Source of the DNA: Haliotis asinina | Taxonomy: Eukaryota; Mollusca; Gastropoda; Lepetellida; Haliotidae | Direction of reading: 5' to 3' | Length of the DNA: 64,000 nucleotides | Assembly (NCBI RefSeq): GCF_037392515.1 | Contig: NC_090291.1 | Span: 29,870,001 to 29,934,000, forward strand | Shown: one piece after another, positions 1-64,000 of the stretch | Layout of the letters: each line of letters opens with the position of its first letter | Position numbering within the stretch: position 1 is the first letter of the stretch | Made by a program: the position numbers and the translations under genes | Notes under the pieces: generated by a model | What the model was told of the DNA's origin: nothing | Seen by the model: the letters and a program-made list of their open reading frames with translations, nothing else | The model's database searches: none

Positions 1-316
1 TGTTTGTTTACAGTCAGTGTTTTTTTATAATTATTGTACAGTAGTGATGTATCAGTATTTGTGATTATGCTTATATAAGTGTCTATAAGTATCTAAACGC
101 CGGTATTGCACAATAAGGAAGTTGGTGATCCATAAAAGACTTGTCGTTCCTATTACTTACAACTTCTAGAGTGCCTCTCAAACAGTTATCAATAAATTAC
201 ATGTTTGGGGATTAGTTTCCACCATAGGTATACAAGTTTGTTAATAATGTGTTATAACATTGCAATCTTACTGAGTATCTTGTCATAGCACACTCACTCT
301 CATCTGCTTTTTAAAG

Positions 317-3300
317 GGAGACAACACTACCCATGCTATGGAGTCGGCTGAGCTGGGAGAATCTGCACCCGCATCTGATGGTCAGCTGCAATCTTCATCA
401 GAAGAGGAGGGCAAAAAGAAGCCCAGCAAGGTCAAAGAGGGGTAAGTCCAAGTGTCATTTACCAACAGAACAAACAAATTGTCCATAAATAATCTTTGGC
501 CATTTTGTTTAAGGTACCACATTTTTCTTTGCACTGTTGTCCCTTCAGTGTGCCAACGGCCTATGGTTTTCAGTTTGAATCCCATTTTGTCCTGCATATC
601 TTCAACACCATACTCATCTGGCACTGTATATTACCATCAAATCAGTATCAAAATGGTATATTCCATAGATAAACCGATCTCTGCTGAAAACATTAGAACT
701 GAAAGTGTAAAGAATCTTGTCTTGTGATGTTGACTTGCAAATTTGACATCTTTATTGACAGAGTTGTCTACTCTTGTTCATTCATCTGATGCCATTTAAA
801 TGTATCCCTTGAAAAAAGTTTGATGAAAGTAGAAACCTGTAGATGAGCAGAAATTCTTCTACAGACTGCCTTTTTTTTGGGTAGTGTAGTTTGAAGGTCA
901 GTCTGGTCTTTTGTCCACATGTAACTTAGACGCCATTCAAATGTCATTAAACCAAACTCAGCGATAATCATTCAGAACTACTTCAAATTACAACTGAGTG
1001 CTTGAAAGACTTTGGGAAACATTTTCATTAAAGCAGGATGTTTGACTTGGAGATGAAATCATTCATATGTTCCACCTGAGACTCGTGTTTGAAACTGCAC
1101 AAGGGTAAATGGTGTGGTGGCCCCTTCAGTGATACACCTGGAAAGGTTTTATAGTGGGCACTTGTGTGCATTATATCTATGTTCAACCTAGGAGAAAAAT
1201 GAATAAAACCTGTGAGTCAAGTGCTAGATTCTGTTGACAAATGCAGTCAGTATGTGATGTTTCTGTTTACACTTTGTGTTATTGTCTCCACAGGTTAAAG
1301 AAGTGTCTAGCTCCATTCACCAACTTCTTCAAGCAGGTGACTGGAGCAACATACAATGCCACTGTTGACGTCTACGCTCCCATGTTCTGCTGTGACTTTA
1401 TCACATTCATCATTGTTGTGTTTGGGTACTGGGCCTTCGGACCAGCTGTAAGTACTGGAACACAGTTGTTGCCCCTACATGCAGTAGTAATATGTTTCAA
1501 ATTGTTATTCTTGGCTTTGTTGATAATTTATCTTTGTGTTCAGGTATTTGCCAGTGTGAAAAGAAAGAGTCTGTCTCTCAAGATAGAACTGTGGCTAAAT
1601 CATACTATCTTTGTTTTCCAGCAAACAGCCAGTGGTGACGTGACAAGCTACATCTCTGAAAATAGGGTAAGTCAGGAGAGTGCAGTCATGGTACATGTTA
1701 CAAGAATATGAGGGACAGTCTCAAAAGTATTTTGTCATTTACATGGTTTGTGAAGACGTGTACAGATAAGTGCTCACAGGTATGAATATGAGTTGACTAG
1801 TGTAAGTATGGTTGCCCTGGTTTACAGGTTCCTGTTCCTTTCTTGGTGATGCTGATCTGCCAGTTTGCTCTTATCATCATCGACCGTGCTCTGTTCCTGC
1901 GGAAGAACGTCCTCGGCAAGTTTGTGTTCCAGATCATCTTGGTGATCCTCATCCACATCTGGATGTTCTTCGTACTTCCGGCTGTCACTGATAGGTCAGT
2001 TCTGGTCATTTGACATGTCATAATGGGAGATAACCCAGAGTACTTTTCCTGTTTTAATGTATTTAATTATTGTTAGTCATCTTTCAGTATATTTTCAGCT
2101 AATAAACATAACATGTGTTCCAAAACATAATGCATTCTTCTTTACAAAACACATTACATATGTCCACTTTGGAAGAATTTTTTAACTACTCCTATGTCTA
2201 ATGGGCAGTGGGGTAACCTCGTGGTTAAGGTGTTCAATACTGATGCTGAACACCTGTGTTCGATTCCACACATGGTTACAGTGTGTGAACCCATTTCTGG
2301 TGTCTCCACCATGATTTTGCTCTAATATTGATAAAACTGGAATAAAACAGAAGCCATTCTTAGGTCTAGCCCGAGGAACATTTTCAGGAATTGGTTTTAT
2401 AGAAGTCCATTGGTTTTTCTGCCTTCCAGGAGTTTCAACAAAAACATCCCAGCTCTGCTGTGGTACTTTGTCAAGTGTATCTACTTTGGGCTGTCAGCAT
2501 ACCAGATCAGGTGTGGCTACCCAACGAGAATCCTTGGCAACTTCCTGACCAAGAAGTACAACTATCTTAACCTGTTCCTATTCAAGGGGTACGTCCATCT
2601 TATTGGTATACATATTGGTATAACCTATGATAGATGAAACACTTCTAGAAGTCAAAACCAGAATGTGTAAGGTTTCAAACACATTACACATGTATACTGA
2701 AAGTAACATTTGCTACTGATATGGATTGTAGTTCAGAGGTAGGTAATTGTGATTTGATCACTCTGTTTGTCCTGTCAGAATAGTTTTCCACAAAGTCATG
2801 GTTTAATATGTATTGTTACCCTAGCTGGTTTTCAAGACTCAATGGAAAGAAGGTTTGCTGAAATTTTTCTAAGGCCGGAAAAGCTGCTTGTGTCAGTCCA
2901 CTATGTATCATCGTCTGTCTTGGGAATGGAGAAAGAAATGTTGGCTTTGTTCCAGATTCCTGGCTATTCCGTTCCTGCTGGAGTTGAGAGCCCTGATGGA
3001 CTGGATCTGGACAGACACCACGCTGGCCATCGGCTCCTGGCTACAAATGGAAGACATCTATGCCAATATTTTCGTCCTCAAGTGCTGGAGGAGAGCAGAG
3101 GCGGTAGGTACATCTGCTCACTTCAACATGGACAGGTTCTTTCTGTTTGGCATGTTTTCCAAAGGGCGCTATAATTCTCTTGAAAAGTGATGAAAACAGA
3201 GGTAGCCTAGTGGTTAAAACATTTGCTTATCACTCCCAAGAACCCAGGTTCAATTCCCCCCACATGGGTACAAAGTGTGAATCCCATTTTTGGTGTCGTC

Positions 3301-6300
3301 TGCCATGCTACTGTAGGAATATTGATACTGTAGGAATATTGTGGCTATAACCACACTCACTCTGATTAGAGTATTACTTAATCTGTAGTTTTTTGAAGTT
3401 GCATTATATTGATATGAAACTGATCTGTCATGTTAAAATTCTTGTGTGTCAGGACATTTGACTGACCACAGATATTCAACTATATGAAGTCATCATTTGC
3501 ATTATGTATATGTTCGGAAAAAAACACTGATCTGTGTCAGTATCCCAATTCTCTGTGACTCCCTGTTGTAGACATACCCAACCCCACGTGCCATGAAGAG
3601 GAAGGCTCTCATCAAGTATGGCGTGGGCGGCCTGCTGCTTCTTGTCATCATCTTCATCATCTGGTTCCCGCTTGTACTCTTCTCCTTCGCTAACACCGTA
3701 TTCGAGCAGAACCCACCCTTCGAGTCCACCGTCACCATTACCCTTGGAGGGTACCAGCCAATCTTCAAGATGACAGCCCAGCAGCAGAACATCGAACATC
3801 TGACTTCCTCACAGTACAACATCCTACAGAGTCGATACAGCAAAGACAGGGTAGGTATCAAGTATGATTTTATGGAAATCGCAGTAGCCATGATGGGATA
3901 GCAGCTGAAATACTTATAATGCTGTGACTATGCATAATGAGATGATAAGACATGATAACATATTTCTCCCTCATTCAGTCTCTCACTCTCTTTGTCACTC
4001 TCTGCACCTCTACCTCTCTCTTTCTTCCTCTCTACCTGTCTATCTCTGTCTCTGTCCACTTTTCTACCTCTGTCTCTTTCTACCTCTCTTCTCTGCCTCT
4101 ACCGCTGTCTGTCTACCTCTCTCTCTGTTTCTGTCTACCGCTGCAATTATGACTTGGTACATATCTTGTTCCCAGAATGCCATGGGCTTCCTGTCCAACT
4201 ACGAGGCCATTGATGTAACCAAGGTTACACTACAAGGCAAGTCCACATCGCTGTGGGGCATTAGTCCCCCAAGTCAGGACGACCTCGTCACATCTCTGCA
4301 GAATAACAGAAACATGAAGCTGGAGTTCTTCATAAGCTTTGTCAGGTGAGACTTTTACTGTCTTCCATGGATAATTGTAAAATGTTCATATCAATAGAAT
4401 GCCATTGTTGAGGGATAGCTTCATGAATTCATCATTTCTTTGGACCCATCTTATTCAGATAACCAGACATATTGTCAAGTAATGTAATGAACACATCGTG
4501 CATGTTTTCATCCCTTGTTTTGGTGGCTTCTGCAGGGACCCGTCTGGAGGCCAATCAGGCAGTATCAGCAACGACTTCACTATGTTGCTGGACGATCCCA
4601 CCAAGAAGCAGCTAATAGGTATCATCAATGGGACATCCAATTCTACAGTGTAAGTTTTCCTGGCTTTGTGCTTTTACCGTTTCTGTGTATTCCAAATATG
4701 AGTCACAGCAGTGTAAGCTTTGTGGATTTTTAAAAATACAAACGGTTTTATGGTAAATTTGTTACGAATGGATATTGTGACGAATCTGTCTGAAACGTTG
4801 CAGATCTTCTCCATTTGTTCTCAAGAAAATGTTTTTCAACCTGCAGGAATATATTCGGTGTTTTCCCGAGATTTATGCGTCTGGCATTGGATGGGCGACC
4901 AACAGGCATCAAACCATTGCTATATGGTAGGTATTTCAATCAAGACATTCCAGTGATCAACAGCACTGGTATCATCATCGCATTTGGAAACTGATGACAT
5001 ATTTACACCAAGTCAGTGAGTCTGACCAACTGATCCCGGGAGTCGCTTCTTACAACAAGTATGAATTGCTGAAGATCATTTCTAACGCGGATTTTCACGG
5101 GTGTCTAGGAGTTACGGGCTTACGCAAACTTCATGTAGACATAAACATCTTTTCAGCTACTCTTAGAGCCAGAAGTTGACAGTGTCATTTACAAATATAT
5201 TAGGGATAGATATGGACCTGTATTACATCCCATGCAGACTTTAAGAACTCATCCTATTAGAATCAGTTGTCGGTAAAGAGAAGCAACTGCTTGTTAATAA
5301 TACCATACTAGGGGATAATATGTTTGGTCGCATACAAAGAGCTGTGTTAGACTTCCTCATTCAAAATGGGAAGTACGACATAATTGACCTGAACATAAAG
5401 ATAATAGTTTGGTAAGTTTTGGACCATACAGGCCTTTTCAGGTTCAAGGTCGCACTAAAACCTTACCTACCCACTTACCTACATACAAATTTTCTTTCCT
5501 TTATAGGTGATTTTGGTGTTGGCATGAGCAACATATCGATGGGTTTGTTTCGGGACTCCAACGCTGGTCCATTGTCCGAGTACATCCAGTGGTGGCAGAT
5601 CAAGGAGCTTATCAAGGGGAATGATATACTCGAATACGACCCAAATAAAAAGGCCCATGAAGTGGAGGAACTCACCATTTTCACCTTCAATGACAGGAAA
5701 GCACCTGCAGGATTCTCGGTTATCACAGGATATGGGTAAGTCATTTTACTGATTTTATTCTTTAACATGAATCGTTATGTGTAAAGGTATTCTGGTTATA
5801 ATTTTGACATTGTTTAATTATATAAATTTCATATTCAAATATAGATTCTAGTTTATAGCAAACAGATTGCAATGGTTTTATGAATGTATTGTTTCTTGAT
5901 CACTGCCTTAATTTGTGAAAGTCACATGAAATAGTTGTTGAAGCTTTTGATATGACCCTGTTTTAATGTTGTGTAGTTAGTGTGTTAACCCCATCACTTC
6001 GTAATTGCTGTCATCTTGCAAGAATGATTTGTGTTTGCCTTTGATGCGTGTCAGATGATTAGTACAAAACTTGCTGCAAATGAGATTTCACTTTTGAGTC
6101 ATTTCTATTAAATTCTAAGATATTTGTTTTGATATACATCATGATATACATTTTCAATCATGTGTTATAATCAACTGTGCAGCTTTTGTCTTGGAATCCT
6201 GTTAACTCATTTGGAGAAGTGCAAGAGAATATCTTAACTGCAGCAGGTTTATGGGTGTTTAAGATAAAGCTGTGACATCAAGAGTGTTCTACCAGGACAT

Positions 6301-9300
6301 TTGTTCGCATAGTAATTATTTAGTCAACACTGACACACTATTTCATATTTAAAATTTAAAAGTTTCCCTTAATATGTTTAATCTAATGTTTATCGAAAAA
6401 TTCAAGACAAATGATCTTTGTTTCAAGAATTTGCCCTTATTCCATGGTTTTGCTAACATATTAAAAGAACAGCCTGTCTGAATATCAACAGGACCCCAGT
6501 TCATTATTGATTTTGAAGTTTTGAGATATAACAAAGGAGTAGAAACTAGACAGAGATATTATAGAGACTTTGTCATGTTCCTGTGTAGAATCTCGGGGTG
6601 TTCTTGTCAGCATGGCATGACCTGCATGATGCATGGAGTGATACTCTACCATTCCACTTGGGGGATATAAATATCTATATCCTTCTTTGGGATATAAATT
6701 GTTCTATCCTTGCTAAAGCATCTAGCAGCCTAGTAACTAATATTTTAGCTTCACTAGCAGGATGTGTTTTGTATGCAGTAGTAGTCGTTGCAGTAGTAGT
6801 AGTTGTTGCAGTAGTAGTAGTTCTAGCAGCAGTAGTAGTAGTAATTGTAGCAGTAGTAAAAGTTGTTCACATGTTTGCCTGAAATGCTTAGCTGTTCAAG
6901 GCACATATGTTCTATGATTGACTTGTCTGATGATAGTGATGTATGTGTAATACGGATATTGTTATATCTGACAATGTAATGTTGTAATAGTACGTGTTGT
7001 AAACTGTGATAAACAGATGTTGTCAATGAAGATGAAATGTGTACATATTTTCAATGATGTGCAAGCTCTCAACATCCCAACTTGATCTTTGTCTCAGAGG
7101 AAATTCATGCTTGAAGCAGAATCCATATATACCATCACAAGCACAGTATGTGTTACATGTTGTTTCATGGGCATTTAATGGAAGATAACAGAAGACACAG
7201 TACACTCATTTATATGTAATAACTAGCTGATAGAACTGTTATAGCAACATTTCAGTATAGATCTCAACTCACTAGCAAGAAACACTAGCTTGATATACCA
7301 TATTTGATGGATCAAAATATGCTTACTTCTACTGGTGTTTCGACCTTGACAGGATCAAGTTGGGAGCTGATGTTGATGCATGATGTGTGCAGTCATTCAT
7401 CTGTCAGTGACATGTCTGAGGTGAAGTCTTGGTGTGGATAACATTGTTTCTGTCTGAATTTATTATGACGATTCTACCACCTAAAACTTTATACTGCAAC
7501 GGTTCTTTGACTATAACTCGTACTTTTAACAACAGTACGAGTTTATCAGAGATTCCATTTAGGGAATCAAAGCAGAATCAGTGTCCAGTTCAAGATGAAG
7601 TGATTGTAGCACTACACCTATCATGTTATTTACCACATGATAGTGCTGGTTTTTGGACAGGGTTCCTGATTGTATTTAGTTGGTTACCTACACATACATT
7701 CACCTCAGTCATGTCTGATATTGAATTCTGTTGGGATGAAAATCGGTACATTGAGAAGCCAAGGACTCCTCATAATGTGTTTCCTTGATTAAACGCCAAA
7801 CATTGAATGACCACTGGGATCTCAATTATTCACTGGGTATTGAATAAATGCTTGAGTCTCAATTAAACATGGGTATGGGATAAACACTGGGACCTTAGTT
7901 AAACACTGGGAATTGAATAAACTCTGTGGTCTCAATTAAAGTTGGGTATTGAATAAATGTTTGGGTTTGAGTGAAACACTGGGTAGTTTTTATGAAAACT
8001 GAGTCTGATAGAAATATATCTTTTGCCATTCAATCGATGAAATACAACAGTTTGCAAGCATCAAACTGTATGCTAAAAGAACTGTCTTATTAATCACGTC
8101 TGAGGCCTCTCAGTGTACTTATCTGAAACATTTGAAGATTTTTGTAAGATCACTACAGATTGTATAACAATGTGTTGTGCAATGTTGCTGTTTTGGCAGG
8201 ACTTTGCATTGTGGAGCATGAATCTGTGTTGTGGGTGCTAACCAAACCAGCTAAGAAGTGTGACTACTCACAATACTATTGTCAGCCATGACGACCATTC
8301 ATCACAAGGACTGGTATTGTCAGAGTAGTGCAGTAACATGTCTGATGATTCAAAACCAATTCCAAACGTAGTATTTCATGATTTGACCTGTTGATGTTAT
8401 AATAACCTGAACCAATCAAAAGACATATCAACTTTTATTCATCCTACTCATGGCACCAACAGGTATAATGACCTGGTATATAAATATGTAAATTAAGTTG
8501 TAGAAGAGACTGACTTGTTGCTGCACTAATGACTATTCATGATAAATTCATAATTCATCAACTACCAATTGATGAGCTTGGAGAAAAGATCTGATATCTT
8601 TTAAAATACTATGACAGAATGTGTCCTTGACTGGTACAAAAACACTTTCAAATAAATCCCATGCTATTGTCTTTCTGACATGCTGAGCTTCTTCTGAAAG
8701 CCTGATTCTGTGCATCATGGCTCTGTGCAGCTCATCTGCTTGTTTCTGGCCCCTTTTCTGCTCATGCCGTATAAGCTTTGTGCTGAGGCTTTGTGAGACA
8801 GCATTGACTGGTATACATTATCATGAAATTCAAATCTGGACATTTCCCATCTAAATCTCTATTGATTCACCTGAATCTTATCTATAAACTATCGTCAGTG
8901 AAATTCTTCATTCACCTTCTGTATGCTTGATTAACACTTTCTGTTTCAACCCCCTACACATACATACTTCATTTACACTTTCTGTATCAAAACCCTGCAA
9001 ATTACAATGCATTGTTGATTGACACATTCTTTGTTAGTGTATGTCCAACACGTTGTTAAGATTGAATTCATGCCTTCTTAACCAGCACTTTGTCAAGATT
9101 TAACACATCTACTTTTAACTTATCATTGCAACACCTGCACGCCTACACTTTCATACAATTGTTCAGGTATGCCTAGTTAACACTTTATAGTCAAGATTTA
9201 GCACATGCCTAGTAAAGACTTATAGTCAAGATTTAGCAATTTAGCACATACCTGCTTAGCACTTAATAGTCAAGAATTATCACATGCATATTAAACACTT

Positions 9301-9748
9301 TATAGTCAAGATTTAACACATGCCTAGTAAACACTTTATAGTCAAAATTTAACACATGCCTGCCTAACTAACCCACTGATTACGGTTCATCACAACCTAA
9401 TTAACACTATACCCCATCCCATTGTACATCCCACCAGTTGTATTCCCTTCTCTTCAAACCCTTCACCCCCTGGTCTGTTATTTCAGTATAATCGGTCTCT
9501 ATGTGTCGTTCATCCTGTTGATCGGCCGTATCCTGCGTCTGAGCACCACAGGCTTGTACCAGAGCATCATGTTCCTGCACTACCCGTACGTGGATCGGGT
9601 GCTGCAGCTGTGCCTTAACATCTACCTGGTTCGCGAGATGAAAGAGTTCGTGCTGGAGGAGGATCTGTTTGCCAAACTGCTCTTCTTCTACCGCTCGCCG
9701 GAGACCGCCGTCAAGTGGACGCGCAAGCCTAACAAGAAAGATGATTAG
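317..9748 (+). CDS. PIEZO: PIEZO mechanosensitive cation channel, 3' part (common exons plus terminal exon A)
   Basis: PIEZO forms a trimeric, stretch-gated cation channel of the plasma membrane. The 5' exons lie outside the window. Common exons by splice sites and phase: 317-441, 1294-1447, 1622-1666, 1828-1994, 2430-2588, 2956-3103, 3572-3850, 4176-4345, 4536-4649, 4847-4926, 5507-5735. With terminal exon 9487-9748 the CDS here is 1932 nt (643 aa plus stop). Order of parts: an acidic/lysine linker (317-441); last blade helices with FGYWAFG and IIIDRALFLRK; the anchor region (RCGYPTRILGNF, MDWIWTDTT) in 2430-3103; the outer pore helix (GVGGLLLLVIIFIIWFPL) and start of the extracellular cap in 3572-3850; the cap to 5735; then inner helix and C-terminal domain in the terminal exon. 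These motifs match vertebrate PIEZO1/2 closely in order and spacing. The first exon listed is the least certain, as its acceptor (TTTTTAAAG) is weak. A second usable terminal exon lies at 11207-11462. Confidence 0.95.
2203..2349 (+). repeat. tRNA-headed SINE-like repeat A
   Basis: The head has ACCTCGTGGTTAAG (A-box-like) and GTTCGATTCC (B-box-like), followed by the family body ACCCATTTCTGGTGTC. It lies in a PIEZO intron. Confidence 0.75.
3198..3365 (+). repeat. tRNA-headed SINE-like repeat A
   Basis: It shows GTAGCCTAGTGGTTAAAACA, GGTTCAATTCC and the ACACTCACTCT tail. A short internal duplication (ATACTGTAGGAATATTG) is present. It lies in a PIEZO intron. Confidence 0.8.
3970..4143 (+). repeat. 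polypyrimidine (CTCT/CTGT) tract in PIEZO intron
   Basis: This is about 175 bases of nearly pure C/T, mostly CTCTCT, CTGTCT and TACCTCT units. It ends some 30 bases before the acceptor of exon 4176-4345. It acts as an oversized pyrimidine tract and produces spurious open frames. Confidence 0.85.
4950..5107 (+). repeat. dispersed repeat B, old partial copy
   Basis: It shows GTGATCAACAGCA, CCAAGTCAGTGAGTCTGACC, GATCCCGGGAGTCGC and TTTTCACGGGT. It lies in a PIEZO intron. Confidence 0.75.
6772..6865 (+). repeat. imperfect GTA/GTT trinucleotide repeat
   Basis: This is a run of GTA units with GTTGCA interruptions inside the 3.75 kb PIEZO intron 5736-9486. The open frame across it (poly-Val) is a by-product. 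Confidence 0.85.
7826..7985 (+). repeat. minisatellite 1 in PIEZO intron, ~36-37 bp unit
   Basis: There are about four to five degenerate copies of a unit built around CTCAATTAAACACTGGGTAT and TGAATAAA. It lies in the intron before terminal exon A. Confidence 0.75.
9165..9362 (+). repeat. minisatellite 2 in PIEZO intron, ~36 bp unit
   Basis: There are about five copies of a unit containing CACATGCCTAGTAAACAC and TTTATAGTCAAGATTTA. It ends some 125 bases before the exon A acceptor. The stretch 8880-9165 holds weaker, older-looking versions of the same words (AACACTTT, CAAGATT). Confidence 0.75.
9487..9748 (+). CDS. PIEZO: PIEZO terminal exon A: inner helix and C-terminal domain, variant A
   Basis: This exon follows a TTATTTCAG acceptor. 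Its first base completes the GG left by exon 5507-5735 and gives G-I-I-G-L-Y-V-S, the start of the pore-lining inner helix. It runs through VDRVLQLCLNIYLVRE, LEEDLFAKLL and YRSPETAVKW to a TAG at 9746-9748, ending in KPNKKDD. Length and landmarks match a full PIEZO C-terminus. The sequence reads SIMFLHYPYVDR where mouse PIEZO1 has SIMFEELPCVDR, so the glutamate pair after MF is replaced by Leu-His. No stop or frameshift interrupts the exon, and its third codon positions are GC-rich like the other exons. An AATAAA at 10557-10562 could end transcripts that use it. Confidence 0.93.
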
Positions 9749-11206
9749 GGGAATTAAAGTATCAACAATTGTTGTGAACTTCTGTTTCAGATGAATCAAT
9801 TTTAAAAGACAATATTATTTGTATGAGGAGAATATATTGTATTTTCTTAAATTGGAATCCTGAATACATTATCTGACTGAAATTTGATTTTATTTATGAT
9901 AAATTGCAATAATTTACACCAGGATGTCATTACAGACTGATTTTAATTGATGTTGAGAATATGCTTCATCATATTTGAATTCAAGAGAATTTACTCTGAT
10001 GATAAGATGCATCAATTAAATACAGAAAATACGTTTCTGATATACACATATACTGTATCCATTTATAGTTGAATATATTTTCTAGCATAACTAGCACTAT
10101 GATTCTGCAATAATGTTGGCATAACTAAGATAACCGAATAATGTGTGTGCGCTATAGTTAACAGAATATACCATGCTTGTCCATTACATCTCCCTATTCT
10201 GTTCTGGAGTGTATTGTCTGTCTTCTCTCATGGGCTTAAAGCTTGTGCGAGATTAAATATGTTCTGATCTCAGACTGTGACCTCAGTATTAAATGAGATC
10301 ACATGCTGTTGTGGATATCGTGATTCATAGTACAAACCAGATACGCTTCCAAATATACTATGTTTTAGAAATACATGACAATTGTTCTGTCTGAATTCTG
10401 TTAACACTGACAGCTTTCCAGTAAACTGATACCGATGTAACATTGTATTTTGATCATGTAAGCATGTAACAATATTTTCATGAAAGCAAAGACATATATT
10501 AAGGTTGTACCTGGTTAGGTGTTGTGAATCGGGTTTCCTCATGTATCCCAATACTCAATAAAGTTGTGACGACAACTGTTTATTTTCTTAGCAGTCACTG
10601 CATACATGTTGTATTGTACATACATGTATTTACTCTGTTGTCAGTTGTACAGTTTCTTACCTTTTTACATACTGCAACATGTAACATCTGTGTCAAAGCT
10701 GATGAAACTACCCTGGTACAACTGTGATATTATCAAACCTTACATCATAGAAGTGACTGAATGTTAAAATTTGCAAAAATATCAGCATATTGTTAAGGCA
10801 TACCAGATTTTGAAAGTATTGGAGTTGAATTGACAGTCTATGAAAATTAAGGGGAGATAATTCACATTTTACCAGGTATACAATTTCATCAGTTTGAATT
10901 CTCCAAGAGGGTAAATGATTTGATAAATGGTTGTCAAGTAGATAGTTTTTCAAGGTGTTTGTTTGGTCCGATTGGTTTGTTTATGTTTATTTCAGGGTAA
11001 GTATGGCATTTGTAAAACGTGGGTTGATAAATATGCCTGTATTATGTGAAACTTCTATACACGATATGGAGCTGATATGGCATTGCTTCACTTGCTCATT
11101 GTACACGATAGTAAGATAACTATGTTGTTGGAGGCACAGGTGAGTAGTTTCTCTGCAACTCAAACCACAGTCTGTTCTAACGATGATCTTGTTCTTTTCC
11201 TTACAG
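9749..11206 (+). other. exon A 3' UTR and spacer before exon B
   Basis: This non-coding stretch contains the candidate poly(A) signal at 10557. No other gene was seen. The last ~40 bases before 11207 supply the branch/pyrimidine region of the exon B acceptor. Confidence 0.7.
10557..10562 (+). terminator. candidate poly(A) signal for PIEZO exon A transcripts
   Basis: This is an AATAAA about 810 bases after the exon A stop and 645 bases before exon B, followed by a GT-rich stretch. Use of this site would make exon A a true last exon and leave exon B to transcripts that skip A. Confidence 0.5.
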
Positions 11207-11462
11207 CATCATTGGTCTGTATGTGTCATTGGTGTTAGTCATTGGCCGCTTTTTTAGAGTGACATTTTTCACGGGGTCGTCATACCGCATCATGTTCGAG
11301 GAGCTTCCAGATGTGGACAATGTCCTTCACCTATGTCTCGACATCTACATGGTGCGAGAGAGTCGGGACTTTCGCCTCGAAGAGGATCTCTTCTCTAAGC
11401 TTCTGTTCTTGTACCGCTCCCCTGAGACGCTCATCAAGTGGACGAAGCGGAAGGTTGATTAA
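11207..11462 (+). CDS. PIEZO: PIEZO terminal exon B: inner helix and C-terminal domain, variant B
   Basis: This exon follows a pyrimidine-rich TTTTCCTTACAG acceptor. Its first base also completes GG to Gly, giving G-I-I-G-L-Y-V-S. It keeps RIMFEELPDVDN (the MFEELP motif of vertebrate PIEZO), LCLDIYMVRE, LEEDLFSKLL and YRSPETLIKWT, and stops with TAA at 11460-11462. Joined to exon 5507-5735 the CDS is 1926 nt (641 aa plus stop). By eye it is about 55-60% identical to exon A in protein, with the most divergence in the lower half of the inner helix (RVTFFTGSSY against RLSTTGLYQ). It is open, in phase and not decayed, so it looks like a duplicated, mutually exclusive last exon and not a dead copy. 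The first AATAAA after it is at 13446-13451. Confidence 0.92.
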
Positions 11463-14400
11463 GATTGAGGGTTGTGTAATACATGCGTGTCGTCTCCACT
11501 CTTGTTCAGGAAAATATTTTTTTAAATTTCATAAAATTAGCTTGCAACTTCCTGTAATTTTTTTTAGTGTAAAGGTTCTGTTTCAAGTTTGTAAAAATAA
11601 TGTGGACTTTAGAGAGATTCAGTTGTCAGTTGTAATGAAATTTGAATCATGTTACATCATGACATAAAATCACAAAAGACAATTTTGGATTTAAACCTTT
11701 TTTGAATTTATAGCTTCCCTTTTGATATAATCCAAGATATGAAGAAACACTCATGAAATTATTGTCAGTTATAGATCACTAGCTAATATGAATGTGTGAG
11801 AATTATTTCTCTACAGTAGGGAACATACGGAGACAGACACACATGATATCAATATGGTGCTTGTGTGTATTCTGTAGCATTTCATGGAGAAGTGTAAAGT
11901 GATGTGTTTAGAGCCTTGGCTGGAACACTAGGAAAAGGTTACAAGTCAGTGTTTATACTGACACAAGATGTATACAACTTTTGAAATATGTACATTTGGG
12001 GAAAAATGGCCTGCTTACAGTTTAAGTCAGTTTAACAAGCTATCTGTCACAGTCTCATTCCAATCAGATCTCTCTGTTTTATACATCACCTCTCTGCTTG
12101 AAGATCTGAAGATCATGTTGAAAATTGAGGGGGAACTTTGATTGTCGATTTATATAGTGATGTGTGGCTTTTTCAGCCATGTTTACCACTTCAGGTTTGT
12201 AATTTTGTTGTAGCAAAAATACTACTACACAGTTATGCCCTTGCTACTTTGGGGAGAGTAGCCTAGTGGTTAAAGCATTCACTCATCACACCAAAGATCT
12301 GGGTTCAATTCCCCACATTGGTATAATGTGTGAAGCCCATTTCTGGTGTCACCAGGTGTGATATTGTTGGAATATTGTTAAAAGCAGTGTAAAACCTAGT
12401 CACCCTTCATTTTGGATGTACATGTTATGGTGGTGAAAAAGGATAGTGCTGATCCATCATAACACAGTTTTAATTTTGGTATTTACAACTCACTGATTAT
12501 AGTCACCTCCAAGGTACAGAAATAAGATATGGATGCTTTACTCACTCATTCAGAGAATTTAGAAGCTCTGGTACAAAAAATATGTGTTTTTCAAGCTCAG
12601 TTGACAGTATCATGTATCTTCAGACAGACAGGTATTGTAAAAGTATGTATTGATCTGATTTGAATAAGATTTTGAACTAGGGTAGTGATGTTGTATACAT
12701 GCATTTATCACACAGTTTCAGTGGTATTTATCATCCTCATTTCATATTCTAGTCACATAATCATCATTTCATCATCCTTTGCATGCTGCACGTGTTGTGG
12801 AGGCTGTGCTGAAACTGTTGTTCAGTGTGATTATTGTCTACACGTCTCTCAGGGCTCAACTATATCACCCGTATTTTCACAGAGGGGAGAACATGTTGTG
12901 CTTAATATCTTTGCTTCCTCACAAATCTTTGTACATTTAAACTATCATTTAGACTTTCCAATGTCTTAAGAAGGCTATATAAATCCTAAATAATTTATCT
13001 CGCTATGCACAAACAGTGAATGTGACATGTATGAAATATGTCAATGATTATTTTCCATATTTTTTTTTATTGGGAAGTGATTGTGTATGTGCTATTGCTG
13101 TATATACAATGAATTTTAAATTCTGTTGTATGTATCAATAATTTTGAACTGTTTGATGTTAGAAATGTGTCCATGGTAACATATAGACAACAGGTCAGTG
13201 TGCTGAAAACAGTATTTTGTAGCAGTTGATATTGACGTGTTGAGTTGCATATAGCTACGTCGTGTGTTATCTATATACATGTATCCTTGTGTGACAGTCA
13301 GTTATCAATGGCATTGCTAAATATTTATTCCACCCCAAGTGCTTCATACAGTTATACAGTACATAAAACAAAGTGCAAAATTGACTATTCAACACATTGG
13401 ATGAACACAGGATATGAACATCCTAAATATTCATCCCAGTAAAGGAATAAAGTAGTGATTCAACTTAAGCAATATACAAACCCTTTACTATTTTATGCCT
13501 ACAGCTTGCGGAGCTTATTACTTCAATAACATACCCCTATTAACAAGCTAGATACATTTGTATAACGTATTACTCGTGACACCTGAGCATTTTTAAGCAT
13601 CAGGTGATTAAATATCATATCATTATTATATTAATTATTATCACCTCAGGGTATTGAGATCAATGTATACATGCTTTGCTTTTAAATTCAGTAGTAATTC
13701 TGAAAACTATTCATAGTGCTTTTCATAAGCTTGCTAGAACATACATTACCCAGAATGCATCTGGTTATGACAGCTACCAGTAGTTAATAGGGTGGTGCTT
13801 TGGTCTAAAGGATTTTGTCACTTGTGTGCGTCTACATATTTAAAGTCACATTTGTTGAGAAGCATGACATGAACAGCTTATTTTGTCATACCGATACTGC
13901 TATTATGAAGAATACAAACATATGGATAACAACTTCTTGTTTACAGCATGGGATGGCATTTAAACATAGAATGTGGAAAATGCTTTTGTATGATAACAAT
14001 GTACACGGAAACAACACTATGCAAATGGCATGAAGTTGTTATCCATTAAATTGTATGCTTCATGACTTCCTTACCAAATTCTAGACGATCAAACAATTGA
14101 TGCTGCTTTGTTTTATATTTAGGGACAAACGCCTTGTTTTCTAAACTAAGTGCTTTACTGTTTTGTGGGGGAGAATGGGTTGAGGTCATTGTTAAATGTC
14201 ATTTAAATATTTCATGTGTTGTTAAATTCTAAACATGATCAAAACCATACTGTTATAATAAAACTAATTTAGGGCAATATGATCAAAACCGAATTCATTT
14301 CTTTGATTAAAAAAATTTGATTCTACTCAGTAATGCATGAGGTGGGAAGAACCAGTAATACACAGACTGTTCTAGTGAAGGTATGGGCATTGTTCTGTGA

Positions 14401-15480
14401 AGTGCTTCCACGCAACCCACCTCTATCATGTTACAAACTGTACTTGTACGTAAATCTGTTAATGATGGCAGTGTTAACGACGAAATCCAGAATTATGAGA
14501 ATAATTGTAAATCATTTTGAGTTACATATATTTATACCTCTAGGATGAATATTTATATTTTCCATGACTTTCTGGTTAATGATGAATACGGCTCATGTAT
14601 AATGTTAATTATGGTACGTTGGCTACATGGAACCAATAGCCAAATGCATGATTTCTACGCCCTTGCTCAAACAACGCTGATAATAGACTAGTCTGATGAA
14701 TGTGTGTCCGCTTTGATTGTCAAGTCCCTTTGTGAAGCCAGCAGCAGTAGAGGTTGTTCAAGGGGATTGTAGAAATAAAGTGTTTGTAGCAAACGTCCAT
14801 CCAGGTTTTGTTGTTACTTGACAGATCAAGTTTTTGGCTAGAATTTTTGTTCTGTAGATTCCAATTACACCATTTTGTTTTTTTGTTTTTTCTGTGAATC
14901 ATTCATTGCAACCTTGAACTGTGACAGTGTTCCAGTTGAACAATGGGAGTTCTACACTTCCAGAACTTGTTTATCATTAATACAGTGACATTTCGCTGAA
15001 GCTTCTAACACCGTTATCAAGCAAGTGATTATTGTTAGCAGCCACAGGGAAAAATTACTGATATTCATTTTAAGTTCTATATCCATAGAGCTCTAACTCT
15101 CACCATTGTTCATCACACCAACCTCTAAATGCCCCCTCAAAGAAAACATTCCAGTTATATCTTGGTGTGTCAATCACTGTGAGAACTGCCATGAGTGAAA
15201 CTGGTCTGTACATAAGTGATGCTCACAAGCATGTGATAACACCACATGGAAACATAAACATGACATACCACGATTTGAACCCAGTATGGTGTTTTCAGGG
15301 TGCTTTGGGGTGGCAGCTGTGTTTATCAAATTGCAGCACTTCTTCCACCAAACATGAGAAGATAATTGAAATGTTGGTGCAAAATACGTTTCACAATCTC
15401 AGTACAAACATTCACAACACTTACCATGTAGGTAGTGGAAATATAGTTAAACAGTAGTTGCAATTTTACATGCAAGCTGG
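11463..15480 (+). other. PIEZO exon B 3' UTR and intergenic DNA
   Basis: This AT-rich stretch has no convincing coding exon. AATAAA occurs at 13446-13451 and again near 14255, either of which could end the exon B transcript. A tRNA-headed repeat lies at 12251-12405. Confidence 0.65.
12251..12405 (+). repeat. tRNA-headed SINE-like repeat A
   Basis: It shows GTAGCCTAGTGGTTAAAGCA, GGGTTCAATTCCCCACA and CCCATTTCTGGTGTCACC. It lies downstream of PIEZO exon B. Confidence 0.85.
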
Positions 15481-18065
15481 GCTATGAAAGTATGCAAGAC
15501 ATGCAGACAGACATTTAATAACACTTTTCAGTTGTTATCCTTCACACAAAACCATTGCTTTTGTTCTAACAACTATGCCCAAATAATTTAAAAAAGGGCT
15601 GCACATATCCACCATGAGGCAAAAGCTTTGCAAATTTACTGTAATAAATAGCAATATTAATTCATGAATTCTTTTTGTTTGGTATCAAGGAATTGAAATA
15701 ACTAACATGATTTGTTTCCTATGTTGAGATTTTTCAATAGCTTCAGTATAGCAAACGAACAATACATCGAGAACAAGTTGTTAGCCTAATAGTAGCATCC
15801 TAAGGGTACATGGCAGAATGACAAAATTTTCACTGCTGCCTAACTTTACAATCTATCCACTTCTGCCAAATTGAACCTAATTTCAATTACTCAAAAGAAC
15901 TGCAATATAAACAACAAGCTTCCTTTGAAGAAAAACTACACAACTACAGAAGAAATTAATTTTAAATTCAAATTTATTAATCACATTCATTTCTTCACTT
16001 CTGAAAATTATGTTCATACAAAATGATTTTAGAATTGCTTATTCATTTTGAATCAGTTATAATGTACCAATAAAAAGTCTTTGAACCCTAAAATGTGTTA
16101 CAAAATTCACAACACAGACACATGGCATCATGAATATACAAATCACACTATGAATGTAGGCACGCCTATGTACAACAAAGCACTGTTATGTATATCTATG
16201 TACACGGATCAACAAGGTGCCACCATGGTGCCAGTTGGGACCTTCATTTGTTCAGTCATGGTATCAGCAACATTAGTCTACCCTTGATGAAGAGAGTAAG
16301 AGTTGTCCACTTACCAGGAAACATAATACAGAAATATATCCCAATCTGGCAACTTCAGAATTAAAACAGTTCTCTTCATGATTATGGTATTTTTAAGTTA
16401 AGAACTGTAACCACACTAGCAAGTAGTGTTTCCTTAACATACATATACAATTACACAGTTTCTAATAGTAAACATCTGAATAAATTTCATCTTCACTCAT
16501 TGGGGATGTTAAACTATAGCTTTTTAAATAGTGAGTTACAGCAATGACCAATAATATCCAAAAGTAACGTGAACAATAAAAGAATCCAAATATGCCATCT
16601 ATGATACATTTCTCCAAAATGCTACTGTTTAAATCCAGTTTTAGGGACTAAACAAGAATGATACATTCCGCAGTTTCTGAGGCATTATTGTCACTTGTTT
16701 CACACGGCTGTGAAATAGAAATGCACAATGTGTTAAATTAGCCCCAACTTTCACTACATGATTCTTTCAAAATGTATGTTTGAAATTTTGAATGACGAAA
16801 TAAGAAAAATCTATCATTTTCTGCCATACAATTGGTATGGAGATGTGCACACAAACTTCTTCTGCATGTATCCTATACTGAAATGAGTAGTTAGCTCTAT
16901 AGTAAAGCCACAGGAATGAATAACCAAGGAAGCATAAGAGAATATTTTGGTTAAACACCATGAAACAACTGCTTCTACCTGTATATCCAGTTAAACATTA
17001 GAAAATTACAAATCAGTGTAGCAAATGTGCATTTTGTTTGGATGTAGTGATGGTTGCCAAGGAAAACATATTTGATCATCTTTGCATGGCCCACAAAACT
17101 AATGAAATTCTACAGATAATGAAATGAAATTTTACTACTCAGGCATTACACAGAACTTGACATTTTGAATATATACTTACATGATGTTAGAAATACCAAG
17201 TGAAAACAACACAAAAGGTGAGAGAACTTGCAAGAAAAAGGTTTTTGAAATCGTGATTGCCTTCAGAGAGAAAGAACTTGACAAATACTGTAAACTATAT
17301 TTACATCGAAACCTTGTAATAAACCACAGATATAAAAACAAATTTATTTTGCACGGCCTCTTGCTGTACATTTTAGTCAAAGTGCGTACAGCAAACTACA
17401 GTTAGAACAAACTAAGTTTTCATTAAAACCATTTGTACAGTAGTCATGGATGAAATGTATGTCAACTACTCTACAAGCAACCATTCATTGTCACAAGTGA
17501 CAGTATCAATCTACAAATGAAAATACTGCAAATATTCTATATCAGTTTGGTAAAAAAAAATTAGCATCAGTTTAAATTGACTCACCACAAAGTTTATTTT
17601 GTTAGTATAGTGAAAAAATAAATTCTCTGAAGGGCAGAGCATGTTCCAGGCACAGTGATGTTATCTAGCCGTATGCAAAAGAAATACTGTAAAAGCAAAA
17701 TCAATAACATATTCCATGTACAGAAATGTGGGAAATTAACAAAAAACATTCATGCATAATATACAAACACCCTGTATACATTAATTTTGTTTCAATACAA
17801 CAATATTTTACATTTTGAGTATACAGAGAATATACACTTCATGATTCTGGTGTTAAGAAAGTATGCACTGGGAACGATATTAGTCTATCAATTTTAGAAT
17901 TTCAACTTTGCCATCTTTGATTCTAGGCCATGTAGCTCTGCTGGAAGTAGATGACATGAGAAGTTGCTTGTTGACAAGATAAACACATTGTTGCAGCTGC
18001 AAGACGACATTGCTGAGAAGATGACGTAACATGGACTTCTATATATATACAGTATACTAACAACA
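15481..18065 (-). other. CHMP1A 3' UTR and convergent intergenic region
   Basis: This AT-rich region lies downstream of the CHMP1A stop. On the minus strand the first AATAAA after the stop is at 17598-17593, giving a 3' UTR of about 470 nt if used; several more follow. No coding exon was recognised. Confidence 0.6.
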
Positions 18066-21000
18066 TCAGTTCCGCAGGGCTTGCAACCTGAAATAGAAAT
18101 TGTGTGTTCTTTAATAACATGTTAAATCATTAGAATGACATTTTGACATAAAAAATAATAGAGAGAGATGTAACATACCTTTATAATGTTTACTGAGGTC
18201 TCACTCTCTAGTGAGCCAGTATGACAAACTAGTAAATACCCATTCTGACCAGGGCCCATTGCACAAAGAGATTGTACCACTACAACTGTCAAAAATCCAT
18301 GTTAAAGTATAGGAGTCACTATCACCTTAGCTCTTCAATCACTTTTCTGAAACAGGGCCCTGGTGAAGTAAAAGTCAAACATCATCCTGACCAACCTTCT
18401 TGAGAGATCATCCTCTTTGCTCTGTTCTGCGGAGGCCCCGGACCGTATGGAAGCTGTGGATGGGTTGAGGTCCTTCAGCTGGTCCACCATCTCGAGACCG
18501 TTCTCGTCTGCCACTTGATGGATGAGGGCTTGGACCTGGTCCTCGGGGGTGGTCAAGGTCATTGCATTGCCCATGGAGTTCTCCAGAGTCTGGGTGAGGG
18601 GAAAAACAACACGTTCATCTTAGTATGGCTATATGATAGAGAGATTGTTGTGGTTGATAATTAACTGACTCAGGCTCAAGCCATGATGCAGATACCCAGC
18701 CTGAAAAAAAGGGAGAAAGATGAAGAAAGAGAAAGACGAATTCAGAGAGTCTCCATGTATTTGCTTCATACATTGACTGTGTTTATCCTTATGGACACAG
18801 GTTCTAAGGTCTTGCAACTCCCTGGGCAGTACTGAATCCCAGAAATAGGTTTGGAGTCCACTTGAAAGCAGCATTATACCTGACTCTTTAACTTTACCAG
18901 AACCCACGTCCCTCACTTTAATACCATACATTTAGCATATCATTTTACATTTATGTATTTAGTGTTTAGCCATTTGTCTGAAACAGTTAGTGAGTGAATG
19001 GGTGGGTTTAGTTTTACAATGCTGTTAGCAATATTTCATCAATGGGTGACTGGGCTTCGGCAGGGGTAGGGGGAACACCAGCAAAAGGCTGGACAGACAA
19101 CAGTGGAACAGAAGCAGTATGTCATGGTGCTATATTCTGAAAATGCATCATCAGCCCATTTCACTAAATTTTAAATTTTTTATTCTGTAAAAATCAATCT
19201 CTGCAAGAAGATCTCAGAACCCCACTTCCACAGAAAGCGGTCAATGTTCATCAGGGATCACTTGACTCAACCCACGATGCTGGTGTCCTCACACCTTGAC
19301 ACAGAGTGTGTCATGTCAGAGTAACTAATTCAGTTACTATGACATTGAACAATGAGCAAAACTACCTTCAGACCCAGAAACAAATACATGTATAACCATG
19401 AAGGTCCATGCTAGTCTGGAAAATATGGCAAGTCTACTGCCAGTTCCCTTCACATCTTTCGGATGTTAGATAGGTGATATTAACAATTTGATGAAATCTA
19501 ACAGCACAAGGTTGACTCGGATTCCATGGATACACTTTTGTTTAACAAAATATCTGTCCTCATTCACATGAAGGTAGCATAGGGTGAGGTCTGTGTTCTA
19601 AGGGAGATAATTCAGTGTTGACCTACCGCGCTTCTAACATCCAGGTCCTCGAACTGCTTCTCAAACTTCTCCATAATCTGCTCCACCTGGTGAATAACAA
19701 AATGATCTTATCAGATGCTAATTTTTATTGTATAACATAAAATTTTAAAACAAATCAAAGTTCTGAACACCGCATGAATGTATGTGTCATTGATCGCAGT
19801 CAAGATAATAGTTTGATGAAAACACAAATGTGAGAGCAATTGCTCCACCAGTAAATTTACTTAAAATGAATTATTGCCAACAGGAACAAATATTTTATCA
19901 ATTCATGACTTCACTCTATTTTGAGCATATTGTGATGGTGCATGGTGTTGGATACATATAAACATGACCACATCAATCAGGGTGACTCTGGGATTGAAAC
20001 ATGCAAACATGAAATCCTAGCAAGATTAAAGGACGCTCCGTGATTTGCAGTGACTCAATAATAAGTCAACCCATGCCCCTTCTATTGGTACATGTTAGGG
20101 TCAATAAATGTAATCGTATTACTTGATGTTTATACCACACCTGGCAAGATTCCAGTTATAAGACACTGGTCTGTAAATAATCGAGGCTGGACCTGACAAT
20201 CCTATGACTGACATCATAAGCATCGATCTAAGCAATTTGGATACACTGACAAATGTCAACCAAGTCAGCAGGCATTATAACCCAATCCTGTTACAACTCT
20301 GAAAATACTGCCATTCAATCATGTGCACTTATCCCAATATAGCTGAGATATTGCTGATGTGACATTAAACTTTAATACCCTCCTTTTGGTGGACTGACTT
20401 CTAACTAATGTTTTGTAATAATACAATAACTAGTTGTTGGATGACTGTTGGTCTGTTTGTGGCGTCTGCTTCATGCTGCCATGACTCACCTTGGCCAGAT
20501 CCATTGATTGCATAGCTTTGTCCAATGCCTTTGTTACACCTGCAATGTTCTTGGTCACCTGTGGATCACAAGACACATGGACATCATTTTATTGAAAGTA
20601 CACTGAAAGAAAGTAGTGCTAGAATTTTCGACCTGTGTACCCCACTGTAGAATTACACGACTCAAGAAGATCTGAGGACACTTCCATAAAAGGTTAGATC
20701 AGGTTCTAGATAGAGGTATTGTATCAAAGTAAATGACCTGATGTAATTACATCGTATCTTATCCAAATGAAATACTTCCTGACCTCTTTCATAGTGAGAG
20801 CCGTCTGCACCCGGGCCGCCACTGCATCGACGCGGGCAGCAAACCGCAGATAGTTGAGGCCCTCGTTCTTCTTCCTGATGGCATTCTCCGCATATATCTT
20901 AGCCCCCTCTACATTCTTCTGCTGCAGAGCCTACACAACATGACATGTCTCTGAGTGAATGTTGTCTTATGCAACAGTCACCACTATTATTTATAACCAT

Positions 21001-24000
21001 GACCTTTAAACAAAATAGGGCCAGGCAAACCAGTGGTGAACAGTATGAGCACCAAGTCACCCTGTAAGTGTTACGTATTTAACACCCCTTTTTGTTAATT
21101 AGGTGAGTACCCAAACCACTCACTACAGTGAATACAATATGTGAATCTCATCCATTCAAAACCAAATACACACTAAAATTCACGGACTCCCATGAAACAC
21201 AAATACAGCTCTGTGCCCAATAGTGGAATGAATGAAAGCTGGACTGGTTGAAATGGAAAAGGAACTTAGATATCTTGTTCTTTTTACCATGCAAAATATT
21301 TAATATTTCTCAATCCAAATTTGAAAAAATGTCACACTGCAAATAATACACACAGCATTCACCACATATCAACCTGGGCCTAGATTTTCGAGGATCTCTT
21401 GGTGCTAAGACAGTCCTAAGTGCAATACATTAACATTAACTTACAACTATCTTGGCGCTAAGAGAGCTGCGAAAATCTAGGCTCAGGAACAGTATTTATC
21501 AGCAAAACTTTGAAAAGTGTAGAAGTCCACATTTCTACTATTATCAAACTACTTGAATGCTAATAAGTTAATTTCAAACCTCAGAGGGTGAAAAGGTTTA
21601 TTAATTTTTGTGTTGATGTCAACACAAATGCTAATAGATATAAATGTAACAAGAGATGCCATTTCAGCTGTCAACAAGGTCAGTTAATATATTTCAGTGT
21701 GTCTGTCACATCTAGGAAGTGCTCAGACAACACAATGTCTGTCCATTTTCCGCCTGTAAGTTTAAGAAAACATCAGTGGGGATATTTAAATTTACCTTTT
21801 TCACTTTATTCTGTTGGATTTTCTGATCTTTCTCAGCCTTCTTTGCCAACCTCTCAAGCTGCTTGGTAGTAAACTGAAACACAGGAACCATGTTACCATG
21901 ACGATTATCACAGCATATTCAGTTAATATTACCAGTGCAACAATTAGTACCTTTCTGAGAACGTGTATTCACAAATATATATATATCTCATTAACTACAA
22001 GGATGAAAATATTGGGGTTCATATTTTTCACACAATGCCTTTGAACAAAATATCACTTTGTCATGGTGATGTGATGTCACGAGCAATGCTATGACATCAT
22101 GTTTCTTCTGTGATATTGCAGGGTTTACTTTCCGCAATATGACGACTTTGGTAATAAACAGAACATCATATAAGTGCCATATCATACTATTTTTATGGCA
22201 CTCATGGTTAAATATAGATGTATCGATCATTATTGCTTGGGAAATACCAACATTTAGGCACTAGCGATGTAAACATAGTACGACATGGGCACTCATATAG
22301 TATCCTCTATTTACATTTGACCACTCTCAAAGGACCTGAGGATTTACAAGCTCAATAGTATTTGTTGACTAACTACCAGATTATTTTTGTATACAGAAAT
22401 TACGATTTAGTATGTTTTTGCCTCATAAAATAGCTGTAATTTGCAATGATCTGTCTACATGTTCGTCCTATCTATGGGTGACTTAATTTTGAAAATATTT
22501 TATATGAACTAAATCATAGTAAATACGAAGGGAAAATAAATTAGGAGCTTGTAAAGGTTAGCAATTTTAAACTGAGGTTAGTAATGTTTAACTGAACATA
22601 TATCCATGCATTCAAACGTGCATGGTACTTTGTACATGATGTATTGTGCTGTTATGTAATGATATATTGACTTAGGAGGTCAGTCTAGCCCTGGTGAAAT
22701 AAAACTAGATATTTGGGAAAGGTAAAGTTTAAGTCAGCTACTTCACCAGCTGTTCCCCCATGTTATTGACAAGCTTGTGACATATGGTCAAGAAGCAAAC
22801 AAGTGCCGCTAATCAATGCATAATGCATGCAACACAAGTACCATGCATTGATTCGACAGAGGCGATAGAGCAGAATAAGCACTGTACAGGTTAATATTGG
22901 CCCTAGGTGTACACCATATGTATTGGAGACAGGAAGGAGGATGTGCGTGGGTGGGGATAGATTTAGAGGGAATACTACCTCCTGCTCCATAGAATCTGTT
23001 TTTGTGACACATATAATGACTCATAAGGAATTACATGTTTGGAAGCAGAGTCACGATTTCTGAAATATAGTTCTTCTGACAAACCTACTAATATCGCCCC
23101 AACCCTCCAACACCCCCCCAACAACACAAACATAACCTTTAATGGTGGGTCCTTAACAATGCTTACTCCATTAGTGCAAAGTTTGTAACTAAACGTCAAG
23201 AGTCCTTTTGGTGGCACTAGTGTGCAAACATTGTGTGTACACCAAACATACACTGTTATCCAAAATTAAAAGGACATATCTGACTGAACAGCTAATTAAT
23301 TTTAAGTAATTAGGTGTTTCTATATAACCTCTGAGGTTGAGAGACTGAAGTAATATGGAAGAATAGCTGTCAACCCCTGAGAGTTCCAATGAGAAAACGG
23401 GGTCCAGGGCAATGTCCTGTTGGTGGGGAGGTAGTGGGACCAAAGGTCGCCTGAATAATTGGTGTATAGGTTATTTAAAGATGATTTTATATCATCTGAT
23501 TGCTAGTTTGTCAAAAATATAGAAAAATGTGTGAGTTTAAGAGGTAAGATGTGAGTGCATGCCATTGATGTAAAATGTGTGATAGTTGACAGGTGTGTGG
23601 AAGGTTTCTTTACTGATAAAATTTTAAAACTGGATTCAAATATATCCTAGCAAAATGACAACAGTAAATAATTAAATCCGGGGATGAGAATGGGTAAGAG
23701 TGAAAAAAGAGGAAAATGGGTTAGGCCTCTTTGGAGGCATGTCGATTGAAACAATATAACACATATCATGAACAACACCACTGCTATCAAATTCTGCGGA
23801 TTCGTGGAAAATTCTCATTCCCGTACATCAGAACATTAGTCACTATTAACACTGCTCCACATTCTCGGGGTGCTTATGACACAGTATTCACACAGATACG
23901 GAGCATGCCCCCTCATCCTTGATGGTCACCATTAAAAATAATAATGTTTAATCACATTCCTTTTCAAACCCAATTCCACTTTTTGCACATACCATGCATG

Positions 24001-27000
24001 TTATAAGTGTGACCACCTTGATGTCATTGCATTCCTCTCTTTGTTTCCTTGATTCAACAGCAATGAACATAGTCAAAAAAAAGTCAAGTGCTAGGTTAGG
24101 ATAAAGTTATAACTTCCAAGGATTAGTAAACCAAATACAAAAATATCAACAAGGTAATTCCTGCCTCCCTACCCGGTCCATTTAATGTCATGAGAAACAC
24201 AATCTTTTTGAACAGGTTAACTAACTTAGGCCCACCATAAAGGAATATGACCATCAGGTGAGCTATCTGTCATGCTGCACTTACTTTTCTTAGAAAATAT
24301 ATAATGAAAGGAACTAAAAGCACAAAAGACAAAATTAACAACAAAGAGTATGCGCAATATGGACAAATCATAGCAACTCACCTTCAACTGGAACATCATA
24401 TCTGGAAAATAAAAGTGGTTGATTTTACCAAATATCTCAAATTATCTCTTGATAATCAAAGCTGACACATTTACCAAATATGTACTGAACAATGATTAAT
24501 ACCTGCCAAAAGTTGACAGTTTTACAATATATCTCATAAAAATCCAAAACAGCATGTCTGACAACAAAAGTTGACAAAATTATCGGTGTGTACTTAACAA
24601 TGATTAATACCTCCTAAATCTCAACCCTAAACCATGGCGTAAAATTAAACCCACATAAAATGACCCAACCTCATCTAATTAACATGATTAAACATCTCCG
24701 ATGTCCGACTGTCTCCAAAACTCCAGTAGGTCAGCAGGTCAAACTGAAGGACAATTACATCCAGCTGACTGACTGCAGACAATACATCCAATGTCCATCT
24801 GACCACAGCTTAAGACCGACACGCCAATTAGTGTAGTCCAAATTTGTGGGGTGTTGCCACTTAGGTAATCCTTGTCTCCATCACACATGTTGCGGAATCG
24901 GACTTAGGTAACTGGGCACTACATGCAGTGGTACAAAGGACAGGACTGCAGTTCATGAGATTTGTCAGGCAGGACAGCACACAGCACACAGACTGACTAG
25001 AAATTTCCTAGAGAACTCAACAGGACATTTTCAACAAAGAAGAAGTCCTGTGAGTATATTAAAGCAGGTATTAATGTCAAAAGGTATTTGTTCCAGTAGT
25101 AAACGTTCCATTTACCATTTTTTCTTGGAAAATTATTCCAATCAGTGTTTGCCCTGATGTAGAAAACCTTTGTATTTGACACACAATTATTTCAAATATG
25201 TAGTGAATTTAAAATCTTGCATCATTGTTGATGCAACGCTACAGGGTCCTAAGTTCAGATAGCCTAAGCTTGTAATTTGCTTTTGTTCAAACTACTTTCT
25301 TGTTTGGAAGGTTACGTGCTTAAAACCTCACCTGCTTTATCTTTTTCATATTGTTATTAAACAATCACAGTTGATGTTTTGATGAAAGTTCCATACTGAA
25401 GTTGACTCCCAAAGACATGTCCACTACTCCCTCTCATGACACCAGGGAGTCGTGATGACTCCTAAATTTTCATGTCTAGGGCAAACACTGTCCAGTGGAG
25501 CCATTTTTCAAGGAAAATTCTTTATACTACTTTTTTCAAAACAGATTTTGTTCCTTTGCAGTTCTCTAAACGGTTCAAAACCAGTATGAATTTCTTTGTC
25601 ATAATGTTCTTTGAAGCTAAACATTGTAAACCAAGCTGACCATAGGCATGCAACCAGATTTCTTCCATGACTGAAACCTTGCTCCACATGCATGTGTTCA
25701 GTTCCAGAGGGAAGATACACCCACACTGGCAATACTTGTTCCAGATTTAACTAATAACATGTCAATATCCTTTACACCTAGAAAGGCCTACAGAACTATC
25801 CAGCCATGATACCAAACACCAAAGATTAAAATGACTTTGAGATATCAGAAATAACAGATCCTGATATAATGATGCTGGTGCATACTTCATGATTCATACA
25901 ATAATACCAAACCTTGATAATACAGACAACCACATTCCACATAGACAAATCCCTAGACTCAGATAAATAAATGGATAGGAACACACATTTACTTTGAAAA
26001 GGAGCCAAGTGAGATGTGAGGTTCAGAACCTGAGGAAATCTTGACTTACTTCTTTCAGAAGAAGATCAGAAAGGGCTTGGCAGAAGGGAGAAAGGGAGAC
26101 TATGAGACAGATTGCTTTCCACAGAGGATATTCAGGCTAACCACACTCCTGATTATTGAATCATGGGAATGGTGTGTTCTAACTTCCGTTTATGATATAT
26201 GTTCCCCAGAGAAACCCTCTTGTAAATGAGGGATTAAACTAGCTTAACAAGGCTTCACTACCCTGAACAATACAAATTATTATAATATGTATGAGGCTGT
26301 GTTTTCTTGCTTTGAAAATATCACTTGGCTGTGAGGAAAGAAGTTATGAACCCACCCCCTGGACACTTGTACTATCACGATTACTACTACACTGACTGAC
26401 GGACTGACTCTAATTAGTACCTTTCCTAATGTTGATCATGCTGATGATACACAAAGATTCCTTTATTCATGTACCTGATTTTTTCCATCAAAGTTCAAAC
26501 TGTTCTTGCCTGGAGGTTCATTCTAACCAGATATCCCCTAGCTTCCAGGGAAAACAAATTATTACATGTATATCATATTCAAAGATGCTTCGGCGAAAGA
26601 TCAAAGGTGCTGACAATACTTTATCAGACGATAATGTGCACTTTTTGCATTACATCACAATGTGTTGATGTCGCTGCGCCATTCCAGTCTGCCCCCTCGT
26701 AATCTAACTTTTTTGCATTACGTCACAAATGTAACCGACGTCACGATGGATGTCAGTTGCCATCGCCTCGTACAGCCTCCCACAGTAAACTGCTTCGTCG
26801 CATCCCGTTTCTTGGTTTGCAGTTGCACCACACAGCCAACATCACTGTGGAAACATTACGTTTATGTTTTCCGACGGATAAAATGTTTCATAGTTCGACT
26901 CAAAATCTTACAGAGACACAGTAATGTTGGCAATGTTTACATTCCCATAATGCAATCATGGAATGTCACTTGACTTGTCAGCTTCCTCTGAATGTACTGA

Positions 27001-28653
27001 TCTAAACTTTCGTTGGTAGTAGAAATGAGGCGGTCATATTGCCTCGTATGGTTTAAGAGAATCACGAATGTAATTAAAATGATCTAGAGAAGATATTTAA
27101 CCCGAACATAAACCATCATCAAACTGTTCATCATTTGTTTTTCTAGTAAACTTTGTCTTACTGTAGGGGCTGACACGTCAAAAGAACAGCGAGTCAGTTA
27201 GCCCTGTGCGAGGATTCTTAATTTAGGTCACAGACACCGTCATTTGTTTTCTGCCATAGATTAATTGAAATTAGGCTTAGAAGTTATTGAATACGGCATC
27301 TTAGAAACGAAATACAGTTCGCTCTACCACCATGTATAGTGTAATAAAGCACACTTTCGCCCTGAACTATTATAACGTTAAAGCGAAAGTGTGCTTTATT
27401 ACACTATACATGGTGGTAGAACGAACGGTATTTCTTAATTATGGTCAGTATTGGGTTTAGAGAATTTCAATGCTTCATCAACAAGCATGTTCCAGAATTT
27501 GAACTACGCATTATAAGAAATAAATTTTGATGACAGTGTAAGCTTCCACCTTGATTTTAACAATGGGAGAAATTATTTATACATATAGGTAATATGGTTA
27601 GACTAGAAGCCATAAAATAAGTTTAAAAATTACATTATACATACAGACATTAGGATTAGGTTTAGGGTAAGGGTGAGGGTAACAGGCATGTTGGCGGAAG
27701 TTTTTCCATTTCATTATTACCCAGGGGAATATATTGCCTCAATATTTTCATATACAGAATGCAACAACATTTTACAATTTGAATTCAGTTCTTCACATTT
27801 TTGGTCCTCAAGCAAAAGCTGGTCCACAGATTCCGAGAAAAGAGTTAAAAGGTTAAAGTGAGTGAGAGAGTTTAGTTTTACGTCGCACTTAGCAATATTC
27901 CAGCTATATGGCGACGGTCTGTAAATAATCGAGTCTGGACCAGACAATCCAGTGATCAACAACATGAGCATCGATCTTCGCAATGGGGAACCGATGACAT
28001 GTTTCAACCAAGTCAGCTAGTCTGACCACCCGATCCCGTTAGTCGCCTCTTACGACAAGCATAATCACCTGTTATGGCAAGCATGGGTTGCTGAAGGCCT
28101 ATTCTACCCCGGGACCTTCACGGGTTGTTAAAAGGTTAAAAGTAGATCTAGTTCGTGTAATAAATGGTGAACATATTCTATGGTTGTTTATAGTTAATTA
28201 CTGTGCCACTTTCGCCATAATGATGTAGTTCTATATGTTTATGCATGGTACTGTATGAAATGATTATCCTAATGAGAAAATGGCAGTAGTTATTATAATA
28301 ATCCCAACTTACAGAGAGATCTTCGTTCACTTCTTATGGTAATAAAGTCGTACAGTTGTATCTGATAATGTGATATATATCCTGTTATTGGGCATTTATC
28401 AATGTTAGTGCTAGGTGTTTACAAACACATATTGTATACAAAGTGGAATATGTAGGTCAGATGGTCACAGTCTCAACCTGTTAAATTACGTTTTCATGGG
28501 GTTTTTTTACGTGGCCTCTCAAATTAAGAACTAATTACCAGAAATGTACATACCTTGCTTGTGGTGATTGTGAAATACTCAAAACTGAAATAGTACAACT
28601 ACAAGAATGTCAGTTGACTCACCACAGTGATGTTATACAAACTTACCATCCAT
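18066..28653 (-). CDS. CHMP1A: CHMP1A-type ESCRT-III subunit (charged multivesicular body protein 1)
   Basis: CHMP1 polymerises with other ESCRT-III proteins on endosomes and at the abscission midbody and recruits VPS4/LIP5/spastin-type MIT proteins. Eight coding exons on the minus strand: 28653-28647, 24401-24382, 21873-21796, 20930-20784, 20558-20490, 19686-19627, 18589-18396, 18087-18066. They total 597 nt, i.e. 198 aa (human CHMP1A has 196). The protein starts [20 protein letters not shown] and continues with [61 protein letters not shown] and [10 protein letters not shown]. It ends LSRRLQALRN, the C-terminal MIT-interacting motif. All junctions have GT/AG and consistent phase. The first coding exon holds only 7 coding bases, the second exon is 20 bases, and the last holds 22 coding bases including the stop. 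The LRN ending favours CHMP1A over CHMP1B. Confidence 0.96.
18248..18365. mobile_element. foldback MITE of the 'TTTCACAAAG' type
   Basis: The inverted ends begin ACCAGGGCCC and finish GGGCCCTGGT, with imperfect inner pairing. It lies in the last CHMP1A intron, 30 bases from the donor of exon 18589-18396. Confidence 0.6.
18988..19060 (+). repeat. fragment of the GTGAGTGAGT-tailed dispersed repeat
   Basis: This is a decayed match to the start of the 270 bp repeat B (GTGAGTGAAT..TTAGTTTTAC..TTAGCAATAT), in a CHMP1A intron. Confidence 0.45.
20163..20300 (+). repeat. dispersed repeat B, old copy
   Basis: This is a decayed copy with recognisable GTCTGTAAATAATCGAG, GCATCGATCT and GTCAACCAAGTCAGC blocks, in a CHMP1A intron. 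Confidence 0.7.
21373..21487. mobile_element. foldback MITE, CCTAGATTTTCG family
   Basis: The ends CCTGGGCCTAGATTTTCG and its near-perfect reverse complement enclose internal arms with CTTGGTGCTAAGA/CTTGGCGCTAAGA. A second member lies at 49275-49385. Confidence 0.75.
27307..27436. mobile_element. long foldback (54 bp arms, 22 bp loop)
   Basis: The bases 27323-27360 pair perfectly with 27383-27420 (38 bp). Pairing continues outwards to 27307/27436 with three mismatches. The loop is 27361-27382. It lies in CHMP1A intron 1. No transposon family was recognised from the ends. Confidence 0.85.
27649..27682 (+). repeat. short interstitial telomere-like run
   Basis: There are about five degenerate TTAGGG-like units (ATTAGG, ATTAGG, TTTAGGG, TAAGGG, TGAGGG). 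Confidence 0.55.
27858..28126 (+). mobile_element. dispersed repeat B, full-length copy with target-site duplication
   Basis: This ~270 bp unit begins with a GTGAGTGAG run, carries GGCGACGGTCTGTAAATAAT, GATCCCGTTAGTCGCC and CCCGGGACCTTCACGGGT, and is flanked by the 14 bp direct repeat GTTAAAAGGTTAAA (27844-27857 and 28127-28140). The duplication shows it inserted as a unit, as SINE-like retroposons do. Confidence 0.85.
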
Positions 28654-28783
28654 TTTGTGCTGTTATTTTTCCTTCCCGTGCGATGTTTAAGTATATAAAC
28701 AGGTATAAAACGGAGAGAAAGACACAGAAATCCAAATAGATAAAGGTAACCCTTATAACTTCGTGAGTAACTATCACAGGTTA

Positions 28784-28791
28784 TGACGTCA
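28784..28791. promoter_or_regulatory. CRE palindrome upstream of CHMP1A
   Basis: This is a perfect TGACGTCA about 130 bases upstream of the CHMP1A start codon, in the likely core promoter. CREB/ATF-family proteins bind this site. Function here is inferred from position only. Confidence 0.45.
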
Positions 28792-30177
28792 AAAACACGG
28801 AAGTGGGTTTGATCGTTATTTAGAGTTATCTCCCTTGGATAAACAACAGCACGCGGCTTTGTTTATATTTAACACGTGTTTTAGATATATTTCTTTGGTT
28901 CCTTCCGATCATTCCTAAGTTTGAATATATTATGCAGTCATATGTCGCAGTAACACCAAACTAATAGATGATATTTCTTAACAATCACTTCTTTGTTTCG
29001 TGACAGACCTCTTGAGAGGGGCTATTTCAAAATAAATTAAGTAAATAAATTATTGCATTTGTAGATATGAGCAATCGATTGTATTTATGATTATCATCAT
29101 TTGGAATAATAATTGGCGTATATAGGTTATATAAATATGAAGTGATTTTGGCCAGAGAAAGTGTAATATAGAGGACGTGTTTTCCGGAATGATAAACGTA
29201 ATAGATTATACAACCCATATTAACTAACATACATGTATTTACAAGGAAAACACTACAACCGTTTAACCGTATAACGAAACTGGTCACAAATTCGGATACT
29301 CTACAACTCTATATAGGCTCCCTGATTACACGTATGCTTTTTAACGGACCCAAAACATAAATCAAAAGCACATTTCAAACCATTTTAGCACTGCAAGAAC
29401 TATATTTTATTTAAATATAGTTGAATTTATGAAATGCGATATTGAGAATTGTTGTAAGTGGTAGCACCGAATTCAGTTATTTCCATAAAGTGGAGGAACT
29501 CGAACAAAGAATGCGAACAAATACTAAATTCTAAATGTATATTTGAAACGGTCCCTCGGCTATCAACAAAACATCAGCTGACGACAAAAGTCGCCGTCTT
29601 CCGACGCTCGCCATCGCCCTTTGACCAGTGACTGTTTCATTGTTCGTGTTCTGTTCTCGGATATGTAACTGGACAATGGTCAGACTAGTCCACCACTGTC
29701 CACTTCCGCCGCCACGACAACGGAACGTCGAATACGGTAGGGCTAATTATACAATGTCAACGATTGTCTTCCCTATTGACTACCTCTGTTATATCGACAA
29801 ACATTTTCACTAAACAAGAATACCTAACAATGAATGATAAATTCTGACGTCCACGTACTAATCGATGTCCAGTCATAATATTGATTTAATATGATATAAC
29901 ATAATATTCTGTAATATTGATGTCGCACTGTGCAAATGCAATGTTTCAATCGCTTAGCGGGACATTATGACGTAATGTTTACATGATTTATTTTTAGATT
30001 TTGATAACTTGATTGTGTTGGTTGAGTATTTTTCGTCGACGCGCGGCGCTGTCAGACAGAAGTGACATCTGACCACGAGAAATATCACGCCCTGTAACTC
30101 TCTCGCTAATTTCTTAGATATGTTGGGTGGGGTTTGTCTGCGGTCACGCTAAACTTCGTCAGTCTACACATGTGTTT

Positions 30178-30631
30178 AGGTTCCACCACACTATATCAAT
30201 ATCACATGCTGCCCGAGCGAGGACCGTATGGAAACAACTCAAACGGACAGAGGCCTGTGACAGCTGTGATTGGATGAAATAGTGTAAGATGTGTATGTGT
30301 TTTAAAAGCACATCCACCCTGTTATTAAAACTGACCACAATTTTAAGTATTTAGTGCTGTCATTTTTATCACCATGGGTTATGCTTATGTGTGTACCTAT
30401 ATTTTGAAGTAGGTGACATTCGGTGCGGAGCTGGGGGTTGATGTGTTCCGCTTCCTGTGCTTGGCAAATGTGCCGGACAAGTTGGCCACAACTTGTGTTT
30501 TATTGTAGTTTAGAGGCCAGACTGTGCCCATGTGTACATGGAATGGCTGTTGATAGCCTGGATATTTTTTTAAAAAATATAAGGTTACTATAGAAGTCTA
30601 TGGGAAAACATTTGGTGTTGTGTAACCTGTA
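30178..30631 (+). repeat. 454 bp perfect direct duplication, copy 1
   Basis: This block recurs at 32621-33074 with no difference that I could see, including the T7A6 run. It starts with AG|GTTCCACC, preceded by TTT, and ends ACCTGTA. Just inside lies a short open frame, MLPERGPYGNNSNGQRPVTA then VIG-stop (ATG at 30206). Confidence 0.9.
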
Positions 30632-32620
30632 GGGTTCGAGCACATTTCAGTAATTCATACTTTACATGCTTTCCTGTGTTTATTTCACCATGGAAACAAG
30701 TCAGTATGAATGTGGAGGCAAATTTAAAGGTAATGGGAGTAAAGATGGGGCTGTATTGAGTGGAATAGATTGTTCTAGTGTTGTGAATATGAACGTTGCT
30801 TCGTTTTGAGGCCAAACAGTGGTAATAGACCCCTATGGTGAGTTCTACCTTTGATTAATGGTTACCTGCTTCTAAATTTGTTGGAACTGATGAATTTGAC
30901 AACAAAGTAAGCCAAAATCAACACTATTATAACAATGTGAGTGTCTGAGGTTATCCCCTGAGGGTCAAATTAAAGTTAAATGATAAGGAAAATCATGAAA
31001 TATGTTCATTGCACAGCAGAACATGTCACAAACCCTTGTTTTAAATGTAAACATTGAAGCATATGGTCAGTTCTGTCTGTCTGACCCATTTTGCATGTGA
31101 ATCAACTTAATTTTCTTTCCTTATTTTAAAAAAAATTCCCCTTTTTAACACATATGACTTTCAAAATTATTTTTTGTTTTATCTGCAACTGTCTCATTGC
31201 TGTTTTGGATTTTATGATTTGACATTTAATATAATAGCAACATTATTTTCAGCTTGCAGAATGCCTGTTGATGAATGGGGAGGTGTGTATGCACACATAC
31301 ATCAGAAACAGAAGCCTTCACATACAATGTGGTATTTCGACAAGCCGGTCTGAAGTCTGTTGTTGACTGCGTCTAATCAAGCACACGCCCTTTTCTTCGA
31401 TATGTCTTACCACCTTGTAGCAGTTGCAGTACTTGGATATGTAGGTACATACAGTACATTTAAGTACCCCAGTCCAGTTAAAACACCACAATGTCTGACT
31501 GGTAACTTCCCCCACTCGGTCGTCGTCATCCATTGGAAGTTTCTGACCATGATCTCTTAATGCCTCACTGTGCAGTATTTCTTTTTGCCAGACATGAATT
31601 AAGGGCTGTACATGAACCCAAGAAGTTGATTAGATGTAAATAATAACAATTGATCCTTGTAGAGTGGGTCTGACCAGAAATTTTATTGACATGAGAGTGT
31701 GTGATGTCTTTAAATTATCTCCCTTGTTTACCCATATACAATATGTCTTCTTGTCACCCAGTAACCCATAAATTATTGCAGAGAAACACTGGTTTTAGCT
31801 GATACTGTCAAATACTGTTAACTGTGAATAGAAATATTCAGTTTTGGGCAGGTTAACCAATAAATTTCCAAAATTATGAGGATATTTCCACTTTGTACCC
31901 TCTAAACTGGCTTATACATGAAACTGTCAAGTCTAACAACCTCAAAACAATTCACAGTAAATAATTTTGATTTCCTGGAAGTTTTTAAAAGTCTTAGCTT
32001 GATGAATCAATAGAGTCAAGCATAAGTTCCTATCATGCTGTGGTCAAAAAGTGATTTCATCTGTTTAAGGGGTCATTTGCCTTGATCGACGAACAGGCGG
32101 CAGGGTACTCTGATCAGTGTTCCAGACAGCTAGGCATTATGCATCTCCTCACTTAGTACTTTTTGACAAACTTCATCAACCAGCCTTACATATGTCAAGA
32201 TTCTAAAGCTGCTTAATGTGAAATCTCCCCAATATCTGGCCTATAGTCCATGATTTTGGTCGTTCAAAATATATTCTGGTTTGATATGATCTAGGCAGCC
32301 CCAGTCATGTATGGAATCAACCCATGACCCCCTTCTTTTGTGAAATAGGAGTGAACTCCCATGGTATATACATGATTTGAAAACTTTCTCTATGAAAGCA
32401 GAAATGCATTTTTGCAAAGCTTTGATGAAGTAGACATGATGTAACTCTTACACCTCTATCAGTGCAGCAAATCTCTTTATTCTTTTGCCATAATAGATAT
32501 GTTGGACAGAAAAAAATATTGAGGTTTCATGCAGTTTTATTTTTTTTCTGAGAAGTTTCATGTATGTACAGTACATAAATCACAGATTGGCCTTGTGCAG
32601 ATGCAGACCATTTTTTCTAC

Positions 32621-33074
32621 AGGTTCCACCACACTATATCAATATCACATGCTGCCCGAGCGAGGACCGTATGGAAACAACTCAAACGGACAGAGGCCTG
32701 TGACAGCTGTGATTGGATGAAATAGTGTAAGATGTGTATGTGTTTTAAAAGCACATCCACCCTGTTATTAAAACTGACCACAATTTTAAGTATTTAGTGC
32801 TGTCATTTTTATCACCATGGGTTATGCTTATGTGTGTACCTATATTTTGAAGTAGGTGACATTCGGTGCGGAGCTGGGGGTTGATGTGTTCCGCTTCCTG
32901 TGCTTGGCAAATGTGCCGGACAAGTTGGCCACAACTTGTGTTTTATTGTAGTTTAGAGGCCAGACTGTGCCCATGTGTACATGGAATGGCTGTTGATAGC
33001 CTGGATATTTTTTTAAAAAATATAAGGTTACTATAGAAGTCTATGGGAAAACATTTGGTGTTGTGTAACCTGTA
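32621..33074 (+). repeat. 454 bp perfect direct duplication, copy 2
   Basis: This is identical to 30178-30631 at an offset of 2443 bases with no indel. Here the shared AG|GTTCC start follows a good pyrimidine tract (CCATTTTTTCTAC), so the block begins exactly at what looks like a 3' splice site. Confidence 0.9.
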
Positions 33075-34658
33075 CCCCGCATGGACATTGCTTCAAGAAT
33101 ATAGCGACAAGATGAAGAATGTGTGTCCGAAACACATACACATACTTAACACAAGAACCACAACTGAAAATCTGTGTATAATTGCACTTTTATTGATCCC
33201 ATTATATATTATTGAACTAGTATACGATCTGATTTAAAATACTTAAAAAGAACACAATTGTGTTCATCCATATGCCCCGAGATCAAGCGTGATTGATATG
33301 GCTTCTGAAAAAAATCTTTACCTCATCTGAGTGAGTGGACATAGCTGTTAGCAATAATATCGACACAAATTATGGAGGCAACACCGAGATCCGAACCATT
33401 AAAGTGTCATAGTCAACCTGCAAAATGACATTACCCATAAAAGGTTATCTGAGAGTCACGGCTAAATATGTTTTCTCAAAACACCAACAGTATTTTTTTT
33501 TAAGGATCATGTGATATTTAGCATGGTTTCGCTGAGATTTAATGGCGGACAATTTATGCAGGATATTTCGAAGAAGTCAGGGTGACATTTTCTGTTGGTC
33601 GACTGTCACATCAACGTCAAGTCAAATTACCTCGGATTGCTCCACTCTGGATTCATTGTCTGGTTATCCGTGTTCTTAATGTTGCATTGTCGGGTCAATA
33701 GCTGTCAGCCAGCATTACATTTGGCTAAACGAGCGGCACGTGCCAGAATATCGTTATGACGCATAGCAGTCGGAGGGGCAGTGGGTGTCAGAATCGGATG
33801 GCAGTTTACAGTGGGAAAAGTTATAAATCATATATTTATTGTCATGAGTGAGGGTCCATTTTTTGTACTTGCATTTATTTAAGTATTCAAAGTATTGAAG
33901 TAAGTAAAATATTAAATGTTTCACAGGCACAATCCTTTCAAAAGTGACGAGGGCTGTAGGACTTTTACAAATAATTTTTGATAACAAAAATGGGAGCGAG
34001 GAACACATTTTTTCGCTCAGAAATACAGTTTGGAAAGTTTAGCGCGTGTTAATCAGTTGTAGATTCAGTCAAACTCGTTATTACAGACACATATTCTTAT
34101 AGTGGACAAATGGCCTCGACTGGGACGCGGCAAAGTCAACATATTTTTTTTTTAAAAATGGCAATAAAAATGTTACGCCCACAAATTATAAAGAGGCGCG
34201 CCGATGCCCCAAAACGTTTCACTTTTTTTATTTAGCGTCATATTCATCTTCACTTGTATTATTTTACATTGCATATACCTTGTCCTCTGTAACAAAGCAT
34301 TGTGGGGGAGAGCATGACACGGTAAATACTTGCCAGAAGTAGGTAGTTATACTCATAATGACTGTGTTCAACCATGACTTGATTCACATCCACGTGACCA
34401 AATCCAGTTTCTTGTGATACAGGCCATATGAGGCACGAATCCAGTCGTATGAGAAAGGTAAATAACTGATTTCTCTATTGTTTCCACTGAAATGAAAACG
34501 CGCGCATGCGTGCATGTATATGTGTGCGGTATGTAAGTTAGAATCTCGAATCAGATTGTTCATTGTTTCGTGTTATTTGTTTGTTTTTTTCTGGAATGAA
34601 AGTCTTTAGACGCATGCAACATTACACGTTTTCGGAAAATATTGATGAAATAACCAAT

Positions 34659-35616
34659 ATTCTTCGCTTAAGTACATTTTATTTTATTGTTGCTAGTACT
34701 AAGATGATATATTTGTGGATGTAATATGTTGGCCGAAGTCTGAATTAAGTTTGTGAATGACATGAAACTATTCCCATAGTTTAATCAAGTGGAACACTTC
34801 CTGATCTTCTATTGTTCTTCGTATTCTCCAGTTTCTGATCAAGTTTTACGCGGAAGCTTATGAAAGGCACACAGTATCAATTAGCATTTCCTTTAGCTCA
34901 ACCATTATTAATATCGGACATCGAGCAAATTGTTTCCGGAGTAACCATTGGCAACAGTCGCTGACAACACGTATTCATGCTTTGGACGTAAAACATTAGC
35001 ACATGACCTAAAATCTTGATTGTCATTTACTGGGTCACAGATGATAAATGCACCCTCTTAGACTAAATGTGTTACTTTCTTTTTGGTTGTCATGGAGTTA
35101 AGAAACCATAGTTACAACTGTATTAGCTGGATGTCAGTGCGAGCTCCTGTACAGCTTGCAAGTTTCCAGCTTATACACACAAAGGCTCATCTAAATACGT
35201 TACGTATCAATATACGTGAAAAACGAAATGGCACGTGTAGTTGTTTACAGCACTACCATCAGCATATCTTCACATGTTGTAGAAAACCGCGATTCAAGTC
35301 GGCACCATCAAATAACGTATGTTTGAGTTAGTGAGTTGTGTTCTATACGTCGCATTTAGCAATAATCCAGTAATTGCACGACCGGGGACACCAGGGTTGT
35401 GCTTCACACATTGGACCCATGTGAGAAGTAGAACCCGGGACTTCGGTATAACTAGAAAACGTGTAACCATTAGGCTAATCCCCACCCCCCTTGTTTAAGT
35501 TAATCAACTTTCTTCTTATAGTGGTATTTTATTCAAGAAGTTGTTATGGTGAAAAGGAGCAAGTCACATGTATGAGGACAGTGTCTTTATTGCAATGGAC
35601 GAGGCGTTTGGGTGTA
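34659..35616 (+). repeat. 958 bp inverted duplication, arm 1
   Basis: This arm matches the reverse complement of 47152-48109 over its full 958 bases with scattered single differences and no net length change. It contains a tRNA-headed repeat (35325-35491), so the block copied both together. No terminal inverted repeats were found at its own ends. Confidence 0.88.
35325..35491 (-). repeat. tRNA-headed SINE-like repeat A (inside 958 bp arm 1)
   Basis: On the minus strand it shows TTAGCCTAATGGTTACACG and CCCGGGTTCTACTTC. Open frames across it are not genes. Confidence 0.85.
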
Positions 35617-35673
35617 GATGCCAACACCGTTATCAAGTGATGCACAACATTATATATATGCGCAAGGAAAATA

Positions 35674-35740
35674 TACAGTGGAAGTCCTCATAACCGGAAT
35701 CTGGCATGGTCTCGGCAGAAGCTAGTTAATTTATGATCAC
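35674..35740 (+). mobile_element. end fragment of a Tigger/pogo-like MITE
   Basis: The sequence starts TACAGTGGAAGTCCTCATAA, similar to the left end of the element at 44419-44593. The other end was not found. Confidence 0.4.
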
Positions 35741-35809
35741 ACATGAAGGATGTTTGATTGTATACAGTTGATAATGTTGATGGCAATACTAACAGTGTTG
35801 CATTCACAG

Positions 35810-35970
35810 TGAGTGAGTGTGGTTTTACGCCGCTTTTAGGAATATTCCAGCAATATCATGGCGGGGGACACCAGAGACGGGTTTCAGACATTGTATCCAT
35901 GTAGGGAGTCGAACCCGGGTCTTCAGCGTGACGAGTGGGCTCTTTAACCACTAGCCTAATCCACCTGGTG
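35810..35970 (-). repeat. tRNA-headed SINE-like repeat A
   Basis: On the minus strand it shows TTAGGCTAGTGGTTAAAGA and CCCGGGTTCGACTCCC, ending in the GTGAGTGAGT-type tail. Confidence 0.85.
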
Positions 35971-36268
35971 GTGGTTATATAATTACAGATACAATAGACA
36001 TATTATAAAAAGAATCAAGTTAAACACCGCTTTTCATAGTAAACCATGTTATGTCACTTCATGTTGGCAAAACGAACGTCGGAGAAAAATCGAACTGACA
36101 CAGGTCCAAGTTCAGTAAAGACTGACTGTCGTGTAATCGGAGTGAATGTGTCATGCAAACCATTCACAATTAGCGGTGTCCCATCAGCCTACAATGGGCG
36201 TAGTTGAACATTTGGTCTCTGAATATATAATTTCGATAGCAACAAATACACCTGTATAAATCTAGACG

Positions 36269-36270
<2 letters not shown>

Positions 36271-36362
<92 letters not shown>

Positions 36363-36370
36363 ATATATTA
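36271..36370 (+). repeat. compound microsatellite (TA)n(GA)n
   Basis: About 30 bases of TA are followed directly by about 60 bases of GA, then TTATATATT. Confidence 0.95.
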
Positions 36371-38049
36371 TGTTAACCGAAATATGCTATGTATATGGGG
36401 TACAGTGTAATAAAGTTTTGTTATGTTCTGTCAAACCAGTCTTGATGCATGCATTGCAGTTTGACACATTTCACAGACATCAACGGTGATCAAACTTCAA
36501 AGCCGCTCGGCCACTGTCGACTATCACAATTGTGCGATACCAGCGTCACAAAGCGACCTTAGTCACATAAAATAACCACAAGTCTACATGTTAGAACATA
36601 AAGTTACCATCGTCATAAAAAAAATACTTTGTGAGACGGTCCACCGAACATAAATTTATCGTCGAAAAGCTGCACGCTGTTACTTTGGCCGATTCCTATA
36701 AAGAGCAACTCCTTACTAGAGGCATGAATGAATTAATTAATAGTCAAAATAAGCATGAATTAATTAATGAACAGTCACTATATGCGTGAATTAACTAATC
36801 ACTTTGGCCGTCTGGTACTCGATAGCGCCAATTTTCCTGTATTCAAGTCAGTATTATATGGTCCCTGGTAGCAGATAACGAGCGTTTTGTTCTTGGGATT
36901 ACTCGTTGGCCGCAATTAGTGTCAGTTATCAGCAATATACGGCAGTTGATATATACGAATTATGTAATACAGGTTTACAATCGTTTAAGGGTGAAACTGC
37001 TCGTTTGGAATTATATGAATAGGTTGCTATGACTACTCGATCATCAGTCTAAACGACAAGGAACAATATTTGTAAATAACACAATTTTTTTCTTTCAAAT
37101 TTAGTGTTGTCAAATGTCCAACTGTTTGGACTAGACAATTACAAAAGCTGAATAGTAAAATAGCATAACTAATTCAGCAGCCCCTTTACAGAAACGTACA
37201 CTTATTTCAAACAAATTGTAACTGACCCATAGGGAATATGAGTTTATGTTAACTGTTTTATATAACAACCATGAATTATTAAAGTTATTCGTGGCCATTT
37301 ACGGTTTGGACTGTGCAAGGACAAAGTTGCTACCCTTTGATCTGAGAGGCTTAGCATTAGACAACAATCAGTCGGGATTAATCGTGACGAGAATGTTAAA
37401 CGCTAGGGGTATAACAAGGGCGTGTTATTCCTCCCTCGTTTTCTGATGTGCCAGGGCAGTCAAACTGATGAGAACCCAACATGGATGCGTCATCGCAGCT
37501 AACGATTTAATTGAAGGTAAATTTGCATATGGGTGTATGGAGCCTGCCTTCGCCATCTGTGCGGATATTGTGTGAGAAAATTAGTTATTATGCGGTTTGT
37601 TTGTTAGGGCGGCATTGGCGTTGTCAGTACAGGCGCCGATTGCGTAGTTTAGATATTTGGTAGGTCGTCATTTTGTCCAGGGTATGTTACACTCACACCT
37701 GAAACGCGTTAAATAGCGGAGGTCAGGGGTCGGAGCTGAGCTATTGGTTTACTAGGATGTGAAACCGATCTGGTCTCGAGTGGTGTCGCACACACAACAA
37801 AGAGTTGTGAACACAAGGATGTTTATTTCTCGTCCGGATTATTCTGGGTCTTTGTTCGACGTTGATTGCACGTTCATGGGATGATGTGATTTCATGACAG
37901 AGACACAGTTTTGTATCCCAGGTAAAACACTGATTCTGTGACCGTTTTCTCAAACGTCGAGTTTTTTATAACACCATTCTACAGTACAGTATTATATGTT
38001 TTCAATTATTTATCGTAAAAATGATAATTTCTCGTCATTTGATCCTCTG

Positions 38050-38222
38050 TAACCCGTGCTTGTAAGGTGCGAGTAACGGGATCGTATGGTCAGGCGATCT
38101 GACTTGGTTGACACATGTCGTCGTATCTCATGTGCTCATGCTGTTGATCACCTGTCCACACTCGATACAGACCGCCGCCATATAGCTGGAATATTGCTAC
38201 TTGCGGCGTAAAACCCACCCCA
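38050..38222 (-). repeat. dispersed repeat B, partial
   Basis: It matches the family over GACTTGGTTGACACATGTCG, CTGTTGATCAC and ACCGCCGCCATATAGCTGGA. Confidence 0.8.
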
Positions 38223-38489
38223 CTTGACAGTTAAAGAAGGTGATGGCTTCGAGATTAACATGACTTACTTGAGTTCATGAATGTGCTTTTTATTGTGTGT
38301 ATTGCAATATGGGTGTATGAGCATGTATTACCATGCACTAGGCGCGTTTCAAGCTATAACATGTCACACATTTTACACACGCGCGCGCGCACGCACACCC
38401 ACATGAACACACCCCATATGTAACATGGCAACTGATCTCTAGTAGGTAACTTCTCCATTATTTGACGAACATTTAATCACTCAACGAGA

Positions 38490-38690
38490 CATATTCTTCT
38501 TTTTGGGAGAATGTCCACTCCTCCTGCAGCGCACGACCAAGTTACGGGTCGCCTGTCTGAGACGTGGACGTACACGTCTTCCTGTGATATTTTAGACATG
38601 TTCAATGAGGGAAAGGTCTGGTATCACAGCCATCTATTCTCTGGATACTCTGTTGGTTCAACTGGACAGCTCACATTGCCCTGTGAGCGA
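38490..38690 (-). pseudogene. Tc1-like transposase C-terminal fragment
   Basis: Read on the minus strand, the sequence gives PDLSLIEHV, then a stop in place of the usual Trp, then NITGRRVRPRLRQATRNL. This is the PDLSPIEHVWDxLGRRVR block that follows the catalytic region of Tc1-family transposases. The rest of the gene is not recognisable. It is an old, broken DNA-transposon remnant. Confidence 0.65.
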
Positions 38691-40889
38691 GGGCGTTGAC
38701 ATCCTGAGAAACAAAAGCAGTGTTCGTGGTAGGTTTTGTGGTGTAGTCCAAATCTTTTGCGCGTGAAATTTTCATTACAATCCAGAATCATTTCAAGATT
38801 TCATTTTTTAAAATATGTTGCACATCCGAATCTATGCGTCCAAAACACGCACGCAAAATAATCCGGTCACTGGTTGTAATATATACCAAAATGGTGGTTC
38901 GACAACAACATGCTACCTATACACAAAGTTCATCTTGAATAAGCGTGTACAGTGATCAGGAATAAAAGGCTCTACTGTCTATAGATAAACCTGCCAAGTG
39001 TTCCGACCTCAGTTGAAGTGATCGTGAATAATTGGGCAGCTGCAATGGAGGGATACTAAAGGGAGGAAGATTTCTGAGATTAGTCTAAACGTAGTGTTTG
39101 AACTGAACAGAACAGCTCAGTACGACTACACTGCTCAGTGACGTTGAACACACATGGAGACAAGAATCTGTGCCCTTCTCGCAGCCCTTTGAATTAATGC
39201 TTGACATATGCAGATCGTCTTTGATAATACTCACAACTGTGCAAAAGGTTATCGAAATACGCTTCAAATGTAAAGGTGAAGGACACCATACTTTGCTGCC
39301 ATAGTACGCGAAGGAACTCGTGTTCTTACAGCAAATACAACTATTGCAGAACTCTGCTACGTATACACAGTATTGTAAACAGTTCAGCCTAAAATAAATA
39401 GATGTACCATGCATGACAGGGCGGCTGGTTTCGTAATCACAAAAGTGCGAGGAACCGGCAGGACTAAGGTGTTTCGCAGACCAGGTTTCCTTCCAAAACA
39501 TAAGAAGCGCTAAATTTAGAAGCATGAGAAAGAAACGGTCGGAGAAGCGAAATAAAGCAGACAGGACCAATGCCAGCGAATGCGTAATCCTCGACCGCCA
39601 TATCTTCTTCTCACAGTCGTGTCAGAACTACAAAGAACCCCAGAGACATAGTTGTTGCAGCGACAAAGTCCCCCATTGCTAACCCGTTTATTTGCATGCT
39701 GTTTAAAGAGGTAGGTGCCTAGAACATGTAGTGCTTCTATGTCAAGGTGAGTGGTATATATTTATACACCTTGGCATGTTATGAGTGAATATGACTCGGG
39801 GTATTGTTATAAACAGATGCAGATTGTTTGTTTTCCTGTTCTGCTAATGTCTATATGATGCGGTCGTGTAAATGTATCTATAATGTGTCTCTATAATGAC
39901 AATGAGTACTGTTTTTTCACTATGAATGATAAAAGAACGACTGTGTTTTGGTTCTGCTTTTCCCAGAGCTCGTCTGGTTTCCAGTACCTCTCGGAAATAC
40001 AAAGATCAGTCTGGTTAAATCATGACTGCATGTGTTCAAAACTAAAGTGCACCCTCATGCACAAACCGAACAGATAGCAGAGTATGGACTACGTCATTCA
40101 ACAGATACTGTTACATAATTATTATTTCTGTCTCGCCTGCAACGGGATGGTCAGTTTCAGCCCTAACCTGTTCATCAAATGATCGTTATCACGGGTCAAC
40201 ATGTTTCCTGCGACGCATGATTTGATAAATACTGGCAAGAATTTCGCGTGTCGGGAGCAATTATGAGCACCTAGCTCCCTCGCCTGTCTATAACCCTGAG
40301 ATAAGATACCGTTACCATGATTAGCGCCCGCTGGTCCGGTGTATATAAACCTATATACCTTGTACACCTGAAGGAAGGTTTAGTGCCGTGTTTCCCGTTA
40401 GCCTGGTTGTCGGTTGACTAGGACTGGAGAATGTTGCCATGCCGCCCGAGTTTACCTATGTAATCTGGGAAATAGCTTCTAAGTTGTAGGTCTGACCTTT
40501 GCTGTTGATGTTTGCCTAGTTAGGTAAGTTTACCGTTATGTAGGTGTGCAAGACATGTTGTTCTTGTTGGATGGCTTGTGTAACCGTTATGTGTGCTGGG
40601 ATATTTTACAACGATACTCTGTTTATATTGAAACATGGTAGTACGATAGTTGTTGTGAGTTATCGACTGATATGTAATATGTATCAGCACTTAAAATGTA
40701 TTAGTGTTCCACACTGTGTGTGTATGTTAAATGTTTCGTTTCAGACACAGGATCTCAGGATTTAACAAAAAGGGCATCCAAGTACATGCATACATACCGT
40801 TACTTTCGAGGTCTTATTATATACTGTCACTGACTGAGCTTTAGCACTAAATGGGATACTTATATCTAGGTGCTAAGACCCAATCGGTG

Positions 40890-40942
40890 ACTATATATAT
40901 ATATCAATATATATGTCAATATATACATATATATATATGTCC
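40890..40942 (+). repeat. AT-rich microsatellite (TATA/CAATATA)
   Basis: TATATATA blocks are interrupted by CAATATATATG. No other feature was seen here. Confidence 0.8.
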
Positions 40943-41879
40943 GGAGTGTGCGTTGCAAGCTCCTGCAGTTTCAAATGCGGCAAGAAATATGTTCTCAATA
41001 AGAGTGATCGATACCCCAAATCGGAAAATGTTTTACAACCCATCACTTCGAGAGATAGATAAATATAACATATCCTGGTTTGACTATATTTCATGTCCTC
41101 TTCATGACTATGCCAGTATTTTAAAACATGCTGGTAGCGAACGTGGGAGATAACGCATGTATTGTTGTTATCGCTCAGTTCCGTATTAACATACATGCAT
41201 CATAGCATCATAATGTAATTAAACCTTCGGGGTTTTATTGAATGCAAATATTCATGGACCATAGTCTGAACTTCATGAAATCAAAACAGAGGAACTGAGA
41301 CGTCTAAAGACGTAGGCATTTTTGTTACGTACATAATTCAACCTGCATATTTAACAGGTTAACACTGATAATTGAGTTGCGATGTATGGGGCTTGCAGAG
41401 CAAATATCAGCTTCTGTTAAAAACGCTGGAGTTGACTGGAAGCTAGACTAAGGCTTAGTCTCTGAATATATATAACTTTGATTGAAACAAACAAACCCAT
41501 TTTAATTGAAAAAGAACCCCAGGAAGATCAGAGATTCTGAAACTACGGAAATGTAGACTTGCTATATTTAGAGCTTTAGCACTGCAGAGAGGGCTAGATG
41601 TAGGGACAATAATGTGTTTCTGGGACTGTGAGAGGCTAACTGGAAGCGATTTGTTAGTCGGAATAATGTTAGTAATCCGAGGCATGTTGTATTGATACTG
41701 GTGCAACAAGAACCATACATCTTCAGGTATTTATGTCTCCTTTAACTGAGTGTTCAGGTAATATTATCAAAGTCTTTCATTTTGAACTGGGACCTGCCTG
41801 TCCTACTTCACAGTCTGCAAGCATTTGCTTGTCACTGTATATTAATTTAAACCCCCTTAAAACAATATATATAAAAACA

Positions 41880-42059
41880 TCCGTGAAGATCCAGGTTAGA
41901 ATTGATTTGCAGCAACCCATGCTTGTCGTAAGAGGCCACTAACGGGAGCGAGTGGTCAGGCTCGCTGACTTGGTTGACAGATGTCTATGTATCCCTATTG
42001 TGTAGATCGATGATCGATGTTGATGAGTGTATAGTCTGGTGCTGACTCGAATATTTACA
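41880..42059 (-). repeat. dispersed repeat B, partial
   Basis: It matches CCCATGCTTGTCGTAAGAGG, GACTTGGTTGACAGATGTC and GACTCGAATATTTAC. Its tail runs into the (CA)n array. Confidence 0.8.
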
Positions 42060-42073
42060 CACACACTCACACA

Positions 42074-42160
<87 letters not shown>
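42060..42160 (+). repeat. (CA)n microsatellite, ~100 bases
   Basis: This is a near-perfect CA run that grows directly out of the ACACTCACACACTCAC tail of the repeat B copy at 41880-42059. The minus-strand poly Cys-Val frame is a by-product. Confidence 0.95.
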
Positions 42161-42162
<2 letters not shown>

Positions 42163-42334
42163 ACATACATACGCCAACTAGTGTAACCATATGACACTCA
42201 TTATATGTTTAATTTTATCTGTTTCAGATTAAAAACCCTTGACCTGCAGTGTCAATGACGTTATTGCCGATACAGGTTAGGACTTACTGACCTTCACCTA
42301 CAACTTCCTCGCCAAAAGTCGTCACCCCTTCACC

Positions 42335-43450
42335 ATGCCAGTGTTTGTTAATGACGACTACCTGTTGTTCGAGGCTGTGAAATGGGGCAAGCGAGACAAG
42401 GTCCGCGGGCTGTTGTCGTCGGGATGTCACCGTAACCTCCGGGACGATGGAGGCAGGACGGCTGTTCACTGGGCGGCTGAGAGGGACTATCTGGACGTTC
42501 TGTATCTCCTCATTGACGAGAAGTGGGATCTCAACACTGCAGACGCAAAGCAGCAGACGCCTCTGCTGATAGCTTGTAATTACAGGCGGGAGAATGTGGC
42601 GTCTTGTCTGATAACGCTAGGCTGTGACGTTAACGCCGCAGACATTTCATTCAACACTCCACTTCACCGCGCTGTTCGAAAGGATATCGAGACCGTTGCT
42701 GCAATGTTGTGTAAATTTGGGGCGGAGGTTGATAGTAAAAATGGGGCATGGTGGACGCCGTTACACGAGGCTGCTAGAACAGGAAACGAGACGATCGTAA
42801 AGATGTTGTTAGAACGGGGCGCTAACGTCAACGCTACCACAAAGAAAGGTTCTACGCCGTTTCTTACGTCTATATTCTATTACAAAATTGCTCAAAAGAA
42901 TACTTACACTAGTCTGGACAGCATATTAAAGATGTTTGTCGACTCCCGATGTAGACTTAGCCAAAGTGACGGACAGTGGACGCCTCTCTCAGCGGCAATT
43001 TCCGTCGATAACAGTTTCATCGCCGCGTTGCTTATTTATGGCGGCTGTATGTTCGAAAAGCGTACTAAGTTTTCCCGTAGCCTCCTAGTGGAGGCGTTCA
43101 CCCGATGTGAACCCTTTGTGAGCAGACTGATGGTGATGGCGGGGTACCAGGTTAACCAGGAAGAAGTGGACATGTGTTCACGGAGAATCCCCGCATTCTC
43201 GAGGACATTCATGAGACTGGTTGAACCCAACACCGACATCAGAAGTGGGCGTTCTGACCTACTAAACTGGTTACGTGAACAAGCCAGAACGCCCAAAAGT
43301 CTCTCAGAGCTGAGTCGAGCTTCCATCAGACATTCCTTGAACTTAGGAGCAGACGACACTTCTATTCTGGACAACATATATCAGCTACCCCTACCAGAGT
43401 GTCTGAAAAACTTTCTAGCCATGTCAGACTTTATTTCAGGGATTTTATAA
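42335..43450 (+). CDS. ankyrin repeat and SOCS box protein (ASB-like), substrate receptor of a Cul5-type E3 ligase
   Basis: This is a single-exon CDS of 371 aa. ASB proteins bind a target through ankyrin repeats and recruit Elongin B/C and Cullin-5 through the SOCS box for ubiquitination. Visible ankyrin units begin near residues 8, 40 (GRTAVHWAAERDYLDVLYLL), 74 (QTPLLIACNYRRENVASCLI), 106 (NTPLHRAVRKDIETVAAML), 140 (WTPLHEAARTGNETIVKMLL), 172 and 214 (QWTPLSAAISVDNSFIAALL). The SOCS box is at about 319-362: BC-box SLSELSRASIRHSL, with Ser where many members have Cys, and a Cul5-box LPLP at 351-354. The start codon has a good context (CTTCACCATGCC). An AG after a TTATCTGTTTC pyrimidine stretch at 42218-42230 suggests a 5' UTR intron. 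It could be an ASB or another ankyrin-SOCS subfamily; the exact orthologue is not clear. Confidence 0.92.
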   Translation: MPVFVNDDYLLFEAVKWGKRDKVRGLLSSGCHRNLRDDGGRTAVHWAAERDYLDVLYLLIDEKWDLNTADAKQQTPLLIACNYRRENVASCLITLGCDVNAADISFNTPLHRAVRKDIETVAAMLCKFGAEVDSKNGAWWTPLHEAARTGNETIVKMLLERGANVNATTKKGSTPFLTSIFYYKIAQKNTYTSLDSILKMFVDSRCRLSQSDGQWTPLSAAISVDNSFIAALLIYGGCMFEKRTKFSRSLLVEAFTRCEPFVSRLMVMAGYQVNQEEVDMCSRRIPAFSRTFMRLVEPNTDIRSGRSDLLNWLREQARTPKSLSELSRASIRHSLNLGADDTSILDNIYQLPLPECLKNFLAMSDFISGIL

Positions 43451-44418
43451 ATGTTGACAATTATTTAGGTAAACTGCTTGGAAAAAGAAAAGCATGCTTT
43501 TGAGAATGAATTGCAAAAGTTATCCAAACATCGCTATGCCGTGTCACCGAGACACTGCATATTCGTGGTCCGAACACCGCTAAGATACCCGTATCAACTG
43601 CATCACAATCAATAAGCACTTCTCTCTCTTCTCTCCTTTAATCTTTAGCCACAATGTAACATGATTGTATGTTTTCTTTTCCTCGGCAGTTTATGTTCTG
43701 TTTGGAAGTGTGGGCAGGTGGTAGGCATGGCGGTCTTGTGACTGTTTTGTCATTACACATATCAGTACGTCATGATGCCGTCATTTTCCCGCATGCGCTT
43801 CCATTTTTACGATTGGATGACCGTATCTAACGCACGGACATATACATTCTCGATCAGCCAGTGTGTCATAGCTCATATCTGTTAGAATATACACCCTGGA
43901 ATCTACTCCACCATTTCCAAACTGATGTCATCTCAGTCTCTGTGTACTGACAGCAAAAGAAACGGAAGTTTCGAAAAATGAAATCTCATAACAGTAATCG
44001 TTCATGTTTATGTCTTATATTTAAAGACATGAGACACAACTAGAGATGCGTTTCTTTTGCTGAGCTGTTCAGTCTTTTTATAATTCTGCAAAAAGAATCT
44101 TTGATAGGGTATAGTTCTAGTTATGATGATGAATGTTTTTTGATACACTTGATGACCGAGGATGGAACAGATACGTCAACTATCCCTCATATACAAGGCT
44201 AGTCAATATACATTCCATCCCCTGATACCAATTTTAAGTGAACGTATTATATCTTGTGATAACTCAAAAAAGATATTGTTGTTGTAGTTATATTTTTTAC
44301 GTCTGTTTAAGTTGTGTCAAGTCCATGTGGTTATGACCGGTTACGCTTTATTGACGTCGTGTGTAATCTGGGATTGCGATGGTATTGACATAAATCCAGA
44401 ATCTTCTCTCACTAAATA
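43451..44418. other. intergenic region after the ASB-like gene
   Basis: There is no recognisable gene or repeat. The first AATAAA-like signal is near 44455, inside the next element; AATAAG occurs near 43610. Confidence 0.5.
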
Positions 44419-44593
44419 CAGTGGAAGCTGTCTAAACCGGCACTCATTGGGACTGAATAAATAATCCTGTTTAGACAATGTGCCGAATCGCAGAGCTGAT
44501 GATAAGTGTACAAGTCACGGATGGGGTGTTATTTCATGCTGGTGGTGACAACTTGCCGGACTTGACAGATGCCGATTTTGACAGCTTCCGCTG
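44419..44593. mobile_element. Tigger/pogo-like MITE, complete
   Basis: This is a 175 bp element with ~23 bp terminal inverted repeats (CAGTGGAAGCTGTCTAAACC at the left; the right end is the near-complement CAGCGGAAGCTGTCAAAATC). It is flanked by TA on both sides (44417-44418, 44594-44595). It has no coding capacity, as expected for a non-autonomous pogo-superfamily derivative. Confidence 0.8.
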
Positions 44594-45107
44594 TATATAC
44601 TGCTTATATTTGGATAGGGATCAACCGATATGAGCGTAAATCATCCCTACCAAAAGCAAAGCGGTAAGGACGTGACTGAGCATTGACATTGTCAAAGTTA
44701 GCCATCTTACAAGAGGTGTCTAGTGACATCGCTTATACAACGTTGAATACAAATTGTATTAGCATATAAGACCGGGGGTCATATTGCCACTGCATACATA
44801 TAACGGATGGCGCAAAGAGGTGTCTGTGAATTTCTGAGAGTACCTTCTGAGAAGGTTAGAAAGTCGTTTAGCTTACATGAATTGTGTTCAGTAGTCAGGG
44901 AAAATTGAGCTTTTGCTCTGGTTGTTGTGCAATATCATCTGTTTTATGGGCGTTCTGTTGACTGTGCATGATGCATCGATACTCAAAGTGCAAGGTGTGA
45001 ATGCTTTAACCCACTGTATCCCCACATGCCCCTTATGCTGCACCAGGGACGTTTACGTTAATGACTGCACGCTGCATTGGGCCACATAACGAAAGATTTC
45101 TCGTCAC

Positions 45108-45290
45108 CCATTAATTTAACTAGAGACTAGTAACACGATCGGGTGGTCAGGCTTGCCCCCTTGGTTTAAGTATCCCAACTGCGTAGATCGATGCTTATAA
45201 GGTTGACCACCGTATTGTCTGGTCCAGACTCAATTATTTACAGACTGACTCCATATAGCTGGTATATTATGCGTCGTTAAACAAACAAAC
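45108..45290 (-). repeat. dispersed repeat B, partial
   Basis: It matches CGATCGGGTGGTCAGGCTTG, GTAGATCGATGC and CATATAGCTGGTATATT. The tail has become AAACAAACAAAC. Confidence 0.75.
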
Positions 45291-45587
45291 AAAACAAAAC
45301 ACCACCAACAAAGACAAAACAAAACAAAAAGGTAAAACATCAAACAATAACATTCAACCTGCCAAAACATTGCAGTAATTTTTATTAAAGAATTGAAATG
45401 AATTTTCCCCCAAAAAATTATTGAACTCACTGAAATCCCTAGAAGTACTTCACAGGTGACATTGTCTTGAACTTCAGGGATCAATGTGTGTCCGGTTGCG
45501 TAAATATTCTTAGTAATAAAGGAAAGTCTTCCTTCTGCATGATTTGTTTTTCAATTTTGTCACATCATCCTACCACCTTCGGCCCTT

Positions 45588-45826
45588 GAAGATCCGGGTT
45601 AGAATTGGTCTTCAGCGGCCCATACTTGTCGTAAGAGGCGACTAACTGGATCGGGTGGGTTAGGCTCGCTGACTTGGTCGACACATGCTATCGCATCCCA
45701 GTTGCGTAGATCGATGTCCATGCTGTTGATCACTGGATTGTCTGGTGCAGACTCGATTATTTACAGACCGTAGCCATATATAGGGAATATTGCTGCGGCG
45801 TAAAACTAAACTCACTCACACCTCAC
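45588..45826 (-). repeat. dispersed repeat B, near full length
   Basis: It matches GAAGATCCGGGTTAGAATTG, GTCGTAAGAGGCGACTAAC, CTGTTGATCACTGGATTGTC and the AAACTAAACTCACTCACAC tail. Confidence 0.85.
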
Positions 45827-46433
45827 TTCTGAGAAAAAAACCCATGAAAACTATTTGTATTCACCTTTATGCACCATATGACGTGCATGGACGTCTAACG
45901 CATATACAACTGCCGATAGCCGCAGCTTTCTTATTGGAAGAAATATGGTAATATAAAGGGAGAGCGGAACGGCTGTGTGTGTGTGTCTGTGTCTGTTTGT
46001 TGTCTAGGATGTCATTAAAGCTTAGTATTGACTGGCATTATCATCTCCTTGGTACAGTTTGTTATTATCTTGTCAAATTTAAGCAATAAACAGATGTATC
46101 TCTAACTGTTGTGATGTCCACATGTTAAACACAATTACGGCAAAATTCTCACACAGTGGAACGAATGCTCATCACCGCACGCTTCCAGTATTTCTGAGAC
46201 AGTGGAGAAGAAGAAGATGGAGATGTTGAAGAGGAAGAAGACTGTTCTATTATTGTGTCACATGCTAATAAGCCGTACATGATGACATAATTAAAACGTT
46301 TACATAGCATATGGCCTTTAAGACACAGATCACAGTAAAACTTTTGTGCTACACGAAAATGTATATCGCACACACATCACACATCCAAATTCGTGAACAC
46401 ATACGTACATACATTCGTACATACGCAAATATA

Positions 46434-46845
46434 CACTAAACGCCAAAAAGAAACGTTACCTTCCTACCTTTATCAAAAACTTAAAAACCATCAAGATATG
46501 TTTGAAGGTATTAGTTTACAAGAAAGCTTAATTCGGTTCAGCACAGCTTAATTCAAATCACGAAAACATGCGTGATATGATGCACAAGTACGAGAGATAT
46601 GCCATGATTACCATTTGAAGTGAGAGTAAGAGTCACTGGGATGCTGTAGGTGGGGTCGACATACAGTGCTGTTACCAACGCCCTCGGATACCACCGTATC
46701 ACGGTTAAAATACTTAGCGCTGCAGAGAGACTGAGGTCACCGTAGACAGACCAAGAAGTGGACGTCCAAGCATCACAACGCCAGCTGCAAGATAGGTACC
46801 TCCGTCTTCTAGGAAGGAGAGTAACGTTTCTTTGAGCGATTAGTG
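46434..46845 (+). mobile_element. Tc1-like transposon, internally deleted copy
   Basis: The ~25 bp terminal inverted repeats are CACTAAACGCCAAAAAGAAA and the complement of a right end reading AACGTTTCTTTGAGCGATTA. A TA lies at the left junction; the right one appears mutated to TG. Inside, the plus strand keeps a degenerate DNA-binding region (TDRPRSGRPSITTP-like, then DRYLRLLGRR). The catalytic part is missing. Confidence 0.75.
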
Positions 46846-46884
46846 TGCAGTATGTGGTGTTTTATATAACGACTGACCAGGAGA

Positions 46885-47149
46885 CCCGTAAAGGTCCCGG
46901 GGTAGAATAGGCCTTCAGCAACCCATGCTTGCCATGAAAGGCGACTAAGCTTGTCGTAAGAGACGACTAACGGGATCGGGTGGTCAGGCTTGCTGACTTG
47001 GTTAGCACATGTCATCGGTTCCCAATTGCGCAGATCGATGCTCATGTTGTTGATCACTGGATTGTCTGGTCCAGACTCGACTATTTACAGACCACCGCCA
47101 TATAGCCGTAATATTGCTGAGTGCGGCGTAAAACTAAACTCACTCACTC
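46885..47149 (-). repeat. dispersed repeat B, near full length
   Basis: It runs from AAAGGTCCCGGGGTAGAATA to AAACTAAACTCACTCACTCA, with a short internal duplication of the GGCGACTAA/GACGACTAA block. It abuts the 958 bp arm 2. Confidence 0.88.
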
Positions 47150-47151
47150 AT

Positions 47152-48109
47152 TACACCTAAACGCCTCGTCCATTGCAATAAAGACACTGTCCTCATACAT
47201 GTGACTTGCTCCTTTTCACCATAACAACTTCTTGAGTAAAATACCACTATAAGAAGAAAGTTGATTAACTTAAACAAGGGGGGTGGGGATTAGCCTAATG
47301 GTTACACGTTTTCTAGTTATACCGAAGTCCCGGGTTCTACTTCTCACATGGGTACAATGTGTAAAGCACAACCCTGGTGTCCCCGGTCGTGCAATTACTG
47401 GATTATTGCTAAATGCGACGTATAGAACACAACTCACTAACTCAAACATACGTTATTTGATGGTGTCGACTTGAATCGCGGTTTTCTACAACATGTGAAG
47501 ATATGCTGATGGTAGTGCTGTAAACAAATACACGTGCCATTTCGTTTTTCACGTATATTGATACGTAACGTATTTAGATGAGTCTTTGTGTGTATAAGCT
47601 GGAAACTTGCAAACTGTACAGGAGCTCGCACTGACATCCAACTAATACAATTGTAACTATGGTTTCTTAACTCCATGACAACCAAAAAGAAAGTAACACA
47701 TTTAGTCTAAGAGGGTGCATTTATCATCTGTGACCCAGTAAACGACCATCAAGATTTTAGGTCATGTGCTAATATTTTACGTCCAAGGCATGAATACATG
47801 TTGTCAGCGACTGTTGCCAATGGTTACTCCGGAAACAATTTGCTCGATGTCCGATATTAATAATGGTTGTGCTAAAGGAAATGCTAATTGATACAATGTG
47901 CCTTTCATAAGCTTCCGCGTAAAACTTTATCAGAAACTAGAGAATACGAAGAACAATAGAAGATCAGGAAGTGTTCCACTTGATTAAACTATGGGAATAG
48001 TTTCATGTCATTCACAAACTTAATTCACACTTCGGCCAACATATTACATCCACAAATATATTATCTTAGTACTAGCAACAATACAATAAAACGTTCTTAA
48101 GCGAAGAAT
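47152..48109 (-). repeat. 958 bp inverted duplication, arm 2
   Basis: This is the reverse complement of 34659-35616. It sits between a repeat B copy ending at 47149 and a second copy of the same ~137 bp part of repeat B at 48110-48245, in the same direction. Confidence 0.88.
47279..47448 (+). repeat. tRNA-headed SINE-like repeat A (inside 958 bp arm 2)
   Basis: It is the counterpart of 35325-35491, with the same TTAGCCTAATGGTTACACG head. Confidence 0.85.
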
Positions 48110-48245
48110 CATCGGTTCCCAATTGCGCAGATCGATGCTCATGTTGTTGATCACTGGATTGTCTGGTCCAGACTCGATTATTTACAGACCGCCGCCATAT
48201 AGCTGTAATATTGCTGAGTGCGGCGTAAAACTAACCTCACTCACT
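48110..48245 (-). repeat. partial repeat B, direct duplicate of 47013-47149
   Basis: It begins CATCGGTTCCCAATTGCGCA at precisely the junction with the 958 bp arm and matches 47013-47149 with about five differences. The rest of the repeat is absent. Confidence 0.85.
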
Positions 48246-48651
48246 TGTAACAGGTCGTTTTTTTCTGTTTGTTTTTTCATTATCATTATTATGCCTGTGC
48301 AGTATAGAGAATGCATATATTGTACTGCAGAAAAATGGCAGACAACATAAGTTAAATGGCTGTTGACTGTATGATAGAAGTATAAAGAAAATTTATATAT
48401 AACTTGGTGAAACCTACAATCACACAAATACGGATATAGTGTTATATTACTTCTTTAGCGGCTTGCTGTGTAAGGACAATGCTAGAGGTAACCAGCCACT
48501 TATGAATCAGTTACGATACGGTAGACTTGCATGAGTCTATGAATCTCTATGGTAATAATTAATAGTATAAATGATAAATTCTAGAAATATAGATGGAAAT
48601 AAGGTAATGTCCCTGTAGTAACGTCATGTGATGCTTCCATGGTCAATAACT

Positions 48652-48810
48652 GGCGGTTGGGTAGCCTAATGGTTAAAGCGTCGACGGGTCACGCTGAAAG
48701 TCCATGTTCGATTCCCCACATTGGATCAATGTCTGATGTCCCCGTCTTGATATTGCTGGATTATTGACAAAAGCGGCGTAAAACCGTACTCACTCATTAA
48801 CTAGATGACC
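48652..48810 (+). repeat. tRNA-headed SINE-like repeat A
   Basis: It shows GGGTAGCCTAATGGTTAAAG, GTTCGATTCCCCACATTGG and AAGCGGCGTAAAACCGTACT. Confidence 0.88.
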
Positions 48811-49274
48811 ACTGTGCGTTGGCGCTCTGTTTGTCATTATAATCCGTCGGTAGTTACAGATCCATCCCCAAATCTGCCATCTTGACTTTCGCATGAGATT
48901 CATAGGGACGCCTCCGTGAATCCAGAATGAATATTTATCGAGGTCTTCGGTACCTTTTTATTTGCATCCAATCATCAGGCTGAACAATTAATCGTGTGAC
49001 TCATTATTGAAATAAGAAATATTGGATCACTTGGTATTAGTCTTAAGGCTATTCCATGGCGTACATAGTCGCTTTACTACTAAAGCAATATGTATGCATT
49101 ATCACATAAGGGTGTATATTTCCAGAGCGGCGAGGAAGTTTCAAATAGGAAAGATTTTAACAATTCTTGTCGAACAGGAACGTCAGGGCGGACGGAGGAC
49201 TGGACGGCACTGAACGGGATATCTAACCGTATTGTCAGGAATATGTAAAAGTGAAAAACGATTCTATAGACTGT

Positions 49275-49385
49275 GCGGAGCTTAGATTTTCGAAGACCTC
49301 TTGGCTCTAAGATAGTCGTAAGTGCCATAATTAACTTTAACTTGCGACTATCTTCGTGCTGACAGGGCTTCGAAAATCTTCGCCC
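49275..49385. mobile_element. foldback MITE, CCTAGATTTTCG family, second copy
   Basis: The inverted ends CTTAGATTTTCGAAGACCTC and CGAAAATCTTCG enclose arms with AAGATAGTCGTAAGT/ACTTGCGACTATCTT. It is the same family as 21373-21487. Confidence 0.75.
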
Positions 49386-49587
49386 ATGTTTCTAACTGAT
49401 CCATGCTTCACGTGACCTGGGACGCCCTGTGCATTGCCGATCGTTAATGCTTTGTGTCTGTAGAAATCTCTTCTGCAAAGTCTGCAGATTGCAGACTGTG
49501 AGTCATTTGATATAGCGGCTACCGCCCACTGAGGTCTACCGTTCTGAATCATAATAAGTCTTTGAATGTCATTTAGAAGTGAAAATA

Positions 49588-50263
49588 CATAAGAATGAAG
49601 ATTTTTATGGATATCAACTTCTTTATGAGAGAACACAACGTTTCGGAGTTAATGCTTACTCCTTCATCAGGTGATTGAGAAAGGGATACAGAGGTGTATT
49701 TATATGTACAGGTAAAACAATAACAAAGTAACAAGTGGAATGAGTTAACGAAAGCTAGTATAAACAAGCACTGATGGGAAGCCGATAGTTAAGATAACAA
49801 TGATGGAAGCCAATGGTAATGCATTACAGTTGATTGGATATGTTTACATAACATGATTGGGGATAAGGATGGAAGCCAATGGTGATACATTACGCATGAT
49901 AGGATGATGTACATAACACACGATAGGGGGTGAGCATGTTTACATGAGGGTTGGTGATGTACAAACACAAGTATGTACTCGGGTAGATAGGCTATACATG
50001 ATGGCCATCGAGATCCGGAGACAGAAACCAGCCATCAACCGCGACCAAGGAGTGTACCTACCAAGTGCCTGGGACTTATTGATAAATTAATCTCATCTAC
50101 CTGTGTACATTCTATCTATGTAATTCATGTATAGCCTATCTACCCGAGTACATACTTGTGTTTGTACATCACCAACCCTCATGATGAAGGAGTAAGCATT
50201 AACTCCGAAACGTTGTGTTCTCTCATAAAGAAGTTGATATCCATAAAAATCTTCATTCTTATG
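49588..50263. mobile_element. foldback element with hammerhead-like motif in its arms
   Basis: The 82 bp at 49588-49669 is, as far as I can see, the perfect reverse complement of 50182-50263. A second 58 bp pair, 49943-50000 and 50126-50183, abuts the first on the right but is separated from it by 273 bases on the left. Within those 273 bases a ~66 bp unit (GATGGAAGCCAATGGT..) occurs twice. On the minus strand the left arm reads CTGATGA, a GGAGT/ACTCC hairpin, then GAAAC, the order of a hammerhead ribozyme core. Such motifs are known from Penelope-like elements and retrozymes. Confidence 0.7.
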
Positions 50264-50361
50264 AATCATAATAGGCCTTAAATTCTGTTTGAACATATTT
50301 ATTCAATGTTGAAAGGGACTGGACAGACGTTATTACAACCTACGCTCCCAGCAGAAACATG

Positions 50362-50630
50362 AGTGAGTGAGTTTAGTTTTACGTCACACTCAGCAGTATT
50401 CCAGCTATATGGCGGCGGTCTCTAAATAATCGAGTCTGGACCAGACAATTCAGTGATCAACAGCATGAGCATCAATCTGTGCAATTGTGAACCGATGACA
50501 GGTGTCAATCAAGTCAGTGAGCCTGACCACCCGATCCCATTAGTCGTCTCCTACGACAAGCTTAGTCGCCTTTCATGGCAAGCATGGGTTGAAGCCTTAT
50601 GCTACTCCTTACCTTCGCGGAGGAAACCAG
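50362..50630 (+). repeat. dispersed repeat B, near full length
   Basis: It runs from a GAGTGAGTGAGTTTAGTTTT start through GGCGGCGGTCTCTAAATAAT to a degenerate ACCTTCGCGG end. Confidence 0.88.
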
Positions 50631-51147
50631 TGCATGGGCATACCGCTCTATTCGTAAAATAGTGCCTCATTGTTTGTTTACACGATCACCCACACGTCGT
50701 GATTACTTGACTAAATAGTCCATACTGCTTTTACTGCCACAGAGTAAAGGTTAAGTTAGATGACTTTTTGACCGTAACTCTATTCCTTAACACAGACTAA
50801 AGGCTGTCTAACGCTACTGTGCTTTTGTACATCAGCACCCTGTTTCTATTACACCAACAACAAATAAGGCTGAAGTGCCACTCAGAAGAATAACCACAAT
50901 TACGCACGTGAGGTGACTAAAATGAATGAGCCAATTGACTCACTGAATCCTAACCTTGAACAATCACATGCGTCATGTCTCGGTTACACGTGTTCCCGAA
51001 ATTGGTACCATGCACTCTACTATTGATTCGGACACGCAGAATAAAACTCTCCTTGTTTATTTTCACTTAACAAATCATTCAATTTCAGTGATTCCGTATC
51101 ATATGGGCCCTTTTAAAAAGTAAATAGATTAACTTCAGGTCCTAAGA

Positions 51148-51282
51148 GTGAGTGAGTTTTACGCCGCTTTCAGCAATAATCCTGCAATACCACAGCGGGG
51201 GACACAGAGATGGATTCCGCATGTTGTACCCATGTGGGGAATCGAAGCCGGGTGTTCGGAGTGACGAATGAATGCCAAACCC
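51148..51282 (-). repeat. tRNA-headed SINE-like repeat A
   Basis: It starts GAGTGAGTGAGTTTTACGCC on the plus strand, with GTACCCATGTGGGGAATCGA. It ends about 165 bases upstream of the CRE cluster. Confidence 0.8.
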
Positions 51283-51445
51283 CGCTCTCACCCAAAGAAA
51301 AAAACAATATGCTAATCATATTATTCAGGACCTCTGATCATCAACGTAAGCGTCTAAGGACATCAACTATGTTTGGAAAAAATACTAACTTGCTCGTACA
51401 TCTTTTGATGGTAAGATTTTGACACGTCTTGCGTGAAATGAGGTA

Positions 51446-51485
51446 TGACGTCACATCGGATGTGACGTGTTTACTTGTGACGTCA
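51446..51485. promoter_or_regulatory. cluster of CRE sites upstream of the TSSK4-like gene
   Basis: Two perfect TGACGTCA palindromes (51446-51453 and 51478-51485) flank a TGACGTG half-site (51463-51469). They lie 86-125 bases upstream of the start codon. In vertebrates the testis CREM activator drives haploid germ-cell genes through such sites, which fits a spermatid kinase. No TATA box is evident. Confidence 0.65.
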
Positions 51486-51499
51486 CAGTAATCTGCAAC

Positions 51500-51557
51500 A
51501 TGGCGACGGAGTAGACTGGCAGCAATCATGGGTTCTAGGAACCTGCTACTCCCATAA
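51500..51557 (+). promoter_or_regulatory. two short upstream ORFs in the TSSK4-like 5' leader
   Basis: ATG at 51500 opens a 4-codon frame ending at 51514; ATG at 51528 opens a 9-codon frame ending at 51557, 13 bases before the main ATG. The first also lies in AACATGGCGAC, which resembles a YY1 initiator-type site. If the leader starts at or before this point, both would affect translation; if transcription starts at the YY1-like site, the first may be absent. Confidence 0.45.
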
Positions 51558-51570
51558 TCTAGCACGAATT

Positions 51571-54500
51571 ATGTCTGGAGCTGGCGGCCCTGCCCAAGAC
51601 AACAGCTCGGCCAAGCGAGGGGAAAGTCGCTCGAGCCGCCGGTTCCAGATTCTTGAAGCACAAGGACTTATTGTCGGCAAAACACTGGGAAATGGCTCGT
51701 ACGCATGTGTGAAATCCGCCTACGACGTAAACAAGAAATCTAAGGTCGCCATTAAAATCATTTCCAAAAGAAAGGCACCCGAGGACTATCTCACGAAGTT
51801 TCTTCCGCGGGAGATTGAAGTCGTACGGATATTACGTCACCCGAATCTGATCAAGTTTCATCAAGTGATTGAAACAACAACACGGTTTTTCCTCATTATG
51901 GAAATCTCAGAAAATGGCGATCTTCTAGAACACATCCGTAAGCGGAGGGTGATTGAGGAGAAACTGGCAGGGAGGTGGATGAGGAACCTTCTGGACGGGA
52001 TCTGTTACATGCACAGCAAGGGGATTGTCCACAGGGATCTGAAGTGTGAGAATTTGTTGGTTGATAACAACTTGGAGCTCAAGGTTACAGATTTTGGTTT
52101 CGCCAAAAGGCTGTTCCGGACCAAAGGGAATGAAGTTGTTCTGAGTGAGACGTACTGTGGAAGCTATGCTTATGCACCGCCTGAGATCCTTAAAGGCGTC
52201 CCATACAACCCTTATTGTGCCGAGGTCTGGAGTATCGGGGTCGTTCTTTTCACGATGGTAATACACATGACGCGGGTCTCATTAGACTACATGGTAGGGT
52301 TATATGGTTTAGAATATCATTCTTTTTGGGACAAGAGTGATTACTGTCGCCACAGTAAATCAGGGAGACCATATACTGATTATTCTTGAGTGAATCGAGG
52401 CAGGTTGCACTACACATACATTTTAAATACTGGGTGGTGCTTGTGATTTAGGTCAAGTTGTCTTTCATCATTGCCACCTAATTCTTTTCTACTGTTTTCA
52501 GCAGCTTGTATTTTTCGGACTATTTATCTTTAAGTTTTGCCCCATTTTACCGGTAAACATGCTTTTCTGGATATGCTAATACCCATCCCACTGAAGGCCC
52601 AGTTAGAATGTGGGTTATTTTCATATAAATATGCACTTTGCATGTGTGTAAAGTTTAGGGATACAGAGTAAAAGCCTAAACTTTTTTTTCTATTTTCGAC
52701 AGCACTAGTTATTTACTAAACAGTTACTTTGCTTCTGTTTTCATAATGTGTACTAGGGCTGCACAGTATAAGTCTTTCCAAATGATTGGCAATGGGTCTT
52801 CTTTAAAGCTGTCAAATAGCAAAGTAGGACATCATTAAAACTGAACGACCTAATGATTAAAATCAACATTTATCATAAAACTTTTCAAATGTACTTCTTT
52901 GTCTACCTACTTTACTTTTCAAAAAGCTGTGTCCACCCCAGATTTGGATTAGACCTAAAAATTCTAAATGGTGCATGACATGTAGTAGTAATAATGTTTC
53001 ACAAGGTGATATTTTCCTTGATAAATGTAGGCTTCTATCTTATTATAAGGCTTTATTTCTCATATTCCAATGTTTTTTCATTATTCTATTCAGTCCAAAG
53101 AAAGTGCAGCTTTCCTAATACAGAGTGACCTTTGCTGATCTTGAGTGTTTTGTTAAATCATTTCTTTGAGAAAGTGTTCCAAACTTCATTCATGAAATAG
53201 GTCATATTAATACTACTTTTATTCAAAGACATAGGTGCATAAATCATTAAAATGTGCACATCAGGATTATGACACATGATTGTGACATCAATTAAATGTT
53301 TCTTGAGAAATACAGATGTGCATAGTTGCTCTGACTGTTTAAATTATCAGAAATTCCTTAGCTGTTAAAAAAAGTTAAAGTGTATACATAGTACGGGTGG
53401 GTTGATGGAGGATAAGGTGTCTGCAAGTTTTAGTTGACTTTGTCATATATATGACATGAGAGATCATACAATTATCTGTGTTAATTTTCCTTTGGAAAGA
53501 AGTTACCTTTAAAAGAAAGCCTTGTTGACATTTTTTTCACAGTAAGGTGTTAAGCTGGAATTTGTTTAAAGGACTTGTGACATACAAAATCGACTAGCCT
53601 GGAGGACCGGTTAAACTTTTTAGTGAGTGTCGATCTCTGCAAGAGTTTTTAAATAAAAATGTAAACAGAAGAAGGCTGTTTTTTCCTTATTTCATTTTGA
53701 AAGAAGCTATGCAATGCACATTGGTTACTCACATTTCCTGTGATTCAATTTGAAGATGAAAAAAATGTAATGAAGTGGAAAGATCTCAACACAATATATC
53801 GCAGTACCTATAGCAATACAGGAGAGTGTATCCCAATATATCACAATACAAAATTTGGGGCAATTCACAGCCCTAGTGTTTACAACTTTTCTCTGACTTG
53901 CAACAGAAACCAAATCCATTTGAACTGAGTGTGGTCTTGTTATTTACCAAACCACTTTCTTGTTTACATTTTCCCAAGTGTTTTAAACCTTTTTTGATCT
54001 TCACCAGGTTTATGGTAGATTGCCATTTGATGACTCGGATCACAAGAAACTACTGCGACAGGTACAGGCAAAGGTTATTTTCCCCTCCAAGCCAGAAGTG
54101 TCTGAAAACTGTCGCATCCTCATACTAAAGATGCTGACCAAGCCTAGTGACCGGATACCTATAGCTAATATCAGGTAAACAACTTCCACATACTTTGGAT
54201 CACCTGTCACTCTGATAATGTAAATTGTAATTGTTGATGCCATACATATGCACTGTTGCCGGGACATATATGTACTTGTTGACCTTTGAAAATTTTATAA
54301 ACCCAAGGAAAGTGCAGGTTATGCATAGAAAAGATTGAAAGCTAGCATTTCCAGTCTCAAAATCGTACATTGTATCATTACAGTTTTGAGTTGTATGGAC
54401 CAAGGGTTCCTTTCACAATAAGGTTAAACATAACTTCCATTCTTAAACTTTGCACTGAGGTTACCTTAGTGACTTTACGATCACCTTAGTGCTTTGTGAA

Positions 54501-56749
54501 AGGAGGCCCAGACATCTGTGGTGACTCAGTGTCTTCTTTGTATAGGAATTACACTAGGACGTGGCCATCACAAGAGTTAATGTGACTGAATCACTAAGGG
54601 TGTAGGATTTGGCTCAGAATGAACCACTGTAGCCTTGACATATTGCAAGAGGGTGGAGAGTTCAATGGTATGAATTCAGAATCATATACATAAACAGACA
54701 GGGATGGCAACAGGAAAATTGTTTTTTAGCTGAAAACCTAATTGTGTGTCATTGAATGCAGGTTCAGATGATTTGAAACAAAATTGGCAGAAATCTGTGG
54801 ATCCACAGAAAATTGCCATCCCTGAACATATTGCATATCTGGTGTGCAGTCTTACGAGGGTTGGCTGAAAAGTTCTCAGCCTGAGTGGTTTTTCCCCACC
54901 AGGTAGAGACAGGTGTTTGCCACCAATGAGGACAATCATTTAGTGAATCATAGACACAAGAACTACAAACGTACTAATAGTTTTATCTCAACTACAGCTC
55001 TTTTGGTAAACCTACCCTCTGAAATCATCAGAAATGGACAAAACTGAATACAGGGCAGTCATCAAGTACTTGCAAAAGAAAGGGATGTCCCCAACACAGA
55101 TACATGCTGACATGGTCTCCACTCTAGGGGATGATGCTCCTTCATTTTCCACAGTAAAGAAGTGGGCTGCAGAATTTAAGCGTGGCAGACAAAGCCTTGA
55201 TGATGACCCACGCTCAGGAAGGCCTTCAACAGCAACCACTCCAGAAAACATCACACGAGTGCTCAATATGTTGATGGATGATCGACGATTGACTACTCGA
55301 CATATTGCTAGTGTAGTGGGCATCTCTCATGAGAGGGTTGAGCATATTATCACCAACGAATTAGGAATGACTAAAGTTTCTGCAAGATGGGTGCCAAAGC
55401 TCTTGACAGCAGAACAGAAACGTGTCAGGTTCCAGACGTCCCTTGACAATTTGCGTCGTTTTGAAGCAGATCCCGATGATTTTGTGGCACGATTTGTAAC
55501 CATGGATGAGACCTGGATACAACCAGAAACAAAACTACAGTCAAAACGGTGGAAGCATCCTGATTCACCAGCTCCGAAGAAAGCCAAGTCTGTTCCTTCA
55601 GCTGGAAAGGTGATGGCATCAGTCTTTTGGGATTCCAGGGGTATTCTGCTCATTGATTATCTTGAAAAAGGTCAAACTATCAACGGCAGATACTATGCTG
55701 ATCTACTGAACCAGTTGCGAGAAGCAATCAAAGCCAAACGACGAGGGATGATCGCTAAAGGTGTCCTCTTCCCCCAAGACAATGCGCCTGTTCACAAATT
55801 GGTGGTGGCCATGTCAACAATCCGCGATTGTGGCTTTGAACTCATTGACCATCCTCCTTATTCACATGATTTGGCTCCTTCTGACTTCCACCTGTTCCCC
55901 AAAATGAAAAAGGAACTCGCCGGTCGCCATTTTGCAAGTAATGATGACGTCATTTCCGCTGTGACTGATTTTTTTAGGGTAGCTGAAGATTTCTTCCTGA
56001 CCGGGATTCGGGCCTTGCAGCATCGCTGGCAAAAGTGTGTGAACTTGGAAGGGGACTATGTAGAAAAATAAATTACAAACATGGACTTTGTAACTTTTTT
56101 TCCCACAGTGAGGCTTAGAACTTTTCAGCCAACCCTCGTAACTTCTGTTCAGTTATCATCTGTATTATCACATCCAAACCCTCTGGAAGTGTGGGACAAG
56201 TTCATGCTTGTAGGTTTCATAATGTTTTGGCACAAGATTTGATGGATAATTTTGTAACACTTTATTACTACTCGAGTTGTGAATTTTCCCTGTGGACAAT
56301 TTGTGTTACCATACGTGGATGTCATCTTGGTAGCAGATAGTCTTATGGACTAGTGAAAATACAAACTAAATACTCACCCTGTTTAGGTTTAATTACTTAT
56401 ATGGATAGTTTCATGGATTATTTCAATGTTCAGGTTTGATACATGGTACAAAACCCTGTGTGTACTTCCGGATGAACCTAGGACAACACCAACCAAGGAT
56501 AACCAGAGTCTGCCGTCTGCCCCACAAGTGCCAGATCTGGAGTCAGAAGGCTCCACTGCAGCAACTACAGACATCAAGGAGGAACCAAGGCCCCGAAGCC
56601 CTGTGGTGAACACATTGGTTGACATACCACCAGATGAAGCTGATGATACAGTGGCCAAGGTCAAGGCACTGGGTCAGATGTTGTCTCAAGAACAGAAGAC
56701 TGGAGTTCAGAGTCCTGGCTGGACAATCAGTGATGAGAGTGTCACTTAA
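51571..56749 (+). CDS. TSSK: testis-specific serine/threonine kinase, TSSK4-like
   Basis: TSSK enzymes phosphorylate sperm proteins during late spermatogenesis. Coding exons are 51571-52257, 54008-54174 and 56434-56749: 1170 nt, 389 aa. Visible motifs: glycine loop LGNGSYACV (39-47), catalytic Lys in VAIKII (K62), FLPREI of the TSSK family (77-82), HRDLKCEN (154-161), DFGFAKR (174-180), activation segment LSETYCGSYAYAPPEIL (191-207), then LPFDDSDHKKLL in exon 2. The TYCGSYAYAPPEIL run is closer to TSSK4 than TSSK1/2. Oddity: the conserved Asp of subdomain IX (DxWSxG) is Glu here (AEVWSIG, E218). The last exon encodes a ~100 aa Pro/Glu/Ser-rich tail ending ISDESVT. Intron 2 carries a mariner. 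AATAAA at 57097-57102 fits a ~350 nt 3' UTR. Confidence 0.94.
52258..54007 (+). other. TSSK4-like intron 1
   Basis: This 1.75 kb AT-rich intron has a GTAATA donor and a TTCACCAG acceptor. No element or exon was recognised inside. Confidence 0.8.
54397..54511. mobile_element. foldback MITE of the 'TTTCACAAAG' type
   Basis: The ends are CCTTTCACAATAAGG and CCTTAGTGCTTTGTGAAAGG, with paired inner blocks. It lies in intron 2 of the TSSK4-like gene. Confidence 0.6.
54855..56138 (+). mobile_element. mariner DNA transposon (DD34D), complete
   Basis: This is a 1284 bp element inside intron 2 of the TSSK4-like gene, same strand. Terminal inverted repeats of ~30 bp start CGAGGGTTGGCTGAAAAGTT at the left; the right end is the near-complement. 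A TA duplication flanks it (54853-54854 and 56139-56140), the standard mariner target. The transposase ORF lies inside. The two ends differ at only a few positions, so the copy looks young. Confidence 0.93.
55034..56071 (+). CDS. mariner transposase, 345 aa, apparently intact
   Basis: The enzyme cuts and pastes the mariner by binding the terminal repeats in the nucleus. The N-terminal half carries the paired helix-turn-helix DNA-binding region with the GRPS motif (62-65). The catalytic triad is D158 (TMDETW), D249 (FPQDNAPVH) and D284 (APSDFHLF), with exactly 34 residues between the last two, which defines DD34D mariner. The usual WVPHEL is WVPKLL (119-124) and YSPDLAP is YSHDLAP (276-282). 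The length equals typical mariner transposases (about 345 aa), with no internal stop or frameshift. Whether the two motif changes lower activity cannot be read from sequence alone. Confidence 0.95.
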   Translation: MDKTEYRAVIKYLQKKGMSPTQIHADMVSTLGDDAPSFSTVKKWAAEFKRGRQSLDDDPRSGRPSTATTPENITRVLNMLMDDRRLTTRHIASVVGISHERVEHIITNELGMTKVSARWVPKLLTAEQKRVRFQTSLDNLRRFEADPDDFVARFVTMDETWIQPETKLQSKRWKHPDSPAPKKAKSVPSAGKVMASVFWDSRGILLIDYLEKGQTINGRYYADLLNQLREAIKAKRRGMIAKGVLFPQDNAPVHKLVVAMSTIRDCGFELIDHPPYSHDLAPSDFHLFPKMKKELAGRHFASNDDVISAVTDFFRVAEDFFLTGIRALQHRWQKCVNLEGDYVEK

Positions 56750-57096
56750 TTCCCGTGTATCAGTTGGTAGAAAAGTGATGAAGTAGGGATAGAGAAGTTG
56801 GGCTTTAGTTTCCTGGTCAGATAATCAATGATGAGAGTGTAATGTCTAATACCAAAGGTAGAAGGGTTTGTTTGGTTTGTGATCTCTGATTTCTTTAATC
56901 TGGAAATCCTGTGAATTCATATTTGGGGAACTGGTCAACTATTTTTATGTGGTTGAAGATGTACTCACAAAAATTAGGGAAGAATTTGCTTTTGGGAGAG
57001 CTATGTTTGGTAAATTGTATATTCAAAGTTATTATACTTAATTTACACATGTTGCATAGGACAATCAAATGAGTGTTGTAGTTCAACTGTATTTAT

Positions 57097-57102
57097 AATA
57101 AA
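57097..57102 (+). terminator. candidate poly(A) signal of the TSSK4-like gene
   Basis: This is the first AATAAA after the TSSK4-like stop, 348 bases downstream. Confidence 0.55.
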
Positions 57103-59790
57103 TACATCATAAATTCTTTTAATGTAAATCATAATGAACATTTTCTAAGATAAAACTTGATGTATTTATTGTGGAAGTTTAAGATTTAATGTTTTAGTGA
57201 ATATTGATTGTAACTGGTTGTCCTGATGGGATTGTCACTGATATTGTACAATTTGATGAAGTTATTTATTAGTTGTGGATTTAAGAAAGTTGAAAACATT
57301 AATCTTTGCCACTGTACTGTAATCATGCCATTTTCAAAATATTATCCTGAAACCCTGTGCAAAGGAAATCAGGATATTCACTGGTATCCATTTCACATGG
57401 AATATTTCTGTTATGGGACACCAAATTAAAAAGTTATGAATTACATTATTGTTCTCTTTTTTATGTATAATTCCATTACATTTTCAACAAAAACATGAGC
57501 ACGAGTAGTCCCATTGAGACCTTTACCAACAATTAACATGTTCAGTTTTCATAATGTCCCATTAATGAAATGCCTTCAGGCCTACGCAGGGAGTGGAGGT
57601 ATACTTTGTAGTCTATGTTAATGTTAGTGGCAACAAATATGAACAATTCTTGAGCCTCAGAAGTGGCCCACAGTAGTTCATCAGAGCAAGAGTTAGCCCT
57701 CCCTGCCATGATAAAGTCCTATATAAAGAATCTCTGGTCTCCCTTTCATTTAAAATGGGTTTGTTTGTTACCATAAAAATTATATATTCACAGACTAAGC
57801 GTTAGTTAATGAGAGTTACCCCCCTTTAGTAGAAGTTGCATTCCAGAGGGACAAGTTCCGTTTCACTGCTATTTCTCGTGTCTGCAAAATATTTGACCCA
57901 TTGCCTTGGCGTTTATGATCATAAACCTAATCCTGTACGTTTCATTATAATCTGTTAACAATTCATTAATTGTGGCTGTTTATTTATTCCATGATGTACT
58001 ACTGCCTAAACCAATTTCTGGGTAAACTCCTTTCAATGCTTCAACGTCGTGTTATATGAATATGTGGTGCGCACACTGAACTTACATTCAGAACCACAAC
58101 CTAACCACAGCAGGCATAAATGTAACATACATAATAACAACAAAAACATTATTCTATCATTCTGAGTTTATTATCCATGAGCACCTGGCTGTAAGAAATG
58201 TTGAGACAATTGTTACACTCGTAACCTCTTCCATATTGAACACATTACCGTAGATGATTTCAGCATTGAAACACGTCCTATCAACACACAACTTGTCACA
58301 AACGTTGTTAACTCAGAAGTCGTGGACAAAACGCGCTGTTCAAAATGACAAAGATGAAGACAGTAATGCTTACTTTATCATGTGTTATTTATCAAGTTTT
58401 TGTACAAATAATATCAAACTTTAGGATGCAGACAAAACCTCGCGGAACAGATTTCAATCATATAAATACATATTAATAGACTCAAACTGTAACTTGAGAC
58501 AACATACGTGAAAAATGTGTAAGCGCGTGTTAACCAAGGATTTCTTAAATGCACTATGATTCAACAAGTAGGCCCCCATATATACAGTATGTACAATATA
58601 CAATATTTACATGTCGTCTATCTGAAACTGATTAATAGGCAGTGACTGATTACAATTTTTCATATTCTTTACACACTGACAACATATAATTCTAACACAT
58701 TTGGCACAATTCAATGTTCGTACCTCTTGTATCATCAGTACAATACAGGATACAATGATGCAAACAAGGTCATTTCGATTAAACAAATATTAGATAGGGC
58801 ATCAAGTGGAAATTGGTAATATTTAGTCATGCAGAAATAGAACGACCATAATCCATATTTGGCAGCCCAAATGTCTTTTTGAATGAGTGAGTTTGGTTTG
58901 GCTGAATGGTGTTTCAGTTTTATCTTAGCATAATCTGTGAGGTAATTCCTATGTTTTGTAACAGAATCTAATACCAAAAGTTTAACCATCTGTTTAAACA
59001 TGAGAATCCGTAAAAGAACAAGAAGAGTAAATATGCCCCATAGTTTCTCATAAATAAAAATTTAAATTCTGGATACTGCTGACAAGGAAAAATATTAATG
59101 AAAAGAAGCTTGAAGTGTTTGAGTACTGAGTCTGTACACTTTTAAGCTTTGAGTGCATTAGAATTGATATCTAGGAAATTTATAGGAAACTCAAACTGAA
59201 ATTATATCTGCAATATATATGCGTGAGGCTGACGGAATGAAGAATCTCATTTAAGAATGCTCAGCTATTTTTTAAGTGTATATCAAACTGATGAACTGGA
59301 TATTTCTCATAGGAATTTTCTGATCAAAGTTTTATATCACAGCATGAATTGTATCATTCTATTTAATAATATTACTATCAACACTGCCATTTGGATGTCA
59401 AAGTGTGGGTGTTGCCAAACAGTGATATACTACAACCACTATATAAAAGGAAACAAAAGTAACATAACTGGATGCAAATAGGAAATCAAGCAGTTAACAA
59501 GATATATTCTTCACAATAAACAGAATATAGACAAAATAAAGGCAATAAACATAATCAACAAATACATGATTGTATGCATGTAAAGTTAAATGATTGTACA
59601 GTAACAAAAGAGAAGTTTCCAGGGAAATAGTTTTCAGCAGAAAATAGCATCTAGGATTTCAAAGGGTTTCCAGTGAAAATCTTCAAAGCTGATACCTGGT
59701 GATATGAAATGAAAATACAAACTTGATGTGCCAGACTTATCTCTCGTACACTAACCAATAGCTAGGATTTCTAATCTACTTACAGGTCAG

Positions 59791-59923
59791 AGCCCAGTTT
59801 CACAAAACTCTTGTAACTTTTCTCGTAGCATTCGTACATCCTATGTTACAGTATACGAGGTTTGAATTCTACAAGAATGGTTACAAGATCTTAGGCTTAC
59901 CAGAGCTTTGTGAAACAGGACCC
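59791..59923. mobile_element. foldback MITE of the 'TTTCACAAAG' type
   Basis: The ends are CCCAGTTTCACAAAACTCTT and GAGCTTTGTGAAACAGGACC, with inner pairs around TTGTAAC/GTTACAAG. Confidence 0.65.
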
Positions 59924-60029
59924 ACGTCAGCACTGTATGATAGGATAGTTGTGAAACAATATTCACAGTACCCAAGACAACACTAAGCATAGCATATCTT
60001 TTGCTATTATCGGTATTCATTGGCAGGCT

Positions 60030-60140
60030 AGGAAGTGAGAGAGAGAGTATGGTCTTGTGCTGCTTTCAGTAATATTCCAGCAATATTATGATGGGTGACT
60101 CCAGAAATGGGCTGAATACACTTTCAACGCCTGGCTTCCC
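60030..60140 (-). repeat. tRNA-headed SINE-like repeat A, old fragment
   Basis: Only the tail part is clear: CTGCTTTCAGTAATATTCCA and GGGTGACTCCAGAAATGGG. Confidence 0.6.
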
Positions 60141-62561
60141 CATTGGGCAGACAAATCAATTTCAGTGCTCCAACTGGGTTTGAACAGACTGAAAAACACT
60201 TGCATCCAGATTTGGATGTTGGTTGATCATCATACAGATGTATTTTCTAACTTAGAAAACAATATATCAAGAAGATCCTATTAAAGACTGACAAAAAAAA
60301 ATCTACTGCCATTTGTTCCCAGACAATCACAGTATCAGTAATACCTGTTTGTTAGCATACTTAGTTTGTTAAAGACCTACTGTAGAAGAAAATTAACGTT
60401 TTTCAGGTTTCATAGGAAATTCTGTCATAATAAAATATGCAATATGCAGAACACATGGGATGAAAATGAATCCTTGTCCTGGACCTGAATAACTGTACAA
60501 GGGAGAAGCAGGAGGGATGGTAGGCATGGAACCATCAACAAGATCTACTGTTGGATATATTGTGAGATGGGGAAAACAGGATTGAAACACGATCATGATG
60601 ATGAGCTTTGAAATCAGTGAGAAACATGAGGCAAGCAAAATACACCCAAAAAATGTTCTGAAACTTGCTTACTGATAATTCAAACATTCTGTGATTCAAG
60701 ATTTAGAAATTTCTTGATTCAATCCAACACAGGCTCTGTACTACAATAGGAATATAATAAAGCCATGAAAAATTTCCATTGAAATAACATGATCGTCAGA
60801 GCAAAATCATAGCAATATACACTTTTTGAATGCCAAAACCCTATGGTAAGGAAGCTGACAAACCTGAAAGAAACACAAATCCCATCACAACCAAGTACAT
60901 ATCCCAATAGAAGCTGCACCTATCTGTTTGGTAATTACGGAAGCCCATCTGCAGTGCTAATACCTTCACAAATAATGTCACATTTGCATGTCTTGAAGAG
61001 AGTGGTGTGCTGATAAGATATTTATACAGAAAAATACCTTCAGTCATGCCCAAAGGTTGCACATGGACAAGTGTGAAAGCTTTGTCTTATGTGTGTGTAT
61101 CCCAAGTCTTATATAAATCTGTTTCTAGGCATTACAAAGACAATCAAGTGACCAACAGAACACTGATATACTATATGAACCCATTGAACATCTTCCTATT
61201 CTCCCTAAAATAAAGCTTGAGGTTCTCTCACCATGTTGAAGCGTATATACAACAGCAGAAATTTTCAGGATTGTCTACTATATACTTTAAATATACTCCA
61301 TTACAGGGAGCTGTATCTGTCATTTTCAAAACAAAACATTTGTTTTTGTTCAGAGTTACATAGTCATAAAGATGAAACATGGCATTTTTTGTAAGTCTTC
61401 CAGGACAATAGAAATTGGACTACTCGGTTTCCCCATATATAATCATATGAATTAGGACATCTGAACACCTGGTGAAACATGCAATGTTCTGGTAAAACTA
61501 TTCCAGAGAACCCTGTCCACCCCACTTGGCAGACAAATCAATCTTCGTCCTACCATTGAGTTTGACGAGACATCTATCAAAATTATAATACACATTTCTA
61601 AGTCCCATGTGGATATTTGCAAAAGATATGTGGAAGTTCAGGATGTATGAAAATAAGGATCGTGTGTGCGTAACTTTTTCACTTATGTTTATCAATACAT
61701 GGTTGTTATTGTTTTTCAGTAGATCAACACTCTGGCATAACATGACACAGTCATTCAACCTAAAGTGAGAACTGAATGGTGAGCTTTTGAGTGGTCAGAT
61801 ATTGTTGAGTCACCCAAGGGAGATAACTCTACATACACAATGACCCTCCTTTTTGTATTACTATAATAATTTCCACACCTTAACACAGTCTAAACTGGTT
61901 GTAAATATATTCAGTAGATCATGGAATTTCTCAGATCTTATTTGAAATATAAACATGAGATCCATGTTCTAAGGATGTGATTCTTGTGAACATGTCAGAG
62001 AAAGTTTCAAGAGAACTTCTATTCAGGGCTTATTGCACATGGATACGGGCACAGCCGAATATGGCCTATCCCAAACTGTCAATCAGTTAGCGATATTATT
62101 AACACTAAAACACTTAGTAATGTGGATTTCAAAATTCCACCACACAACTCTGTATAAATGAAAAAAAAGGGTTTCTCTCCAACAAACTTTCATTCACAAA
62201 CTACCATTCACATTGACTGAAAAACATCATGCATATTTTTTTGTTTTGCCTTTTTGACAGATTTTCAGCACACAATGATCTTCTGTGGAAATAACACTAC
62301 GATGATGATGTTGACTGTGTTACTCGTATTCTTGAACTGGTATACTGATATCAGGAATTAGTTTAAAAAATCAGGTTCCTATTCTACAGGTAATCTGACC
62401 CAGGTGAGAATAGAGGACAATTACAGTTTTCTGATGAGCGGTCAAGCCAAGGCACAAGTCACTCTCCATGTAGAACAACATGGTTCACAGCTCCTCTGCA
62501 TGATTCAGATACTTGGAACTGATCAATGTTCACAGTTTTCACTTGCAGTTATATCCCAGAA

Positions 62562-63732
62562 TTAGTTGGCATTGACAGCTGGCGGTTGTTGCGGGACAAG
62601 GGAGGTGATGAATGTTGACACAAAGCACCACACCATTGCGATAATGCCCTGTCGTGCTTCCTGCACTGGCTGGGCGGTTTGTTCGGGGATGTCTGGGGCT
62701 GGGGCAGCTTCTTGGCCCTCTTCAGCCTGCAAGGGTGGATAAATGGGTTAAAAACATACAGTGAATTGTGAGGAATTGATAGTTAAATTTTTCTGCTCAT
62801 TTTCACAGGGCTTATTCACCCTGAATTTGGTTTGAGACTGACATCAGGGATCCGTTCATATTTATTAGACATTTAATATTCCAATATAATGGGAAAAAAT
62901 TCAGAAATGTTACTGTAATGGTCCCTCTTTCACAAAGCCATCGTAGCGCTATGACTGTTGTAAGTCTGTGTCACAGAACAGGCAGTATGACCATGATGAC
63001 AGTTTTGACACTAAGATAGCCAAAAAATTATTTCTTGTGAGAATCCTTCTATTAACGTCTTGCAAAATCATACAAATTTGCAAGACATTGAAACGTTACA
63101 ATTCTTCAGGTACAAGTGATAAATAACTTGTATTGTGATGGTTCTGATAGTAAGATACAAATGAAACACTTTTTACTCTTAAAAAGTATTCGCAATCACT
63201 TGATATTAATGAGGAAGACATGAACTCCGTGAGAGTAAAATTCACATGAGTTAAATTTTATGCCACTTTTAGCAATATTCCAGCAGCAGGCTTCACACAC
63301 TGTACCCATGTGGGGAATCAAACCCAGGCCTTCCGTGTGACAAGCAAACATTTTAACCATTAGGCTACCCCACTGCCCCAGCAAAATTTACAGGAAATTT
63401 CAGATTTCTAAGCACAAATGTCACCACTAGATTCATCTGTACATGAGTCAGTTTTGTCCCTCAGAGGTATACCTGAGCATTTTTCCCATATACACTCTGC
63501 GGTTCCCAAACTTGTGCGGCTATGTTAATAAGTGGAATAAGCCTTGTTGCTGAAGCAATGTACACAGGACACAACCAGTACCTGTGGATTCTCTGCTGGA
63601 TTTGCCTGTTGCTGTTGTTGTGGCTGTTGCTCTCCTCCCTGTGGTATGACTTCCGCTGCTGCCTCAGCTGGTTGCTGTTGTCTCTGAGGTGGATTCGGAT
63701 TTCTTCGGATATTTAACCAGCCCTTTTGTAAA
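62562..63732 (-). CDS. HERPUD: HERPUD-type ER-stress membrane protein, C-terminal part
   Basis: HERPUD proteins are ER membrane proteins with a ubiquitin-like N-terminus that organise the HRD1 degradation complex and are induced by ER stress. Only the last two coding exons are in the window: 63732-63582 and 62726-62562, joined in phase 0 (donor GTAC, acceptor CCTTGCAG). The first starts with the final base of a split codon, then LQKGWLNIRRNP, which aligns with HVGWFPFRPRP after the last membrane segment of human HERPUD1. It continues as a Gln/Pro/Ala-rich stretch. The last exon ends FVSTFITSLVPQQPPAVNAN, the counterpart of the human ending KTFFASLLPEGPPAIAN. HERPUD1 versus HERPUD2 cannot be settled from this part. 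The rest lies beyond the right edge. Confidence 0.88.
62922..63020. mobile_element. fragment of a 'TTTCACAAAG' MITE
   Basis: The left end (TTTCACAAAGCCATCGTAGC) and a few inner words are recognisable; the right arm is decayed. It lies in the last HERPUD-like intron. Confidence 0.4.
63244..63379 (-). repeat. tRNA-headed SINE-like repeat A
   Basis: On the minus strand it shows GTAGCCTAATGGTTAAAATG and GGGTTTGATTCCCCACATG. It lies in the last HERPUD-like intron. Confidence 0.85.
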
Positions 63733-63850
63733 CTGGAAACAAAGCAATATCATGTTTAGAAGTACAACTTGTTTGGTTTTTTTTCCCTCTAAAGGTTACA
63801 TTGGCACAGATGATTTTGTTTGCTGCTTAATGGCATGCTCAAATTCAATT

Positions 63851-64000
63851 TAGGTTTATGATGGCTGGCTGTACATAACCGTGTCTGGACTAGAAAATCC
63901 TGTGATTGACCTCACGAACCTCAGTCCACACAACTGCCGTCAGCAAGGCTGACCACCTGAATCTGTTACTAGTTAGTCACTTCACATGAGTAGCAGAAGA
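63851..64000 (+). repeat. dispersed repeat B, old copy running off the window
   Basis: It shows ATGATGGCTGGCTGTACATA, GTGTCTGGACTAGAAAATCC and AAGGCTGACCACCTGAATC, all decayed family words. Confidence 0.65.

Follow-up and report, generated by a model that had tools for sequence, protein, structure and literature searches.

Mutually exclusive exons of ion-channel genes come from tandem exon duplication, which makes functional segments of a channel interchangeable, and the two terminal exons of the abalone PIEZO gene that we describe here, A and B, resemble them in both respects. However, mutually exclusive exons are internal and are followed by common exons, whereas A and B are both terminal and each has a stop, and probably a 3' end, of its own. 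In this they are like alternative last exons in general, with a common donor, two terminal exons, and a candidate polyadenylation signal between them. Alternative last exons, in turn, often yield unrelated C-termini, whereas A and B are homologous copies of one pore module.

The splicing of PIEZO genes has been studied in the lateral-plug region of Piezo1 (exon 30) and in the matching region of Piezo2 (exon 33), and the available part of PMC12490864 presents the studies discussed there, both mammalian, as the only two on PIEZO alternative splicing. Piezo1.1 is mammalian Piezo1 without exon 30, a cassette of 24 residues in the intracellular lateral plug (Geng et al. 2020, as cited in PMC12490864). 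According to the same part of that source, this is PIEZO splicing that alters permeation and sensitivity and for which mixed channels were proposed, and the molluscan gene would resemble it in these respects; however, Piezo1.1 skips a cassette exon, whereas the molluscan gene would exchange the inner helix together with the whole C-terminal domain by the choice of a last exon. The splicing of mammalian Piezo2 is cell-type-specific and tunes the kinetics of the channel (Szczot et al. 2017, as cited in PMC12490864 and PMC10531961), a likeness to what we propose here, but in the available portions of these sources it affects intracellular or peripheral regions, whereas the molluscan pair encodes the pore-lining module.

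The available part of PMC11526382 stresses how strikingly little PIEZO has changed in sequence and copy number and gives invertebrates one gene, whereas leeches were reported to have two piezo genes (available part of PMC7992859). PIEZO genes and alternative last exons are both ordinary, and the exchange of a pore by combining them appears undescribed. Among the matches listed from the open-licence full-text literature, none described alternative last exons of PIEZO, which is not proof of their absence from it. We consider it very probable that the abalone PIEZO gene ends in two alternative last exons that arose when the exon for the inner pore helix and C-terminal domain was duplicated in tandem long ago, either of which yields a channel with its own tail.

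If three mollusc classes have retained an exchange of the pore end by the choice of a last exon, they would diversify their channels by a route of another kind. Such a gene would also be a natural experiment, in which two tails on one identical body differ at gate and constriction residues picked out by the mutagenesis of mouse PIEZO1, and it provides testable candidates for how shellfish and octopuses tune touch, proprioception, or the sensing of cell volume.

Organization of the 3' Part of the Haliotis PIEZO Gene

The window, i.e., the whole stretch of DNA that was analysed, comprises 64,000 nucleotides of the forward strand of contig NC_090291.1 from the vetigastropod Haliotis asinina. Its PIEZO exons and the motifs that follow them are listed in Table 1. 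The 5' limit of the first of these exons is set by an acceptor at 316, and the gene starts upstream of the window, in which the first 1760 residues of the Haliotis protein had no tblastn match.

Table 1. PIEZO exons, splice site, and candidate 3' end motifs, in window coordinates.
Feature	Position	Strand	Remark
PIEZO core exons 1-6	317-441, 1294-1447, 1622-1666, 1828-1994, 2430-2588, 2956-3103	+	in-frame assembly
PIEZO core exons 7-11	3572-3850, 4176-4345, 4536-4649, 4847-4926, 5507-5735	+	in-frame assembly
PIEZO core common to both forms, last blade region to cap	317..5735	+	eleven exons
Common 5' splice site, GG/gtaagt-type, phase 2	5736..5741	+	serves either last exon
Terminal exon A, variant type, inner helix and C-terminal domain	9487..9748	+	Pfam Piezo_cap 4.9e-33
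ATTAAA motifs after exon A	9753, 10015, 10252, 10288	+	motif only
AATAAA, candidate polyadenylation signal of the A form, about 0.8 kb past the A stop	10557..10562	+	motif only
Terminal exon B, canonical type, inner helix and C-terminal domain	11207..11462	+	Pfam Piezo_cap 1.6e-40
AATAAA, first after exon B, candidate polyadenylation signal of the B form	13446..13451	+	motif only

An earlier note on this DNA had claimed that two exons in the same phase, each with its own acceptor and stop, follow the core and that either completes the coding frame, and this was confirmed. The codon opened by GG at 5734-5735 is completed by exon A (262 bases, acceptor ttatttcag/T, stop TAG at 9746-9748) and by exon B (256 bases, acceptor ttccttacag/C, stop TAA at 11460-11462) alike. 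Both are in frame with the eleven core exons, and the spliced product within the window has 643 amino acids with A and 641 with B. Over residues 33-639, the spliced protein aligns with PIEZO1 and PIEZO2 chains of known structure, with E-values down to 5e-183. The proteins encoded by A and B are identical at 50 of 81 positions (62%, E 4e-34), so their likeness is not due to chance. The description of both exons as undamaged full-length modules holds for their extent, as the Piezo_cap match of each runs to the end of the domain or one position short of it, but not for every pore residue, as exon A reads MFLHYP in place of the vertebrate MFEELP, with LH in place of both acids.

The same note had called the two exons mutually exclusive. 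Strict mutually exclusive exons are ruled out here, since each copy stops and no shared PIEZO exon follows downstream in the window. Instead, one donor serves two terminal exons of the same phase with separate stops, and these stops, the lack of a common exon after them, and the AATAAA at 10557 in between identify A and B as alternative last exons. Neither A, B, nor the whole spliced protein revealed a further convincing copy of either exon in the window by tblastn, and Rfam gave no match within it at the gathering threshold.

The A-spliced protein of the window is identical at 643 of 643 positions to Haliotis asinina "isoform X3" (P0175) from residue 1760 onward. P0175 itself is a database model. 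No B-tailed Haliotis protein was seen in protein searches with tails A and B.

Both Tails in Other Molluscs

Searches with the tails only found 101 proteins with exon A and 86 with exon B, together 171 different ones. Of these, 99 include the beginning of the tail with a residue ahead of it, which is S or R in 89 of the 99, as expected with a same-phase AG acceptor in genomic DNA. A search over the full protein length that scored tail A only gave 947 matches. Among the best 120 of them, an A-type tail on a PIEZO core was present in at least 19 named mollusc species: at least 5 gastropods (Haliotis, Littorina, Patella, Nucella, and Plakobranchus), at least 12 bivalves (Solemya, Mya, Pinctada, two Crassostrea, two Mytilus, Ostrea, Saccostrea, Ylistrum, Ruditapes, and Mactra), and at least 2 cephalopods (two Octopus). 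Nearly all of the remaining rows among these 120 were arthropods.

Both tails were found in five species of three classes, namely Haliotis asinina, Solemya velum, Mya arenaria, Octopus vulgaris, and Crassostrea gigas. In the predicted proteins of S. velum, M. arenaria, and O. vulgaris, tail A, which is shortened in the O. vulgaris model, is directly followed by a B-type tail. We did not accept these proteins as evidence for a double-tailed PIEZO product and read them as artefacts of gene models that skip the stop of A, but they show a single locus at which A comes ahead of B. In support of one gene, the core of the O. vulgaris A+B model is identical at 503 of 503 positions to that of the A-only isoform of the same species. 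The Mya A+B model lacks some core exons, and it has 54 core residues and the A exon in common with an A-only Mya isoform. The 90% identity of the Mya cores is an effect of the exons missing from the model, the shared parts being nearly identical.

Spliced forms with each tail were also present in public sequences from read-archive or ENA contigs, which we infer to be cDNA. One of them, P0107, is an open reading frame of 143 residues on a contig of up to 1450 bases, in which the core is joined directly to a tail B identical to that of the Magallana gigas protein P0105. The same 60 core residues precede tail A in C. gigas "isoform X8" (P0178) and are absent in the three other oysters tested. The other, P0181, is an open reading frame of 2356 residues on a mytilid-like contig of 7306 bases, in which the core is joined to tail A without introns; this core groups with Mytilus edulis. 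In the tree of cores (21 mollusc rows and 3 outgroups), gastropods, octopus, oysters, and veneroid-type clams were recovered as groups, and the A-only core of a species was placed with its A+B core. Solemya was placed with gastropods and octopus at a low support of 0.54.

Alternatively, exons A and B could belong to different PIEZO genes, whether tandem copies or a misassembly, and not be used by one gene; some invertebrates, such as the leeches mentioned above, do have two piezo genes. Against that, tblastn with the spliced protein found no second PIEZO core in the window, and the interval of 1.46 kb between A and B is too short for one. Moreover, A precedes B at one locus in the models of Solemya, Mya, and Octopus vulgaris as well, either tail follows an identical core in C. 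gigas, and the core tree joins the cores of one species with A only and with A and B. Different genes are thus already largely refuted, and we regard them as scarcely credible. One orthologous gene with two tails explains the mollusc data better, and two kinds of mechanosensitive channel can probably be made from this gene.

These data also bear on what the earlier note had left for other loci. Its proposal of one gene with two pore-module ends was borne out by both tails on the same gene in the five species and by the spliced forms of each, the separate locus that it had named as an alternative for one exon did not appear in the window, and the search of other molluscs for paired terminal exons that it had suggested found the pair in bivalves and octopus. 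The two channel types of which it had spoken are a prediction. Its remark that the arrangement may be new stands as regards the open-licence papers matched, which hold no description of it, but not as regards the sequences: A tails occur in gastropods, bivalves, and octopus, the A form is already a database isoform, and the same pair of tails is present beyond the abalone genome.

Age of the Pair and Constraint on Both Exons

Between A and B of the window the residue is kept in 50 of 80 aligned codons, and fourfold-degenerate sites agree in only 6 of 25. Silent sites are thus saturated while the protein was held, which indicates that the pair is old and that both copies were constrained. Across species, we compared 19 A rows (18 named species and the mytilid-like row, with Mytilus coruscus excluded and redundant rows removed within species) with six B rows; the A set was picked by its likeness to Haliotis A and includes several closely related oysters. 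The mean pairwise identity was 71% within A, 69% within B, and 54% between A and B.

These values bear on whether exon A is a decaying relic of the exon duplication, rarely spliced and giving a product that is non-functional or that lowers the dosage of PIEZO. The loss of both acids of MFEELP in Haliotis exon A would fit such decay, as would the lower likeness of A to human PIEZO1 (mean identity 57.5%, versus 64.2% for B). However, exon A of the window has an open frame and an intact splice site, A rows are as similar to each other as B rows are, and the frame together with F2473, L2481, R2479, R2482, M2516, and E2537 is kept in all 19 of them across three classes. The saturated silent sites also speak against a relic, and A forms are present in annotated isoforms and in the intronless contig. 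Altogether, we consider a decaying relic very improbable, and a maintained alternative last exon remains our reading of A.

The origin of A was approached by a maximum likelihood tree of 110 of 126 tails (short and duplicate rows were dropped), rooted at the midpoint. All A rows fell in one clade with six other exons and without B or outgroup rows (support 78 SH-aLRT, 74 ultrafast bootstrap). With the midpoint root, the A clade and five exons branched before all other tails, i.e., those of arthropods and vertebrates and the B tails, and the six B rows were mixed with vertebrate and Gordionus tails. The A-like exons that adjoin the A clade are P0008, P0150, P0151, P0156, and P0157. The tree did not show A arising from within B inside molluscs, for which 86 residues may be too few. 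B is on average closer to human PIEZO1, as given above, but the mean identities of the two tails to Drosophila are about equal (57.6% for B and 59.7% for A). We only lean towards A being the derived copy.

Residue Differences in the Pore and Gate Region

Residues are given in mouse numbering, anchored on L2475/V2476 and M2493/F2494 of PMC6349400. At the hydrophobic gate positions 2475/2476, Haliotis A has LL and Haliotis B has LV. Position 2476 is L in 18 of the 19 A rows and V in all six B rows, and position 2473 is F in every A row and L or M in the B rows. Since F2473 and L2476 each occur in 2 of 6 outgroup tails, neither is unique to A. Further along, position 2481 is L in 19/19 A rows and 0/6 B rows, and the basic residues at 2479 and 2482 are kept in all A rows. 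The linker residues 2484-2485 are, in A, a small or polar residue (19/19) and T (17/19), and, in B, F followed by F or V.

At the constriction, M2493 is present in only 5 of the 19 A rows, and in 6/6 B and 6/6 outgroup tails. Position 2495 is never acidic in A, where it is R, L, K, or N (19/19); it is E or D in four of the six B rows, and the acid is absent in the other two and kept in all six outgroup tails. Glutamate at 2496 is more general (18/19 A, 6/6 B), and Haliotis B has EE at the positions of E2495/E2496. Towards the C-terminal domain, M2516 marks all A rows and no B row (0/6), P2536 is present in 8/19 A rows, 6/6 B rows, and 6/6 outgroup tails, being changed in 11/19 A rows, and E2537 is kept in 19/19 A rows. 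Most bivalve A tails have a longer C-terminal stretch than B.

AlphaFold models of the lone tails (pLDDT 78 and 77) have helices in the same order. Foldseek matched the A model to three Piezo1 chains with an rmsd of 9 to 10 and a TM-score of about 0.55, a superposition so poor that the models of lone tails say little about the pore.

Predicted Channel Properties and the Choice of the Last Exon

The differing positions include several with described functions. According to the available parts of the sources, the hydrophobicity of L2475 and V2476 sets inactivation, with the MF constriction as a minor second gate, and P2536G/E2537G reduces the peak current and makes deactivation faster (PMC6349400); E2495/E2496 are tied to calcium selectivity, unitary conductance, and block (PMC7796548) and to ruthenium red sensitivity (PMC8042031); and the basic residues at 2479 and 2482 matter for inactivation (PMC10531961). 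As the change of V to L at 2476 stays hydrophobic, a loss of inactivation is not predicted from it. The changes of A at V2476, F2484/F2485, M2493, E2495 (in Haliotis also E2496), and, in 11 of 19 rows, P2536 suggest that the pores of A and B differ in permeation, block, or gating, of which permeation and block are the clearest predicted difference.

PIEZO channels are trimers, so A and B subunits may occur in one trimer, which could give mixed channels in cells with both splice forms. Going further, we would raise as a tentative idea, which we do not yet favour, that molluscs diversified mechanosensation by a terminal pore cassette and not by duplication of the PIEZO gene, at least from the last ancestor shared by gastropods, bivalves, and cephalopods onward, and that trimers composed of A and B, with between zero and three A subunits, would set the acidic side chains at the inner mouth of the pore (the ring of mouse E2495) stepwise, and hence calcium permeability, block, and gating.

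It is generally known that alternative last exons change the 3' UTR, and to our knowledge they always do, so the switch might act mainly through the 3' UTR, or through partners of the C-terminal end, where the longer stretch of most bivalve A tails could matter, and not through the pore itself. However, a UTR switch needs no second copy of a coding exon, and the constant differences between A and B lie at positions of the inner helix, linker, and constriction, beyond the end alone. We regard a switch that acts mainly on UTR or partners as unlikely.

In the mechanism that we propose, transcription would reach exon A first. If the donor at 5735 was joined to 9487 and the RNA was cleaved near the AATAAA at 10557, the channel with tail A would be made. 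If exon A was skipped, 5735 would be joined to 11207 and the RNA would end further on, where 13446 is the first AATAAA, giving the canonical-type tail B. Presumably, the choice between A and B is regulated by cell type or tissue.

Upstream of A, the RBFOX-like motif TGCATG, one of six motifs examined, occurs 3 times versus 0.71 expected, which is reached by 4.8% of mononucleotide shuffles and is too weak to build on. As regards the acceptors, pyrimidines occupy 13 of 17 positions of the polypyrimidine stretch in A, 15 of 17 in B, and 10 to 14 of 17 in the ten core acceptors; compared with these ten, neither the A nor the B acceptor looks weak.

Age of the A Tail and Other Tail Pairs

Five exons recovered in searches with the Haliotis PIEZO tails (P0008, P0150, P0151, P0156 and P0157) carried A-like features and grouped next to the molluscan A clade. 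Judged from these sequences, the A tail may have originated before the molluscs.

Two other matches, P0123 and P0124, were differing B-type tails, that is, tails of the canonical type. As the longest contig was of equal length for each (6,538,892), both tails are probably located on one contig of one animal. This pair is perhaps a second duplication of the last exon, separate from that of A and B. Additionally, the gene model P0176 of the beetle Gonioctena quinquepunctata had two tails at its end, first a normal one and then a divergent PIEZO-like one; the latter is perhaps a neighbouring gene fused into the model.

Sequence Composition and Other Features of the Window

The CpG observed/expected ratio was near-full in exons A (9487-9748) and B (11207-11462), at 0.98 and 0.93, respectively, as opposed to 0.54 in three PIEZO core exons; in the intron preceding exon A it was 0.21. 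That intron contains two tandem arrays, and the one of period 36 stops about 125 bases upstream of the exon A acceptor.

The window also contains three other ORFs. The frame of the kinase ORF, which may resemble testis-specific serine kinases, stops short of the end of the Pfam kinase profile. The mariner/Mos1-type transposase ORF looks intact.

Tandem repeats and other ORFs in the window
Feature	Position	Strand	Description
Tandem repeat	9169-9361		Period 36, 5.2 copies
Second tandem array	7802-7985		Period ~37; same intron as the period-36 array
ASB-like gene	42281-43450	+	Single-exon ORF, 389 aa; ankyrin repeats and SOCS box (Pfam)
Protein kinase domain ORF	51481-52389	+	302 aa; Pfam 9e-55
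Mariner/Mos1-type transposase	55010-56071	+	Open ORF, 353 aa; HTH and DDE matches
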